Shown here: positions 1 to 64,000 of the stretch, one piece after another
How the letters are laid out: the number at the start of each line of letters is the position of its first letter
Numbering within the stretch: position 1 is the stretch's first letter
Source of the DNA: Chloroflexus aurantiacus J-10-fl
GTDB lineage: Bacteria; Chloroflexota; Chloroflexia; Chloroflexales; Chloroflexaceae
NCBI RefSeq assembly: GCF_000018865.1
Contig: NC_010175.1
Coordinates: 1,302,001 to 1,366,000, forward strand
Direction: 5' to 3'
DNA: 64,000 bases
Notes under the pieces: model-generated
What the model saw: the letters and a program-made list of their open reading frames with translations, nothing else
What the model was told of the DNA's origin: nothing
The model's database searches: none
Position numbers and translations under genes: made by a program

Positions 1-29
1 TCAGATAGCTACCAACAGATGCTCACGTT

Positions 30-49
30 TGGTCAGTATTCTCTGACCA
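30..49 (-). terminator. weak hairpin downstream of ccmF
   Basis: A 7-bp inverted repeat (TGGTCAG at 30-36, CTGACCA at 43-49) lies about 27 bases past the ccmF stop. There is no clear U-run, so termination is only a possibility. Bases 1-75 otherwise show no gene. Confidence 0.3.
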
Positions 50-75
50 TATAATCCTGATCTGGTGTCCACATC

Positions 76-2469
76 CTAGTCGCCGGCCCCGCGCCAGCCC
101 AGTTGAGCCGCCAGTTCCGGCAACGCTTTGGGTAGTCGTACTCGTGCACCAGCCAGCGCCAGACTACCTTCAAGGTAGCGCCGTACCAGTGCGATTGCAC
201 CGCCGATCACCATCATGATAACACCAGTCCAGACCAGCACAACCAGCGGTTTGACACTCACCGCAATGACAGCCTTGGCCGGCACCACCGGCAGATCATC
301 CAGGCCGGGACCACTACCTTCGAGAAGCACCATGCGGTTGGTCGGATCAAGCTCCGCTAGACGCAGGGTGTGGCCACCGGGTAGGGTGACCGGAATGAAC
401 TGCAACTCACCTTCATTCGTGGTCGGATTGGGGACAACTTCCACCCGCGGCTCAACCTCGAAGGTCTGGCCTTCATAAGTAACTTCGACACGGGCGCCAA
501 CCTTCGCTTCACCACGCATCATTGCCTCGCGGTCGATATTGAACCCGCGGAAGGTCAACGTGTATGGCCCCATCTGTGCGCTCTGATCCACACCTAACAC
601 CGGTCGCGAAGGATCACGTTCCGGGTCATAACCTGCCGGTGAAATGTAGAGATCGTGCCAGAGATAGCTGTGGATCGAGGGCGTTTGCATGGTTGCGCCC
701 ATACGCTGATTAAAGTAGAGATACGGTCGAGCCGAGAAGGTACCCGATCCGTCACTCACCGTGAGATCGAGCACACCACGCTGCTGGTCATCAAGTTGAT
801 AGCCGTTGAAGATAAACTCATAGCCAAACAATCGGGCCGACTCACCGGGAGATAGCGTCAGGCGAGTATCGGGAGTAGCGTAGGCCGAAGAGGCAACCAT
901 CCCAATCGCCATCACTGTAAAACCGAGGTGAGCAAGATAGCCACCGATCCGTAACCAGCCACCACGCAGGGTACGAATAATCATCACCAGGTTCGTTCCA
1001 AACGCGAAGACACCACCGGCAACATAAGCCAGGGAGAGCAAATCGCGCACATTGATAATCATGGCCACGACAGCCGCTATCACTGCAAACACTGCCGGCC
1101 AACGCAATGCACGCAGGAGGTGGCTGAGATTAGCGTCGCGCCAGCCAAGGAGTGGCCCAACGATCAGCAACACGATTGCTACCACGCCGAGTGGAGGTAC
1201 TGTGCGCTGGTAGAAGGATGGGGCAAGCGAAAAACGGCCATCTTCAAACGGTTGCGCCTGCGGGTTCATCAGGGTGCCGTCATCAAGCTCGAAATAACGC
1301 CCCATCCACTCTTGCAGCGTATGCCCTACCCCAGGAATAGCCGAAATGACCGGCATCGAGGTGCCGATACCAACGACCAGCGCGGTCATGACAATGGTAA
1401 TAATCGCCAGCACGAAGAAGCTATCACGCGAGAAGAATTTGTCACTAAGTGGACGGGCAGGAATATCGTTCCAGCGGGCCAGCAACGAGACAATGGCAAC
1501 CGCCAGCAAGAAAATCTGAAAGCCAACCAGTCCCTCAAAAATCCCTTCGGCGACAAATGAGTGGACAGAGAAGTTAGCATAGACCCCGCTGCGGGTCATA
1601 AAGGTAGCGTAGAACACCGTAATGTACGTCGCCACACCCAACACGAGGTTGGTCTTTCGCAAACCACCGTGGGTGCGTTGCACAAGCATCCCGTGGATCA
1701 GGGCGGTTAGAATGAGCCAGGGTACCAGCGACAAGTTTTCAACCGGATCCCAACCCCAATAGCCACCCCAGCCCAGCGTCTCATAAGCCCAGTAACCGCC
1801 GAGCAAGAGTGCCAGCCCCAGAAATGCCCAGGCCGCCAATGTCCATGGCAAGGCCCGTTTCACCCATGTATCGTAATCGCGCCGCCACAGCGCAGCCAGG
1901 GCAAATGCGAAGGGAATCATGGAAAGCGCATAGCCAACGAACAGGATTGGGGGGTGAATGATCATCCAGAAGTTGTGCAACAGCGGATTGAGACCGCGAC
2001 CGTCACCTGGGGTAAGTGCGACGCCGGTATTGGGATCGACCAGGGGCTGGAATGGATTGAGCACCAGCACAAACCCAATGATCGCTGCCTGGATCGCCAT
2101 AACAACCATTAACACATACGACTCAAAATGCTTGGTACGGCGAATCAGCAACGCGCTGGCAATTGACCCCCACAGCAACCAGATCATAAAACTACCTGGT
2201 TGACCGGCCCAACTGGCCGCAATCGTGAAGAAGAACTCCAGATCGCGGGAGCTATAGTTGTAGACGTAGTCCAGATCAAAGCGGCGGGCAAGAAACACCG
2301 TAATCAGTAGCGTCCACGACATCAGCACGCCGGCTAACGCCGCATAGACACCGAAACGGGCATAACTAAGCGCTACCCGCTGCCCACGTAAAACTAGTCC
2401 ATAACTGATAATCGCCAGCAAGGTCATCCCCAGACTGGCCATCAGGAGGAACGTACCAAAGAGATACAT
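76..2469 (-). CDS. ccmF: cytochrome c maturation heme lyase subunit CcmF
   Basis: CcmF is the membrane subunit that attaches heme delivered by holo-CcmE to apocytochrome c on the outer face of the cytoplasmic membrane. The 797-residue product has many membrane segments. It shows the tryptophan-rich WWD heme-handling motif near residues 234-245 (WGGYWGWDPVEN) and a conserved HPP at about 172-174. It is longer than the roughly 650 residues usual in proteobacteria; the extra length is in the C-terminal third, which looks like an extracytoplasmic beta-rich domain (about 535-755) before a last membrane helix. It is the last gene of ccmC-ccmD-ccmE-ccmF, starting 79 bases after ccmE. The ATG at 2469 is preceded by a weak GGAAAGAG. 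No ccmG or ccmH follows inside the window. Confidence 0.95.
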   Translation of the reverse strand: MYLFGTFLLMASLGMTLLAIISYGLVLRGQRVALSYARFGVYAALAGVLMSWTLLITVFLARRFDLDYVYNYSSRDLEFFFTIAASWAGQPGSFMIWLLWGSIASALLIRRTKHFESYVLMVVMAIQAAIIGFVLVLNPFQPLVDPNTGVALTPGDGRGLNPLLHNFWMIIHPPILFVGYALSMIPFAFALAALWRRDYDTWVKRALPWTLAAWAFLGLALLLGGYWAYETLGWGGYWGWDPVENLSLVPWLILTALIHGMLVQRTHGGLRKTNLVLGVATYITVFYATFMTRSGVYANFSVHSFVAEGIFEGLVGFQIFLLAVAIVSLLARWNDIPARPLSDKFFSRDSFFVLAIITIVMTALVVGIGTSMPVISAIPGVGHTLQEWMGRYFELDDGTLMNPQAQPFEDGRFSLAPSFYQRTVPPLGVVAIVLLIVGPLLGWRDANLSHLLRALRWPAVFAVIAAVVAMIINVRDLLSLAYVAGGVFAFGTNLVMIIRTLRGGWLRIGGYLAHLGFTVMAIGMVASSAYATPDTRLTLSPGESARLFGYEFIFNGYQLDDQQRGVLDLTVSDGSGTFSARPYLYFNQRMGATMQTPSIHSYLWHDLYISPAGYDPERDPSRPVLGVDQSAQMGPYTLTFRGFNIDREAMMRGEAKVGARVEVTYEGQTFEVEPRVEVVPNPTTNEGELQFIPVTLPGGHTLRLAELDPTNRMVLLEGSGPGLDDLPVVPAKAVIAVSVKPLVVLVWTGVIMMVIGGAIALVRRYLEGSLALAGARVRLPKALPELAAQLGWRGAGD

Positions 2470-2548
2470 AGCAACTCTTTCCAGCGGTCAAAGCCAATAG
2501 ACGGTGAAAACGTACCAGCAATGACCGTGTTGCGGCTGTCGCCTTCGC

Positions 2549-2968
2549 TTATGGCTTTGCCTGGTTCATTTCCTGATACTTCGACGGGCATTTCACCAAC
2601 AGATCATCTGCCATGAATGCCTGCTCGGTCGGATCGTAGCGGCCAATGGCGACAATACTAATCGCCTGCTCGAAATTTGCCGGTCGCGGATCATCCGAGA
2701 TGACTTTGATCAGTTTCCCATTCTCATCTTGCAGCATAAAGGTAAACCGACCCCGTTCATCCATCTCGCCGGTACTGCCCAGGAAGCCGGCCAACTGAAC
2801 ACTTCGCGTGCTGCTCATTGCCTCGTCAACACTGGTAGTGTAGGCACGGAAGCCATCCTGGAAGCCAAAAAAGCCGTAGACGACTGCCAGCAAAATAATT
2901 CCCAGACCAACAACGTGCAGTGGCTTAATAGCGACACCACGACGCACTGGAGTAGTTGCAACAGCCAT
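2549..2968 (-). CDS. ccmE: periplasmic heme chaperone CcmE, CxxxY type
   Basis: CcmE covalently binds heme and hands it to the CcmF lyase. The 139-residue protein has one N-terminal membrane anchor (about 16-36) followed by an OB-fold domain. The ATG at 2968 was chosen because GAGGAAGAT lies directly before it; a longer reading frame to 3028 would run back into ccmD. In most bacteria heme binds a His in an HxxxY motif. Here the position is Cys127 in CPSKY (Cys127-Tyr131). This Cys variant is known from Desulfovibrio and some archaea, where CcmG and CcmH are missing. The gene sits between ccmD and ccmF, so the family assignment is secure; the heme ligand chemistry is inferred. Confidence 0.93.
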   Translation of the reverse strand: MAVATTPVRRGVAIKPLHVVGLGIILLAVVYGFFGFQDGFRAYTTSVDEAMSSTRSVQLAGFLGSTGEMDERGRFTFMLQDENGKLIKVISDDPRPANFEQAISIVAIGRYDPTEQAFMADDLLVKCPSKYQEMNQAKP

Positions 2969-2987
2969 ATCTTCCTCACCAGATAGT

Positions 2988-3200
2988 TCAACGGCGCTCA
3001 ACCGGCTCGTCAGGAATACCGGTTTCACGCACCCGACTCACTTCAGCCACCGGTGGTAGCGGTTCCGAGCGATCCTGCTCTCGTTCCAGCTCACGTTTTA
3101 ACGCACGTGCAGTCGCATCGATCCGCCAGAGATAGATAAAGATCGTGATCCAGACCGACAACACAGCGGCTGTCGCCACATAAATTGCTGCGCTATCCAT
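2988..3200 (-). CDS. ccmD: small membrane protein CcmD-like
   Basis: A 70-residue protein with one N-terminal membrane helix (about 4-24) and a highly charged tail. This is the architecture of CcmD, which joins the CcmABC complex and helps release holo-CcmE. Sequence conservation in CcmD is low, so the call rests mainly on size, topology and position: it starts 3 bases after the ccmC stop and ends 19 bases before the ccmE start. The start is ATG at 3200. Confidence 0.75.
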   Translation of the reverse strand: MDSAAIYVATAAVLSVWITIFIYLWRIDATARALKRELEREQDRSEPLPPVAEVSRVRETGIPDEPVERR

Positions 3201-3203
3201 GGG

Positions 3204-4160
3204 TTAGGCCCTCCGCTGGGCAATTGCCCATTGTAAGTTTAGCACCTGTGAACGTATCTGCAACATCCAGAAAAAGAGTGCGGTAAAGCCCAGATTTGCC
3301 GCTAAAAAGACGTAAAGCGTGCGGCGATTCTCTAGCAAATTGGTGCCAGGGGCTTCCATATTCAACCGCACCGCACCGGTTGCCTCATTATACTCTTCAA
3401 GCCCAAGCTGGAAACGCGAACCGGGAAACTCAGGGCGGGCAGCCATCCCACCGTCAACCAGATCGAGGCTGGGGTAGAGAATCGCTTCGCTCTGCAAACC
3501 TGGCGTACTCACCTTCACTTCCGCCACCAGCAGATTACCCTGCCGCTCAAGGCCGAGTAACTGCACCTTCTGATCGCCGATCAACCCAACCTTGCCCACT
3601 TCCAGAACAACACCGTCGCAGTTGCTGCCCTGAATAAAGGCACAATTGGGGTGTAATGTACTATCGGCGATCCGTGGCGCGACGAAGAAGAGGAACGGCA
3701 TCGTAACAAATGCAAAGAGTGAATAGACAGCACTGAGCTGACGACGCCGGTCAGCATCGTCAATCGCTGCGCGTAAGGCGAAGAGGGCAGCGTAGATGAG
3801 GAGAAGAACAAAGATTGATGTCTGGCGGGGATCCCAGTTCCAGAAAATACCCCACGCCACTTGCGAGAAGATCATGCCGGTAATAGTAGCCAGGAAGGTG
3901 AAGAGGAGACCTGCCTCGGCTGCGGCTACCGCGATATGATCATCACGCTCGCGCCGCCGCCAGAGGTAGAGGCCACTGAAGATGGCTGAGATCGTAAAGG
4001 CAATCACGCTAACCCACGCAGTGGGTACGTGGACAATAACAATTCGACCAGCATCACCTAATCCTTCATATTGGGGAACTATCAGGAAGGTGGCAATCAT
4101 TACACCGGCTATCCACAAGCCGATCCCAAATTTTGCCATCTGTGCCAGCCGTTGCGTCAT
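3204..4160 (-). CDS. ccmC: heme handling protein CcmC with an enlarged outer loop
   Basis: CcmC binds heme at the outer face of the membrane and loads it onto CcmE. Six membrane segments are visible, with the WWD motif at about 102-111 (AWGIFWNWDP) and the two heme-ligand histidines likely at His44 (HVPTAW) and His170 (LHPN). At 318 residues it is longer than the usual 240-250. The excess is a segment of about 110 residues (roughly 171-283) between the second heme-ligand His and the last membrane helix; it is polar, predicted beta-rich and on the extracytoplasmic side. The gene is the first of ccmCDEF and has its own candidate promoter 50 bases upstream. Confidence 0.93.
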   Translation of the reverse strand: MTQRLAQMAKFGIGLWIAGVMIATFLIVPQYEGLGDAGRIVIVHVPTAWVSVIAFTISAIFSGLYLWRRRERDDHIAVAAAEAGLLFTFLATITGMIFSQVAWGIFWNWDPRQTSIFVLLLIYAALFALRAAIDDADRRRQLSAVYSLFAFVTMPFLFFVAPRIADSTLHPNCAFIQGSNCDGVVLEVGKVGLIGDQKVQLLGLERQGNLLVAEVKVSTPGLQSEAILYPSLDLVDGGMAARPEFPGSRFQLGLEEYNEATGAVRLNMEAPGTNLLENRRTLYVFLAANLGFTALFFWMLQIRSQVLNLQWAIAQRRA

Positions 4161-4572
4161 GGCAAACTGCTTTCTAGCCCTACGGGTGGTAGCCTATCCC
4201 TGCTTTGATCATCATACAACGTTGTTGCTTAAAAAACAAGGAACGTAAGTTCCAGTTATGATACCTGAGTAGAAACCTGCCCTGGTATCGCGCTGGCACC
4301 ACAATTACAGCGCCATTACTGGGACACTTTAACAACCCTTAAACATTGTATCATGACTGCCGTGGATTGTGATGGCAGATCACCTCTCTGCCATCAGATC
4401 GTGCCGCTATCGCCATCATAGCGATTGGAAAGGCTTCTTGCTATCTCATGGCGGTACGTTCCAGAATGAGCAGCTTTCGATAGCACGCCTGATCTGCAAT
4501 TTTGGCAACCGATCCATCACTATACTGCAATGCTCTATAGGGTGAGGTGAATATACTACTTCCACTCACCTG
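4161..4572. other. gap between ccmB and ccmC without a gene
   Basis: About 410 bases split ccmAB from ccmCDEF. Apart from the ccmC promoter candidate at 4211-4239 nothing is recognised. The gap implies two transcription units for one pathway. Confidence 0.6.
4211..4239 (-). promoter_or_regulatory. candidate sigma-70 promoter of ccmCDEF
   Basis: On the minus strand TTGTTT (4234-4239) and TATGAT (4211-4216) are separated by 17 bases, about 50 bases before the ccmC start. No mapped transcript supports it. Confidence 0.45.
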
Positions 4573-5322
4573 TCAAGACTCCCATACAAAGGGAAAGAGC
4601 ATCAGTGAAGCGGTAAAGGTGACCACGACGTAGGCCAGCAGGAAGCGGATCGGGCCAAGGACAACATCAAAGGCGACGTTTTCAAGCGTTTGCGCAGTGC
4701 CCTGGATGGCAACGATCAGGGGTGCAACGAGGAGCGGGAACGCCAGTACCGCGAAGAGAGCATTTTTGAAGCTGGCGCGGGCAATAATGGCCGCAATGAT
4801 GGTGGTTGCCGAGGTTAACGCCAATCCTCCGGTCGCCAGCATTGCACTGAAGGCAAGTGGGCTACCGACCTGGACGCGCAACAAGACGATAAAGAGCAGA
4901 CTGGTTACCAGATCGAGGATCAGCACGAGCGTCAGGTTAAAGCAGAATTTGCCCAGAAACACCGCGGTTGGCGAGGCTGCCAGACGTAATGCGGTGAGGG
5001 TTCGTGTCTCCTCTTCGTAAACAAAGCTGCGGGAAAGTCCATTCAGGGCAGCAAAGAGAATGGCAACCCAAAGCAGGGCCGATTGGATCAAGAGTGCCTC
5101 TTCGGTACGGCGCAAACCGAGAAAGCCTACGCCGAGGCTGACCGCAGTTGCTGCACTGACCGCAAAGAGGAGAAGGGTGTTGATGGCGTAGCGTGTCCTG
5201 AGTTCACAGGCAATGTCTTTGCGAAAAATTGCCCAGGCCGCACGGAGCGTTGCGATTGTGCCACCAGCCTGGGGCATTGTATACGAGGACGATTGTGCCT
5301 CGGTGTCAATTGACTCAGCCAT
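4573..5322 (-). CDS. ccmB: heme exporter permease CcmB
   Basis: CcmB is the membrane subunit of the CcmAB ATPase complex that drives release of holo-CcmE from CcmC. The 249-residue protein has six predicted membrane segments after a polar N-terminus of about 35 residues. The segment RSFVYEEETRTLTALRLA (about 110-127) resembles the cytoplasmic coupling region of CcmB proteins that contacts CcmA. It begins 19 bases after the ccmA stop on the same strand, supporting co-transcription. Length and topology fit the family (about 220-250 residues). Confidence 0.9.
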   Translation of the reverse strand: MAESIDTEAQSSSYTMPQAGGTIATLRAAWAIFRKDIACELRTRYAINTLLLFAVSAATAVSLGVGFLGLRRTEEALLIQSALLWVAILFAALNGLSRSFVYEEETRTLTALRLAASPTAVFLGKFCFNLTLVLILDLVTSLLFIVLLRVQVGSPLAFSAMLATGGLALTSATTIIAAIIARASFKNALFAVLAFPLLVAPLIVAIQGTAQTLENVAFDVVLGPIRFLLAYVVVTFTASLMLFPFVWES

Positions 5323-5341
5323 ACAGTTCTGTCTTCGTGCT

Positions 5342-5953
5342 CTAATATAACTTCAGCAGCAGGTCGGCATACCGCAACTCACGTGGGTCATTGGTGGCAA
5401 TGACGGTCAGCCCGCGTTGGCGCTGGTCGGTAATAATCTGTTCGACAAACGCTGTGCCCCGTTCGTCAAGGGTCACGGTTGGTTCATCGAGTAAGAGCAC
5501 CGGTGGCCGATGAAGCAGGGCAAAAGCGTAGCGTAACCGCTGCGTCATACCCGATGAGTAGGCCGCCAACCGATCATGACCACGCTCGCCCAGACCCACT
5601 CGCCTGAGCAGATCGTGAAGTTCAGCATCGGATATGGCTAACCCACGGACATCGGCAAAGAAGCGCAAGTTTTCGATCCCACTCAGTTCCCGGTAAAGTG
5701 ACAGGTCGGGGGCAACCCAACCGATAAGGTGGCGCATATCGCGAGGATCAAGCTGATGATCGCCGACTGTATAGGACACACTTCCACTTGCAGGCATCTG
5801 GAGACCGGCCAGGATACGCAACAGCGTGCTTTTACCACTTCCGTTTGGCCCACTGACGACCAGGACTTCACCGCGCTGGAGTTCAAAGCTGATTCCGCGC
5901 AAGATGGTGCGAATACCGTAGCTGGCGCTGAGTTGTGTGACACGTAGTTGCAT
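5342..5953 (-). CDS. ccmA: cytochrome c maturation ABC ATPase CcmA
   Basis: ATPase partner of CcmB. The 203-residue protein has Walker A GPNGSGKST, ABC signature YSSGMTQR and Walker B VLLLDEP; the usual switch histidine is replaced by Asn (VIATND). The frame stays open upstream to 6112, but homology starts with MQLRVTQLSASYG, so the ATG at 5953 is chosen; upstream residues look non-coding and contain the promoter. The gene is first in ccmAB. ATPases of this size are all alike, but adjacency to ccmB makes the assignment firm. Confidence 0.92.
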   Translation of the reverse strand: MQLRVTQLSASYGIRTILRGISFELQRGEVLVVSGPNGSGKSTLLRILAGLQMPASGSVSYTVGDHQLDPRDMRHLIGWVAPDLSLYRELSGIENLRFFADVRGLAISDAELHDLLRRVGLGERGHDRLAAYSSGMTQRLRYAFALLHRPPVLLLDEPTVTLDERGTAFVEQIITDQRQRGLTVIATNDPRELRYADLLLKLY

Positions 5954-6011
5954 ATGCTGTGGGTCGTATCTCCGGCACGATACTCCGACAGGTGTCAGAG
6001 TGCTATATACG

Positions 6012-6040
6012 ATTATACCAGCCCGTACACCAGGAGTATG
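6012..6040 (-). promoter_or_regulatory. extended -10 promoter of ccmAB
   Basis: The minus strand reads TGGTATAAT (6012-6020), an extended -10 element, with a poor -35 (CATACT at 6035-6040) 17 bases away. It lies about 60 bases before the ccmA ATG. Confidence 0.55.
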
Positions 6041-6475
6041 TCTGCACGCCGCAACGTGTACGGTATGATTGATGCCGGGTGATGTCACATCTTGCCCGAT
6101 CCTGTGCATCACGGCACATCACCAGATATGCAGTCATCTGCGACTATCCGTCATCCTGGCAAACGATCTGTGGCGATCACCGGCACGACCCCGCTGAACG
6201 CAGCGATGCCGGTAGCAGTGGCGCCATCCGCACCAGGCGATGGTTATCACGCGGGATGCGGATCAAGCCGAGGTGGCGAGAGGGAAGGGGTTGAATCGCA
6301 TGCCAGGCTATGTTGTCAGATTTGATATTGTTGACTTCCCCGGCGATGATGCACTGTGTTTATCAAGATTTGACATACAACCGTCGAACCGCCGTAGGCC
6401 ATTGCACTGGTAATATCCGGTGGGGGCGCAGAGCCGTGCGTCCCACGGAGTCTACATTCACGCTACAGTATCCCC

Positions 6476-6697
6476 GCGACCGGCAGGGTCAACGGCGTGA
6501 CACGCGCCGAATCGTGAGCATGGCTGGTGCGGCAGCATGGCTGCCGCACTCCAAACGCCGCAACACGTGCATGATAAGCGGGTAAGGCACCCCATCCAAC
6601 GAGTGATGTCTCTGGCGATGATCGTCAGCACTCCCCGCTACCATACCGGCAGGCTGGGAGCACGACAGCACAGCTTTTGTGAAATAAGTTGTACAGT
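6476..6697 (+). repeat. dispersed intergenic repeat, copy A
   Basis: Shares ordered blocks with 31495-31820 (same orientation) and 49465-49890 (opposite). The blocks are a GTCAAC segment, ATCGTGAGCATGG, a hairpin, CCAAACGCCGC, CATACCGGCAG and a GCACGACAGCACAGCTTTT end. The hairpin is a perfect 10-bp inverted repeat (6527-6536 and 6540-6549) with a 3-base loop. No transposase or target duplication is visible. Confidence 0.75.
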
Positions 6698-6722
6698 CAC
6701 ACCACAGCATCCCGCCGCATCA

Positions 6723-9167
6723 TCATCTATTGATGATTGGGATGTAGATGGAGCTTCCCGGTGCCTGTACCGGTGAACCGGTCTGAGTTGCGGTCGGGCT
6801 GACCGTTACTGTTGGGCTGGTGGTCGCCGTCGGGCCGGTGGTCGCAGTTGGGCTACCTGTCGCCGTTGGGCTGGTGGTCGCGGTCGGGCTACCTGTCACC
6901 GTTGGGCTGGTGGTCGCAGTTGGGGTGGAAGTCGCGGTTGGGCTACTCGTGGTCGTAATAACACTGCTGGGTGTTGGTGAAGACGTATTGGTGACAGTTG
7001 GAATGTAGATAGTGCTGGTCGGCGTCGGTGATGGATCGGGTTCACGAGGTAGATCGGCGCAAAGCACATCACTCCATAGATCGGCCATCGCGCTGAAGCC
7101 CGCACTATTCGGGTGAATGTTGTCGGCATTGCCGTTACTGGGATTCGTGGTAATAATCTGATCTTGATAATTGGCAAAGTGGGTATAAAAATCTGGCCCT
7201 AAGCGAACCGGTGCCTCGTCGTCGAGTTCATCGACCAGTTCAGCAATGCTAAGGTTAAATGACTGTGTTGTGGCACGGCGAGTATTAGCCTGGGTAGTTG
7301 TGCCGTCATTTCGCCACGGGAGACGCGCAACCCACAATCCGAGATCGGGACGATCCAGGCGAATGGCATTGATCAGAGCGCGCAGATCTTCTTTATAGAC
7401 ACTGGCCGGCATCAGGTTGTTGTAGATATTCGTTGTCGAAACTGCCGTGGCATCATTGGTACCAACTTGCAGCAATACCTGCCCAGCCCCCAGATCGGTG
7501 ATATGCTGCCGGTACACCGTCGCTTTGCCGAGCGCATTCAGGTAGCCACTTGCCCCAATCCGGTCTGATCCGGTGGTATTACCGTAGAGATCGCGTGCGG
7601 TACGAATACCGCTAAAGCCATCGTTGAGGATGAATACCGGGCTGTTGAGGCAGGTTGTCAGCAAATTATTCAATTCTATCTGATAGCCGGCATAGTAGAT
7701 GTTCTGATAGCCGGCACTATCGGCCTGCGTGTTATCCGATTGGGGATAGTTACGGCCATCATCGCTGCGCGGGTAGCCGCTGCCAACCGGTGGCGGGCTG
7801 GTAAACGGATAGCCATCACTCGCACCGGTGAGGCTTGAACCTGGCGGCAGACGATAGAAACCCCATTTCCCTGCGGTGATCGAGTCGCCAATGCTCACGA
7901 ACACATACCCGTAACCGACCGGATCGATAGTCCGGCTAAGCGATCCCGGTTCGCCGTTGATCAGGATCGTCGCCGAGACACTGTACTCGGCGCGGCGCGG
8001 CAGGGTAACGGTCGCGGTAAGACCATCGCCGGGTGTGAGATCGTCAATCGTTTGATTAAAACCGGGGCCACTGATGGTAAAGCGGACACCACTGAACTCA
8101 GCCGGCGGATCGGTGACGGTCGCCTGCAAGCGTAGCGTTGGCCCGGTTTGAATGTACGGAATCTGGAAGACATCTCTCGTCGTTAACGGGCCAGGTGCCG
8201 GCGACTGCCCGGCGGGGAGATCGGCATCGACGATCAGCATACCGGTAACCGGATCAAGGGGTCGGGGATTGCCGTTAGCATCGAGAATAGCCAGACTCAA
8301 GACCGGTTCGGCCTGAGATGGACGAATCTGGAAGGTGCGGCTGGCTGCCGGGCCAGGTGGCAGGAGATGCAAATATTGCACGAGGAGATCACCACTGACA
8401 GGATCATACTCGGTCAGATAATCAATACCTTCAGCCAGGGTCACCCCGGCTCGCTCGACTGTAACCGCCTCGCCGCCAGACCAGTTCTTGATGCGGAGCC
8501 GTGGCGCCCGCACCACACCGTCAGGTGGGGTTATCGCGACCGAACCATTCGCGGATAAGCTCACATTATCAGGTGAGGTGACGGCGACCATTGCCGGATC
8601 GGACAAGGCGAGCGGTAGTTCATCAACGGCCCAGGCATCGAGATAGAGTACCCAGTATTGAGCAGTGGATGTCGATTTAATCGCTTGCAGCGCCGCTCCG
8701 GCACTGGCATCGCCGGTCAGGTGAGGGCCAGAGAGCGTAACGCGCTGACCACTGGCGCTGATCAGTATCTGACCGCCGGCCCACACCTCATAACTGATTG
8801 TGGTGCCGGCGTAGGTGTACGAAATCACGGCGCGTAATGATGAACTACGTACCAGTGTTGGCCTGCCGACCACTTGCTGGCCGTCGGCAAGCTGGGGCAC
8901 CAGAAGTGGTGTTGATTGATTAACCAGATTGCGGTGACCGGCTGGATCGCGCCGCAGGTCGCGCCATACCTCGATCCCGTCTGGTGTAAAGGTGAGAGCG
9001 AACCGTCCGGGCATCATTACCTGTACCGCATCCCCGGCAAGCGTTTCCGTTATCAGTCCGCCGGTCAAGGGTTGAGCTGCAACCGGTAATCGAGCATCCC
9101 GCAGGAGTGCGGCCACGATGATCATACCGATCAGCGTGATCAGGAGTAGGCGGTGAAAGTGTTTCAT
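6723..9167 (-). CDS. secreted SGNH/GDSL-type hydrolase with Thr-Pro-rich tail
   Basis: An exported esterase-like enzyme of 814 residues; the substrate is unknown. A signal peptide (about 1-31) ends at VAAQ. Residues 40-420 look beta-rich and are not recognised. The SGNH hydrolase domain spans about 420-705: the nucleophile block GDSI (427-430), GTND (569-572) and the Asp/His block DNIHP (682-686) are all present. A low-complexity tail (about 711-800) repeats SPTATT-like units. A short motif IYIPTVTN comes before the tail (720-727) and a similar IYIPIINR ends the protein (807-814). The gene lies downstream of pglF on the same strand, separated by 189 bases with a hairpin, so a role on surface glycans is possible but not shown. 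Confidence 0.85.
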   Translation of the reverse strand: MKHFHRLLLITLIGMIIVAALLRDARLPVAAQPLTGGLITETLAGDAVQVMMPGRFALTFTPDGIEVWRDLRRDPAGHRNLVNQSTPLLVPQLADGQQVVGRPTLVRSSSLRAVISYTYAGTTISYEVWAGGQILISASGQRVTLSGPHLTGDASAGAALQAIKSTSTAQYWVLYLDAWAVDELPLALSDPAMVAVTSPDNVSLSANGSVAITPPDGVVRAPRLRIKNWSGGEAVTVERAGVTLAEGIDYLTEYDPVSGDLLVQYLHLLPPGPAASRTFQIRPSQAEPVLSLAILDANGNPRPLDPVTGMLIVDADLPAGQSPAPGPLTTRDVFQIPYIQTGPTLRLQATVTDPPAEFSGVRFTISGPGFNQTIDDLTPGDGLTATVTLPRRAEYSVSATILINGEPGSLSRTIDPVGYGYVFVSIGDSITAGKWGFYRLPPGSSLTGASDGYPFTSPPPVGSGYPRSDDGRNYPQSDNTQADSAGYQNIYYAGYQIELNNLLTTCLNSPVFILNDGFSGIRTARDLYGNTTGSDRIGASGYLNALGKATVYRQHITDLGAGQVLLQVGTNDATAVSTTNIYNNLMPASVYKEDLRALINAIRLDRPDLGLWVARLPWRNDGTTTQANTRRATTQSFNLSIAELVDELDDEAPVRLGPDFYTHFANYQDQIITTNPSNGNADNIHPNSAGFSAMADLWSDVLCADLPREPDPSPTPTSTIYIPTVTNTSSPTPSSVITTTSSPTATSTPTATTSPTVTGSPTATTSPTATGSPTATTGPTATTSPTVTVSPTATQTGSPVQAPGSSIYIPIINR

Positions 9168-9269
9168 ATGGCAACCTGTTGCAACAGTCTGATACTGCGT
9201 TCACACCTGATAGCAAGACCGGCTCTCACACAAAACGGACAGAACACACCTTCCGCGCATCCTTACAGT

Positions 9270-9298
9270 GGAATGCGGAAGCGTGGCTTCCGCATTCC
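9270..9298. repeat. 13-bp palindromic hairpin of the dispersed family
   Basis: A perfect 13-bp inverted repeat (9270-9282, 9286-9298) with loop GTG and arms reading GGAATGCGGAAGC. It lies between pglF and the SGNH gene, and is followed by CGCTACACGTGTAT, which resembles the conserved flank of the other family members. It could also terminate pglF transcription. Confidence 0.7.
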
Positions 9299-9356
9299 AG
9301 ATAACGCTACACGTGTATAACTGCACCCTCACATGAACACTTCGCTATGCCTTTGC

Positions 9357-11306
9357 CTAATCACTGGCTAACTGTCGTCGCCACAGCGGCTCACCAACAG
9401 CCTGCTCGCGTGGTTTGGGTTCGTTCATCGGCATTGGTGTCGGCTGTTTGAAGGTTGGCACCAAACGATGAAGGGTACGCAACAGTACGGCTGTATCATC
9501 GTTGAGCGCTGCCATTTCGAGAATACGAATTTGGTCGGCCAGTGTGCGCGGTACTAACTGTGATGCGTTGCGAGCGATAACGATCTTGGCGTGGGTCGTC
9601 CGTTCATATTCTTCACCCTCAACAAATAGCTCTTCATAGAGCTTCTCGCCGGGGCGCAGACCGGTAAAGACGATATCAATATCGCGACCAACCTGTAGGC
9701 CAGACAACTCGATCATGTCGCGAGCCAGATCGACGATACGGATTGGTTCGCCCATATCGAGCACAAACACCTCGCCACCTTTCCCCAACACCGAAGCCTG
9801 CAACGTTAATTGCACCGCTTCAGGGATAGTCATGAAGAAGCGGCGCATTTCAGGATGGGTCACCGTTACCGGGCCACCGGCGGCGATCTGCTGCTTGAAG
9901 GTCAGCACAACCGATCCGCGGGAACCCAGCACATTCCCAAAGCGCACAGCCACATACGCCCGCCCACTCTGCCGGGCCGCCTCGTGTACCAGCAGCTCAG
10001 CCACACGCTTTGTCGCCCCCATCACACTGGTCGGATTAACCGCTTTATCACTGGAAATCATCACAAAATGGCTTACGTCAACCTGCATTGTCGCGCTGAG
10101 CAGATTGCGGGTACCGAGCACGTTATTCGTCACTGCTTCTGAGGGATGCAACTCCATCAACGGCACGTGCTTGTGCGCCGCAGCGTGAAAGACTATCTCT
10201 GGCCGGTACTGCTCGAAGATGTGCATGATGCGTTCAGCGAAACGGATGTCAGCAATGACCACCGAAAGCTTCGTGGTCGGCGGAGCGACTCGACGCAATT
10301 CCTGCTCGATAGTAAAGACCGAATTTTCGCCATGACCGAGAATAATCAGCTCTTCAGGACTGGCCCGTAGGATTTGCCGACAAAGCTCAGAGCCAATCGA
10401 GCCACCACCGCCGGTGACCAGCACCCGCTTCCCGCGCAGAAGCTGATGAACAGCGGCAATATCTGTCTGTACCGGAGGCCGGCGGAGCAAGTCTTCAATC
10501 TGGACATTCCGCAACTGATTGACGCTCACCTTGCCATCAAGCATCTCGTAAAGACCAGGCATGATTTTGGTCTTCACTCTGGTACGCTCACAGAGTTCAA
10601 CAATGCTGCGAATATCTTTACCACTCGCCGAAGGCATCGCAATAATGACGTAATGTGCCTGTCGCTCACGAGCCAGCCGCGGAATGTCGTAACGATTACC
10701 CAACACCGGCACGCCGTAGATATGCATGCCCTGCTTGAGGGGATCATCATCGAGAAAGCCGACCGCAACCATGCCGAGTTGCGGATTATCGCGGAGTTCA
10801 CGGGCAATCATCGTGCCGGCTGAACCAGCCCCCATGATCAACACCCGCTGCATGTTGAAGGTCAATTCGCTTTTAGACTTGCGCTTCACGGTTGCACGAT
10901 GCCAGCGAATACGCGCGATCAGACGAGGACCGATTGTAGCTGCCAGGCCAAAGAAGAAGAAGATGATTGGAACTGAGCGCGGTAGAAGAGCAAAGGGTGT
11001 TACCGAAGCAACAACAAGTGCAGTTGGGGTAGAGATCAGCATTGCCAGCGAAATAGCTGAAATGAGCAGCAACAGCTCGTCAATCGACGCATAACGCCAG
11101 TAGCGGGAGTAAACCCCCAGATGCCGAAAGACGATGAGATGAACTGGGGTGGCAATGATAGCAAGAATCAACCATCCCAACAGAGCATTGCCATTTGGAA
11201 GATCATCAAGCCGTACTACGAAGCTCATGTATGCCATTAATGGGAGCAGAATGGCGTCGAGAAAGAAAAAATAACGATTGCGAGTAGGGGATGGTATGAG
11301 CTTCAA
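9357..11306 (-). CDS. pglF: membrane nucleotide-sugar 4,6-dehydratase, PglF/WbpM type
   Basis: Predicted to convert UDP-GlcNAc to the 4-keto-6-deoxy sugar, the first step to bacillosamine-type sugars. Four N-terminal membrane helices are followed by a CoA-binding-like Rossmann segment (GAGSAG, about 160-165) and the catalytic SDR domain with NAD motif TGGGGSIG (about 298-305). The active site reads SSDKAVNPTSVMGATK: Asp-Lys are present and Met replaces the usual SDR tyrosine, as is normal in the WbpM/PglF class. The start chosen is TTG at 11306, because AAAGGAG lies six bases before it; the frame also runs open to a GTG at 11384. It is last of pglC-D-E-F on this strand. Confidence 0.85.
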   Translation of the reverse strand: MKLIPSPTRNRYFFFLDAILLPLMAYMSFVVRLDDLPNGNALLGWLILAIIATPVHLIVFRHLGVYSRYWRYASIDELLLLISAISLAMLISTPTALVVASVTPFALLPRSVPIIFFFFGLAATIGPRLIARIRWHRATVKRKSKSELTFNMQRVLIMGAGSAGTMIARELRDNPQLGMVAVGFLDDDPLKQGMHIYGVPVLGNRYDIPRLARERQAHYVIIAMPSASGKDIRSIVELCERTRVKTKIMPGLYEMLDGKVSVNQLRNVQIEDLLRRPPVQTDIAAVHQLLRGKRVLVTGGGGSIGSELCRQILRASPEELIILGHGENSVFTIEQELRRVAPPTTKLSVVIADIRFAERIMHIFEQYRPEIVFHAAAHKHVPLMELHPSEAVTNNVLGTRNLLSATMQVDVSHFVMISSDKAVNPTSVMGATKRVAELLVHEAARQSGRAYVAVRFGNVLGSRGSVVLTFKQQIAAGGPVTVTHPEMRRFFMTIPEAVQLTLQASVLGKGGEVFVLDMGEPIRIVDLARDMIELSGLQVGRDIDIVFTGLRPGEKLYEELFVEGEEYERTTHAKIVIARNASQLVPRTLADQIRILEMAALNDDTAVLLRTLHRLVPTFKQPTPMPMNEPKPREQAVGEPLWRRQLASD

Positions 11307-11507
11307 GACAGGCTCCTTTCCGTTTGCCGCTTTCTGGAAGGCAGCGTATGCGGGAGGGGTGCTGGCAATTGGATAACGCTGCACATATTTGTGGTGGCTG
11401 TGCTTATGCTACTGAGTGTAGGTGAACAAAAGATGTGGTGAATGACGAAAGGTGATGAAAATCTTGTTAGAAAGCCTATGTTCGTTATTCACCAATACCG
11501 CTAACAC

Positions 11508-12674
11508 TCATTGCAGTGCAGCACGCAGATGATGAACAACTTCAGTGACCTGCTCTTCACGCATCACGCTGGAGAAGGGCAATGCCAGCGAAAGGTTACC
11601 AAGCCGCTCCGTGACCGGAAAATCACCCGGTTGGTACCCGAACTGTTCTCGATAGAAGGGTTGGAGGTGGATCGGTGTGAAGTACGGACGGCTCGGAATA
11701 CCGGCATCTGCCAGCCGGCGCATAACCGTATTGCGGTCGGCGGGTGGCAAAATACGGATCACATACACAAACCAGCTCATCCGGGTGGTATGTGGGCTTA
11801 GTTGCGGGCGTTCGACCAGTTCGAGGTCGGCCAGTTGTTCGTTGTACCAGGCGGCCACCTGCGCACGACGGGCGATAAGTTCCTCGATCCGCTGTAGCTG
11901 CACAACTCCCAACGCTGCACTCATTTCGTCGAGGCGATAGTTGTAGCCCAGACGAGTGTGGTTGAGCCAGGCATCAAAGACATCGCGCCCCTGGTTGCGG
12001 AGTGAGCGGAACAGGCTGGCCCAATCATCACGGTGGGTAACAATCATTCCGCCTTCGCCGGTTGTCATCTGCTTATTTGGGTAAAAGGCAAAGACGGCGG
12101 CATCGCTGAGGGTGCCCGCCATACGCCCTTTGTACATTGACCCAATCGCTTCACAGGCATCTTCGATAACGTGTAGTCCATATTCGGCAGCTACGGCATT
12201 GATCGGATCCATATCGGCGGGTTGCCCAAAGGCGTGAACCGGCATGATCGCTCTAAGTATACCGAGCGTGTTGTGACGCCGAGGCAGCCAGCGCCGGGCA
12301 GCAGTGCCACCGCGCATGAGATCAGATGCAGCCTCAGCCACAAGCTGTGGATCGATGTTTCCGGTAACCGGATCAACATCAACGAAGATTGGAATTGCTC
12401 GCTCGTAAAGAATGCTATTGGCCGAGGCGATAAATGAGAAGGGTGTTGTAATGACCAGGTCGCCATCACGGGCACCGGTTGCAATACAGCACAGATGCAA
12501 TCCACTGGTACCGGAATTGACGCCCACCGCGTGCGGTAGTCCAACATAATCGGCCATTGCCTGTTCAAACGCCTTGATTTGTGGGCCAATGCTCAGATAA
12601 CTGGTATGCAGTACCTGCTGTACTGCCTGTATCTCGGCCTCGGTAATATCCGGTGCTGACATTGGAACTGACAC
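11508..12674 (-). CDS. pglE: PLP-dependent sugar aminotransferase, PglE/DegT family
   Basis: Predicted to add the 4-amino group to the keto sugar made by the neighbouring dehydratase. It belongs to the DegT/DnrJ/EryC1/StrS family: the PLP-binding lysine lies in FYPNKQMTTGEGG, and ASANSILYERAIPIFVDVD and the C-terminal SRPYFTPIH region are typical. The start chosen is GTG at 12674, with GGGGAG six bases upstream; a GTG at 12716 lacks a ribosome site. The product is 388 residues. It lies between pglD and pglF. The exact sugar is inferred from the gene set, not from this sequence alone. Confidence 0.87.
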   Translation of the reverse strand: MSVPMSAPDITEAEIQAVQQVLHTSYLSIGPQIKAFEQAMADYVGLPHAVGVNSGTSGLHLCCIATGARDGDLVITTPFSFIASANSILYERAIPIFVDVDPVTGNIDPQLVAEAASDLMRGGTAARRWLPRRHNTLGILRAIMPVHAFGQPADMDPINAVAAEYGLHVIEDACEAIGSMYKGRMAGTLSDAAVFAFYPNKQMTTGEGGMIVTHRDDWASLFRSLRNQGRDVFDAWLNHTRLGYNYRLDEMSAALGVVQLQRIEELIARRAQVAAWYNEQLADLELVERPQLSPHTTRMSWFVYVIRILPPADRNTVMRRLADAGIPSRPYFTPIHLQPFYREQFGYQPGDFPVTERLGNLSLALPFSSVMREEQVTEVVHHLRAALQ

Positions 12675-12758
12675 GCTCAACTCCCCTGGTATATCGCGTA
12701 AAACTTGAACACACACAACACTGACGGTTGCTCCAACTGGAGCTGTGCAGATCGACCG

Positions 12759-13412
12759 TTATTCGCCGACAGCCCGCACATATAATGGTTGTGCCGGTAC
12801 ACCGGTAACCACTGTCTCAGCAGTAACATCACGGTGGACAAGCGCACCGGCGCCGACGACACTCCAATCACCAACCCGCCGCTGTGGCATCACGATGGCG
12901 CCGATGCCAACTAAAGCACCGGTGCCGATGGTGACCGCACCACCGGTATGTACACCCGGTGCCAGATGCGCATGATCCCCCACCTGATTGTGGTGATCGA
13001 CGGTACAGGCGGTATTGAGGATAACGTTGGCACCGATAACGCTACCGGGATTGACAATGGCACCGGCGCAGATCATGGTGCCCGGCCCAATGACCACGTC
13101 AGGAGCAATAATCGCCGTTGGATGAATGGCACGGGCAAAATGTTCGCCACGCGCCTTCAATTCGGCGAAAAGCCGGGCGCGCACCCGATTATCGCCAATG
13201 GCAACAATCACACTATCGTGAGGAAGTGTGGCAAGCATGCTGACCGGCCCCAGCACCGGTAACCCCAGGCGCTGCTGACCGTGACATGTTGGATTATCAT
13301 CGAGGTAACCGATAGGCTGGCATGCCTGACCGTGGGCAGCAGAACGTAACAGAATATCGGCCACTACCTGCGCGTGACCACCTGCGCCGATGATGACAAT
13401 GCGCTGAGTCAT
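12759..13412 (-). CDS. pglD: sugar O/N-acetyltransferase, PglD/NeuD type
   Basis: Predicted to acetylate the 4-amino group of the UDP-sugar. The N-terminal half is a Rossmann-like substrate domain (IVIIGAGGHAQVV). The C-terminal half is a left-handed beta helix of hexapeptide repeats (about 95-210), with the catalytic-type His in CTVDHHNQVGDH. The 217-residue length fits PglD. The start is taken at ATG 13412; a TTG at 13421 is also possible. It lies 84 bases upstream of pglE and 139 downstream of pglC on the same strand. NeuD-type sialic acid acetyltransferases look alike, so the PglD call depends on context. Confidence 0.85.
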   Translation of the reverse strand: MTQRIVIIGAGGHAQVVADILLRSAAHGQACQPIGYLDDNPTCHGQQRLGLPVLGPVSMLATLPHDSVIVAIGDNRVRARLFAELKARGEHFARAIHPTAIIAPDVVIGPGTMICAGAIVNPGSVIGANVILNTACTVDHHNQVGDHAHLAPGVHTGGAVTIGTGALVGIGAIVMPQRRVGDWSVVGAGALVHRDVTAETVVTGVPAQPLYVRAVGE

Positions 13413-13551
13413 AGTTTGCAATGCTCTCTCGACAGGGCAACGCAGGGTATGGTGAATTGCAGGAAAGCCTTGCTCCGTCTGTTATCTGTATGCAATGACA
13501 GTTATCCAATACGTCGCTGAAAAGAACAATTGGTTACGGCTCAGGTATGTA

Positions 13552-14205
13552 TCAGTCGCTACTCGCGACTCCTGGCTTCATTGGTGGCTGCGGCGGCGGT
13601 GGTGGCGAGCCGCGAAACTCTTCGGCAGTTGCGCATCCAGGCTGACTGATCCCTTCGCGTTTGATGACCTTCCACAAGGTGAGGAAGAGGATCTTCACAT
13701 CGAGCCAGAATGAAAGCTGATCGACGTACTGCACATCGTAGGCAAACTTCTGCTCCCACGAAAGCGCATTACGACCATTGATCTGGGCCAGGCCGGTAAT
13801 ACCCGGCAACACCTCGTGGCGACGGCGCTGTTCGGGAGTGTAACGTTCCAGATACTGCATCAACAACGGTCGTGGCCCAACCAGACTCATCTCGCCACGC
13901 AGGACGCAGAGGAGTTCAGGCAGTTCATCCAGGCTGGTGCTCCGCAGAAAACGGCCAAACGGCGTCAATCGCTGATCATCCGGCAACAGATTGCCCTGCG
14001 CATCACGGGCATCGGTCATTGTCCGAAACTTAAGCATCGTGAACGGTTTCCCGTGCAGACCGGGGCGTTGTTGGCGGAAGAAGACACCAGGACCCAACTT
14101 GATCCGTATCAGCAGAGCGATGATTGCCATAACCGGTGCCAGCACAACCAGAGCTGGAATGACAATCACCAAGTCGAGGAAGCGTTTTCCATACCGACGA
14201 TACAT
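13552..14205 (-). CDS. pglC: monotopic phosphoglycosyl transferase, PglC type
   Basis: Transfers a sugar-1-phosphate from a UDP-sugar to undecaprenyl phosphate, starting a lipid-linked glycan. One N-terminal re-entrant hydrophobic helix (about 10-33) is followed by the compact catalytic domain. FRTMTDARD, the Asp-Glu dyad in SLDELPEL and SLVGPRPLL are visible. The C-terminus carries REGI followed by a GxxTxEEF-like end typical of PglC proteins, then a Pro-rich tail of about 20 residues. A strong ribosome site (AGGGAG) precedes ATG 14205. As first gene of a set with a dehydratase, aminotransferase and acetyltransferase, its donor is probably UDP-diacetylbacillosamine. Confidence 0.88.
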
Positions 14206-14404
14206 AGACTGCTCCCTGGAGTGGTTGATGCGACACTGCTATAGTAGGGAGCGAAGATGTCAGTTTGATGAATGAACGAGGACTGAAGGTGACACTCTGT
14301 ATACATCAGGCCATCACTTTTTGTCGCTTATCTTTTTCCGTTTTTCGGGTCAAACTATGCTACGATGCAGGCACGGCAATGAAGGTGGTTACCTGGAAAC
14401 GGCT

Positions 14405-16192
14405 ATGGAACGATACGCACGCAATCTTCTCATCTGTTGGATCATCAGTTCGCTGTTCCTCACAACACTGCCGGCAACCCTCGTCGCCGCGCCTGGCCAG
14501 CCTTCACGATTGGGTACGTTGGGAATGAACACCTACTTCAGCGGCCTGGAACGGCTTCCGCAAAATCGCAATGATGATCTCGGAGCACTAATCAATACCA
14601 CCCGTGATCTTGGCGTGAGCTGGGTGCGTGAAGAGATTAGCTGGGCCAATCTGGAACCGGCGAAAGGTGCCTTTTCCTGGAGTTTGATGGACACGGCACT
14701 CTCGCAAACCGCGAATGCCGGTTTTGGGATTATCGGTATGTTGCTTACGACACCAACATGGGCACGGGTCGGCGATTGTGCCAGCCGGATTACGCGCAAC
14801 GGTGGTTCGCAAAACTACTGGTGCCCACCGGCAAACCCGCAAGATTTTGCCGACTTCGTGGTGGCTGCGGTCGAGCGTTATGATGGCGATGGGATCAACG
14901 ATGCTCCCGGCTCGCCACGAGTAGCCGCCTGGCAGATCTGGAACGAGCCGAACAACTGGGCAACCTGGCCGGGAGAGGCCAACGAGTACGGTGCGTTACT
15001 GGCTGCCGGCTACGCTGCGGCCAAAGCCGCCGATCCAACAGCCATTGTGGCCACCGGCGGCGTCTACGTCTTCGATGGCGGAACCCGAACCGGCGGCAAT
15101 CGTGATGGTCTGGAGTTTCTCGGCGCTGCGTTCGCCGCCGTACCCGGCGCACAGAATAGTTTTGATGCGTTAGCCATACACCCCTACATGCCCGACACCG
15201 CGCCTGATCGTGCCGGGTTGTTCGGTCTGGTATCTCTGTGGGGGCGAATTGCAAATACACGGGGCTGGCTCGATGCCAGACGGGGACCGCAAGTGCCGAT
15301 CTGGATCAGCGAGCTTGGCTGGTCGACCTGTACTGCTTCCTCGCCAGTGTGTAAAAATGAACAGGATCAGGCCAACTACCTGGTGCGCAGCCACGGCATT
15401 GCGCTGGCCCTGGGTGTACGGCACATCAACTGGTTTCAACTGGAAGACAAATTCGACAGTCCATCAACCGATCTGTGGGGAAATGCCGCACTTTTGCGCA
15501 ACCGGGATCAGGGCTACAGCCGTAAACCGGCGGCCAATGCCTACGCAACCCTGGCAACCCAACTTGGGGCTGCAACCTTTATCGGCTTTGGGCCACTGCA
15601 CAATTATACATTCCAAAGCAACGCACTGACCCCGGCGGCACGTTATCATTTGCGCTTCCAGACCAGTACCGGTGCCCTGGTTGATCTGCTCTGGACAACC
15701 GGCTCTGCCGAGACAGGACTGGTGCCGCTGGAAGCAGGACGTAGTGCTCAACTCATCAACCGCGATGGTGCAACCTTACCTCTCACCATTACCGGTGGGC
15801 AGGCGCAGATTCCGCTCAGTGGGACACCGGTGTATCTACGACAGGATACTCCACCACAGCTTGCAGTGGTACCGGCTACGGTCACGCTGCTGGCACAACC
15901 GACCGATCCAGAGACAACCTATGCCCTGACCATCCAGAACCTGGGGTCAACCAGCATCGCCTGGAATGCAAGCGGTGGGACAGGCTGGTTGACTCTTGAA
16001 ACAACCAGCGGTAACGGCTATCGCACAGAGCTGCGTTATCGTGTTAATCCGGCTGGACTGACACCCGGCACCTACACGACGACCATCACCGTGAATGCCG
16101 GGAGTGCCGGAAGTCAGAGCATTCCGATCACGTTGCGCGTGGTGACGACGATATACCGCACGTATATGCCAGTTATCGCGAGCGGCGGGTGA
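14405..16192 (+). CDS. secreted glycoside hydrolase-like protein (clan A, TIM barrel)
   Basis: An exported protein of 595 residues resembling GH39/GH5-type enzymes; the polysaccharide target is unknown. A signal peptide covers about 1-29. The (beta/alpha)8 domain (about 38-390) shows the likely acid/base Glu181 in WQIWNEPNNW and the likely nucleophile Glu303 in IWISELGWS. After a linker, a beta-sandwich of BACON-like type (about 485-580) follows, and the chain ends in TYMPVIASGG. The ATG at 14405 is chosen because it gives a clean signal peptide; an upstream ATG at 14321 would not. It is divergent from pglC, with a 199-base gap. Confidence 0.82.
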   Translation: MERYARNLLICWIISSLFLTTLPATLVAAPGQPSRLGTLGMNTYFSGLERLPQNRNDDLGALINTTRDLGVSWVREEISWANLEPAKGAFSWSLMDTALSQTANAGFGIIGMLLTTPTWARVGDCASRITRNGGSQNYWCPPANPQDFADFVVAAVERYDGDGINDAPGSPRVAAWQIWNEPNNWATWPGEANEYGALLAAGYAAAKAADPTAIVATGGVYVFDGGTRTGGNRDGLEFLGAAFAAVPGAQNSFDALAIHPYMPDTAPDRAGLFGLVSLWGRIANTRGWLDARRGPQVPIWISELGWSTCTASSPVCKNEQDQANYLVRSHGIALALGVRHINWFQLEDKFDSPSTDLWGNAALLRNRDQGYSRKPAANAYATLATQLGAATFIGFGPLHNYTFQSNALTPAARYHLRFQTSTGALVDLLWTTGSAETGLVPLEAGRSAQLINRDGATLPLTITGGQAQIPLSGTPVYLRQDTPPQLAVVPATVTLLAQPTDPETTYALTIQNLGSTSIAWNASGGTGWLTLETTSGNGYRTELRYRVNPAGLTPGTYTTTITVNAGSAGSQSIPITLRVVTTIYRTYMPVIASGG

Positions 16193-16280
16193 TATTGTGC
16201 TACAACAACAGCCTGAACCGTAGCTGCCAGACAGAGAGGGGCATCATTCAAGAGCAACAGTACAGCTACCAGGACGATCA

Positions 16281-16328
16281 TCGCGCTGCTCGTTCCCTGT
16301 CGATGCACAACGTTGACGAGCAGCGCGA
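16281..16328. repeat. 12-bp inverted repeat overlapping the rplI promoter
   Basis: Perfect arms TCGCGCTGCTCG (16281-16292) and its complement (16317-16328) are 24 bases apart. The right arm covers the end of the -35 hexamer and part of the spacer of the rplI promoter, so it could be an operator or the terminator of the upstream gene. Confidence 0.55.
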
Positions 16329-16342
16329 GGTCATGGTAAGAT
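16313..16342 (+). promoter_or_regulatory. sigma-70 promoter of rplI
   Basis: TTGACG (16313-16318) and TAAGAT (16337-16342) with an 18-base spacer, about 44 bases before the rplI start. Confidence 0.6.
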
Positions 16343-16385
16343 AATGGCCGTTGCTTAATAACGGGTACAGGTAAAGGAGAGCGCC

Positions 16386-16847
16386 GTGAGCGCAAAGAAA
16401 ATGAAAGTATTGCTGCTCCAGGATGTTGAGCACCTGGGTAAAGCTGGTGAAATCAAAGATGTAAGCGGCGGTTTTGGCCGAAACTATCTGCTACCAAAGG
16501 GCTTTGCAGTACTGGCGACGAAGAGCCAGGTTAAGCAGGCCGAAGAGCGACTGGCTGCCCAGCGCCGCAAGGCCGAGGCTGCACGAAAAGAGGCTGAGGC
16601 CCTGGCCGCCAGGCTGGCTGAGTTGACGCTCACCTTTACGGTCAAGGTCGGTGAGCAAGACCGGCTGTACGGCTCGGTAACCAATGCCGACATTGCAGCC
16701 AAACTGCACGAAGTAGCCGGGATCGAGATTGACCGCCGCAAGATCGGGCTGGAAGATCCGATCAAGCGCACCGGTGAATACGAAGTACCGGTTGAGTTGA
16801 TGAGTGGTGTATCTTCTACATTGAAGGTCGTTGTAGTGGGTGAATAA
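16386..16847 (+). CDS. rplI: 50S ribosomal protein bL9
   Basis: Ribosomal protein bL9 of the large subunit. The N-terminal domain shows the family signature KVLLLQDVEHLGKAGEIKDV with GGFGRNYLLPKG (about 7-43), followed by a long charged helix (about 44-83) and the C-terminal RNA-binding domain. Length 153 residues is normal. It begins with GTG at 16386 after an AAAGGAGAG ribosome site. It sits before dnaB, a common bacterial arrangement, but a strong terminator separates the two. Confidence 0.97.
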   Translation: MSAKKMKVLLLQDVEHLGKAGEIKDVSGGFGRNYLLPKGFAVLATKSQVKQAEERLAAQRRKAEAARKEAEALAARLAELTLTFTVKVGEQDRLYGSVTNADIAAKLHEVAGIEIDRRKIGLEDPIKRTGEYEVPVELMSGVSSTLKVVVVGE

Positions 16848-16877
16848 ACGACTGTCGCTCGCTCAACTCAGTTCCTT

Positions 16878-16915
16878 GCCAATGTGCCGCAAATTGCGGC
16901 ACATTGGCGTTTTAT
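16878..16915 (+). terminator. rho-independent terminator of rplI
   Basis: Perfect 15-bp inverted repeat (16878-16892 and 16894-16908; the hairpin must open a few pairs at its centre) followed by GTTTTAT, 30 bases past the rplI stop. Confidence 0.8.
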
Positions 16916-16953
16916 ACCATTGATGTGGATAACCGGTGGGCAACGGGGGAAAC

Positions 16954-18309
16954 ATGGTGGAAAAGCGGGAAGATCGCCTCGAACGCAGTGTACCATTCGA
17001 TCTCCAGGCTGAGCGGGCAACGCTTGGTTCCATCTTGCTTGAACGTGATGCAATCATTGCGGTTGCCGGCTGGCTTCCTGCCGAGTATTTTTACCTTGAA
17101 AAGCATGCCTTGATTTACGAGGCGATGCTGGCCTGTTACAACCGACGTGAACCGGCCGATCTGGCTACAGTCGCGGCGGAACTGCGTCGGCGTGGGCAGC
17201 TCGAACTGGTGGGCGGGTTGAGTATGTTGAGCGAGCTGGTCACCGAGGTGCCAACTGCCGTTCACATCGAATACTACGCCCGCATTGTAGAACGGACGGC
17301 ACTGCTCCGCCGCCTGATCGAGGCCGGTGGCCGGATTGCGGCCATGGGGTACGATGAAGCCAGTGATCTCGAAGAGACGCTGGATCGGGCCGAAGCTGAG
17401 TTGTTTGCCGTTTCACAGCGGCGGAACAATCAAGATTTTGTCCATATTGGCCGTGTCGTCAATACCCTCTTTTCCCAAATAGAGTCGATGCAGGAGCGGC
17501 GAGGCGAGGTGATCGGAGTACCAACCGGTTACCACGACCTCGATGAGCTGACCGGTGGTTTGCAGCCGAGCGATCTGATCATCCTCGCCGCACGTCCGAG
17601 CGTGGGTAAAACCTCTCTCGCCCTCTCGCTGGCCTATAATGTGGCGTTTCACGCAAACGGAACTGTTGCCATCTTCAGCCTTGAAATGAGCCGCGAACAG
17701 TTAGTTCAGCGTATGCTGGCGATGCATACCGGGATTGATATGCAGCGCCTGCGCACCGGCAACCTACGCGGCGAAGAGCTGAGTCTGGCGATTGAAGGGT
17801 TGGGCGTGCTGTCAGAATTGCCGATCTATATTGAAGATACTCCCGGCCTGAGCATCACCGATGTGCGGGCACGTGCCCGACGCCTGCACAGCGAGGTTGG
17901 TATCACACTTGTCATGATCGACTACCTGCAACTCATGTCGGGGCGACGCACCGATAATCGGGTGCAAGAAGTGAGTGACATCAGTCGAGGACTGAAAGCC
18001 CTTGCCCGTGAACTCAACGTACCGGTGATTGCCCTTTCCCAGCTCTCGCGTGCGGTTGAGGGGCGGCAAAATCATGTACCGATGCTGAGCGACCTCCGCG
18101 AGTCGGGTTCAATTGAGCAGGACGCGGATATTGTGATGTTTATTTATCGTGAAGAGTTGTACGATAAGGAGACCGACAAGAAAGGGATCGCCGAGATTCA
18201 CATCGCCAAGCACCGTAATGGCCCGCTAGGCGTGATCCCATTGCGGTTTGAGTCGCGGACAACGCGCTTTCAAAATCTCGAACGGTATCAGGCGCCGGAG
18301 GGTTTTTAG
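16954..18309 (+). CDS. dnaB: replicative DNA helicase DnaB
   Basis: Hexameric 5'-3' helicase that unwinds DNA at the fork and contacts primase. The N-terminal helical domain (about 10-115) starts with SVPFDLQAERATLGSILL. The RecA-like ATPase domain has Walker A ARPSVGKTSLA, the SLEMS and IDYLQLMSG motifs, and ALSQLSRAVE. The 451-residue length is typical and there is no intein. The ATG at 16954 is chosen over an in-frame GTG at 16936 because a GGGGGA site lies just before it. It is followed by a tRNA cluster with its own promoter. Confidence 0.97.
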   Translation: MVEKREDRLERSVPFDLQAERATLGSILLERDAIIAVAGWLPAEYFYLEKHALIYEAMLACYNRREPADLATVAAELRRRGQLELVGGLSMLSELVTEVPTAVHIEYYARIVERTALLRRLIEAGGRIAAMGYDEASDLEETLDRAEAELFAVSQRRNNQDFVHIGRVVNTLFSQIESMQERRGEVIGVPTGYHDLDELTGGLQPSDLIILAARPSVGKTSLALSLAYNVAFHANGTVAIFSLEMSREQLVQRMLAMHTGIDMQRLRTGNLRGEELSLAIEGLGVLSELPIYIEDTPGLSITDVRARARRLHSEVGITLVMIDYLQLMSGRRTDNRVQEVSDISRGLKALARELNVPVIALSQLSRAVEGRQNHVPMLSDLRESGSIEQDADIVMFIYREELYDKETDKKGIAEIHIAKHRNGPLGVIPLRFESRTTRFQNLERYQAPEGF

Positions 18310-18422
18310 AGAAGACCGGGTACGCCAGCCCACATTGCGGTGCAGTTCGTGGCAAGCGTACCAGTGCTGTGACCTATGGACGTACACGTGTGACAGACAC
18401 ATACCCGCTCCCCGGTTGGCTC

Positions 18423-18451
18423 TTGCCAAAATCGCCCTCATGTGGTAGGAT
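18423..18451 (+). promoter_or_regulatory. promoter of the tRNA cluster
   Basis: TTGCCA (18423-18428) and TAGGAT (18446-18451) spaced by 17 bases, 12 bases before the first tRNA. Confidence 0.7.
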
Positions 18452-18462
18452 AAATGGCGCGA

Positions 18463-18538
18463 AGGCGGGTAGCTCAATTGGCAGAGCAGTGGCCTCCAAA
18501 TCCACCGGTTGCAGGTTCAAGTCCTGTCCCGCCTGCCA
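18463..18538 (+). tRNA. tRNA-Trp (CCA)
   Basis: A 76-nt cloverleaf with encoded CCA. Acceptor AGGCGGG pairs with CCCGCCT, discriminator G. D-arm GCTC/GAGC, anticodon loop CTCCAAA giving CCA, and T-arm with GTTCAAG-type loop. First of three adjacent tRNAs. Confidence 0.97.
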
Positions 18539-18561
18539 TTTTTTGTGCCGGCCAGCCAAGC

Positions 18562-18655
18562 GGGGGCGTGGCAGAGTCCGGTTTAATGCGTCGGTCTTGA
18601 AAACCGAAGGACGTAGCAATGCGTCCCGTGGGTTCGAATCCCACCGCCCCCTCCA
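18562..18655 (+). tRNA. tRNA-Ser (UGA)
   Basis: A 94-nt class II tRNA with long variable arm and encoded CCA. Acceptor GGGGGCG/CGCCCCC, anticodon loop CTTGAAA giving UGA, T-arm GTGGG/CCCAC. The discriminator base before CCA reads T, whereas serine tRNAs usually carry G. Confidence 0.95.
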
Positions 18656-18665
18656 GAACAGTTAT

Positions 18666-18755
18666 GGGGAGGTCGCATAGTGGCCTAGTGCGGCGGTTTG
18701 CTAAACCGCTAGGGGGGCAACCCCCTCGAGGGTTCGAATCCCTCCCTCCCCGCCA
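18666..18755 (+). tRNA. tRNA-Ser (GCU)
   Basis: A 90-nt class II tRNA with encoded CCA and G discriminator. Acceptor GGGGAGG/CCTCCCC, anticodon loop TTGCTAA giving GCU, and a long variable arm of G/C-rich pairs. Confidence 0.95.
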
Positions 18756-18759
18756 GGTC

Positions 18760-18795
18760 GCACCCGCTGTAACAGCAGCGGGTGCTGTGTTATTT
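18760..18795 (+). terminator. terminator of the tRNA cluster
   Basis: Inverted repeat GCACCCGCTG (18760-18769) and CAGCGGGTGC (18776-18785) with a 6-base loop, followed by TGTGTTATTT. Confidence 0.65.
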
Positions 18796-19040
18796 GTGCC
18801 CAGAGCGTAGGGATGGCCCGATAGGACAACGGGACGAGGTGGTGATACCAAAATCTATGACCAATCGGGGCATCATTACTGAGACGATCCATCGCTATTG
18901 GTCAACCCAGCCCCTGCACAGCGGTTTGTAGGATTGCCTGTGATGCACCGGTAACTTGGGGGCGGGCTGTCGGCCCTCGCTCAGGCAATCCCCTTGGCCA
19001 GGGTCACGCACCGGCACGGGTGTGCGCTGCGCTCCGCACT

Positions 19041-19092
19041 TGATCGTGAGCACGGCTGGCGTGTTGTGTGGCGTGCGGCAGCCACACAACAC
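19041..19092. repeat. hairpin-family repeat with a diverged stem
   Basis: After the family flank TGATCGTGAGCACGGCTGGC comes a 12-bp perfect inverted repeat GTGTTGTGTGGC (19061-19072, 19081-19092) with an 8-base loop. The stem sequence differs wholly from other members but stays fully paired. Confidence 0.65.
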
Positions 19093-19229
19093 ACCACGGG
19101 CAACCTGGTCTGGCAACGGTATCCTCTCCGCAACGTGATCGCACTGTGATCAGAGCTGAAGCGTCGGTTCGACGCTGTCGTGCTCTGATCACCGGTAGCG
19201 TGATAGTGCGATGAGGAGACCGCTACGCC

Positions 19230-19300
19230 CCCGCCTGAGCGTGAGTAAGGCTAGCGCGGCAGCAGCGCTGCCGCACGCCAAACCGCAACACGTGCATTTA
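19230..19300. repeat. hairpin-family repeat
   Basis: Flank GAGCGTGAGTAAGGCTAGC, stem GCGGCAGC/GCTGCCGC (19256-19263, 19267-19274, loop AGC), then CACGCCAAACCGCAACACGT, matching copies near 6550 and 31610. Confidence 0.7.
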
Positions 19301-19483
19301 CGATCTGCCATCCAGCACCTGATTGTGGCCTGTATGAAGCAGATAGAGCTTATTCCTTCCTCTTCGTCGTGCCGACAGTCTTCTCCCCAACAGCCTGTTG
19401 CTACCTCTGCAATCATTACCGGATTATTGACCACGCATTATTTTTGCACAATCATCGCACGAATTATCACAAGAAAAAGGGCA

Positions 19484-19512
19484 TTGCAGAGACGTATTGG
19501 CAGTGCTATGAT
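19484..19512 (+). promoter_or_regulatory. sigma-70 promoter of korAB
   Basis: TTGCAG (19484-19489) and TATGAT (19507-19512) with a 17-base spacer, about 70 bases before the korA ATG. Confidence 0.65.
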
Positions 19513-19582
19513 ATGTTCACCTTATCCTCATGCTTGATGCGCCAGTGCAGGTGCATAGCAACGAAGCTACGGCGAGGTCGCC

Positions 19583-21319
19583 ATGATACGGAAAGAAGAT
19601 GTCGTCATCCGTGTAGCTGGCGAGAGCGGCGATGGTAGCACGGCCACCGGTGAAATGCTGGCTCAGGCTGCTGCCCGTTCTGGTCTGCATGTCTTTACCT
19701 TCCGCACCACTCCGGCAGAAATTAAGGGTGGCCCGGTCATGTTTCAGGTGCGTGCTTCAAACGCGCCAGTCCGCTCGATGGGTGATGCTGTTGATGTGTT
19801 GTTCGCGTTTAACCGCGAAGCCTGGGATCTGCACCACGCCGATTTAGCCGCCAACGCTGTATTGCTGTACGACCCGGAAGAATTCCCATTACCAGATGAA
19901 TTTACCGGGATCGCCTACCCGGTTCCGATTGGCAAAATTGCGCAAGAAGTTGGGAACCGACGGGGCAAAAATGTCGCTGCTCTTGGGGTTGTGGCTGCGC
20001 TGTTTGGTCTGGGCTTAAACAAGCTTGAAGATATTGTACGGGTCAAACTGGGCAAGAAAGCCGATCTGCTGGAGAGCAACCTGGCTGCGTTGCACGCCGG
20101 TATTAATTATGCTCACCAGCTAGAGAAGCGAGACCCGTTCTGGATGGAGTCGACCGGCGAGCACGACCGCTATGTGATGACCGGGAATCAGGCCATCATC
20201 GCCGGAGCACTGCACGCCGGCGCCGAATTTTTTGCCGGCTATCCAATCACCCCCGCCTCCGACATCATGGAAGGGATGGCAGTGATGCTGCCAAAAATCG
20301 GTGGCGGGTATTTGCAGGCTGAGGATGAGATTGCCGCGATTATGGCCTGTATCGGGGCATCGTATGGTGGGAAACGGGCAATGACCGCGACCTCCGGACC
20401 GGGCCTGTCGCTGATGAGTGAGGCGATTGGCTATGCCAGCATGGCCGAGATTCCGGTGGTGGTGGTTGATGCGCAACGCGGCGGGCCAAGCACCGGCTTG
20501 CCGACCAAGATGGAGCAGTCGGATCTGAATATTGCGCTCTATGGTGGACACGGCGATAGTCCACGAATTGTACTGGCCCCGGCCAGCGTTGCCGAATGCT
20601 TCCACCTTACCGTTTGGGCCTTTAATCTGGCCGAAGAGTATCAGACACCGGTGATTGTGTTGAGCGATTATTCGCTCTCGTTCCGTACTGAGACTATCGA
20701 GCCGTTCGATTTGAGTAAATATCCACGAGTAGATCGCTTGCGACCAAACGGATCGCTGGCTCCCAAACAGTATCGTCGTTATGAAATCACGGCGAACCTG
20801 ATCTCACCTATGGTTGCCCCCGGTGTTGCTCATGCCCAATACACTGCAACCGGTCTCGAACACAATGAGTTCGGTAATCCAGACTACACCCCAACCAATC
20901 ACGCTATGATGACCGAAAAACGGTGGGGGAAACTGGCACCGTTGCAGCATTCACGGGCGTATGTGCGCCGTTTTGGTGCCGAACGAGCTAAAGTGGGCAT
21001 TATTTGCTGGGGCACAACCGCTGGTCCGTGCCGTGGCGCGGTCTACCTGGCCGGACAGGAAGATTTGCCGGTCGCTATGTTGCAGGTGCAGATGCTGTCG
21101 CCGCTGCCGGTTGATGCAATCAACGAATTTCTTGAGCAGGTCGAGATTGTGCTGGTACCGGAAGTGAATTTCCAGGGTCAGTTTGCCAAATTACTTCAGG
21201 CTGAACTGGGGATCAAGGTACATTCAATGACGAAGTACACCGGGATGCCGTTCTCGCGCCTTGAGATTCTACGCCAGATTCATGCGTTGCACGGGCTGGC
21301 CGAGCCAGTGTTGGTTTAA
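19583..21319 (+). CDS. korA: 2-oxoacid:ferredoxin oxidoreductase, fused gamma-alpha subunit
   Basis: With KorB this enzyme oxidatively decarboxylates a 2-oxoacid (probably 2-oxoglutarate) to the acyl-CoA and reduces ferredoxin, or runs in reverse. Residues about 1-190 form the gamma domain (VVIRVAGESGDGS, TTPAEIKGGPVMFQVR). Residues about 200-578 form the alpha domain with the YPITP motif (FAGYPITPASDIMEG) and TATSGPGLSLMSEAIG. The 578-residue gamma-alpha fusion is the KorA type of bacteria and archaea. ATG 19583 follows GCGAGG. The two subunits are adjacent in one operon ended by a strong terminator. Substrate specificity cannot be read from sequence with certainty. Confidence 0.92.
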   Translation: MIRKEDVVIRVAGESGDGSTATGEMLAQAAARSGLHVFTFRTTPAEIKGGPVMFQVRASNAPVRSMGDAVDVLFAFNREAWDLHHADLAANAVLLYDPEEFPLPDEFTGIAYPVPIGKIAQEVGNRRGKNVAALGVVAALFGLGLNKLEDIVRVKLGKKADLLESNLAALHAGINYAHQLEKRDPFWMESTGEHDRYVMTGNQAIIAGALHAGAEFFAGYPITPASDIMEGMAVMLPKIGGGYLQAEDEIAAIMACIGASYGGKRAMTATSGPGLSLMSEAIGYASMAEIPVVVVDAQRGGPSTGLPTKMEQSDLNIALYGGHGDSPRIVLAPASVAECFHLTVWAFNLAEEYQTPVIVLSDYSLSFRTETIEPFDLSKYPRVDRLRPNGSLAPKQYRRYEITANLISPMVAPGVAHAQYTATGLEHNEFGNPDYTPTNHAMMTEKRWGKLAPLQHSRAYVRRFGAERAKVGIICWGTTAGPCRGAVYLAGQEDLPVAMLQVQMLSPLPVDAINEFLEQVEIVLVPEVNFQGQFAKLLQAELGIKVHSMTKYTGMPFSRLEILRQIHALHGLAEPVLV

Positions 21320-21346
21320 GTGTATCAACGAAGGTCAGGTAGGAAT

Positions 21347-22195
21347 ATGACTGCTGTACCAGTTACCACATCGCCAGTTGTCTACAAGCCATCCGATTAT
21401 CGCAGCGACCTGAAACCGATCTGGTGTCCGGGATGTGGCGATTTCGGAGTACTGGCTGCCATTCAGCAGGCCCTGGCCGCAGCTCAGATTAACCCCAAAG
21501 ATCTGGCTGTCGTCTCCGGTATCGGTTGTAGTTCGCGGTTGCCGGGCTTCTTGCAGACCTACGGGTTGCATACAGTACACGGACGTGCCTTGCCGGCAGC
21601 GATTGGGTTAAAGATCGCCCGTCCAGACCTGACGGTTATGGCCGTTGGGGGTGATGGTGACTTCTTCAGCATTGGCCTGGGCCATCTGCCTCATGCGGCC
21701 CGGCGCGATCTGGATATGACCGTTATCGTGATGGATAATGCCATTTACGGCTTAACCAAAGGGCAAACCTCACCAACCTCACCGCGTGGTCACGTAACGA
21801 AGAGCACTCCTTACGGTCAGTCGGCACAACCGCTGCATCCCCTGGCAATTGTCCTGTCCAGCGGCGCTTCGTTTGTGGCCCGTGGTTTCTCAAGTCAGCC
21901 AAAACAGTTAGCTGAACTGATCAAAGCTGGTCTGGAACATCGTGGATTTGCCTTTATCCACGTGTTGAGTCCGTGTGTGACGTTCTACGATACCTACAAG
22001 CTGTACAAGGAGCTGGTGTACAATTTGCCCGACAGCCACGACCCCTCCGATCTCGATGCGGCAATGCGTTACGCCATTGAGAGTGAACGGTTGCCACTCG
22101 GTATTTTCTTCCGGCGGCCACCCCTTGAGCCACTCCCCCGACCGACCCCGAAGCCGTTTGATACACAGGAGTATTTAAACCGTTTTCGGGTATAG
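21347..22195 (+). CDS. korB: 2-oxoacid:ferredoxin oxidoreductase beta subunit
   Basis: The thiamine diphosphate and iron-sulfur subunit partnering KorA. ThDP binding is seen in GGDGDFFSIG and MDNAIYGLTKGQTSPTS. Cluster ligands are likely Cys27, Cys30 (WCPGCGDFG), Cys61 (GCSSR) and a Cys in LSPCVTFYD; this four-cysteine pattern matches KorB and PorB. The 282-residue length is normal. The ATG at 21347 is chosen because AGGTAGGAAT precedes it; the frame is open to the GTG at 21320 directly after the korA stop. No separate ferredoxin gene is nearby. Confidence 0.93.
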   Translation: MTAVPVTTSPVVYKPSDYRSDLKPIWCPGCGDFGVLAAIQQALAAAQINPKDLAVVSGIGCSSRLPGFLQTYGLHTVHGRALPAAIGLKIARPDLTVMAVGGDGDFFSIGLGHLPHAARRDLDMTVIVMDNAIYGLTKGQTSPTSPRGHVTKSTPYGQSAQPLHPLAIVLSSGASFVARGFSSQPKQLAELIKAGLEHRGFAFIHVLSPCVTFYDTYKLYKELVYNLPDSHDPSDLDAAMRYAIESERLPLGIFFRRPPLEPLPRPTPKPFDTQEYLNRFRV

Positions 22196-22219
22196 CGATG
22201 CGATGACAATCAGACACTC

Positions 22220-22255
22220 ACCGGTGACAGGAAAGCTCCTGTCACCGGTTTTTTT
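22220..22255 (+). terminator. strong rho-independent terminator of korAB
   Basis: A 13-bp perfect stem (ACCGGTGACAGGA at 22220-22232, its complement at 22237-22249), loop AAGC, followed by an uninterrupted run of six T. Confidence 0.95.
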
Positions 22256-22831
22256 ACGGGCTGTAGAGCGGTATCAATGCTCTGCAAGAGGCAGGGTAGA
22301 TGAGCAGTATCATTCGACGATGAAGCATGGGTTTGGGATCATACACTGCCATGTTGAAGTGACAACATAACCAAGATTGCTACCCTTGTCATCATAGAGG
22401 CACGGAGGACATAGAGGATGGGTATAAGCCGAGTTGCTACCGTAAGGCGTGACGTAGTGCGTCCATGGGAACTACTGCTCCCCAAACCGTTCATGCGGTT
22501 ACGCCAAACGGTGTTGTGTGCAACGTCGTGCTGTTCATCCTGGCAGTCAACCTCCGTGGTCTGCTCACAGCATAGATGGCAACTTGAGTTATATTAACAG
22601 AGATGTCGTGACGAGAACATACATTTTACCCGCGACCAGCTCGGCACACTTCTGGCATCGTGCGCATGATGGGTGCGGAAGCTGTACTTCCGCACGCCAA
22701 ATTGCACGACATGTGCATCACGGAGCGTAGACGTGATTGCTCCGTAGCTACACAACAACGCTCATCTGTCTGTGCTACAGCAAGGCATCGCGATAGCACA
22801 GCTTTATGAGACACATTCCAGACAACCGGTC
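22256..22831. other. gap between korB and the aldehyde dehydrogenase gene
   Basis: No gene is supported. It contains a 9-base periodic stretch (22393-22420, units like CATAGAGGCA) and a member of the hairpin family (22673-22695) with a worn copy of its flanks to about 22815. Confidence 0.6.
22640..22815 (+). repeat. worn dispersed repeat with hairpin core
   Basis: Stem GTGCGGAAG/CTTCCGCAC (22673-22681, 22687-22695, loop CTGTA), then CGCCAAATTGCACGACATGTGCAT, and later AGCACAGCTTTATGAGA, which matches the tail of copy A near 6670. The middle is poorly conserved. Confidence 0.6.
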
Positions 22832-24298
22832 TTATTTCCCCTTGCCGTAAGGGTACCACCAGGGCTTGCGCACCATCGTGAAGTCCCAGTGGACGTGCTT
22901 CGTCTCAAGGAACTCTTCCAGCCCCTCTTCACCGAGTTCACGGGCACCACCGCTAAATTTCATGCCGCCAAACGGCCCGGCATCGTTATCGGTCAGTGGA
23001 TCATTGACCCAGCAGGTGCCGGCCTTGACCTCTTCGTAGTACTGCTTGACCTTGCGGGGATCGTTAGTGTAGAGGTTGGCGCCTAACCCGTAATCGCAAT
23101 CGTTGACCAGCTCGATGGCTTCGTCGAAGGTGCGGTAGGTCATAATCGGAATCGTTGGCCCAAATGTCTCTTCCCGCATAATGCGGAAGCTGTGATCGAC
23201 ATTGGTCAGGACGGTTGGTTCGTAGAAGAAGCCGCGACTGAACTGTGGCGGACGCCGGCCACCGGTCAGAATCGTTGCGCCGCGCGCTCGTGCCTCTTCA
23301 ACGTGGTCTTCGACCTTTGCCCGGTATTTTTCACCGATCAGTGGGCCAATATCGGTATCGGGGTCCATACCAGGCCCCAGGCGTAGTGAACGGACAAATT
23401 CCACCAGACGCTCGGTGAAGGGGCGAGCAATCGACTCGTGGACGTAAACTCGTTCGGTGCTGGTGCAGACCTGACCGGCATTCAACAGCGCTGCCCAGGC
23501 CACCCCCGGTACGGCCACATCGAGATCGGCGTCTTCGGCAACGATAAACGCATCTTTTCCGCCCAACTCAAGATGGGTCTTCTTCACCCGCTCCGCCGCA
23601 AGCCGGGCAATCTCGCGCCCGGTGGCAAAGCTGCCGGTAAAGGCGATCATCTGTGTGCGCGGACTGACCACTAGTTCACGGCCAACATCACCAAAACCTG
23701 TAATAATGTTGAGCACGCCGGGAGGTAGATGGTCACAGCATAATTCGGCGAAGCGCAATGTGGCCAGAGGGGTCATTTCACTCGGCTTAAGTACCACTGT
23801 GTTCCCGGCGGCCAGTGCCGGTGCCACTTTCCACGACATCAACAGCAACGGATAGTTCCACGGCACAATTGCCGCTACCACACCGTATGGTTCTTTCAAC
23901 ACCATCGCCAGTTGGCTTGGTTCGACCGACGGGATCACGCGGCCCCGTGTATTCCGTTGCAACTCGGCGTAATAGTCAAAACAGGCCGCACACCAGCCAA
24001 TTTCATCCCGATTCTCGACCAGCGGCTTACCACCTTCGAGCGTCAAGAGGGTTGCCAACTCTTCCGCGTGCGTGCGCATCTTGTGCGCAACCTCGTGCAG
24101 CATGTGAGCCTTGTCGTGGGCCGTATAGCGACGCCATTCACGAAACGCCTTTTCAGCCGCAATCATTGCCTGCTCGGCATCTGCCGCCGTCGCCCGGGGA
24201 ACGTAGTCGATCACCTCTTCGGTGGCAGGGTTGTGCACGGGAAAGACCTCACCCTGCGCGGCAGCCTGCCACTGACCGTTAATGAGCATTGCTGGCAT
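22832..24298 (-). CDS. NAD(P)-dependent aldehyde dehydrogenase, betaine-aldehyde type
   Basis: Oxidises an aldehyde to the acid; the substrate is unknown. The 488-residue protein has the cofactor motif FTGSFATG, general base Glu244 in LELGGKD and catalytic Cys278 in NAGQVCTSTE. IVPWNYP and EETFGPTIPI are also family-typical. The N-terminus aligns with betaine aldehyde dehydrogenases (GETFPVxNPATEE-like). ATG 24298 has a near-perfect AAGGAGG four bases upstream. It stands alone on the minus strand, back to back with a possible small gene at 24432. Confidence 0.92.
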   Translation of the reverse strand: MPAMLINGQWQAAAQGEVFPVHNPATEEVIDYVPRATAADAEQAMIAAEKAFREWRRYTAHDKAHMLHEVAHKMRTHAEELATLLTLEGGKPLVENRDEIGWCAACFDYYAELQRNTRGRVIPSVEPSQLAMVLKEPYGVVAAIVPWNYPLLLMSWKVAPALAAGNTVVLKPSEMTPLATLRFAELCCDHLPPGVLNIITGFGDVGRELVVSPRTQMIAFTGSFATGREIARLAAERVKKTHLELGGKDAFIVAEDADLDVAVPGVAWAALLNAGQVCTSTERVYVHESIARPFTERLVEFVRSLRLGPGMDPDTDIGPLIGEKYRAKVEDHVEEARARGATILTGGRRPPQFSRGFFYEPTVLTNVDHSFRIMREETFGPTIPIMTYRTFDEAIELVNDCDYGLGANLYTNDPRKVKQYYEEVKAGTCWVNDPLTDNDAGPFGGMKFSGGARELGEEGLEEFLETKHVHWDFTMVRKPWWYPYGKGK

Positions 24299-24358
24299 GA
24301 AACCTCCTTGTTCCGCTAATTGACAGCTTTTGCAAAGGAAATATCACCGTTTAGTGAC

Positions 24359-24387
24359 TTGACGACACGGGTTATCGTCCATATAGT
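24359..24387 (+). promoter_or_regulatory. strong sigma-70 promoter reading into the 24432 small gene
   Basis: TTGACG (24359-24364) and TATAGT (24382-24387) with an exact 17-base spacer, the second-best promoter in the window. It points away from the aldehyde dehydrogenase gene. Confidence 0.65.
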
Positions 24388-24431
24388 ATGGATGAGATTG
24401 TGAGCAATTACACAAATGGTGGAGGTATCAA

Positions 24432-24626
24432 ATGATCATTCGGCTCTTCCCCGACGCGCAACCAACATCTTCCTGCACCAGACGCCGTCGCCGTTGCCGG
24501 TTAGCCCCCACCTCGCGCCATGTCTACCGACGTGCGCTGATCTACCGGTTGGGAATTGCCGATAGCCGCCGACCAGCGGTCGTTTTTAACACTATTGCTC
24601 AGGCTTTGCTGAGCACGCGCGTTTAA
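24432..24626 (+). CDS. possible small arginine-rich protein
   Basis: A 64-residue product with no recognised family. It has an Arg cluster (RRRRRCR, about 18-24) and 12 or more Arg in all, with few acidic residues. Support comes from signals rather than homology: a near-consensus promoter at 24359-24387 and a GGTGGAGG ribosome site ending 6 bases before the ATG. Its stop overlaps the convergent sufE stop by 4 bases. The codon content could also be a by-chance frame in GC-rich DNA, in which case the promoter would make a short untranslated RNA or an antisense transcript to sufE. Confidence 0.45.
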   Translation: MIIRLFPDAQPTSSCTRRRRRCRLAPTSRHVYRRALIYRLGIADSRRPAVVFNTIAQALLSTRV

Positions 24627-25078
24627 TGTGCCTCTACCGTCGGTTGTTCAAGCAGGCGCAATGCCTGCCGTTTCATATACGCGAGCAACGCGCCGATCCC
24701 ATTGAGCCGCTGTGGACTCAACACCTGATGTAACCCCATTTGCTGAATACATTCACTTGAAACAGCCAGCACCTCTGCCGGTGTTAATCCCTCTAGCCCG
24801 GTGCGTAAGATAGCGGCAAATCCGCGAATGGTTGGCGCTTCTGGTGGCACGTCAATATGATAGACGACCCGTTCGCCATCGAGCCGGGCAATCACAAAGA
24901 CGGGTGACATACACTCGTGTACCTGATCCATCCCTCGATGATCGGCCAGATCCGGCGGTAACGGTGGTAGCTGATCTGAGAACTCCAACAACAATTCCAG
25001 CTTCTCTTCACGACTGGCATTGCGAAAGTCAGCGATTATTTCCGCCAGTCGTGGTGGAATAAACCCTTTCTCGTCCAT
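24623..25078 (-). CDS. sufE: cysteine desulfuration protein SufE
   Basis: SufE accepts persulfide sulfur from a SufS cysteine desulfurase for iron-sulfur cluster assembly. The 151-residue protein shows the sulfur-accepting Cys56 in VHECMSPVFV (family pattern VxxCxSxVW/F) and the region IRGFAAILRTGLEGLTPAEVL. The C-terminal half (about 120-145) matches the GLHQVLSPQRLNG segment of SufE proteins. Start ATG 25078. It lies 57 bases after the stop of the accessory-domain gene on the same strand. No sufS or sufBCD is in the window. Confidence 0.9.
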   Translation of the reverse strand: MDEKGFIPPRLAEIIADFRNASREEKLELLLEFSDQLPPLPPDLADHRGMDQVHECMSPVFVIARLDGERVVYHIDVPPEAPTIRGFAAILRTGLEGLTPAEVLAVSSECIQQMGLHQVLSPQRLNGIGALLAYMKRQALRLLEQPTVEAH

Positions 25079-25135
25079 ACAATCCTCGTCACAACAGACC
25101 GGACTTGTCGGTCTGAGATAGCATTCGCTGTTGCT

Positions 25136-25459
25136 TTACCTGCGCTGCAACAGACCAATCAATGCCCCTAACACCCGCGCCCGATATTCGGTAGCCGTGG
25201 CAACGTTGGCCTGATGGATCTCAAACAGGCCGCTGTCAACCTCCAACACCCCACCCGGCCCCTCGCGCATCGGTACGGTCGCATGGCAGTCGCCGTCGAG
25301 CCGAATGACGGTTTTTGCCGCCGGACGGGCATTCTCTGTGGTAGTGGTCGGCCCGACCACGACGTATGATGTCGTCACCTCCATGACCGCTGCATCGGCC
25401 ACATAGGCTGCCACTTTAGCTGCCGCACTGCGGATCGAGTTTTCCAGTTCGCTAGCCAT
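25136..25459 (-). CDS. stand-alone accessory-domain protein of the caspase-like cluster
   Basis: A 107-residue protein of unknown function. An N-terminal helix (about 1-25) is followed by two beta-rich stretches (MEVTTSYVVVG, and KTVIRLDGDCHATVP) and a long C-terminal helix (about 75-105). The same order of elements and several identical residues (AxxxEVxT, xxRxSLDGDT-like, IHxxxVxxAxxxRAxxxxAI-like) occur in the last 120 residues of the peptidase encoded at 26227-28344, so the two share a domain. The ATG at 25459 is chosen because of GAGGAG seven bases upstream. No membrane segment or signal peptide. It follows the 246-residue protein gene with a gap of 30 bases. Confidence 0.7.
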   Translation of the reverse strand: MASELENSIRSAAAKVAAYVADAAVMEVTTSYVVVGPTTTTENARPAAKTVIRLDGDCHATVPMREGPGGVLEVDSGLFEIHQANVATATEYRARVLGALIGLLQRR

Positions 25460-25489
25460 GCCGTATCTCCTCATATTCGTGCGGGTGTT

Positions 25490-26230
25490 TCATGTAGATG
25501 ATACCATTGATTGACGGACTTCGGCCAATACCTCTTGCACAAATTGCCAGACTGCCGGTAATGCCAGCAGCGCACCGGCTGGCGATGTGAACATTGTGGC
25601 GGCAATCGCTGCTCCCCGACCTACCAGTCCGACCATTCGCAAGAGTGCAGCCCGCGAGCGAAGTGCCAGCGCCAGCGTTTGGCGATGGATCGCCGCCTGC
25701 GCCAGATCGATGTCGGCAATCAACAATGAGCGGGCATCACCGTGCCAGTTGATTCGGGTACGGCCGATCAGGCGCGCACCCTGAATCGTTTCGACTGTGG
25801 CATAGGAGCCAAGAGCTTCACACGCCTGGGCACTCAGCGCAGCAAGCTGGTCTTGAGCCGCCTGCCAGCGCTCTTGTATCTCGTCGCGCAGACCAAAACT
25901 GGCACCGCTGGCCGGATCCACCGTTGCCAGCAAGCGCAGCAACGTTTGCTCAGGCTGCGGCATCAGGGTGCTGAAACTGACGGCACCACTCGCAACCTGG
26001 AGCAGTCGGCGTTCTACCGTCGCCAAAGCCTGCTCGTCGGCACGAAGACGAGTCGCCGCTTCGTGCAACGCTGCCTGCGCTGCTCCCAGTTCTTCCGGTA
26101 AGCGTGCCTGCCAGACGACATCAGGCTGATCCCCGGCGGTGAAGGCGCTACCGGTCACGACCGGTTGCCAGGGGCCGGGTGGGGCAATTGCCGCCGGCAA
26201 AGGCTCGATCACTGAAAAGACCGCGTTCAT
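25490..26230 (-). CDS. unknown helical protein with C-terminal hydrophobic hairpin
   Basis: Family not recognised. The 246-residue product starts with a Pro/Ala-rich segment, then long Ala/Gln/Glu-rich helices (about 42-80 and 107-135) likely to form coiled coil. A C-terminal hydrophobic stretch (about 196-228: LLRMVGLVGRGAAIAATMF, then LLALPAVWQFV) may be a membrane hairpin. There is no signal peptide. The ATG at 26230 overlaps the TGA of the peptidase gene (ATGA), which indicates translational coupling; the longer open frame to 26338 lies inside the peptidase gene. Context suggests a partner or substrate of the peptidase. Confidence 0.7.
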   Translation of the reverse strand: MNAVFSVIEPLPAAIAPPGPWQPVVTGSAFTAGDQPDVVWQARLPEELGAAQAALHEAATRLRADEQALATVERRLLQVASGAVSFSTLMPQPEQTLLRLLATVDPASGASFGLRDEIQERWQAAQDQLAALSAQACEALGSYATVETIQGARLIGRTRINWHGDARSLLIADIDLAQAAIHRQTLALALRSRAALLRMVGLVGRGAAIAATMFTSPAGALLALPAVWQFVQEVLAEVRQSMVSST

Positions 26231-28344
26231 TTGCCCTGCAACGCACTCAACAGGCCGGCAGCAGCGGCGGCGATAGCCCGCACCATCTCGGCCCGGTTCG
26301 CCTGCGCCTGCTGCACCATACTGACGTGGATGGCCCACAGCCGCTCGTCCACCCCGTCGTCACCGACCGGCACCAGCACCTGGGTATCGCCATCGAGGCT
26401 CATCCGGGTCACAGCCCGCAAACTGGCCCCGGCAAAATTGCCCTGGCGATAGTTGATGGTTTCCGGTGCTTCGGCCACATAGGTCTCGACTTCGAGATGG
26501 GCAGCATCGGTAATCACTTGCTGAAGCGTCATCGCCAGCCGCTCACCGAACTCCTGCAGGGTAGCCGAGAGTTTTTGCATCGCTTCCGCCGGCTTGTTAC
26601 CAAACAGGCCAAAGCTGGCGCCGGCATCGGGCAGGGCAACCGGGATTACCGGCGTTTCGGGCGGGAGGCTGCCGGCCGGTACCGGCACCGCCGGCTGGAC
26701 GATTGATGGTGGCGGCGCTGCACCCGACGGCACGGGGGCAGGCGATGGCGCCGGGGGTGGTGGTGACGGCGCTGCACCCGACGGCATGGGGGCAGGCGAT
26801 GGCGCTTCACCCGACGGCATGGGGGCAGGCGATGGCGCCGGGGGTGATGGTGAAGATGTCATTATCATGCGCGGTGTCATATCTCTCGCTTCAGGCGCGC
26901 GTTGGCGGCACATGCGCGCCGCCGGATCACCGAGAATGATATAGCTGCGGGCATCATTATGTTCAGTCCAGCGGGTCGAAAGCTCTATCGGATCGGGTGG
27001 CACCCCCCAACGCGCATTCTCAATATCTTCGGTCAACACCGTTGCCAGCTCAGCATAACGTTCGTTAAAGAACTCCAGCGCATACCCGACCGGTGTCCCG
27101 GCAAAGAGCAACCGGCGCAGCGTACTGCTGAAGGTCTCGATCTGGCGTCCACCACGCACATCGCTAAACGAGAATGTCCAGGCCCGTTCAACATGACCAA
27201 TGTAGGCCAGCGCCCCCCCTCGCGGTAAACCGAGCACCCGTTGGGGTAAGGCGGCAACAAATGGACGTTCGGCAATGGCAGTACGACTACCACTGAGATG
27301 GGGAAAATCATCTTCGCGGGGGCAACCGGCACCGAAGCAGGCAAACTGGAAGATGAAGGCGCCGTGCAGCGAAGTACTACCGGCAATGTCGTCGGCAGAC
27401 AGGTAGAACTGGGGTGGAATGGCCCGACTCTGCCAGGCCCGGGGGCCAGGCCAGTCGGCACAGAGGATCGCCCCTTGATGCGCCATCTGGCGCGAGTCGA
27501 TAGGATCAAACTCCACGCCATGACTGGCAGTAAAGAGCAAGGCCGGTGGTTCGTGATGGAGAAGCTGACTCAGTCGATCTTTGGTGGCCTCAGCACCGGT
27601 AATGGTTGTGACAGACCACTCGCCGCGCTGCGGATGACCGGCCAGATCCGCTGCCAGCGGTTGCACTAACCCCTGAAGGCTACGGGCAGTTGCCATATCA
27701 TCGGGATGTTGCACCCCGGCAAAGACAATCTTTCGCGCCAGCGCAACCCCGTCACGTTCCGCTGCAACGACACTACGGGCATAGGCCGCGTATTCGTCGA
27801 GGGTCGCAAAATGAATGCGCCCCACTGCATACTGCACATCAAGCTGATATTGAAACCGGAAGGGAATCTCTTCGGGCGAACCGACCAGCAGCAGGTAATA
27901 GGGAAACCGATCAGGGTCAACCGGGCCACTGGTTGCCGCACCCTGACGGCGCAGGAAAGCGACCTTACTTTCACCGGGGCGATACCCCTGCGCACCGATA
28001 CATTCACGATAGCGTGATCCGGCCTGGGCCTGGCGCCAGGTAAGCAACTCACTCAGCGCCTCACGGATCGGGGCCGCATCTATCGTCGCTGGGAAGATCA
28101 CAGCCCAACCGGCCTGCGCCAGATCGGTTGGATCGACACCTTCCTTCACCCGAAACGCGCCGCTCGTATCGGCCAGATGCCGTTCACGGAGGGCAGCGCG
28201 TTGTTCGGGATCGGGGTCAACACGGTCGGGTGATGGTTGTTCACCGAGGATCAGGCGGGCCAGTTCATCAGCAGAGAGAGGTTCATGCGCATACTCGCCG
28301 CGACTCGCGTTCACGCCGTTGAAGTAGAGCCATTCTGCGGCCAT
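26227..28344 (-). CDS. caspase/gingipain-like (clan CD, C25-type) cysteine peptidase with Pro-rich linker
   Basis: A 705-residue cytoplasmic protein (no signal peptide seen). Residues about 1-490 contain the peptidase: YYLLLVGSPEEIPF and VQYAVGRI resemble the C25 sub-domain, the catalytic His is probably His275 in FTASHGVEF and the Cys is Cys336 in FQFACFGAGCP. This His...Cys order with small residues before each is the clan CD pattern. A Pro/Ser/Ala linker (about 496-572) with imperfect SPAPMPSGxAP repeats follows, then a C-terminal domain (about 586-705) that also exists as a separate protein at 25136-25459. ATG 28344 is chosen because homology-like sequence starts there. First of a three-gene coupled set. 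Confidence 0.75.
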   Translation of the reverse strand: MAAEWLYFNGVNASRGEYAHEPLSADELARLILGEQPSPDRVDPDPEQRAALRERHLADTSGAFRVKEGVDPTDLAQAGWAVIFPATIDAAPIREALSELLTWRQAQAGSRYRECIGAQGYRPGESKVAFLRRQGAATSGPVDPDRFPYYLLLVGSPEEIPFRFQYQLDVQYAVGRIHFATLDEYAAYARSVVAAERDGVALARKIVFAGVQHPDDMATARSLQGLVQPLAADLAGHPQRGEWSVTTITGAEATKDRLSQLLHHEPPALLFTASHGVEFDPIDSRQMAHQGAILCADWPGPRAWQSRAIPPQFYLSADDIAGSTSLHGAFIFQFACFGAGCPREDDFPHLSGSRTAIAERPFVAALPQRVLGLPRGGALAYIGHVERAWTFSFSDVRGGRQIETFSSTLRRLLFAGTPVGYALEFFNERYAELATVLTEDIENARWGVPPDPIELSTRWTEHNDARSYIILGDPAARMCRQRAPEARDMTPRMIMTSSPSPPAPSPAPMPSGEAPSPAPMPSGAAPSPPPPAPSPAPVPSGAAPPPSIVQPAVPVPAGSLPPETPVIPVALPDAGASFGLFGNKPAEAMQKLSATLQEFGERLAMTLQQVITDAAHLEVETYVAEAPETINYRQGNFAGASLRAVTRMSLDGDTQVLVPVGDDGVDERLWAIHVSMVQQAQANRAEMVRAIAAAAAGLLSALQGK

Positions 28345-28478
28345 AATGGTTATCCTGGAGGTGATCTGCCTGACATTTACACCGACCGCCTGGTGAGGTT
28401 CAGCCCGTGCGCGCCAGATCACCTGCTATACTGCTTGCCATCCTCATACCAGCCTCTCGACAGGCCCGCACGATCTGC

Positions 28479-29303
28479 CTAAATCTGCAAGATGTACCCT
28501 TTACCGCGGACATTGAGCAGATAGCGGGGAGCGCTCGGTTCTGGCTCGATCTTCTGGCGCAGATGGTGAATATGAGGTTTAATCAGCTCACCGGCTTCGA
28601 GATCGGTCGTTTCATAGCCCTGGGCACACCGTACCAGTTGCGTATACGACAGCATCTGACCGGCGTGTTCGGCCAGACACAAAAGCAAGCGGAACTCGGT
28701 TGGGGTCAGGTTCAGCGAACGACCATTCAGGGTTGCGGTTTGGTGCCACGTATCCAGGGTGAGCGGCCCAATGGTAAGAATCCGGCCTGCCGGTTCGGCT
28801 GAGGCAGCAGGGGTAGGTGGAACGGATGTCTGGGATGGGGTGAAGGTCGGATTGGTCGCTACCTTGCCGCCGGTAAGCTCTTGCACGGCAGCACCGATGG
28901 TATCGAGTAGATCGCTCTGACGACGGCGAGCAGCGCGCTCTTCAAGACCGGCCGCAACGCGGGCCAGAATATGATTTGGGTCGCTGGTCTTCAATAAATA
29001 ATCAAAAATCCCAAACCGGATGCCTTCAATAGCCGAATCAAGTGACCCATGACCGGTCAAAACAATGATGATTGCATCGTGGCCGGCTTCACGCACCTTT
29101 GCCACAACTTCCATCCCTTTCATGCCGGGCATTTGCAAATCAACCAGCATGAGATCAAAGGGTTCACGCTCAAACAACGCGACTGCCTCTTCGCCGGTAG
29201 CAGCGGTCGTTACTGCATACCCGGCCCGGCTCAGCAAAGCGTTGAGGGTCAGCCGAATGTTTTGCTCATCATCGACTACCAACACTCGAGGCTGGTTGGT
29301 CAT
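28479..29303 (-). CDS. response regulator, receiver plus winged-helix DNA-binding domain
   Basis: A two-component transcription regulator of 274 residues. The receiver domain (about 5-120) keeps Asp11/Asp12, phospho-acceptor Asp55 (LVDLQMPG), Thr83 (VLTG) and Lys105. A Pro/Thr-rich linker (about 148-172) precedes an OmpR/PhoB-type winged helix (about 178-274) with LTPTEFRLLLCLAEHAG and LRQKIEPEPSAPRYLLNVRGKGY. The start is taken at ATG 29303. It is divergent from the histidine kinase at 29493, its likely partner, and lies 134 bases upstream of the caspase-like peptidase gene on the same strand, so it might regulate or be co-transcribed with it. Confidence 0.9.
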   Translation of the reverse strand: MTNQPRVLVVDDEQNIRLTLNALLSRAGYAVTTAATGEEAVALFEREPFDLMLVDLQMPGMKGMEVVAKVREAGHDAIIIVLTGHGSLDSAIEGIRFGIFDYLLKTSDPNHILARVAAGLEERAARRRQSDLLDTIGAAVQELTGGKVATNPTFTPSQTSVPPTPAASAEPAGRILTIGPLTLDTWHQTATLNGRSLNLTPTEFRLLLCLAEHAGQMLSYTQLVRCAQGYETTDLEAGELIKPHIHHLRQKIEPEPSAPRYLLNVRGKGYILQI

Positions 29304-29492
29304 ATGTACTTGCACTCCATTTCAATTGCAATTATATTTGGGATTATATCGTTATTGGCATATCATAGCATGAGCTGATCGTGTGGTCAACGGTGTACAC
29401 ATCGCACATCATACTACCCGACTATCACACAGCCAATGTTTGCGAAGACGTCTGCCATGTCTGGCTTACTACCTGCGAGAGGAGACGCGCAC

Positions 29493-30905
29493 ATGATAGA
29501 GCGGGAAGATACGGTTGCATACGTTGCCAGGTTGGAGCGGGAATTGCAGGCTGCTCAGGATCGAATTGTAGCACTTGAACGTGAAGCTACGCTCCATGCT
29601 CAGTACGCGCGTCATCTTGATCAACGGCTGACAGCACTCTTGTCAATCTCGGCGGCTCTGCTTATCAGTCGCGATGTTGAAACCATTGTCAAACTGGTGG
29701 TGCAACATGCGACAAGTCTCTTCCCCGGAACTGCGGCTGCGTATCTCTACCTACTCGACGGCAGCAGTGAGAGTACTATTCAACTGAAAGCATCAATTCC
29801 AGATCACACCCCTTCTGCCCTGATAACGACACTGGCCGAAATGGCGATTAGGGCACCACGGGCAATGTTATTGAATGGGCCAGAATTAGAACGGCTTATC
29901 GATCAGCAACCGGCCTCAGACGGTTCCATCAATGGCGATTGTGCAACGCCACAAAGTATTTTACTGGCACCACTGCGGATCGAAAACCAGCGCATGGGAG
30001 CGCTGATTGTGTGCAGCGATCAGTTCTATCATTCATTTTTGCCACGCGATCTGCCATTTGCACAGGCGCTGGCCGATCTGACAATGATTGCGATTGACGA
30101 GATTCAGCAACGCCAGCGCGCTGCGGCACTACAACGCGACCTGGTACATACGCAATTGCTCCGGGCCGAGGCTGAAGCCCGTCTGAATGCGGCGCAGGCT
30201 CAATTGCTCCAAAGTGCCAAGCTGGCCGCCGTCGGTGAACTGGCTGCTTCGGTGGCACACGAGATCAATAATCCGCTTTATGCCGCCCGCAACAGTCTCT
30301 ATCTGGTAGAGCAAGACCTGCCACCTGACGCACCGCAACGTACCTTTCTCACCATTGCCCAACAAGAGTTAGGTCGGATTGCCCGCATCATCACCCGCAT
30401 GCGTGACTTTTACCGTCCTTCGCGCGGTGAATTGAGCAGCACTAACGTTAATGCCCTTCTGCGCGAGACCCTCGAACTGGTGACCACGCATCTTCGGCAC
30501 AATCACGTGGCTGTCCACGCGCATCTGGCAAACGATCTACCTGCCATCACCGCTCACGCCGATCAGTTGCGGCAGGTCTTTCTCAACGTCATTCTCAATG
30601 CCTGTGATGCCATGCCGAATGGTGGCGAATTGACAGTCAAAAGCAGTCTGATCGCTGCACGACCGGAGGCGCCGGCAGCCCTGGCGATTGCGATCAGTGA
30701 TACTGGTGTCGGGATTGCTCCAGAACACCTCCCCCACCTGTTCGAGCCGTTCTATACTACGAAACCGCATGGCACTGGACTGGGACTGGCAATCAGTGCC
30801 CATATTGTGACTCAACACGGCGGTCGAATTCTGGTCGATAGTCAGCCAGGGTCGGGAACCACGTTCACTATTTTACTGCCACTTGAAGTACCAAAGGTAG
30901 AGTGA
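29493..30905 (+). CDS. GAF-domain sensor histidine kinase
   Basis: A 470-residue soluble kinase without membrane segments. An N-terminal coiled coil (about 8-40) and a GAF sensor domain (about 45-205) come before a second coiled coil (about 205-245). The phospho-acceptor His lies in ELAASVAHEINNPLYAARN. The ATPase core has N-box VFLNVILNACDAMPNGG, G1 ISDTGVGIAPE, F-box LFEPFYTTK and G2 HGTGLGLAI. The ATG at 29493 follows GGAG; the frame is open back to 29436. It lies between two response regulator genes on the opposite strand: divergent from one, convergent with the other. The signal sensed by the GAF domain is unknown. Confidence 0.92.
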   Translation: MIEREDTVAYVARLERELQAAQDRIVALEREATLHAQYARHLDQRLTALLSISAALLISRDVETIVKLVVQHATSLFPGTAAAYLYLLDGSSESTIQLKASIPDHTPSALITTLAEMAIRAPRAMLLNGPELERLIDQQPASDGSINGDCATPQSILLAPLRIENQRMGALIVCSDQFYHSFLPRDLPFAQALADLTMIAIDEIQQRQRAAALQRDLVHTQLLRAEAEARLNAAQAQLLQSAKLAAVGELAASVAHEINNPLYAARNSLYLVEQDLPPDAPQRTFLTIAQQELGRIARIITRMRDFYRPSRGELSSTNVNALLRETLELVTTHLRHNHVAVHAHLANDLPAITAHADQLRQVFLNVILNACDAMPNGGELTVKSSLIAARPEAPAALAIAISDTGVGIAPEHLPHLFEPFYTTKPHGTGLGLAISAHIVTQHGGRILVDSQPGSGTTFTILLPLEVPKVE

Positions 30906-30931
30906 GGAAGAATGGAAACACACCCAATGAC

Positions 30932-31309
30932 TCACACGGTTTGATGTAACACCTGGGCAACCAGTGGTACCAGTTCACGCAATTCAATCGGCTTTGCCGC
31001 GTAGAGTTCAACACCCAACGCCTGCATACGGGCACGCAGACCGGGTGTATCGTAGGCCGTTAGAGCCAGGATTGGCAGATACGGTCGATAGGTGCGTACA
31101 GCCCGAATTAAAGCCGCCGCAGCACTGTACGGGCTGGGATCGACAATGAGCAGATCAACATTGCCGTGTGCACAGGTCAGCCAGGCTTCATTTGCATTTG
31201 TGGCAACCTGTACGACAACCTCATCGCCAAGCAATGTCTGTAAACCACGCTGTGTGACCAGCGCTGCGGTGGGGTCTTCATCGTAGATAAGAATGCGATA
31301 TGCCGCCAT
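30932..31309 (-). CDS. single-domain response regulator (CheY-like)
   Basis: A 125-residue receiver domain with no output domain. The acidic pair is Asp10/Glu11 and Asp12 region (YDEDP), the phospho-acceptor is Asp57 (LIVDPSPY), with Thr84 (LALTAYD) and Lys106 (AAKPIE) conserved. It is convergent with the histidine kinase, with only 26 bases between the stops. It may act as phosphate sink or shuttle for that kinase. Confidence 0.87.
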   Translation of the reverse strand: MAAYRILIYDEDPTAALVTQRGLQTLLGDEVVVQVATNANEAWLTCAHGNVDLLIVDPSPYSAAAALIRAVRTYRPYLPILALTAYDTPGLRARMQALGVELYAAKPIELRELVPLVAQVLHQTV

Positions 31310-32035
31310 GGTACCTGCTTCCAGATACGGATAGAGTTCGGTGGTAGCAGAAGGTTATGCTTTGCTATTCATCCTACGTGGTTGTGATGGTTCCGGCGAG
31401 ACTTGAGACAACAACGTGTAGTGGTGAAGCGATAACAAACACACCACGGCTTTGTAGAGCACTACAACAGGGCGAGGGATGAGCAAATAGCACAATGGCT
31501 CTATACGGGCATTACTGTCAGACTCGATGAACGTCATGAGCACGCACTGCATCCCCGTGACCAGCAGAGTCAACAGCGTGCCATGCGCCGGATCGTGAGC
31601 ATGGCAGCCGCACGCCAAACGCCGCGACACACGCATGACGAGCGGGCAAGGCAACCAACCCGGCGCGTGATGGCACCGACGATGTTCAGCAGCCCTCCTT
31701 GCTTCCATACCGGCAGCCTGGGAGCAAGATATACTGTCGTTGGTGATTGACAAGTGTTCACGCGCCTGTGCGGCCGTCTGGGATCACAACAGCACGGCTT
31801 TTATGAAAGAAGTTCTAACGCGCAACAGGTATCATCGTTTTTACCTCTCCCCCTTTGTACTCGAACCGGGATCGGGGAGAGGATAGGGACACGTACAGCG
31901 CAGGTATACTCTCGCCAGCAATGACCCGCACAGGATGACGATGGCGATTTGCCCGTCAAATAGAGCCGGCAGCGGACATAAACCGACATCCTCACATATA
32001 TGCTATCATACCCTATATCGCGAAAGGAGATGCTC
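31310..32035. other. gap with repeat copy B
   Basis: No gene is supported. The dispersed repeat occupies about 31495-31820. Short open frames in it are read from the repeat and differ between copies by indels. The last 100 bases probably hold the promoter of the 32036 gene. Confidence 0.55.
31495..31820 (+). repeat. dispersed intergenic repeat, copy B
   Basis: Same order of blocks as copy A (6476-6697): GGATCGTGAGCATGG, CGCACGCCAAACGCCGCG, CGAGCGGGCAAGGCAACC, TTCCATACCGGCAGCCTGGG and an AACAGCACGGCTTTTATGA end. Here the left arm of the hairpin is lost. Aligns in reverse with 49465-49890 over about 250 bases. Confidence 0.72.
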
Positions 32036-32386
32036 ATGCCTGCGTTTCGCATTGACTGGCGCTGGATTGCGCTCTTCGCTATTATTATCATTCTGGCAAA
32101 CACCCGCAGTCTGCCCTGGCCGATCACAGCCCTGGCGCTGGCATTTCCAGCCGGTTGGCTGCTGTATCAGGCTGCACAGACCTTTGGCATCTCATTGCCC
32201 GGCTTGCGCCAATCAAACACCAGGGTCACATACTGGCGTGGCCGTCGGATCGAGACTACCGGCCCTTCGCGCCGTAGGCCACTGTGGGATCGACACAACC
32301 TCGCTTCCGGTTTACTGTACGGCATCGCTGGACTGGCGTTAGCATTAGCCGCATTGGCCGTGGTTGCCCGCAATCTGGGTGTATAA
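32036..32386 (+). CDS. small membrane protein of unknown function
   Basis: No family recognised. The 116-residue product has two N-terminal hydrophobic segments (about 8-22 and 25-45), a basic middle (VTYWRGRRIETTGPSRRRP) and a C-terminal membrane helix (about 88-112). ATG 32036 is chosen because AAAGGAG lies six bases before it. It ends 31 bases before the dynamin-like GTPase gene on the same strand, so the two are probably co-transcribed and may work together at the membrane. Confidence 0.7.
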   Translation: MPAFRIDWRWIALFAIIIILANTRSLPWPITALALAFPAGWLLYQAAQTFGISLPGLRQSNTRVTYWRGRRIETTGPSRRRPLWDRHNLASGLLYGIAGLALALAALAVVARNLGV

Positions 32387-32417
32387 TCGGCCCGCTGAAT
32401 AGTGTGCGAGGACTGCT

Positions 32418-34181
32418 GTGATCACATTACCGTTCGGCCTGTTTCGGCGACGACGCTTAACTACCGACCAACAGGACAGGCTGCTCAACGAACTCGATGC
32501 CCTGCTGCAACAGATCGATACCGCCCTTGATCAGTTTGGCGCCGATGTTGAAGCAAGCGACCGCAATGCCCTTGCCGGCAGCCGAACCAGTTTACGTGAG
32601 CTGTTTTTGATCGTGGTAGCCGGCGAATTTAACTCCGGCAAATCAACCTTTCTCAATGCCCTGCTCGGTGCCCAGGTGCTGCCTGAAGGGGTGACACCAA
32701 CGACAGACGCTATCACACTGCTGAAATACGGGTCGGAGCCATTCGATGAGCTGGTCGAACCCGGTCTCCGCATTCATCACTATCCCGCCGAGATGCTGCG
32801 TCAGCTTACGGTGGTGGATACACCCGGCACCAATGCGGTCATCCGGCACCACGAACGTCTCACCCGCGACTTTATTCCACGGGCCGATCTGGTGATTTTC
32901 CTCACCTCGGCAGATCGCCCCTTTACCGAAAGCGAGCGCGCCTTTCTCGAATTGATTAAGGACTGGGGCAAAAAGATTGTCGTGGTGATCAACAAGATTG
33001 ACATCTTGACGCAAGCCGAGCAAGAACAAGTTGCCCAGTTTGTTCGCGACCACGTCAATCGCGTGTTAGAACACTCGCCAGAGCTGTTCCTGGTTTCGGC
33101 CCGGCGTGCCCTGCAAGCCCGCCAGCAAACCGACGACTCGGTCGAGCAGTGGCAGGCCAGCGGGATGGCGGCCTTTGAGCACTTTGTGGTTGACACGCTT
33201 GACGAAGAGACCCGCCTGCGGCTCAAACTCCTCTCACCACTGGGTGTAGCCCGCCGGATCACCGGTAAATATCTCGCGGCCACCGAAGCGCGACTGGCTA
33301 CGCTCAGCGACGACATTCAGGCGATTGACCAGATCGAGCGGCAGCTTGCCTTCTTCGGGGATGAGTTGAAACAGGACGCGGAATACCATCTGAACGAGAT
33401 TGATCAGGTCTTGACGACCTTGCAAGCGCGTGGGGAACAATTCTGCGACGAGACCATTCGCCTGAGTCGGATTCGCGAATTGATCGACGGCAATCGCCTG
33501 CGTGCCGCCTTCGAGCAAGAGGTGATTGGTGATACGTACCAGCAGATTGACCAACGCATCCAGAAGCTGATCGACTGGCTGGTTGAAAAGAACCTGCGCC
33601 TGCAACAGAGCGTTGATGAGTTCATTCAACGGCGGGCACTAGCCCATCGCGATCACATGCTGGGTGAAGTGGGAGGAAGCTTCGCCTACAACCGCCAGGC
33701 CCTTCTGGAAAATATCAGTCAGGCTGCCCAGAACGCCATTGCCGGCTACAACCGCCAGACCGAAGCCCAACAACTGGCAGGTGAAGTCCAGTCATCGGTT
33801 GCGGCGACTGCCATCACCGGGCTGGGTGCGGTAGGTCTGGGCGCGACACTGGTTGCGGTGTTTCACACCGTGTTACTCGATTTTACCGGTATTCTGGCCG
33901 CTTTGACGGTGGCCGGCCTGGGACTGGCAATTCTTCCGGCCAAACGGCGACAGGCAAAAGAGAGCCTGCGCAAGAAGATCGACGAGGTACGCGCCCAACT
34001 GCGCACCGAACTACGTCAGCAGATCGAGCGGGAGAGCGAGCACACGCTCCGCCAGATTCGCGAGCGGAATGCACCGTTTGTCCGCTTTGTCCGTGCCCAG
34101 CAAGAGCATCTGGTCGGCTTGCAACGCACTTTTTCCGATTTGACCGTCGCTATCGAAAAGTTCAGCAAGCAGGTTGAATAG
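32418..34181 (+). CDS. bacterial dynamin-like GTPase
   Basis: A large membrane-remodelling type GTPase of 587 residues. The G domain (about 50-240) has P-loop GEFNSGKSTFLNALLG, switch II DTPGTNAV and the G4 motif NKID. Long helices (about 280-430) form the predicted stalk. A hydrophobic pair (about 468-510, IAGLGAVGLGATLVAV-like and LAALTVAGLGLAILP) is the likely membrane paddle, followed by a basic helical region. It starts with GTG at 32418 after GCGAGGA. Bacterial dynamins often occur as pairs; only one is seen here, next to a small membrane protein. Function in fusion, membrane repair or defence cannot be told apart. Confidence 0.85.
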   Translation: MITLPFGLFRRRRLTTDQQDRLLNELDALLQQIDTALDQFGADVEASDRNALAGSRTSLRELFLIVVAGEFNSGKSTFLNALLGAQVLPEGVTPTTDAITLLKYGSEPFDELVEPGLRIHHYPAEMLRQLTVVDTPGTNAVIRHHERLTRDFIPRADLVIFLTSADRPFTESERAFLELIKDWGKKIVVVINKIDILTQAEQEQVAQFVRDHVNRVLEHSPELFLVSARRALQARQQTDDSVEQWQASGMAAFEHFVVDTLDEETRLRLKLLSPLGVARRITGKYLAATEARLATLSDDIQAIDQIERQLAFFGDELKQDAEYHLNEIDQVLTTLQARGEQFCDETIRLSRIRELIDGNRLRAAFEQEVIGDTYQQIDQRIQKLIDWLVEKNLRLQQSVDEFIQRRALAHRDHMLGEVGGSFAYNRQALLENISQAAQNAIAGYNRQTEAQQLAGEVQSSVAATAITGLGAVGLGATLVAVFHTVLLDFTGILAALTVAGLGLAILPAKRRQAKESLRKKIDEVRAQLRTELRQQIERESEHTLRQIRERNAPFVRFVRAQQEHLVGLQRTFSDLTVAIEKFSKQVE

Positions 34182-34459
34182 CAATGGTCAAGCGATAGCC
34201 AAGTCTTGTATCAAATCAAGTTACCATCTATGCTGTGCGCAGGCCACGGCGGCTGACTACCAGAATGCACAGCACGACGTTGCGCTCAATACCTTGCGGT
34301 GCAAGCGCATGAACGATGTGGGTAGCAGCCAGTTCCCATGGACGCGCCACTTTACGCCTCACGGTAGCAACGCGGGTTATCCACTTCCTCTGTGCTCGCC
34401 GTGTCTCGGTGGTGGCGAAGGGAGAAGACTGGGTTCTATAATAAACAAGATGTGATCGT

Positions 34460-35737
34460 ATGCGCATTCTCATCCCTTCCGATGTCTTTCCACCCGATGG
34501 GCGCGGTGGTGCGGCCTGGAGCAGCTTTACGCTGGCCAGTGGGCTGCACCGTCGCGGGCATACGGTACAGGTGCTGGTGCCGTGCCGACAACCATGTCGT
34601 TCACCTGTGCTCTCACATCTGGACAGCATCCCGATCCAACGGGTACCCTACTACGCACCGGCAATACCCTTTGTGCAAAACTACTTTCGTCATGAACGGT
34701 TCTGGCCGCGGCTGGCCCAGGCAATGATCGCGACCGCCAACAGGCAAGGCGGGGTCGATCTGATCCATGCCCAACACACCCAGGCCGCTGCGGCTGCCAT
34801 CCTTGCCCGCGAGAGGCTCAAGGTGCCGGTCGTGGTTACGGTGCGCGATCACTGGCCGTGGGACTACTTCGCGACCGGTCTCCACGGTAATCGGATTCCC
34901 CATCCCGGCGGTTCGTGGGCCGCGTTGGTGACCGATCTGCCCGCCCGCCTGGGTGCACTGCGCGGTGTCCTTGCGCTGCCCGCGATCCCGTATTTGTACG
35001 AACATCTCCGGCGCCGGGCCAGACTGCTGGCGAGTGCAGATGCAGTGATCGCACCGAGCCGGTACATTGCCTGTCGCCTCGCGAACCTGGTTGCGCCGGA
35101 ACGGATTCATGTCATCCCCAACATGGTTGACATCGCTGCCAGTGACGCCATCGTAGCGACACCGCCGCGTACCACGTGGGAGGGAGACCTGATCCTCTTC
35201 GCCGGCAAATTAGAGGTCAATAAAGGGGCCGGGCTACTGCTCGATCTGATTACAGCCCTGGCTGAACATCAGCACACATTACCACCATTCACCCTCCTGA
35301 TAGCCGGTGATGGTGCATTGCGCCCGGCTATTGCCACGGCGCTGACCCGCCATCGCCTACCCGGTCGCGTGCTCGATTGGGTTGACCACGATGAACTCTT
35401 GCGTTTGACCGCGCGCTGTGCCCTATTCCTGTTTCCTTCAAACTGGGGCGAACCGCTCTCACGAGCCTTGATCGAAGCTGCTGCGCTCGGCGCACCGATC
35501 ATTGCGATGCCGACCGGTGGTACACCCGATATTATCGACCACGGCCAGACCGGCATTCTGTCTCCCACGGTACCGGCAATGGTCGACTGGATCGTGCGCT
35601 TACTCAACGACCCGGCTACACGTCAGCACTTGGGGGCAAGTGCACGGCGTGTAGCCAGGAGTCGCTTCGCTGCCGATTGCCTGTTACCGCGTTACGAAGC
35701 GCTCTACATGATGTTATGCCAGTCAAAGCAACCATAA
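34460..35737 (+). CDS. glycosyltransferase family 4
   Basis: A GT-B fold transferase of 425 residues. The N-terminus (MRILIPSDVFPPDGRGGAAW) is the acceptor-domain start typical of GT4. The C-terminal donor domain has LILFAGKLEVNKGAGLLLD, the acidic EPLSRALIEAAALGAPIIA with the conserved Glu, and GTPDIIDHGQTG. No signal peptide; likely cytoplasmic membrane-associated. A TATAAT at 34437-34442 lies 18 bases before the ATG, so the transcript may be nearly leaderless. Sugar and acceptor are unknown; no other glycan genes adjoin it. Confidence 0.88.
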   Translation: MRILIPSDVFPPDGRGGAAWSSFTLASGLHRRGHTVQVLVPCRQPCRSPVLSHLDSIPIQRVPYYAPAIPFVQNYFRHERFWPRLAQAMIATANRQGGVDLIHAQHTQAAAAAILARERLKVPVVVTVRDHWPWDYFATGLHGNRIPHPGGSWAALVTDLPARLGALRGVLALPAIPYLYEHLRRRARLLASADAVIAPSRYIACRLANLVAPERIHVIPNMVDIAASDAIVATPPRTTWEGDLILFAGKLEVNKGAGLLLDLITALAEHQHTLPPFTLLIAGDGALRPAIATALTRHRLPGRVLDWVDHDELLRLTARCALFLFPSNWGEPLSRALIEAAALGAPIIAMPTGGTPDIIDHGQTGILSPTVPAMVDWIVRLLNDPATRQHLGASARRVARSRFAADCLLPRYEALYMMLCQSKQP

Positions 35738-35755
35738 ACGAAGCCGGCCAACTGG

Positions 35756-36271
35756 TTACGGCAACACCCCAAACTCATTAAAGGTTCGTACCGCCGTTGC
35801 AAACAGATCCGGCAACAACATCGTGAGCGGTTCACCGATTCGCAGCATCCAACCGGCCAGCAACGAACTACGCACAAACCCACTCCAGGGTTCGACCGGA
35901 AACACCACCAGGACAATCAAGACTGCCGTTACCGCCAACAATCCCTGCACCAGACCCAGGAGCGCCCCCAGCAAGTGATCAAGCCAACCCAGAAAAACCA
36001 GACCCGCCAGCGCGTGCAACAACGACGCGATCAGGCTGGTCGTCGCACTGACCAGTAACAACACCGCAATAAAGCCCAACACCTGCGCCAGATTCGGATC
36101 GGTAATCAGCGAACCCAGCCACACCGCCACCTCGCTGCCGTACTGCCCGGCCAGCATAAAGCCCACGACCAGACCGACGACCGCCAACACCTGGCGAATA
36201 ATCCCCCAATACAGGCCAAGGATGGTAAACAAACCAAGAATAACGAACAACACAAGATCTACTTCAGTCAT
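35756..36271 (-). CDS. CvpA family membrane protein
   Basis: A 171-residue protein with four predicted membrane helices (about 5-25, 28-48, 65-88, 100-125) and a short C-terminal soluble part. The order MTEVDLVLFVILGLFTILGLYWGIIRQ is like the start of CvpA (colicin V production) proteins, which share a glycine-rich second helix. It is convergent with the glycosyltransferase (18-base gap) and divergent from prkA. Confidence 0.8.
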   Translation of the reverse strand: MTEVDLVLFVILGLFTILGLYWGIIRQVLAVVGLVVGFMLAGQYGSEVAVWLGSLITDPNLAQVLGFIAVLLLVSATTSLIASLLHALAGLVFLGWLDHLLGALLGLVQGLLAVTAVLIVLVVFPVEPWSGFVRSSLLAGWMLRIGEPLTMLLPDLFATAVRTFNEFGVLP

Positions 36272-36571
36272 ACCCTTTCCTTCCTGAACAAATGATCAAC
36301 ACGACATAAAGTCCTTGACGAGCAAGAAACACCTTGCTATAATACCTTCACTTGAAAGATTCCTCGTATTGCTTCCCTGAGCACGCAAAGCTGTCCCATA
36401 CGGCGTGCGCGCTCACTGGCACACGGTAACACCACCGTTTACTGGCCAGTCCGTACCCTGCACGTTGGCATCCCGGCTTTGGTTATGCATCACCAACATC
36501 GTGATGCCCGCTGCAACGCATCAAACACTCCGTCGGATCGTCGGCGGGGTCATCCCTCAGCAGGAGGTTGT
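36272..36571. other. divergent gap and long leader of prkA
   Basis: Contains the prkA promoter at 36315-36343 and a leader of about 220 bases before the ribosome site AGGAGG. An in-frame extension from 36479 exists, but lacks a ribosome site. No known riboswitch is recognised in the leader. Confidence 0.5.
36315..36343 (+). promoter_or_regulatory. consensus sigma-70 promoter of prkA
   Basis: TTGACG (36315-36320), 17-base spacer, perfect TATAAT (36338-36343). The closest to consensus in the window; it predicts a transcript start near 36350. Confidence 0.8.
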
Positions 36572-38653
<2,082 letters not shown>

Positions 38654-38698
38654 TAGGCGTCGGTGATACCACGTTCGCTATGCAACCAATAACCGGCA

Positions 38699-38728
38699 CG
38701 GAAGAGGGCGGTCAAGCGCCCTCTTCCG
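38699..38728 (+). terminator. intercistronic hairpin between prkA and the DUF444 gene
   Basis: A perfect 12-bp stem (38699-38710, 38717-38728) with a 6-base loop and no U-run. Probably a partial terminator or mRNA stabiliser setting the ratio of the two products. Confidence 0.5.
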
Positions 38729-38749
38729 ATACCAGGATGGGGGGCTACA

Positions 38750-39865
38750 ATGTCGATGTCAATGAAACGCGCAGAACGCGATCTCAGTCGCTTCCGTGAG
38801 ATTGTGCGTGGTCGGATTAAAAAAGACCTGCGCAAATATATGTCTCAGGGTGAGTTGATCGGTCGGCAGGGGAAACGCTTTGTCAGTATCCCTATGCCGC
38901 AGATTGATATTCCGCAGTTCCGCTACGGGGCCAAGCAGGCCGGTGGCGTTGGTCAGGGTGAAGGAAATGTCGGTGATCCAATCGCCCAGGGTGATGGTCA
39001 GCCCGGTGCAGGCCAGGCCGGTGCCGAACCCGGCCAGCATATCCTGGAGGTTGATGTCTCGATTGAAGAGCTGGCTCAGATTCTGGGTGAAGAGTTACAA
39101 CTGCCCAATATTCAGCCCAAAGGCAAGAAGAACCTGATCAGCGAGAAGGATAAGTACAGCGGTATCCGCCGTACCGGGCCTAATTCGCTGCGCCACTTCA
39201 AGCGCACCTATCGCGAGGCACTCCGTCGCCAGATCGCCTCTGGCGAGTACGATATTCACAATCCGGTGGTGGTGCCTATTCCCGACGATATGCGTTACCG
39301 CTCGTGGAAAGAGACCCTGATGCCCGAAAGTAACGCCGTCATTATTTATATGATGGACGTTTCAGGGTCGATGGGTACCGAACAAAAAGAGCTGGTACGC
39401 ATGACCGCCTTCTGGATCGAGACCTGGCTGCGTTCACAGTATAAATCCATCGAAATTCGCTATATCGTCCACGATGCAGCCGCCAAAGAGGTTGATCAGC
39501 AGACCTTCTACCACATTCGTGAAGGTGGCGGGACCAAAATCTCGTCGGCCTACAAGCTCTGTAATCGCCTGATCGACGAGCGTTATCCGGCGACTGAGTG
39601 GAACATCTACCCGTTCCACTTCTCTGATGGCGACAACTGGGGCGGTGGTGATACCCGCGAATGTGTTGAACTGCTCAAGCGCGAGCTACTGCCGAAAGTT
39701 AATCTCTTCTGCTACGGCCAGGTGCGTTCGTTGTACGGATCAGGGCGCTTCGCCCACGATCTGGAAGAGTACCTCCGTGGTGATGATCGAGTAGTGATTG
39801 CCGAAATTGCCGACCGTGACGATATCTATGATGCAATTCGCGCCTTCCTCGGCAAAGGGCGCTGA
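38750..39865 (+). CDS. yeaH: DUF444 / YeaH-YhbH family vWA protein
   Basis: A 371-residue protein of the YeaH/YhbH family, which works with PrkA and SpoVR in stress survival; biochemical role unknown. A charged N-terminus ([22 protein letters not shown]), a Gly/Gln/Ala-rich loop (about 65-95), and a von Willebrand factor A domain (about 195-360) with the MIDAS metal site [19 protein letters not shown] is also strongly conserved in the family. ATG 38750 follows GGATGGGGGG. It ends directly before spoVR. Confidence 0.92.
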
Positions 39866-39889
39866 TTGCGTTACCCCTATGGTGTGTGT

Positions 39890-42214
39890 ATGAAGAGTAC
39901 CCGCCTTCCCGCTCATCTCGAACAGGCGCGTCAGGAGATCGAGCAAATTGCCCGTGAATACGGCCTCGATTTCTTTCCCATTATTTACGAAGTGCTCGAT
40001 TACCGAACGCTCTATGAGACGGCGGCGTTCGGCGGATTTCCGACGCGCTATCCACACTGGCGCTTCGGCATGGAGTACGATCAGTTGCTGAAAGGGCATG
40101 TCTGGGCCGGGAGCACCATTTACGAGATGGTGATTAACAACAACCCGGCGTATGCCTATCTGCTCGAAGGAAATGAAGACGTCACCCAAAAGATGGTGAT
40201 GGCGCACGTTACCGGGCACGTTGATTTCTTCAAGAATAATATGTGGTTTGCCCATACCAATCGCAAGATGCTCGATACAATGGCAAACCACGCCGCCCGG
40301 ATTCAGCGGATTATTGACCGCATTGGTTATGATCCGGTAGAAGAATTCATCGACACCTGTCTGTCGTTAGAGAACCTGATCGACTACCATGCCCCCTACA
40401 TCCGTCGCCCGGAAGCCGTCACCCCGCGCCCTATCGTGAACGAGGAAGAACCGCCGGTGGTGGAGGGCTTGCCGGTCGAGCGCGAGTACATGCGAGATTA
40501 TATCAACCCGCCTGAATTCCTCGAAGCCCAGCGCCGTAAGCTTGAAGAGGAGCGCGCCCGCCAGCGGCGGTTTCCTGAAAACCCGCAGCGCGATGTGTTG
40601 CTCTTCCTGATGAATTTTGCCCCGCTGGAAAGCTGGCAGCATACCGTGCTCGAAATTATTCGCGATGAAGCCTACTACTTCGCGCCGCAAGGGATGACCA
40701 AAATCCTCAACGAAGGTTGGGCATGTCTGCACGGCGACAGCCTGATCGTGACCGATCACGGGCTGGTGCCGATGCGCGAGGTCGTGAATCATCGTCAGCG
40801 CCTCCAGGTGAGCGATGGCGAACGCCAGCAAACGGTGTACGACTGGAACCGCTTTGCCGATTACCCGACGGTGACCATGCGTACCCGCGCCGGTTTTACC
40901 CTGACCGGTTCACACAACCATCGGATTATGCTGGCCGATGGTACCTGGCGCCGGCTCGACGAGCTGCAGATCGGTGACCGGGTGCGCATTGCCGGCGGTA
41001 CCGAACTGTGGGCAACCGAACCGGCACTACTCCGCTGCCGCCGGCCATTACCACGGGTTCTGGTAACGGCTGGAGCACCTGCTGCCACCACGTCGTCGCC
41101 ACACCGTCGTGGGTACCGCAGGGCAGCGGCTGTGGTCGTCGATGAAAAGCTGGCAGCGGCAATCGGTCGGCGCTGCGTCACGCACGCCGATCAGCAGGCA
41201 TTAGACGCCATTCGACGCTCGCCACGTCCGCAAGTCGTTGCGTTCCTCCGCGCCTTCTGCCAGGGTGCCGGACAGTCCGTAGCGAGTGGTCTCACGCTCA
41301 CCTGCGCGGATGCTGATCTGGCAACTACGGTGCAGTTGCTGCTGACCAATCTGGGTGTGCTGGCCCACCGCACCGACACCACAGTACGCATTGACAATGG
41401 TGATGATCTGGAACGCGCCTATACGACCCTGGCGACACCTACAGGTTGGACAGATGAGGTCGTCGCGCTTGAACACGGCACTGCCGATGTCTACGACATC
41501 TCGGTGACGGCAACGCATCGCTATGCTGCGCAGGGCTTTATCAACCACAATAGCTACTGGCACAGCACCATCATGACCCAGCGGGTTGCCTCGGCAGCCG
41601 AGATTGTCTCCTTCGCCGACCTGCATTCAGGCGTCGTTGCCACCGGCGGCGGTCGCCTGAACCCTTACAAGCTGGGGCTGGAACTTCTGCGCGATATTGA
41701 GGATCGCTGGAACAAGGGCAAATTCGGCAAGGAGTACGAAGAGTGCGACGACATTGCGCTCAAGCGATCCTGGGACAAACAACTCGGTCTGGGCCGCCAA
41801 AAGATCTTTGAAGTGCGCCGTCTCTACAATGACGTCACCTTCATCGATGAATTCCTCACCCCGGAATTCGTGATGGAGCAGAAGCTCTTTACCTTCCGCT
41901 ACAACCGCGATACCGATCTCTACGAAATTGCCTCGCGTGAATTTAAGGAGATCAAAGAGAAGCTGCTCTTCCGGCTCACCAATTTTGGCCAGCCAGTGAT
42001 CTTTGTCGAAGACGGCAACTACGGCAATCGCGGCGAACTCTATCTGCGTCATCGTCATGAAGGCGTTGATCTCAAGATGGATTATGCCCGCGAGACGATG
42101 CGCAACCTGTACAAGATTTGGACGCGCCCCGTCCATCTGGAGACGGTGATTGAAGACAAGCGCCGCCTGCTGTCGTTCGATGGTCGTGATTTTAGCGAAC
42201 GCCGACTGGATTAG
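39890..42214 (+). CDS. spoVR: SpoVR family protein interrupted by an intein
   Basis: SpoVR/YcgB proteins are linked to sporulation cortex formation in Bacillus and to stress in other bacteria. The 774-residue precursor is much longer than the usual 470-510. Residues 279-554 are an intein; removing them leaves 498 residues. The exteins show [25 protein letters not shown] and, once joined, NEGWA plus SYWHSTI, which is the family's most conserved motif. The start is uncertain: ATG 39890 has no clear ribosome site, while TTG 39866 directly follows the DUF444 stop with AAAGGG nearby. Active SpoVR should need splicing. Confidence 0.92.
40724..41551 (+). other. intein within SpoVR (Cys1 ... His-Asn, Ser+1)
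   Basis: A 276-residue in-frame insert between GWA and SYWHS. Block [14 protein letters not shown] with Cys1. Block [12 protein letters not shown] with Thr61 and His64. Block [13 protein letters not shown]. Block G: GFINHN ending in His275-Asn276, followed by extein Ser. All catalytic positions for standard class 1 splicing are present. The middle (about 137-236) resembles a LAGLIDADG endonuclease but lacks its acidic residue. Codon use looks like the host gene, so the insertion is probably not very recent. Confidence 0.93.
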
Positions 42215-42240
42215 GCGAATCGTTCATTCCTCAGCACAGC

Positions 42241-42270
42241 CGCCAGGGCGACTATTTGGTCGCCCTGGCG
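42241..42270. terminator. bidirectional hairpin between spoVR and the ABC ATPase gene
   Basis: A perfect 12-bp stem (42241-42252 CGCCAGGGCGAC, complement at 42259-42270) with loop TATTTG between convergent genes. No U-run on either side, so intrinsic termination may be partial. Confidence 0.65.
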
Positions 42271-42454
42271 ACTATGTTGCGAACCAGGCACTATCATCCG
42301 TGAGTTCTGTAAGCTCTTGTAGTCCGACAGGGCAGCGAAGGTTGCCAGGTGCGCCCCTGTGGAGTGCGGCTGCCGTCCTGAGCGCTCCGACCGGGTGGTG
42401 ACGCCAGCCAAAACGGGTTCGGCAGAGACGAATATGGTATGCGGCGGCGATCTG

Positions 42455-43402
42455 TCACCCAACCACACCCTGCGTCACCTTGAGAAATACTTCTTCTAAA
42501 TTGCTGGTCTGCGCCGTAAAGTGAACAACTTCGACGCCGTGATTGATCAGATGGGCCAGTAACGCACTCACCGCATGATTATCGCCGTCAACATCAATTT
42601 CGAGCCGTGGCGGTTCGTCGTCGGTGATGGTGCGCACGGCCAGAACGTGGTCGGCGGTCGCCGCCGCTGCCGCAGCCTGCTCAAGATCACTGATGACGTG
42701 TACCTCAAACGTGCGGTGCGGTTGCAGCGAACGCATAATCGTGGTGACATCGCCTGATGCCAGCAGTTTGCCCCGCTCGATGATGCCAATGTGGGTACAC
42801 ATCTCGGCCAGTTCGGTCAGAATGTGTGAGCTGATCATGATCGTCTTGCCCAACCGGCGCAGCTCTTTGAGCAGCTCGCGCAGCTCGACGCGCGCCCGCG
42901 GATCGAGGCCGCTGGCCGGTTCATCCAGGATCAACAACTGCGGATCGTGGATCAGGGTACGGGCCAGACTGAGCCGCTGTTTCATGCCGCGAGAGAGTGA
43001 CATCACATCACTATCGCGTTTGTGGGCCAGATCGACCAGGGTCAGCAAATCCTCGATCAATCCAAGCTGACGGGCGGGTGGCACGTGATACGCATCGGCG
43101 AAGAACTTAAGGTATTCGGCAGCCGTCATGTTGTTGTAGAAACCAAACGAATCGGGCATAAATCCCACCGCCCGCCGCACCTCGGTTCGTTGATGGGTGA
43201 CCGAGAACCCGGCGACCCATGCCTCGCCACCCGATGGTGTCAGCAGGGTCGTCAGGATGCGCATCGTCGTTGTCTTACCGGCACCATTCGGGCCAATAAA
43301 GCCATAGACCGCACCGGCGGGAATGTGCAGATTGAGATGATCGAGGGCGAGCATGGCGCCGTAGTAGCGGGTGAGATTTTTGGTTTCAACGATAGCTGTC
43401 AT
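42455..43402 (-). CDS. ABC transporter ATP-binding protein (ABC-2 type)
   Basis: An ATPase of 315 residues for drug, lipid or polymer export. Walker A GPNGAGKTTTMR, signature LSRGMKQRLSLAR, Walker B LLILDEP and switch His in ISSHIL are intact. The C-terminal extension of about 95 residues is the dimer/regulatory region common in the CcmA/NatA-like ABC-2 group. It is last in the guaA-cmk series, 26 bases after the exported membrane protein. No ABC-2 permease lies next to it; the upstream proteins with membrane segments may take that role, or the permease is elsewhere. Confidence 0.88.
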   Translation of the reverse strand: MTAIVETKNLTRYYGAMLALDHLNLHIPAGAVYGFIGPNGAGKTTTMRILTTLLTPSGGEAWVAGFSVTHQRTEVRRAVGFMPDSFGFYNNMTAAEYLKFFADAYHVPPARQLGLIEDLLTLVDLAHKRDSDVMSLSRGMKQRLSLARTLIHDPQLLILDEPASGLDPRARVELRELLKELRRLGKTIMISSHILTELAEMCTHIGIIERGKLLASGDVTTIMRSLQPHRTFEVHVISDLEQAAAAAATADHVLAVRTITDDEPPRLEIDVDGDNHAVSALLAHLINHGVEVVHFTAQTSNLEEVFLKVTQGVVG

Positions 43403-43428
43403 AGGGAATACACCAGATACGTAAGCGA

Positions 43429-45303
43429 TCAGCGCAGCCTGATAATGTAGAGTGTTTCACCGCGCGTCACAGATGTGCCATCGATCTGGACAACAGGTGT
43501 CACCTCTGTGCTCCAGCCCAGAACATACACACCGTCGCCGGGTATGGCAGGTAGATTGACAGCCTCGGGAAACATCATCACGTTACTGAGCTGATACCAG
43601 AATATATTATCAAGAACACTCTGCCGATTGAACAGGGTTGTCTCTTCAACAGGCATGACTTCGCGTAAGAAGTTATCCTGACCGTCAGCCAGATTAACTT
43701 CTACCTCAGTCCCCGGCGTCAGCGTGCCGAGCCACTGCATTTCATTTTGCCAGACAACCACTGCATCACGTAGCTCAATGGGACCGGTATTGATCAATGT
43801 CCCCTGCCAGCGCGTCTGATCCCAGGTCAGATTATGCGTCAGTTGAACAGCATTGGTCGTACTCTGTTCCACAATCAGGGTACGCAGTGCCGCCGCATCA
43901 ATCACCAGGTCAGCAATGGTCACATTTGTGCCACCGTATTCGGGGTTCATATCCGTGCCACGCATCGTACCATCGGCCAACTGCGATATGTGAGCATCAC
44001 CGGGAAAGGTCAGGTCGTAGCTTTGACGTTGTGGGGAGAGTACACCAAGCAGGTTAGTGGTCGTTGCCAGTGGACTATTGGCAGCGCCTTGCACAATCGC
44101 CAACTGGATGACCTGCACTTGTGAACCACGCACCACATAACTCGCCACAAATGCCCCGCCGAGAAAGATGACAATCAGGAGCGGGGTGGTGATCCAGGCC
44201 AGTTCAAGCCGCCGCAAACCACGCAGAACGAGGTAGTGGATCGGGCCAATGATGACAATGTAGGAGCCGATCAGTAGCAGCAAGGTTGCTGTTGAAGGGA
44301 AGGCATATAAGGATTGCGCCAGACTACTCTGGATAAGATCATTAAAACTAGTACGCAGGCTACCGGCGAGATTGATACGGGGCTGAAGATCGAACACATC
44401 CCGCCAGAATTTCGCTTCAGCAGGTGATGCCCGCAAGGTAGCCAGATCAAACGCGGCAAAGATGACCTTCCCTGATCCCACATCAATCCGACTGATCAGG
44501 CCATCGGTCGTGATAGCCTGCGCTTCAGGTCGCACAGTGACGGCGTTAGCGGTCAGCGACGGGACAAAATTGCGCAATCCGTTCAAGCCGCTGATCCGCT
44601 CTAATTCGTCGATAGGCACATCACGGCGAAGCGGGCCAACGGTTACCGGCAGTATATCGCTAAAGGTTCGGATGGCAGCTTCGCCAACCACTCCACCGCC
44701 AACCAGCAGGGTTCCGCCCTGGTGTACCCAGGTGATCAAGGCATCCCGTTGTTCTGGTTGTAATTCGGCCGTCAGTTCACGCACTGCGATAACGTCAAAC
44801 GCCATCAGCAGGATCGGATCGTCTGGAAGAAAGGTCGGATCCAACGGCACAACCTGCGTGTCGGCAACAGTTAAGCTACTGAACACCGACGGGTCACTGC
44901 TCAGTAGACCGAGTGTCGGTAGATTATCGCTGAGCTGCTTTAGCGGGATCCGCTCGCGCCATAGTTCAACACCATCGGCAGTCGCTACGAGCGCAGCCTG
45001 ACCACCGGCAGGTTGCACTATCGGCAAGACAATCCGCTTGCGAGCACCACCGGGCAAATCAACCCGGTAGCGTTGCCGAAATGACTGCATATTGGTGGCA
45101 CGCCATTCAAGCACGACTTCACGGTCGGGACCATCATTTGCCAGCGTGATTTCCACCGGAAACCAGAACGACGGGTGGTAGGTTCCTTCTCCATCGAGAC
45201 CTGCCCGTACCGTGATGGTTATCGATGATGGTGATTGCGCGGCAACGATTGAGGGTGTCAGAATAAGTGTAAGCAGGCAACAGAGAAGGGCGTAGCGCCT
45301 CAT
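43429..45303 (-). CDS. exported membrane protein of unknown function
   Basis: Family not identified. The 624-residue protein has a signal peptide (about 1-22, ending VAAQS). A long extracytoplasmic part (about 23-325) includes a beta-sandwich-like start and a Rossmann-like region (YHPSFWF; LLSSDPSV; ITWVHQGGTLLVGGG) that resembles glutamine-amidotransferase-like folds without a visible nucleophile Cys. Two membrane helices (about 337-358 and 370-390) follow, then a second beta-rich domain to the end. It overlaps the PH-protein stop by 4 bases (ATGA) and precedes the ABC ATPase, so the three are coupled. Confidence 0.75.
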   Translation of the reverse strand: MRRYALLCCLLTLILTPSIVAAQSPSSITITVRAGLDGEGTYHPSFWFPVEITLANDGPDREVVLEWRATNMQSFRQRYRVDLPGGARKRIVLPIVQPAGGQAALVATADGVELWRERIPLKQLSDNLPTLGLLSSDPSVFSSLTVADTQVVPLDPTFLPDDPILLMAFDVIAVRELTAELQPEQRDALITWVHQGGTLLVGGGVVGEAAIRTFSDILPVTVGPLRRDVPIDELERISGLNGLRNFVPSLTANAVTVRPEAQAITTDGLISRIDVGSGKVIFAAFDLATLRASPAEAKFWRDVFDLQPRINLAGSLRTSFNDLIQSSLAQSLYAFPSTATLLLLIGSYIVIIGPIHYLVLRGLRRLELAWITTPLLIVIFLGGAFVASYVVRGSQVQVIQLAIVQGAANSPLATTTNLLGVLSPQRQSYDLTFPGDAHISQLADGTMRGTDMNPEYGGTNVTIADLVIDAAALRTLIVEQSTTNAVQLTHNLTWDQTRWQGTLINTGPIELRDAVVVWQNEMQWLGTLTPGTEVEVNLADGQDNFLREVMPVEETTLFNRQSVLDNIFWYQLSNVMMFPEAVNLPAIPGDGVYVLGWSTEVTPVVQIDGTSVTRGETLYIIRLR

Positions 45304-46850
45304 GGCGATTTTTGCTCCTCAGTAGTCTCGGTTGATTGTTCGCTCAGGCGGAGGGTAGTACCGTTGGCCGGTAGCAATTCGTTATGCCGTTGCTGAGCGA
45401 GATGATAATGCCGGAGCAGCTCCAGCATGTCGTTGAGAGAACGCTCTTTATCAGCACGTTTGAACATCACATAATAATCGTTGATCTTCGTTACTACATC
45501 ACGCGGGTTGGGTACGTGCATGAAGGTAAACTTCCCACCACTACCAGCCGTCTCAACCACAACGTCACCGTACCCCAGCAGATTACTGATAAAGGTGGTC
45601 TCAAACGAGACGTTCGTGACCGCGCCGAGACTGGCCGCCCGCCGATCTTCCGGGCCAAACGGTTTCTTCTCGACATCAATCACGTTGGTTGGGGTCAGAA
45701 TGTACATATCGTTACGATAGTCTTCAACCTCCCACACCGACCAGGCCAGAAACGCGATCAGGATTGCGATGATCAATACTGTGAGCCAGAGTGAAGACAA
45801 CAAGCCCAGACTACCCACTAACACCACAATGATCCAGCCCGTGAAGAGCATCGCCAGCGGTGGGAAGAGACCCTGAAGCAAAAATAGCCAGTGTTTACGC
45901 CAGATGATGGTCTCTTTTTCCGGTTGCACTTCAGGGTTTGGCGGTAACAACCAGCCCAACCATCGCCAGCGGGGCGCAGTCATCTGTAGTTGGCGCTTTG
46001 GGCGTGGCAGTGGTTCATTATAAACGCGGGACTCAATCAGTACAGCCATATCATGTTCACCACGTTTACGCCGGTTTTCGTTAACCTGGGCCATGATTCG
46101 CCGCTGCATCTCTTTTGCATCACGAGCACTGTGAAAGACGATATTCCCACCGATACGCGCCGATTTGACCTCGATGGTTCCGTATTTCAGCCAGTGCTGG
46201 AGATAGGTCTTGGTTGCTGCGGCAACATCTTGAATTTCCTCGATGAAGATCTGTTGTTGCACCCGCTGCTCGAGCAGGCGCGGAATGAAGACCTGATCGT
46301 TGTCGTAGACCACCCGACGATTGGTGAGGATCAGCTCATCGTTCAGCCAATCATAAACAACAAAGAAGATCGAGAAGAGGCTGATGGTTGCCAGGCCAAT
46401 GAAGAGCAGGTTGAGCGGATCAAACGCCTGACCGAAAAAGCGACCGGGATCGATGTAGAAGATGCGACCACCATTGTAGCGAAACCAGATCAGGGCAAGT
46501 ACGGCTACATTCGCCGTAAACAACACTCGCTTCGGATTGGGGTCTTTACCACCGCGTACCCACAGTGCCACCCAGAAGAGCAGCAAGACTGCTTCGATCA
46601 AAACCAGCACGATGTTGAAGAGATCAAAACCGGTTGGCTCACCGGTGTTGAACACCAGAAAGCCACCCCCGACAGCCCGGTACAGGGCAATCCCGCCAAA
46701 GAAACAGATACCGAGCAACGGCACAATCAGACGCGACAGGAGAACGATCCAATGCCGGCCGATAACATAGAGTATCTCCTCGTTTGGTGCCAGATCGAGT
46801 GCACTGTCGGCATCTTCGTACAGTAAGCGATCAATGATGTTTCCGGCCAT
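45300..46850 (-). CDS. membrane protein with two bacterial PH-like domains
   Basis: A 516-residue protein built as a repeat of membrane helices plus a PH-like domain. The first half has about five membrane segments (38-60, 78-98, 110-125, 145-165 and nearby) followed by a domain starting DELILTNRRVVYDNDQ. The second half has two helices (about 325-372) followed by DMYILTPTNVIDVEKKPF. This TNxRVI-like strand pattern is typical of bacterial PH (bPH2-like) domains. The polar C-terminus is about 50 residues. Function unknown; membrane binding or complex assembly is likely. It starts 38 bases after cmk. Confidence 0.78.
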   Translation of the reverse strand: MAGNIIDRLLYEDADSALDLAPNEEILYVIGRHWIVLLSRLIVPLLGICFFGGIALYRAVGGGFLVFNTGEPTGFDLFNIVLVLIEAVLLLFWVALWVRGGKDPNPKRVLFTANVAVLALIWFRYNGGRIFYIDPGRFFGQAFDPLNLLFIGLATISLFSIFFVVYDWLNDELILTNRRVVYDNDQVFIPRLLEQRVQQQIFIEEIQDVAAATKTYLQHWLKYGTIEVKSARIGGNIVFHSARDAKEMQRRIMAQVNENRRKRGEHDMAVLIESRVYNEPLPRPKRQLQMTAPRWRWLGWLLPPNPEVQPEKETIIWRKHWLFLLQGLFPPLAMLFTGWIIVVLVGSLGLLSSLWLTVLIIAILIAFLAWSVWEVEDYRNDMYILTPTNVIDVEKKPFGPEDRRAASLGAVTNVSFETTFISNLLGYGDVVVETAGSGGKFTFMHVPNPRDVVTKINDYYVMFKRADKERSLNDMLELLRHYHLAQQRHNELLPANGTTLRLSEQSTETTEEQKSP

Positions 46851-46888
46851 AAGGCTTCTCTCCTGAACCTGCTGTACCGATCAGATGC

Positions 46889-47602
46889 TCAGGGGGTGGA
46901 CTTGCACCGATTAATCTCTTGCGCGAGTGGCTGGTCACCATTGGCAAACTGCTGTAGTACCCATGCCACCTCTTCAGCCGGCGTCAGACCATCGTTCACC
47001 AGGATAATCGCATCGTCCGCCGGTTGGGCAACGTGAGCGTCCAGCGCATCGCGTTCCGCCAGTGCTGCGGCAACCTGTTCAAGCGACATCTCAATATTCC
47101 GGCTGCGCAGTTCGGCCAGGCGCCGTCGTGCCCGTTCGGTCAATGATGCCTGAAGATAGATTTTCAGATCAGCATCAGGCATCACCACTGTCCCGATGTC
47201 GCGGCCAACCATCACCACGCGCCCCCGCCGCCCGATGGCCTGCTGCTGGCGAATCATCTCGCGCCGCACCGCTGGAAAGCGGGCTGTCCGCGAGACAATC
47301 CGCTCAACGTCAGGGTCGCGAATGGCCCAGGTCACATCTTCGCCATCGATCAGCACTGTATACTGACGCCCATCCGTCACCGTTGGTGCTGTAACATCGA
47401 TAGTTAACCGATGGGCCAGAGCTGTCAGCGCGGCCTCATCATCGGGATCGATACCGGCACGCAGCGCCGCCAGAGCCAGTGCACGGTACATCACACCGGT
47501 GTCGAAGTAGAGGTAGCCCAGCTCAGCGGCAAGCAGTGCACCTAATGTACTTTTCCCTGCGGCCGATTGGCCGTCAATTGCGATTGTTCGTGGTATGCGC
47601 AT
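46889..47602 (-). CDS. cmk: cytidylate kinase
   Basis: Phosphorylates CMP and dCMP with ATP. The 237-residue protein has P-loop DGQSAAGKSTLG, YLYFDTGVMYRALALAA, and the family's MVGRDIGTVVMPDADLKIYLQAS. Length is slightly above average because of a short extra C-terminus. ATG 47602 lies 33 bases after guaA on the same strand, so a nucleotide-synthesis operon is likely. Confidence 0.95.
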   Translation of the reverse strand: MRIPRTIAIDGQSAAGKSTLGALLAAELGYLYFDTGVMYRALALAALRAGIDPDDEAALTALAHRLTIDVTAPTVTDGRQYTVLIDGEDVTWAIRDPDVERIVSRTARFPAVRREMIRQQQAIGRRGRVVMVGRDIGTVVMPDADLKIYLQASLTERARRRLAELRSRNIEMSLEQVAAALAERDALDAHVAQPADDAIILVNDGLTPAEEVAWVLQQFANGDQPLAQEINRCKSTP

Positions 47603-47635
47603 GGCTCTATTGTAGCACGGCGCTGCCGATGCTGA

Positions 47636-49177
47636 CTACTCCCATTCGATAGTTGCCGGTGGCTTCGACGAAATATCGTACACAACCCGATTGACCCCTT
47701 CGACTTCGTTGACGATGCGGCTGCTCACGTGGGCCAGCAGCTCGTAAGGCAGACGTGCCCAGTCGGCGGTCATGTAGTCTTCGGTCGTAATCGCGCGCAA
47801 GGCAATCGTGACGCCGTAGGTACGACCATCACCCATCACCCCCACACTCTGTACCGGTAGCAGGACGGCAAACGCCTGCTGGGTGGCGCGATAATAGCCA
47901 CTGGCATGCAACTCTTCCAAAAAGATCTTATCCGCCTGCCGCAGTATCTCCAGGCGCTCCCAGGTTACTTCACCGATAATACGCACTGCCAGCCCCGGCC
48001 CAGGGAAGGGATGGCGCCAGACCCACGTTTCGGGCAGCCCGAGTTGTAAGCCAGCGGCGCGTACTTCGTCTTTGAACAGATAGCGCAGCGGCTCGACCAG
48101 TTTGAGCTGCATGTCGGCTGGTAGACCGCCAACATTATGGTGGGTTTTAATTTTCGCCGCCTTTGGGCGGTCGGGGGCTGTCGACTCGATGACGTCGGGG
48201 TAGAGAGTGCCCTGGGCGAGGAATTCAACCCCGGCGAGGGCGCGGGCTTCACGCTCGAAGATCCGAATGAATTTCTCGCCGATAATTTTGCGCTTCTGTT
48301 CGGGGTCAGTCACCCCTTTCAGAGCGGTCATAAACTCTTCGCGGGCATCAACCGCAATCAGCGGCACGTGAAAATGCTCGCTGAAGGTAGCGATCACCTG
48401 TTCCGCTTCGCCTGCCCGTAACAGACCATTATCAACAAAGACGCAGGTCAGGCGGTCGCCGATAGCGCGATGAATAATGAGCGCGGCCACGGCTGAGTCG
48501 ACACCGCCAGACAACGCACAGATAACGCGCCCGTGATCGCCGACCTGGGCTTTGACCCGCTCGATGGCTTCGGCGACGAAGCTGTTCGGTTGCCATTCAG
48601 GGCGTGCCCCACACAGACGGGCAAAGTTGGTCAGGATGGTTCGGCCATAGACGGTATGCACCACTTCGGGGTGAAACTGAACACCATACCACTTGCGCCG
48701 ATCATCAGCAATGGCGGCGAAGGGGGTTGCCGGATTGGCAGCAATCGCTGTGAAGCCGGTGGGCAACTGTTCGATCCGATCACCGTGGCTCATCCAGACC
48801 GGTTGCTCGGTTGGGGTGTCGGCGAAGAGGGGGTGCGGATGAGTGATGGTGATCATCGCCGGGCCGTATTCGCGGCCAGCCGGCCGGGTGACAATCCCGC
48901 CCAGGGTGTGGCTGATTAGTTGCATACCGTAGCAGATACCGAAGACCGGTAGATCACTCTCCAGCAACCACGACGGGAGCGTAGGGGCGCCAGGTTCGTA
49001 GACACTTGCCGGGCCACCGCTGAGTACAATACCAACCGGCGCCAGCGCTCGCACCTGATCTTCGGGGGCGTCGTGTGGTAATAACTCGCTGTAGTAGCCT
49101 AGCTCACGCAACCGCCGCACGATGAGCTGAGCGGTTTGCGAACCAAAATCCAGTACCGGTATGCTGTGTGTGGTCAT
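47636..49177 (-). CDS. guaA: GMP synthase (glutamine-hydrolysing)
   Basis: Converts XMP to GMP using glutamine and ATP. The N-terminal glutamine amidotransferase domain (about 1-195) has the nucleophile Cys in FGICYGMQL and His/Glu in VQFHPEV. The ATP-pyrophosphatase domain has the PP-loop [12 protein letters not shown], and the C-terminal dimerisation domain ends in the conserved KPPATIEWE. The 513-residue length is standard. First gene of a five-gene series; its promoter and a possible leader hairpin lie at 49274-49318. Confidence 0.97.
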
Positions 49178-49273
49178 GTGGTGTCCTCATCAGGTATAGA
49201 TGTTCCCGCCGACTGCTCCGCGTCAGGTGGCGATTTACGCTGTTTCGGGCAGGAATACATGTCAAACGAAAAC

Positions 49274-49289
49274 GCGCAGCCGTCTGCGC
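49274..49289 (-). promoter_or_regulatory. possible attenuator hairpin in the guaA leader
   Basis: On the minus strand GCGCAG-ACGG-CTGCGC is followed by GTTTTCGTTT, about 95 bases before the guaA start and downstream of its promoter. A 6-bp stem is short, so this is tentative. Confidence 0.3.
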
Positions 49290-49309
49290 TCTGTCGTGCA
49301 GTTGTTGGC

Positions 49310-49318
49310 ATTATAACA
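49310..49318 (-). promoter_or_regulatory. extended -10 promoter of guaA
   Basis: Minus strand reads TGTTATAAT (49310-49318), an extended -10 element. No good -35 is present; that position lies inside the start of the heptamer tract. Confidence 0.55.
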
Positions 49319-49327
49319 AACCTGGAT

Positions 49328-49460
49328 GAGTAGGGAGTAGGAAGTAGAAAATAGGAAATAGGGTGTAGGGTGTAGGGTATAGGGAGCAGAGTATAGGGAG
49401 TAGGAAGTAGGAAGTAGGAAATAGGAAATAGGAAATAGGGAGTAGGGTGAAGGAAAGCAG
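49328..49460. repeat. heptanucleotide tandem repeat tract
   Basis: Nineteen 7-base units in unbroken phase, mainly GAGTAGG, AAGTAGG, AAATAGG, GTGTAGG and GTATAGG, all sharing TAGG or a near form. The tract abuts the guaA promoter. Similar heptamer repeats are known in cyanobacteria; here the units vary, so it is an old tract or one under turnover. Confidence 0.9.
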
Positions 49461-49464
49461 GAAA

Positions 49465-49890
49465 TGACGACAGTCTACCCTGCTCGCGGTCTGTTGGTAT
49501 GGCAGCGAGGAGGGCTGACGACCATCTCCGGTGCTATCACGCGCTGGATTGGTTGCATTGCACGCTCGTCAGGCGCATGTCGCGACGTGAGGAGGGCTGA
49601 CGACCATCTCCGGTGCTATCACGCGCTGGATTGGTTGCATTGGACACTCGTCAGGCGCATGTCGCGACGTGAGGAGGGCTGACGACCATCTCCGGTGCTA
49701 TCACGCGCTGGATTGGTTGCATTGTACGCTCGTCAGGCGCATGTCGCGACGTTTGGCGTGCAGCAACCATGCTGCCGCGCCAGCCATGCTCACGATCCGG
49801 CGCGTGGTACACTGCTGACCCTGCTGATCAATGAGGATGCTATGTGTGCTCGTCACGATCATGGAGTCTGCCAATAATGAATTGAGATAG
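49465..49890 (-). repeat. dispersed intergenic repeat, copy C, with internal triplication
   Basis: In reverse orientation to copies A and B. Matches copy B over GACGACAGT, GGTATGGCAGC, GAGGGCTG, ATCACGCGC, TTTGGCGTGCAGC, CCATGCTCACGATCCGGCGC and on to GGATGC and GAGTCTG. One inner unit is tripled (49507-49752). Confidence 0.78.
49507..49752. repeat. three tandem 82-bp units
   Basis: Units start at 49507, 49589 and 49671 with GAGGAGGGCTGACG and end in GTCGCGACGT. They are nearly identical (differences near GCATTGCAC/GGAC/GTAC), so the expansion is recent. Copies A and B have a single unit. Confidence 0.92.
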
Positions 49891-50203
49891 CTTCCAGTAG
49901 ATGTTTTTGAAATAAGTTCTAGTTCAGGGGTTGACAGGATTGGCGAACGTATGCAGGAGATAGAACCTGAGTATGCGCTGAACGTCCTCTCCACCAGCTC
50001 CTCTCGCAGCGCGGGAGAGGAGAAGATGAGAAGCTCGTACTAAAGCCTACTGCTGCGGTAGAAGTCGTTTTAAATTCCTTGAAGCGGTTGGGGCGGAAGT
50101 CAACGGGTCAACGCAGGTCGGTGCAGGGCATCATTCAGGTGCAGCGCCAGGTGATAGTCTACTGGCAGATCACGCTTGTGCAGTTATCGTCAGAGCCTGG
50201 GCA

Positions 50204-50232
50204 GCGTGCGGAAGCGTCAGGCTTCCGCACGC
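50204..50232 (-). terminator. hairpin downstream of hutH, also a hairpin-family member
   Basis: Perfect 12-bp stem GCGTGCGGAAGC (50204-50215, 50221-50232) with loop GTCAG, 50 bases past the hutH stop. No U-run. Confidence 0.55.
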
Positions 50233-50281
50233 GCTGTTTCGTCTTCCCGGCTGGCGATGTCTGGATTGCGGTGAGCGATGC

Positions 50282-51853
50282 TTACGCATCCGCGTCGTCG
50301 TGAACGGCAGCGGCAGCGGCGATCTTGCCCTGAGCGACGAGTTCACTGATGATAGTGATGTAGGGGTGGAGGAGGGTGTCTTCGGCGATGAATGGTACGT
50401 ATTGACGAATCAGTTCGTACACCGGCCCGGTGCCGCGCCCCAGTCGGGCCTGACTGCCCAGTTCCTGGCGGCGGAAGTCGATGCCCTGCGCCGCAGCGAA
50501 TAGCTCAAGCGCCAGAATCTGGCTGACGTTGTCGATGATGCTGCGCAGTTTCAGGCCGGCAGTGACACCCATGCTGACGTGATCTTCAACGTTTGCCGAT
50601 GTGGGAATGCTATCGACACTGGCCGGGTGGGCGAGCACTTTGTTTTCGGTAGCCAGAGCCGCTGCCGTGTACTGGACGATCATGAAGCCCGAATTCAGCC
50701 CACCGGCCCTGGTCAGGAAGGCCGGCAAGACATGGGTGTTGGATGCTTCATCGGTGAGCCGCATTAGGCGTCGTTCGGCGATGTTGCCGAGTTCGGCTAC
50801 AGCCAGGCCCAGGTAATCGAGAGCGATTGCCAGCGGCTCGCCGTGAAAATTGCCGCCGGAGATGACTTCGACGTTGCCATCGTCGTCAACGAACAGGAGC
50901 GGGTTGTCGGTGACGGCATTCAGTTCAATGGCAAAGACCCAACGGGCATAGGCAATTGCATCGCGCACGGCACCGTGTACCTGTGGGATGCAGCGCAGGG
51001 TGTAGGCATCCTGGACGTGGCGCGGGTCGTTGTTGCGGACGAAGGTGCTGCCGGCCAGTAAGCGGCGCAGATGGGCAGCGCATTCGATCTGGCGGGGGAA
51101 GGGGCGCAGTGCGTGCAAACGGGCATCGAACGCTGCCGGTGTGCCGTAGAGCGCTTCTAAGCTGAGGCAGCCGGCAATATCGGCAGTGGCGCTCAGGGTC
51201 TCGGCGCGGGCGGTTTCGATCACGCCCAGCGCACACATGACCGCGGTACCGTTGGTTAAGGCCAGCCCCTCTTTAGCGGCCAGATGAAGCGGTTGCCAGC
51301 CCAGTCGTTCCAAAGCCGTTGCCGCCGGCAATACCTCACCCTGCCATTCGACCTCGCCCAACCCGATGAGCGGCAACGCCATATGGGCCAGTGGCGCCAG
51401 ATCGCCACTCGCGCCCAGTGATCCCTTGCAGGGAATCCGGGGATGTATGCCCTGGTTGAGCATATCAAGCAGACGTTCAACCGTCTGCAAACGCACGCCC
51501 GAATGCCCACGGGCCAGCGTGTTGGCGCGAATGAGCATGATGGCGCGGGTGGTAGGAATATCAAAGACCGGCCCAACCCCTACAGCGTGGCTGACCAGGA
51601 TGTTGTATTGCAGGCGTTCAACCTGGTCGGGGGCAATGACCCGATCTTTAAATGCACCAAAACCGGTGGTAATGCCGTAAGCAACCACACCGCGTGCCAG
51701 CAAGTCTTGCACCGCCTGCGCGGCCCGTTCGACTCGCTGCCGGGCAATTGGGGCCAGGCGCACGACAGGGGTACCGGGCTGGCCGTAAGCGACGGCCAGT
51801 ACCTGTTCGATGGTCAGGCTTTCGCCATCAAGAATGACTTCACGAATCTGCAT
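50282..51853 (-). CDS. hutH: histidine ammonia-lyase
   Basis: First step of histidine degradation: histidine to urocanate plus ammonia. The 523-residue protein has the self-formed MIO cofactor triad Ala148-Ser149-Gly150 in GSLGASGDLAPLAHM, plus YGITTGFGAF and NNDPRHVQDAYTLRC. ATG 51853 is chosen for its GAGGAG site; the open frame upstream to 51895 overlaps hutI. Last gene of the hutU-hutI-hutH series on this strand, 38 bases after hutI. Confidence 0.96.
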   Translation of the reverse strand: MQIREVILDGESLTIEQVLAVAYGQPGTPVVRLAPIARQRVERAAQAVQDLLARGVVAYGITTGFGAFKDRVIAPDQVERLQYNILVSHAVGVGPVFDIPTTRAIMLIRANTLARGHSGVRLQTVERLLDMLNQGIHPRIPCKGSLGASGDLAPLAHMALPLIGLGEVEWQGEVLPAATALERLGWQPLHLAAKEGLALTNGTAVMCALGVIETARAETLSATADIAGCLSLEALYGTPAAFDARLHALRPFPRQIECAAHLRRLLAGSTFVRNNDPRHVQDAYTLRCIPQVHGAVRDAIAYARWVFAIELNAVTDNPLLFVDDDGNVEVISGGNFHGEPLAIALDYLGLAVAELGNIAERRLMRLTDEASNTHVLPAFLTRAGGLNSGFMIVQYTAAALATENKVLAHPASVDSIPTSANVEDHVSMGVTAGLKLRSIIDNVSQILALELFAAAQGIDFRRQELGSQARLGRGTGPVYELIRQYVPFIAEDTLLHPYITIISELVAQGKIAAAAAVHDDADA

Positions 51854-51891
51854 AGCTCCTCGTTGAGTGTGTTGGCATGTTGGCAACTGAA

Positions 51892-53175
51892 TCACGACTT
51901 CCAGACAATCTGACCGCGTTTGATGACCTGCGCGATCGGCGTACCGCCTAACTCGTACATGAGCCAGCGGTAATCGGCCTCGGCGAGGATGATCAGGTCG
52001 GCCTGCATACCGGGCATCAATGCACCGATTCTGCCACCCAGCCCGATAGCGTGTGCCGCATTGACCGTGGTTGCCAGCAGGGCTTCGGCTGGTACCATCC
52101 GCAGGTAGCGACAGGCAATCGCCATAGTTAGCGGTAACGACAGCGACGGCGCCGATCCGGGATTGGCATCGGTGCTGAGGGCAATCGCGACGCCGGCATC
52201 GATCATCTGCCGGGCAGCGGCAAAATGGGTGATACCGAGATTGATCGAGACGAGCGGGAGCAAGACGGCGATGGTGTTGCTGGCGGCCAGCGCGGGAAAG
52301 GCAGCGGCACCGGTCACATCAAGATGGTCGACCGAGGTGGCTTCCATTTCCAGGGCCATTGCCAGTCCTCCCAATTCGGTAAACTCATCGACGTGCGCTT
52401 TGCGGGGCAAGCCGCGTTCACGGGCTGCACTGAGCACCCGGCGACTCTGCGCGACATCGAAGGCACCGCGCTCGCAGAAGACATCGACGAAGAGGGGAAT
52501 GTGATGTCCGGCGAAGAGCGAGTTGCGGTAGCGCTCCTGGGCCAGAGGCAACATTGATTCGACGACCAGATCAATGTAGGCATCGGGGCGGTCGGCGAAC
52601 TCTGGTGGTATGGCGTGAGCCGGTAAGAAGGTCGGTACCAGTTCAATCGGTTGGACGGCAGCCAGCAGCTCGATGGTGGCGAGCTGGCGTAGTTCGGCGT
52701 CTTGCTCCAGACCATACCCGGTTTTGACTTCGGCGGTGGTGGTACCAAACCGCAACATCTGGTTCAGCCTGGGCAGGGTCTCGGCAACCAGAGTGGTGGT
52801 GGTCGCAGCCCGGGTGAGCTGCATTGTGCGCAGGATGCCGCCACCGGCGGCCATAATCTCTTGATAGGTCGCACCTGCGCAGCGTTGCTCGAATTCGGCA
52901 ACCCGATCCCCGGCGTAGACGATGTGGGTATGGCAGTCGATCAGACCCGGGCAGACGGCGTGACCGCCGGCATCAATTTCTTGCGCAGGACGAAAACGAC
53001 GGCGGAGTTCGTTACTCGATCCGACGGCGATGATGGTCGAGCCGCGAATCGCCACGGCGCCGTCGGGAATGATGCCGACATCGCGCATGGCGGCACCACG
53101 ACGAGGGCCAGGTGGCCCGGCACAGGTGACGAGCTGGGACACAGAGTGAATCAGAAGATCACATGGTTCTATCAT
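51892..53175 (-). CDS. hutI: imidazolonepropionase
   Basis: Third step of histidine degradation: opens imidazolonepropionate to N-formiminoglutamate. The 427-residue amidohydrolase has metal ligands in DCHTHIVYAGDR and a downstream His in KAHVDEFTE, with STDANPGSAPSLSLPL near the metal-binding Asp. ATG 53175 is preceded by AGAGG. It is separated from hutU by about 400 bases of tandem repeats. Confidence 0.95.
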   Translation of the reverse strand: MIEPCDLLIHSVSQLVTCAGPPGPRRGAAMRDVGIIPDGAVAIRGSTIIAVGSSNELRRRFRPAQEIDAGGHAVCPGLIDCHTHIVYAGDRVAEFEQRCAGATYQEIMAAGGGILRTMQLTRAATTTTLVAETLPRLNQMLRFGTTTAEVKTGYGLEQDAELRQLATIELLAAVQPIELVPTFLPAHAIPPEFADRPDAYIDLVVESMLPLAQERYRNSLFAGHHIPLFVDVFCERGAFDVAQSRRVLSAARERGLPRKAHVDEFTELGGLAMALEMEATSVDHLDVTGAAAFPALAASNTIAVLLPLVSINLGITHFAAARQMIDAGVAIALSTDANPGSAPSLSLPLTMAIACRYLRMVPAEALLATTVNAAHAIGLGGRIGALMPGMQADLIILAEADYRWLMYELGGTPIAQVIKRGQIVWKS

Positions 53176-53573
53176 ATCGCCTCTGGTGTTACGCACCGGT
53201 TGTTAGTATTCCAGACGTTTAGCACTCTCGCATATGGCGGGCCGGGCTTGGGCCGGGGCCGGGTGCCGCGGGAGAGCGATACCCCCGCCGAGACAACCGG
53301 CTCAGACCAACACCGGCATAGCCATCCCGTGGTGACAGATACGTGCGTGCGCCGTTCAGCACTCTCGCATATGGCGGGCCGGGGTTGAGCCGGGGCCGGG
53401 TGCCGCGGGAGCGTTGTCACCCCGCCGACCCAATCGGCTCAGGCCAACACCGGCATAACCCCCGTGGTGACAGATACGTGCGTGCGCCGTTCAGCACTCT
53501 CGCATATGGTGGGCCGGGGTTGGGCCGGGGCCGGGTGCCGCGGGAGCGTTGTCACCCCGTCGGCAATACCGGC
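53176..53573. repeat. three tandem units of about 136 bp holding worn copies of the hutU end
   Basis: Units start at 53221, 53358 and 53493 with AGCACTCTCGCATATGG and continue with GGGCCGGGG-type GC-rich sequence. At 53299 and 53436 each unit carries a GGCTCAxxCCAACACCGGCAT segment that corresponds to the last codons of hutU at 53571-53608. No gene. The first 45 bases next to hutI are unique. Confidence 0.88.
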
Positions 53574-55223
53574 TCACTCCAGCATTGGCATATCAATCCC
53601 GTGACGGCGGGCAAACGCGATGGCTTCGGGATAGCCGGCATCGGCGTGGCGGACGACTCCCATACCGGGATCGGTGGTCAGCACCCGTTCGATGCGGCGG
53701 GCGGCTTCGGGCGTGCCGTCGGCGACGATGACCTGGCCGGCGTGGATGCTGTAGCCAATCCCGACGCCACCACCGTGATGGATGCTGACCCAGGTGGCGC
53801 CACCGACCGCGTTGATCAGGGCGTTGAGCAGCGGCCAGTCGGCGATTGCATCGGAGCCGTCGCGCATACCTTCGGTTTCGCGGTTGGGGCTGGCGACCGA
53901 ACCGGCGTCGAGATGGTCACGACCGATGACAATCGGGGCTTTGACGATGCCGCGAGCGACCAGGTCGTTCAGAAGCAAGCCGGCTTGTGCCCGTTCGCCG
54001 TAGCCCAGCCAGCAGATGCGGGCGGGGAGACCCTGGAAGGCGACGTGGTCGCGGGCAAGGCGCAACCAGCGACCGAGGTGTTCGTCGTGGGGGAAGAGTT
54101 CGGCGATGGCGCGATCAGTGACGTAGATGTCTTCGGGGTCGCCAGAGAGGGCCACCCAGCGGAACGGCCCCTTGCCTTCGCAGAAGAGAGGTCGGATGTA
54201 GGCCGGGACGAAGCCGGGATAGTTAAACGCATCGTGAACACCGGCATCGAAGGCGCGCTGGCGGAGGTTGTTGCCGTAATCGAAGACGATGCTGCCGCGG
54301 CGCTGCCATTCCAGCAGAGTACGCACGTGTTCGGCCATCGACGCCAGCGCACGCCGATCATACTCGGCGGGGTCGCGTTCGCGTAGTTCGGCAGCTTCGG
54401 CGAGTGACAATCCGGCAGGGATATAGCCGTAACGCACATCGTGGGCGCTGGTCTGATCGGTTGCCACATCAGGAACCACACCGCGGCGCAGCATCTCAGG
54501 CAGTAGCTCGGCTGCGTTACCGATCAGCGCAATCGAAAGCGGCGTGCCGCTCGCCCGTGCCTCTTCGGCCCAGGTCATCGCCTCTTCGAGATCATCGCTC
54601 AGGCGATCCACCTGACGCAGGCGCAGGCGACGCTCTGCCCGCCAGCGGTCAATCTCGACTGCGATGAGCACACCTTCATTCAGGGTCACGGCCAGCGGTT
54701 GCGCGCCACCCATCTCACCGAGACCGGCAGTGACCACCAGCCTGCCGCGGAGCGTTCCCCAGCCCGCCGAGCGCGCCAGCGCGCCGAAGGTCTCGTAGGT
54801 GCCTTGCAGGATACCCTGGGTACCGATATAAATCCAGCTTCCGGCGGTCATCTGCCCGTACATCGTCAACCCGGCAGCTTCCCAGCGGTCGAAATTGGCC
54901 TGCGTGGCCCAGGCCGGCACCAGATTGGCATTGGCGATCAGCACGCGGGGAGCGTCGGTGTGAGTACGGAAGACAGCGACCGGCTTCCCCGATTGCACAA
55001 TCAGCGTCTCGTCGGGACGGAGTCGGCGGAGGGTGGCAAGGATGGCGTCGAAACACTCCCAGTTGCGGGCCGCTCGCCCGCGTCCACCGTAGACGATCAG
55101 ATGATCCGGGTCGAAGGCGACATCGGGATCGAGGTTGTTCTGGATCATGCGGTAGGCCGCTTCAATCTGCCAGTTGGCACAGGTCAACGTTGTGCCGCGT
55201 GGCGCCCGCACGATGCGACTCAT
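53574..55223 (-). CDS. hutU: urocanate hydratase
   Basis: Second step of histidine degradation: urocanate to imidazolonepropionate, with NAD as tightly bound cofactor. The 549-residue protein has [29 protein letters not shown], and the catalytic-type Cys in [15 protein letters not shown] 55223 follows GGGAGG. It is the first hut gene and has a promoter at 55272-55300. Its C-terminal codons are mirrored in the downstream tandem repeats. No hutG or formiminoglutamate gene is in the window. Confidence 0.96.
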
Positions 55224-55271
55224 AGGCGTACCTCCCTGTACGATAGATGGCATTCATTGCCGATTGGTGCT

Positions 55272-55300
55272 ATAGTAGCGCCGAATGGCTGCTTCGACAA
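55272..55300 (-). promoter_or_regulatory. sigma-70 promoter of the hut genes
   Basis: Minus-strand TTGTCG (55295-55300) and TACTAT (55272-55277) with a 17-base spacer, about 50 bases before the hutU start. Confidence 0.6.
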
Positions 55301-55712
55301 GTGGAGAAAGGTGGTCGGTTGCCTGCGATGTCGGTGGGATGGTGGATGATAACATCGTCGCGACGCAGAGGGGACATTCGCTCAACCTGCCCGGTAGCGT
55401 TAGTACGGTGGGTATAGGGTGAGAGCGTGCTGGCGCCCGTCCACCATCAGGTAGGGGTGAGCAGGAGTGAGCGGGATGCGGCACAGGGCAGCTCCTGCCG
55501 GGTGGCGCTGGGAGGGGGGTGGAAGGCAGGAGCGTGCGGCACGGGGCGTCTCCTGCCCGGTGGCGCTGGGAGGGGGTAGGAGTGAGCGCAGCGCGGCAGC
55601 ACGGCTGCCGCACGCCAAAGTCCGGTTCCTGCCCGGTGGCACAGAGAAAAGAGAGTAGTTATTTTCCTCCGTGCCCTCTGTGCCTCTGTGGTGAAACAGA
55701 AAGAGAACGGGT
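55301..55712. repeat. GC-rich direct repeats and hairpin-family member before the ABC-2 permease gene
   Basis: No gene. TCCTGCCxGGTGGCGCTGGG occurs at 55493 and 55551, and a shorter form at 55627. A hairpin-family core lies at 55593-55611 (GCGGCAGC/GCTGCCGC, loop ACG) followed by CACGCCAAAG. A 9-base periodic stretch (55665-55693) is the reverse complement of that at 22393-22420. Confidence 0.7.
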
Positions 55713-56501
55713 ATGTCTGCCAAGTTTGCAGCTCTGATGCGGGTAGCCTGGGCCGATGCGCTGGCGTATCGTGCGCAACTGCTGATCTGGGTGATCACCG
55801 GCATGTTGCCGCTGATTATGCTGGCAGTCTGGCGCACGCTGGCCGGAGATGGGGTGATCGGTGGATACGCCAGTGACGATTTTGTGGCCTATTTTGTGGG
55901 GGCGCTCTGTATCAGGCAATTGACCGGGGTGTGGATCATTTGGGATATGGAACGCGAGATTCGGCTCGGCGAATTGTCGCCGCACCTGTTGCGACCAGTT
56001 CACCCCCTGTGGCGGTACCTGGCGATGGCCCTGGCCGATAAACCGCTCCGGCTGCTGATGGTTGCTCCGATTGCCCTGATCACGGCCTTGATCGCACCGG
56101 GAGCGATCCCGCAGCCCGATCCGCTGCGGTGGAGTCTGTTGCCGCTGGCCATTGTGCTGGCTTTTGCCGTCTACTTTCTGAACCAGTGTTGTATCGGTGT
56201 GCTGAGCTTTTGGTGGACGCAAGTGCTGGCGCTGCAAGATTTCTGGTTTGGGATGTATGCATTTTGCAGCGGCTATCTGGTACCGCTCGATCTGCTGCCG
56301 CCACCGGTCAGAATGGTGTTGGACTGGTTGCCTTTCCGGGCGATGCTGGCCTTTCCGCTCGAACTGTTGTTGGGGCGGATCGATCTGCTGGCAATCATCT
56401 GGGGCTTCGCGCATCAACTGGCCTGGATTGGGCTGTTTGGGCTGTTGTTGCGCTGGCTCTGGCGCGGCGGCGTGCAGCGGTATAGTGCAGTGGGGGCGTA
56501 G
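55713..56501 (+). CDS. ABC-2 family transport permease
   Basis: A 262-residue membrane protein with six predicted helices and the layout of ABC-2 exporter permeases of the DUF990 type. The conserved-looking region IIWDMEREIRLGELSPHLLRP (about 70-90; GELxxxLLRP) is typical of these permeases and is thought to contact the ATPase. ATG 55713 has a weak GAGAACGG site. No ATPase gene is adjacent, so it either pairs with a distant one or is a remnant of a larger operon. Convergent with copB, stops 4 bases apart. Confidence 0.8.
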   Translation: MSAKFAALMRVAWADALAYRAQLLIWVITGMLPLIMLAVWRTLAGDGVIGGYASDDFVAYFVGALCIRQLTGVWIIWDMEREIRLGELSPHLLRPVHPLWRYLAMALADKPLRLLMVAPIALITALIAPGAIPQPDPLRWSLLPLAIVLAFAVYFLNQCCIGVLSFWWTQVLALQDFWFGMYAFCSGYLVPLDLLPPPVRMVLDWLPFRAMLAFPLELLLGRIDLLAIIWGFAHQLAWIGLFGLLLRWLWRGGVQRYSAVGA

Positions 56502-56505
56502 GGAA

Positions 56506-58635
56506 TTAATGATCCATTCTGTCTTTCAAATCCACGTGAAGGTCAAGCCAGCGTAATTGTTGTGCATTGAGAGCGACAATAACAGTGCTGAGTGACATCA
56601 GCAATGCCCCCATCCATGCCGGTAGTGTGAGACCTAGCGGTGCAGCGATGCCAGCAGCCAGCGGCAAGGCAATTCCATTGTAGCCAACAGCCCAGGCCAG
56701 ATTTTGCACCATTCTGGCATAACTGGCACTACTTAGCCGCACAATGCGCACAATATCGCGTGGATCATTACGCACGAGCACAATTCCCGCAGAAGCCCGG
56801 GCAATGTCGGTACCTGCACCAATAGCAATTCCGACATCAGCCTGCGCCAGTGCAGGTGCATCGTTGACGCCATCGCCGACCATTGCTACACGTTTACCTT
56901 GTTGTTGCAATTCGCGCACCTTCGCAGCTTTATGTTCTGGCAACACCTGGGCAAACACTCTCGAAATTCCTAACTCTTTGGCGACCCAATCAGCAACCGC
57001 CTGCGAGTCACCGGTTAGCATGGCAATTTCAATCCCTTGGGACTGAAGCATGCGCACGGCCTGATACGACTCCGGTCGAATAACATCGGCAAGTGAAAGT
57101 ACTGCCAGCACGTCGCGATCCCGAATGAGCGCGACAACCGTCTGCCCATGTTGTTCCCAAATCGTAATCCGTTGGAGCAACTCATCAGGAAAGGAAACAT
57201 CCAGATATTCCCACAGACGTGGGCCACCTACCAGATAGGTTGCATCTCCGATAGTTGCCTTGATGCCACGACCGGGTAGAGACTCGAAGTACTGAACTTC
57301 TGGCAGTTCAAGACCCCGTTCCTGAGCTGCGGTGACAATTGCGCGTGCCAGGTGATGCTCACTATTGTGTTCGGCTGCGGCAACGAGCCTCAGAGCTTCG
57401 TCATCAGTAAGCGTACCATTGGTCGCCAGTGCTACCAAACCCAGCTCACCTCGTGTGAGTGTACCGGTTTTATCGAACATAACGGTGTTTATGCGACGAG
57501 CCGCCTCGAGCGCACGTCGCTCACGCACAAGTATGCCATTTTTCGCCGCGAGCGTTGTTGAAATTGCCACAACTAACGGAACAGCCAGGCCAAGTGCATG
57601 TGGGCAAGCCACAACCAGTACTGTTACTACACGCTCAAGCGTTGTTTCATTCAATCCATTGGTAATACCCCAGATCAGAGCAGTCAGGAATGCCGTTCCT
57701 AATGCGATCCAGGTCAGCCAGAAGGCAGCACGATGAGCCAGTTCCTGCATCCACGACCGGCTACGCTGAGCTTCAGCAACCAGGCGCATGATACCGGCTA
57801 ATACAGTTTGATCGCCGGTTTTGTCAATTCTTACGCGCAGTGCGCCATTTCCATTGACTGTACCGGCAATCACACGCTCACCAGGGTATTTATCGATCAA
57901 ACGGCTTTCACCGGTTATCATCGACTCGTTGATCTGGCTTTCGCCGTGTTCAACAACACCATCTGCCGGTACTGCTGCACCCGGACGCACGAGCACTACA
58001 TCGCCATTACGTAACTCACGTACCGCCACAGTGCGAGTACTGCCATCAGGTGTTAACAACTCGGCAGTATCGGGGATGAGCCTTGCCAGTTCGTTGAGCG
58101 CACTCTGCGCACTTCCTACAGCACGCATTTCCAGCCAGTGCCCCAGTAACATAATGGTTACAAGCGTTGCCAGTTCCCAATAGAAATCCATGCCGGCTAT
58201 GAGGCCAAGACTGATGCTTGCTGAATAGACATAAGCCGTAGTAATTGCCAGTGCTACCAGCGTCATCATGCCGGGTGTGCGCTGCCGAATTTCGCTAATT
58301 GCACCTTGCAAAAAAGGCCATCCACCATACCAGAAGATGACTGTTCCCAACAAGAAGCCGATCATATCGCTACCGGGAAAGGTAGGGGCAGTGTATCCCA
58401 GCAATTGCTGAATCATCGGTGAGTAGATCACAACCGGGATCGTTAATCCGAATGCCAGCCAGAATCGACGTCGGAATAGATCTGGTGAATGCTCCACATG
58501 ATCCTGGTGCGACAGATGTCCGGCAGCGTGTGGGGAACTCATACGGTGATTGCTATGATCGTGATGATCGTGTGCTAATTGAGCAGGTCCTGCTGCATGT
58601 TGGTGGTCGTCGTGTGATGAGGGTGATGTTTGCAT
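56506..58635 (-). CDS. copB: CopB-type copper-translocating P-type ATPase
   Basis: Exports copper from the cytoplasm using ATP. The 709-residue protein begins with a His-rich metal-binding tail (about 1-50, many HDHH-type groups) instead of CxxC domains. Metal selection motif CPH at 344-346, TGES at 241-244, phosphorylation site DKTGT at 389-393 and the MVGDGVNDAPAL hinge are all present. CPH plus the His-rich N-terminus marks the P1B-3 (CopB) group, linked to Cu(II) or Cu(I). Last gene of a three-gene copper set, 38 bases after the oxidase. Confidence 0.93.
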   Translation of the reverse strand: MQTSPSSHDDHQHAAGPAQLAHDHHDHSNHRMSSPHAAGHLSHQDHVEHSPDLFRRRFWLAFGLTIPVVIYSPMIQQLLGYTAPTFPGSDMIGFLLGTVIFWYGGWPFLQGAISEIRQRTPGMMTLVALAITTAYVYSASISLGLIAGMDFYWELATLVTIMLLGHWLEMRAVGSAQSALNELARLIPDTAELLTPDGSTRTVAVRELRNGDVVLVRPGAAVPADGVVEHGESQINESMITGESRLIDKYPGERVIAGTVNGNGALRVRIDKTGDQTVLAGIMRLVAEAQRSRSWMQELAHRAAFWLTWIALGTAFLTALIWGITNGLNETTLERVVTVLVVACPHALGLAVPLVVAISTTLAAKNGILVRERRALEAARRINTVMFDKTGTLTRGELGLVALATNGTLTDDEALRLVAAAEHNSEHHLARAIVTAAQERGLELPEVQYFESLPGRGIKATIGDATYLVGGPRLWEYLDVSFPDELLQRITIWEQHGQTVVALIRDRDVLAVLSLADVIRPESYQAVRMLQSQGIEIAMLTGDSQAVADWVAKELGISRVFAQVLPEHKAAKVRELQQQGKRVAMVGDGVNDAPALAQADVGIAIGAGTDIARASAGIVLVRNDPRDIVRIVRLSSASYARMVQNLAWAVGYNGIALPLAAGIAAPLGLTLPAWMGALLMSLSTVIVALNAQQLRWLDLHVDLKDRMDH

Positions 58636-58673
58636 GTATCCAATCCTTTGTTTGCCAGGATATAGTCAGACCG

Positions 58674-60314
58674 TTATGCCTCAATCCGGTAATTGCGCAT
58701 CATGCCGGCATCTTCGTGTTCAAGGTTATGGCAGTGATAGACATACATACCGGTATAGTCACGGAAGGCCATCAATAACTGCACCCGTTCACCGGGCATC
58801 ACCAGGACGGTATCCTTCCAGCCTTCGTCAACGTATCCATCCTTCACCTCTTCCCAACCGGCCCGTAATTCGGGAAGCACCGTGCGCTGAACGATCTGAA
58901 ACTGACCACCGTGAATGTGAATGGGATGCGCCATTCCCATGGGGTCCATCATTTCACCTGGATTCGTCTCGTTGACAATCTCCCAGAGTTCGAGGGTATT
59001 CAGCCGTACAATTTCATCCGGCGCCACTTCGTCCATCACGAATGTTTTCCCATTGATCTGCCATTCCATACCACGCAGCGAGAGTGCGATACGCCGTGGT
59101 GTTGTCGCATTAACAGCTGCTTCCCGCCGATGACGCTGGATCGGTATCAGCGAGGCGGGAAGCACGAGCGTTTCTTGCTCCTGACGTGTCACCCGCACCT
59201 GGAGAATGTCGAGCGGTGCACCAAGGGGCGGGGCATTACCGCTGCGCATCATTCCCATCTGACCGTGCATACCACCCATCCCGTGATCCATATTCCCGCT
59301 CTCACCCATCATGCCAACGCCCTCTGCGCCACTGAACGGCTGACTTACCAGTTTGAGGGTGGTGTCGCGTGGAATATCGCGGAGATCAACCCAGAGTTCG
59401 ATCCGCTCACCCGGCGCCAGCATAACGAACGGGCGGGTAAGCGGATGTTCAAGTAGGCCGCCATCGGTGGCAATGACCGTCAGTGGCATGCCCGAATCCC
59501 AGGCCAGCTTGTAGATACGACTGTTCGATCCGTTGAGGATGCGCCAGCGATATGCGCGGGTCGCGGCGGTGATGGTCAGGTCTGGCCGGCCATTGACCAG
59601 AATTCGCTCGCCGAGAAACCCCATCAGGCGGGTCATTGGGTCTGAGTCGTAGACGAACTGATTGTCAGCATCAAAGGTACGGTCTTGAATGACAAGTGGC
59701 AGGTCATATTCACCGCCCGGCAACCCGATAGCATCCTCCGCAGGATCACTCACCACAAACAGTCCAGCAAGACCCATAATGACCTGTTGGGCAGTCTGGC
59801 CGTGAGGATGGGGATGAAACCAGTATGTACCGGCCCGGTCGGTGACGGTAAACTCGTAGACATAACGTTCGCCGGGACGTACCACTGTATGCGGATGCCC
59901 ATCCATCGCGGGTGGGGTATGCAGACCGTGCCAGTGAATAATCGAATCCTGCCGGGGATCAGGCAACTTATTCTCAAACGTGATACGTACCTTCTGCCCG
60001 GTGCGAACACGAATAATCGGACCAAGATAGCTGTCGGGAATGGGTTGTACTGCTGCCGGATCGCCGGCATTCACCTGAGCCTGATATGTCCACACCCTGG
60101 TCGGCGTTCCCGGCAGGATTGGCACCTCTGCGGCAACTGCGCGTATGGTCAGATCGAGATCGGGGGTAAAGGCAGGACTGGGATTGGTCTGCGGCTGCGG
60201 CATGGAAGAAGAGCGCGTCGGTAGGGCACACCCATTCAGAACGCCACTGCCAAAGGCGAGAGCGCCTGCGCCAAACAAGCGCAACAAACCCCGCCGTGTG
60301 AGTCGTGAAAGCAT
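58674..60314 (-). CDS. multicopper oxidase, exported
   Basis: A periplasmic copper oxidase of 546 residues, probably oxidising Cu(I) as part of copper tolerance. The N-terminus has a Tat-like RR (LTRRGLLRLFGAG) and a lipobox LNGC, so it is likely a lipid-anchored protein. All copper sites are present: HWHGLH, WFHPHPHG, HPIHIHGGQF and YHCHNLEHEDAGMM. A Met-rich insert (about 325-350: GMMGESGNMDHGMGGMHGQM region) resembles the Cu(I)-binding insert of CueO. ATG 60314 follows AAGGAGAG. It lies between the cytochrome gene and copB. Confidence 0.92.
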   Translation of the reverse strand: MLSRLTRRGLLRLFGAGALAFGSGVLNGCALPTRSSSMPQPQTNPSPAFTPDLDLTIRAVAAEVPILPGTPTRVWTYQAQVNAGDPAAVQPIPDSYLGPIIRVRTGQKVRITFENKLPDPRQDSIIHWHGLHTPPAMDGHPHTVVRPGERYVYEFTVTDRAGTYWFHPHPHGQTAQQVIMGLAGLFVVSDPAEDAIGLPGGEYDLPLVIQDRTFDADNQFVYDSDPMTRLMGFLGERILVNGRPDLTITAATRAYRWRILNGSNSRIYKLAWDSGMPLTVIATDGGLLEHPLTRPFVMLAPGERIELWVDLRDIPRDTTLKLVSQPFSGAEGVGMMGESGNMDHGMGGMHGQMGMMRSGNAPPLGAPLDILQVRVTRQEQETLVLPASLIPIQRHRREAAVNATTPRRIALSLRGMEWQINGKTFVMDEVAPDEIVRLNTLELWEIVNETNPGEMMDPMGMAHPIHIHGGQFQIVQRTVLPELRAGWEEVKDGYVDEGWKDTVLVMPGERVQLLMAFRDYTGMYVYHCHNLEHEDAGMMRNYRIEA

Positions 60315-60353
60315 AGATCTCTCCTTCTGCAAGTGTGGTGTGAAAGAAATCAG

Positions 60354-60848
60354 CTACGGCGATTGGCGGTTGATAGATTCCTGCGCTTCCCGAATTTCGG
60401 GCGGCCAGGTGCTTTTGATATAGGCCAGAATGGCCCAGATTTGACGATCAGTGAGCTGATTGCCAAACGCCGGCATCCCGCTGATATACCCCGGCGGGGC
60501 TACACTTTGCCCGCCATACTTTGTGATTTGAAATAAGAAAGTATCGGGATGATGCCAGGTATGTCCGGTGGCATCATGCGGTGGTGCCGGCATCATGCCA
60601 TTGGGCAGTGGTCGTTGCCAGTTAGGCTGTCCTTCAAGATTGAGACCATGACAACTGGCGCAATATGTTACGTACAGTGATCGCCCATCGGCAATCTGGG
60701 AAGCATCAGCCGTAATTGCTGTATTTCTGCCCGGTTGAGCTGTGATCAAACTGGCAATCAGGATGCCTGTCAGTCCTATGCCAGCAACGAGAAATCCGAT
60801 GGTGCGTTGTGATAGCCGATATTGATGATGACGAATGCGACGTCCCAT
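60354..60848 (-). CDS. membrane-anchored c-type cytochrome
   Basis: A 164-residue monoheme cytochrome c with one N-terminal membrane anchor (about 15-35). The heme site CASCH (about 63-67) and a distal Met in ISGMPAFGNQLTD give the class I fold. ATG 60848 is chosen because GAGGGA precedes it; two earlier in-frame starts lack a site. First gene of the copper set; it could accept or donate electrons to the multicopper oxidase. Its heme would be attached by the Ccm system at 76-5953. Confidence 0.88.
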   Translation of the reverse strand: MGRRIRHHQYRLSQRTIGFLVAGIGLTGILIASLITAQPGRNTAITADASQIADGRSLYVTYCASCHGLNLEGQPNWQRPLPNGMMPAPPHDATGHTWHHPDTFLFQITKYGGQSVAPPGYISGMPAFGNQLTDRQIWAILAYIKSTWPPEIREAQESINRQSP

Positions 60849-61025
60849 GGAGTCCCTCATCTGATAGCAGCATAGTGCGCATCGATTGTCCTCACGCACG
60901 ATCATGCTTATGACACTTTGCCAGTGGTGTGATCAGGAAACGACAGCAGCTTCTCAGCCCCCTTGCCACTGATCTACCTTCTTCAAAAGCGCTGCGTCTA
61001 TCACCCTATTCAGTGTAGCGATTCC

Positions 61026-61066
61026 GGCTCAAGCATGGGTAAAGGGTGGCTCAAGATTTGTTCAAG
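61026..61066 (-). promoter_or_regulatory. direct-repeat regulator site candidate
   Basis: Two CTTGAGCC repeats (minus strand) with a 22-base period, two helical turns, plus a third half TTGAA. This spacing is used by OmpR/PhoB-type regulators such as CopR. About 180 bases before the cytochrome start; promoter hexamers are unclear. Confidence 0.4.
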
Positions 61067-61224
61067 AAATGGAATAGGGGATGGATGAAACTTGTAAGGA
61101 GCTATATGGTATGACGCAGATAGTCGGAGAGCGCCAGTTGAGAGGCTTTTTCACTCCTTTCAGGCGCTCTCATTCGAGTACTATGGAGATGCTAGCTGCC
61201 TCTAAACGTGGGCAGGCCAGGGTG

Positions 61225-61269
61225 GGGCAATCCCACCGCCAGCGGGGGCGGGCCGGGGTGGGATTGCCC
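61225..61269 (-). terminator. hairpin downstream of the transglycosylase gene
   Basis: Perfect 13-bp arms GGGCAATCCCACC (61225-61237, complement 61257-61269) with a 19-base GC-rich loop, 8 bases past the stop. No U-run. Confidence 0.5.
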
Positions 61270-61276
61270 TCTCACC

Positions 61277-63613
61277 TCACTCCCCGTACAACCCGCGGTA
61301 GACGCCGTAAAACGCATAGACTGCCCAGACGTAATTCCGCGTTTCCGCAAAGTCGATGCTCTCCACAAAGCGATCCGGGTCACCGACGACAGTGCCATTT
61401 GCCCAGCGCTGTGCATTGCCGAGTCCACCGTTGTAGGCGGCCAGCGCACCGTGCAGGCTGCCGTTCATGTCGCTGATCCGGCGACCCAGGTAGAAGGCGC
61501 CGAAGCGAATGCTGACATGCGGTCGATACAGGTCGTCAAGGTTGAAGTCACTGACCCCCAGGTTTTGAGCAATCCCGCGCCCGGTATCGGGCATCACCTG
61601 GGTTAATCCGCGTGCGCCTACCCACGAGGTTGCGTTCGGCTGAAAGAGGCTCTCTTGCCGGATGAGGGCGTAGAGTAAGAATGGATCAACCCCGAATGCA
61701 GTTGCTTCACGCTGTACCACATCGGCATACGGTGTCGGGAAGCGCAGGCGGAGTAATGCTGTCGGTATCGGCGCGGCAGTGGCCGGCGCAAGGCGATTGA
61801 TGCGTTCCGCAGCCAGTAATGCGGGGTAGGTGGCACCGGCCTGATAGGCGGCCTGCGCCAGCGCCAGCAGATTCAGCGGCGAGTCGCCGGCCCGGCGCAG
61901 GCCATCGAGCCATTCGCCGTGCGCTTCAGTGTACAGTCCCACCTCGCGCAGGAGCCGTGCCCGTTCAGCGACGCCAACCAGACCCGGATCGGTCTCACCA
62001 CTTGCCCAGCTCAGCACCCAATCGCTCAGCAATGCCCAATCGTCGTTACTAATGGGTGCAGCGATAGGGATTGATCCTGCTGTGATTGTGCCTGATTCTT
62101 CAGCCGCACGCACTGCATAGTAACTTTCCGGTGCAGCCTGAATTGCCTGTTGGAAGAAGGAGGTAGCCGCCTCATCACCCATCTGTTTCGCCACTCGTCC
62201 GGCCCAGAATGCACCTAACGCCTGTCCGATCCCTTCTCCCCGCTCTGCCAGCAACCGCCAGAGTTCGCCGGCACCGGCCAGATCACCGGCATCGAAACGT
62301 GCCAGGGCAATCCGATGCAACGCGGTCAGGCCAACCGTTGTTGTCGGATACCGTTGGCCGAGTTCGAGCCGGGTAGCGGTTGCCGCTGCGCTATCGCCAA
62401 GCCGGTCGTACAACTGAGCCGCCCGGTCGAGGGCAATCGGCGCTCGCGGATCATCCGGCTGATCATCCGCATACTGACGGTAGAGCGCTGCTGCTTCGGC
62501 GGTGGCCCCGCTCTGCCCGTAGGTTTGAATCCAGTCCAGCGCGGCCTGGCGAGCGGTATCACTGTCCGGCTCACGCTCGCGAGCCGCTGCCAGGTCAGCC
62601 AATGCCCCCGCGAAATCCCCCAACGCACGCCGGGCCAACCCGCGCTGGCGCAGCGCTTCGCCGGGATTCTGCTCACGCGCCAGGGCAATATCGAGCATGA
62701 CAATCACGTCATTCCAGCGTTCAACGGCGCGATAGGCCGCAGCCGCCGCAAACGGATCGAACTGCAGGTCGCCGGCAGCGCGGAGCGCATCTACGGCGCT
62801 GACCGTCTCTGCCCCGGCAAAGGCTGCCAGTGCTTCACGGCGCAACGCATTGGCGGTCGCTGGATCACCGGCGGTTGCAGCCAGATCGGCTGCCTGGACC
62901 AGCAGGCGTGCCCGGTAATCAGCCTGGGTGGCGAAGGACAGGATGTTGCGGGCGTAATCGATGGCATCGGGTAGCCGTTCCTGCGCAACGGCCAGCATCA
63001 TCGCCCGTTCGTAAGCAGCGGCACGCTGACCGGCGGCCATTTCACCGGCGGCGGCCCGCAGATAGGTGGTCTCGGCATCTGCCAGACGATTAAGCGCCTG
63101 CAACTGTGCAGCAGCCCGCATTGCTGCATACGGTGCCAGCGGGGTGTTCAGCGCTTCATATTGGGCATACGTGGCTACGGCGGCCTCGTGCATACCGGCA
63201 GCCTCATGGGCGCGCGCGGTCAGAAACAGGGCCGGCGCATACGCCGGTGTGCCCGGTACGGCGAGCAATGGCCGCAGCACCTCAGCCGCCGATGTCCAGC
63301 GCCCACGGTCGGCGAACGAACGGGCCAATAACAGGCGTGCCGGTGTTGTCTCCGGCGCAGCCGGGAAAACCTGCAACAACTGGCTGAGCAATTCGGCAGC
63401 GGTGTCATCATCACCAATCTCAAGCGCTGCCTGCGCTCGTTGCAGCAGATCGGTGGCAGTGATTGGAACGGCAGTTGGTGTTGCCGGTAATGGTTCAGGG
63501 GTCACAGTTGCCGATGATTGCGCCATGGGTGCCACGCAGGCGACCAGGTACATACAAAGCCAGCAGGTCAACAGCGCTGCGATACGCTGTCGAGACAACT
63601 GCATCAACGCCAT
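61277..63613 (-). CDS. lytic transglycosylase lipoprotein with TPR repeats
   Basis: Cleaves peptidoglycan glycan strands. The 778-residue protein has a lipoprotein signal (LVAC, Cys about 26). A long helical repeat region (about 50-600) contains TPR-like units (ARSFADRGRWTSAAEVL; GLARRALGDFAGALADLAAARE). The C-terminal SLT domain (about 640-765) has the catalytic Glu in IRQESLFQP, then GARGLTQVMPDTG and ALAAYNGGLGNAQRW. This is the Slt70-like layout. ATG 63613 follows AAAGGAG. No partner gene is adjacent. Confidence 0.93.
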   Translation of the reverse strand: MALMQLSRQRIAALLTCWLCMYLVACVAPMAQSSATVTPEPLPATPTAVPITATDLLQRAQAALEIGDDDTAAELLSQLLQVFPAAPETTPARLLLARSFADRGRWTSAAEVLRPLLAVPGTPAYAPALFLTARAHEAAGMHEAAVATYAQYEALNTPLAPYAAMRAAAQLQALNRLADAETTYLRAAAGEMAAGQRAAAYERAMMLAVAQERLPDAIDYARNILSFATQADYRARLLVQAADLAATAGDPATANALRREALAAFAGAETVSAVDALRAAGDLQFDPFAAAAAYRAVERWNDVIVMLDIALAREQNPGEALRQRGLARRALGDFAGALADLAAAREREPDSDTARQAALDWIQTYGQSGATAEAAALYRQYADDQPDDPRAPIALDRAAQLYDRLGDSAAATATRLELGQRYPTTTVGLTALHRIALARFDAGDLAGAGELWRLLAERGEGIGQALGAFWAGRVAKQMGDEAATSFFQQAIQAAPESYYAVRAAEESGTITAGSIPIAAPISNDDWALLSDWVLSWASGETDPGLVGVAERARLLREVGLYTEAHGEWLDGLRRAGDSPLNLLALAQAAYQAGATYPALLAAERINRLAPATAAPIPTALLRLRFPTPYADVVQREATAFGVDPFLLYALIRQESLFQPNATSWVGARGLTQVMPDTGRGIAQNLGVSDFNLDDLYRPHVSIRFGAFYLGRRISDMNGSLHGALAAYNGGLGNAQRWANGTVVGDPDRFVESIDFAETRNYVWAVYAFYGVYRGLYGE

Positions 63614-64000
63614 ACGTGCTCCTTTCTACTCAGAGGCAGTATAGCATTTCTGGGTGTGTCAGGCCGGGCGGCAGGGTGAGTGGGTGAGCGAGCACTCCTC
63701 ACGCGATTCGTGGCGAGGGCGTGAGCTGATGCGCGCCGGAGGCGCGCGCTGCCAGGGGTGAGTGGGTATGCGAATGAGACGGATATTTCTGGTTGGGGAT
63801 GAGAATGAACTAATCGGTACGTGTCGGAAGTGCAGGCCGCTACAGGTTGCGGGTGCGTCAGCAGCGCACGCTGCCAGGGGTGAGAGTGTGCATGCACTCC
63901 TCACGCGATTCGTGGCGAGGGCGTGAGCTGATGCGCGCCGGAGGCGCGCGCTGCCAGGATCAAATCAGGTACAGTCCAACGCCTGGCACGCGACCCACAA
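63614..64000. repeat. 65-bp perfect direct repeat pair at the window end
   Basis: A 65-base unit (63692-63756 and 63894-63958) is identical in both places and starts GCACTCCTCACGCG. It contains the palindrome GCGCGCCGGAGGCGCGC-like core. No gene is supported; the frames here are repeat-derived. Confidence 0.85.

Follow-up and report, generated by a model that had tools for sequence, protein, structure and literature searches.

A mini-intein with a decayed homing endonuclease at a conserved site of SpoVR in Chloroflexus aurantiacus

Inteins in general favour conserved sites of their host proteins (PMC2814812). In the window, which here means the whole stretch of 64,000 nucleotides that was analysed from Chloroflexus aurantiacus J-10-fl (contig NC_010175.1), the single open reading frame of a spoVR gene carries an extra in-frame segment inside such a site, and an earlier note on this DNA had taken the segment for an intein through which SpoVR activity might be coupled to redox state or temperature. 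We were interested in establishing whether this segment is an intein, whether it has kept the features needed for splicing and for homing, and how it has been maintained in the genus.

All the features of the window described below lie on the forward strand. The gene order is prkA (36479..38656; AAA_PrkA and PrkA C-terminal domain, Pfam E 2e-95 and 2.9e-92), a gene for a DUF444 (YeaH-type) protein (38750..39865; Pfam E 1.4e-93), which abuts the spoVR reading frame, and then spoVR. Elsewhere the PrkA-DUF444-SpoVR module is linked to stress and starvation. SpoVR is not known to handle DNA, nor, to our knowledge, has a biochemistry been established for it. In the papers searched, SpoVR and PrkA are named in stress and sporulation contexts.

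The intein and its site in SpoVR

The spoVR reading frame (39866..42214) has 782 codons counted from a TTG at 39866, the ATG at 39890 being the more likely start, and it matches the Pfam families SpoVR (E 5.4e-123) and SpoVR_C (E 3.1e-10). Its N-extein (39890..40723) ends in TKILNEGWA, and its C-extein runs from 41552 to the stop at 42214. Between them lies an insert of 276 residues (40724..41551), from the TGT codon of Cys1, starting at 40724, to the AAT codon of Asn276, ending at 41551, followed by the AGC codon of Ser+1 (41552-41554). The earlier note had placed the insert at exactly these positions, with the frame open throughout, and its boundaries between GWA and SYWHS proved right to the residue, since intein-free relatives read NEGWA-SYWHS without a gap. 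Taking the insert out restores a normal SpoVR: the protein is uninterrupted at this point in 13 Chloroflexales and 29 Planctomycetota sequences.

The search with intein models that the note had proposed gave matches with all three: Pfam Intein_splicing (E 2.3e-8, 34.4 bits, slightly below its cut-off of 35.8), TIGR01443 (18.0 bits, above its cut-off of 15.6, and 23.6 bits in the genome search) and TIGR01445 (23.9 bits, slightly below its cut-off of 24.5). The AlphaFold model, for which an alignment of 36 inteins was used as input, has a Hint fold with a mean pLDDT of 91, and Foldseek with this model retrieved almost exclusively inteins, those of VMA, DnaB, RecA and GyrA at the top, from 7.7e-13. 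The note had named two outcomes that would speak against an intein, the same segment in the SpoVR of all species with no splice product, and a search that yields no Hint-domain hit; many relatives turned out to lack the segment, and the Hint models match it. Thus the identity as an intein, the placement in a conserved site and a host that does not handle DNA are supported. The genome holds one spoVR gene and one detectable intein, and the nearest named relatives are found in Chloroflexus islandicus and in Chloroflexus MAG contigs.

The note had further called the interrupted sequence the most conserved motif of SpoVR. Among 51 SpoVR sequences, mostly intein-free, GWASYWHS ranks 7 of 491 eight-residue windows, so that it belongs to the most conserved stretches, but RYPHWRFG is more conserved. 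Likewise, SpoVR is an unusual host in that it is not a DNA-handling protein, yet it is a recurrent one, at one site and in several phyla. The recurrence of an intein at one residue marks NEGWA / SYWH as functionally critical; a sequence search with the N-extein as query found no solved SpoVR structure. Finally, in a planctomycete, a Fimbriiglobus MAG, a gene that also bears an intein at the NEGWA site has a second SpoVR intein (L202:2307-3494), of 396 aa and of the LAGLIDADG kind, which splits AHVYGH / CDFFKNN and has no significant similarity to the window intein.

Splicing residues kept, endonuclease residues lost

The splicing blocks of the insert could all be located. Block A (40724..40765) begins with the nucleophile Cys1, which all 31 aligned inteins with a complete N-terminus share. 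Block B (40892..40933) contains His66, block F (41486..41533) contains Asp258 and His265, and block G (GFINHN) with Ser+1 occupies 41534..41554, where TIGR01443 scores above its cut-off. In the alignment of 32 inteins, His66, Asp258, His265, His275 and Asn276 are invariant. The features of class 1 inteins, Cys1, Ser+1, block F and the C-terminal His-Asn, are thus seen in this copy, and Cys1, the terminal His-Asn and Ser+1 are as the earlier note had read them. Its block B "Thr/His" was right for the histidine only, since residue 63, at the usual Thr position, is a Ser: the block reads S63-x-x-H66 against the class 1 TxxH, with Ser in 31 of the 32 sequences. This family-wide Ser and the Intein_splicing score slightly below the curated cut-off are points that we count against the explanation we prefer.

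Full-length relatives at the same site have about 400 residues (399-402) and the LAGLIDADG motifs GYLCGDGH and YDCDGY, and the one that was tested gave a strong LAGLIDADG match (71.7 bits) with two good Pfam stretches. The Chloroflexus inteins have only 274-279 residues. In the window copy, a scar of the first motif lies at 41135..41179, where the GDGH part and the next stretch are deleted with respect to the full-length relatives, and a remnant of the second LAGLIDADG half lies at 41231..41407 (Pfam LAGLIDADG_3, sub-threshold), where YDCDGY has become CQGAGQ, in the context FCQGAGQS, with both Asp gone. The same holds for the genus: the Asp column of the first motif is a gap in 7 of 7 Chloroflexus members, this one included, and the Asp residues of the second motif are lost in all seven, with Q, T or A in the first position and A or T in the second. 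An active LAGLIDADG homing intein is recognised by two such motifs that bear acidic catalytic residues, and this pair is absent here; the length of 276 aa together with the loss of the endonuclease catalytic residues is that of a mini-intein, albeit one that still keeps about 140 residues of linker and endonuclease remnant. Judged by its sequence, the element belongs with the mini-inteins, in a form that retains part of an endonuclease, and not with the active homing inteins; the degenerate endonuclease is a point that the earlier note, right about the intein, had missed.

Decay of the endonuclease is also seen elsewhere at this site. Two Myxococcota copies (L136, L138) are mini-inteins of 264 aa on a long stem branch, apparently an independent parallel to those of Chloroflexus, and three Chloroploca copies (L033, L089 and L090, in genomes G010, G045 and G044) have 359 aa and a strongly rewritten endonuclease region, apparently an intermediate stage of decay.

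Distribution and selection

Of the 158 genomes of the class, searched at a threshold of 1e-5, 37 had a match, part of them in other hosts, e.g. MutS and RNR. Apart from the window, an intein at the SpoVR site was seen in 31 genomes of Chloroflexales (one contig ends early on the N-side), and a clean empty site, NEGWAS(Y/F)WHS or in one case NEGFASYWHS, in 13 others. Within Chloroflexus the site is occupied wherever a genus-mate gave a spoVR match; in one more member, whose genome is 82% complete, no match to spoVR was obtained. Named genomes were scanned as well, in a set overlapping the Chloroflexales one, and yielded 44 loci, of which 43 were readable, all with an intein at the NEGWA site of SpoVR, one being readable C-terminally only. 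Each readable junction has the consensus NEG[WH]A / S[YF]WH, edge-truncated copies being readable at one junction. The 43 loci come from Chloroflexales, Herpetosiphonaceae, Ardenticatenales, Planctomycetota, Myxococcota, Deltaproteobacteria and Bdellovibrio MAGs, and further Chloroflexota groups have an intein after NEGWA as well, while 29 of the 30 loci read in the class sample of Planctomycetia are empty. Occurrence of the SpoVR-site intein is sporadic, and on an extein tree of 43 genomes presence and absence switch at least 9 times. Phages, plasmids and viral contigs were searched for a possible vector, but neither a carrier nor a close relative turned up; the matches were one weak viral contig, a large-phage fragment at 33% and a Streptomyces plasmid endonuclease at 27%.

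The copies from the Chloroflexota groups f30 and f49 (L152-L164), several of them in genomes of 7-14 Mb, have about 409 aa, and the one tested (L152) has a weak LacI-type HTH match before the endonuclease. The hypervariable linker of the Chloroflexales SpoVR inteins is also HTH-like in appearance.

Within the Chloroflexales, identities to one reference are 0.87-0.90 for the exteins and 0.62-0.74 for the inteins (same-family full-length copies), whereas between phyla the inteins (full-length copies, 0.52-0.59) are about as similar as the exteins (0.50-0.60). As the intein evolves faster, yet between phyla has diverged no further than the protein that carries it, these values point to a putative transfer of the intein between phyla. 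This rests on the distance contrast, branch support in the intein tree being too weak to name donors or to date single transfers.

In Chloroflexus itself, the median dS of the intein (1.39) and of the extein (1.25) agree and all genus-mates with a spoVR match are occupied, so that the intein was most likely inherited vertically. With dS near saturation, which makes the ratios rough, the extein has a dN/dS of 0.018 and the complete intein one of 0.19; by region of the intein it is 0.24 in block A, 0.08 in block B, 0.07 in F/G and 0.21-0.28 in the linker and endonuclease remnant. The contrast also holds among the three closest members (dS 0.2-0.4), at 0.02-0.03 for the extein and 0.22-0.29 for the intein. 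By these estimates, selection in Chloroflexus preserves the predicted splicing and not homing, a pattern that fits an old, vertically inherited, homing-dead and probably splicing-competent mini-intein. Furthermore, two close full-length inteins (L083 in G052 and L084 in G051) are about 96% identical in DNA along most of their length but only 47-63% in codons 1-38 and 54-77% in the linker (codons 96-171), a mosaic that suggests recombination between intein alleles.

Origin, alternatives and known systems

We propose that the element descends from a full-length homing intein of the LAGLIDADG type that targeted spoVR specifically at NEGWA / S(Y/F)WH, that its endonuclease would have decayed in the ancestor of Chloroflexus by deletion and by loss of the catalytic aspartates, and that since then it would have been inherited vertically with its splicing competence kept, because unspliced SpoVR has an interrupted near-invariant GWASYWH. 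Splicing would proceed by an N-S acyl shift at Cys1, transfer to Ser+1, cyclisation of Asn276 assisted by His275, and an O-N shift that yields intact SpoVR. We consider this explanation as a whole, a class 1 intein derived from a full-length homing ancestor, with a decayed endonuclease, vertically inherited and competent to splice, to be about 92% probable; the anatomy, the exact site with its empty counterparts, the family, the decayed endonuclease and the pattern of selection are read from the sequences, while splicing in the cell and the direction of decay are the parts that we infer. Since there is a single spoVR copy, the interrupted motif is near-invariant and the exteins are strongly constrained, it is reasonable to suppose, as the earlier note did, that SpoVR depends on splicing.

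The coupling of splicing to redox state or temperature through Cys1 is unsupported: Cys1 is the nucleophile usual for class 1, and a search for features that depend on a signal gave none. A domesticated intein whose conditional splicing regulates SpoVR after translation remains the best of the alternatives, at roughly one chance in ten. Conditional splicing is established for some other inteins (PMC6195587, PMC5790916, PMC8557812), this one is kept, with its endonuclease no longer working, wherever a genus member gave a spoVR match, and its host gene is clustered with prkA and the DUF444 gene in a stress-linked group. A search for conserved partner cysteines found C151 and C194 in 7 of 7 members, C194 being confined to the genus, although many full-length relatives also have Cys at the column of C151; these two cysteines are the single lead towards such control. 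Retention, however, needs no function, as an intein is seldom lost precisely after the last empty allele has gone; any intein in a needed protein should show purifying selection on its splicing blocks; Cys1, Ala-1 and Ser+1 are all ordinary; and the full-length relatives have the same core, with no feature specific to regulation seen. The more particular version, a dead homing intein domesticated as the switch of SpoVR within the PrkA-DUF444-SpoVR module and tuned to redox by C194 and C151, is more doubtful still. Slightly below it we place an intein that splices very slowly or not at all, with Chloroflexus SpoVR either inactive or working unspliced. Such a defect would agree with the non-canonical Ser of block B and with the rapid drift of the intein; but none of the catalytic residues varies, blocks B, F and G are under constraint, and an extein dN/dS of 0.018 means strong selection on SpoVR in the same genomes. 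An assembly artefact, or a Hint domain of another kind such as a bacterial intein-like (BIL) one, can be dismissed: a Hint fold by itself does not discriminate, but the C-terminal His-Asn, the nucleophilic Ser+1, a conserved insertion site, unlike the non-conserved positions in variable proteins that BILs occupy (PMC2814812), the LAGLIDADG relatives and the same junctions in independent genomes contradict both, as do full, mini and empty alleles at one site.

The splicing-competent, homing-dead mini-intein that we favour is, in mechanism and in kind, well known. It is probably already catalogued, in the InBase entry "Cau SpoVR", which we take to be this Chloroflexus aurantiacus intein. A literature search found no paper pairing SpoVR with an intein, or an intein with "sporulation protein R", and neither the recurrence across phyla at one SpoVR residue nor the homing-dead form throughout the sampled Chloroflexus was found described. 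The recurrence at the same site is more interesting than the individual element: with its full, decayed and empty alleles, a single bacterial order displays the homing cycle at one site, and in Chloroflexus a dead element apparently retained through several speciations makes retention without homing directly testable.

Among known systems, the full-length SpoVR inteins of Oscillochloris, Roseiflexus, Viridilinea and Planctomycetota (L098-L140) share the host, the insertion site and the splicing residues and are 38-49% identical to the window intein in the aligned columns, but they have about 400 aa and most retain intact GDGH and YDCDGY, both missing here. The best sequence relatives with a solved structure are DnaB mini-inteins (NpuDnaB, 4o1r; Ssp DnaB, 1mi8/6frh), which share the Hint core and the chemistry of class 1 but differ in host and site, in the block B Thr (TANH in Ssp DnaB) and in having the endonuclease removed. 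The best structural matches are LAGLIDADG-associated VMA inteins (TliVMA, 7qss/7qsu; PhoVMA, 7qst), which combine the Hint core with an endonuclease-type insertion, and differ by the VMA host, a fuller endonuclease domain and an identity of only 12-15%. Finally, the nearest sequence relatives outside SpoVR in related genomes are MutS inteins of Chloroflexia (L043, L044, L095), which lie in MutS domain V and are distant, at 25-35% identity.
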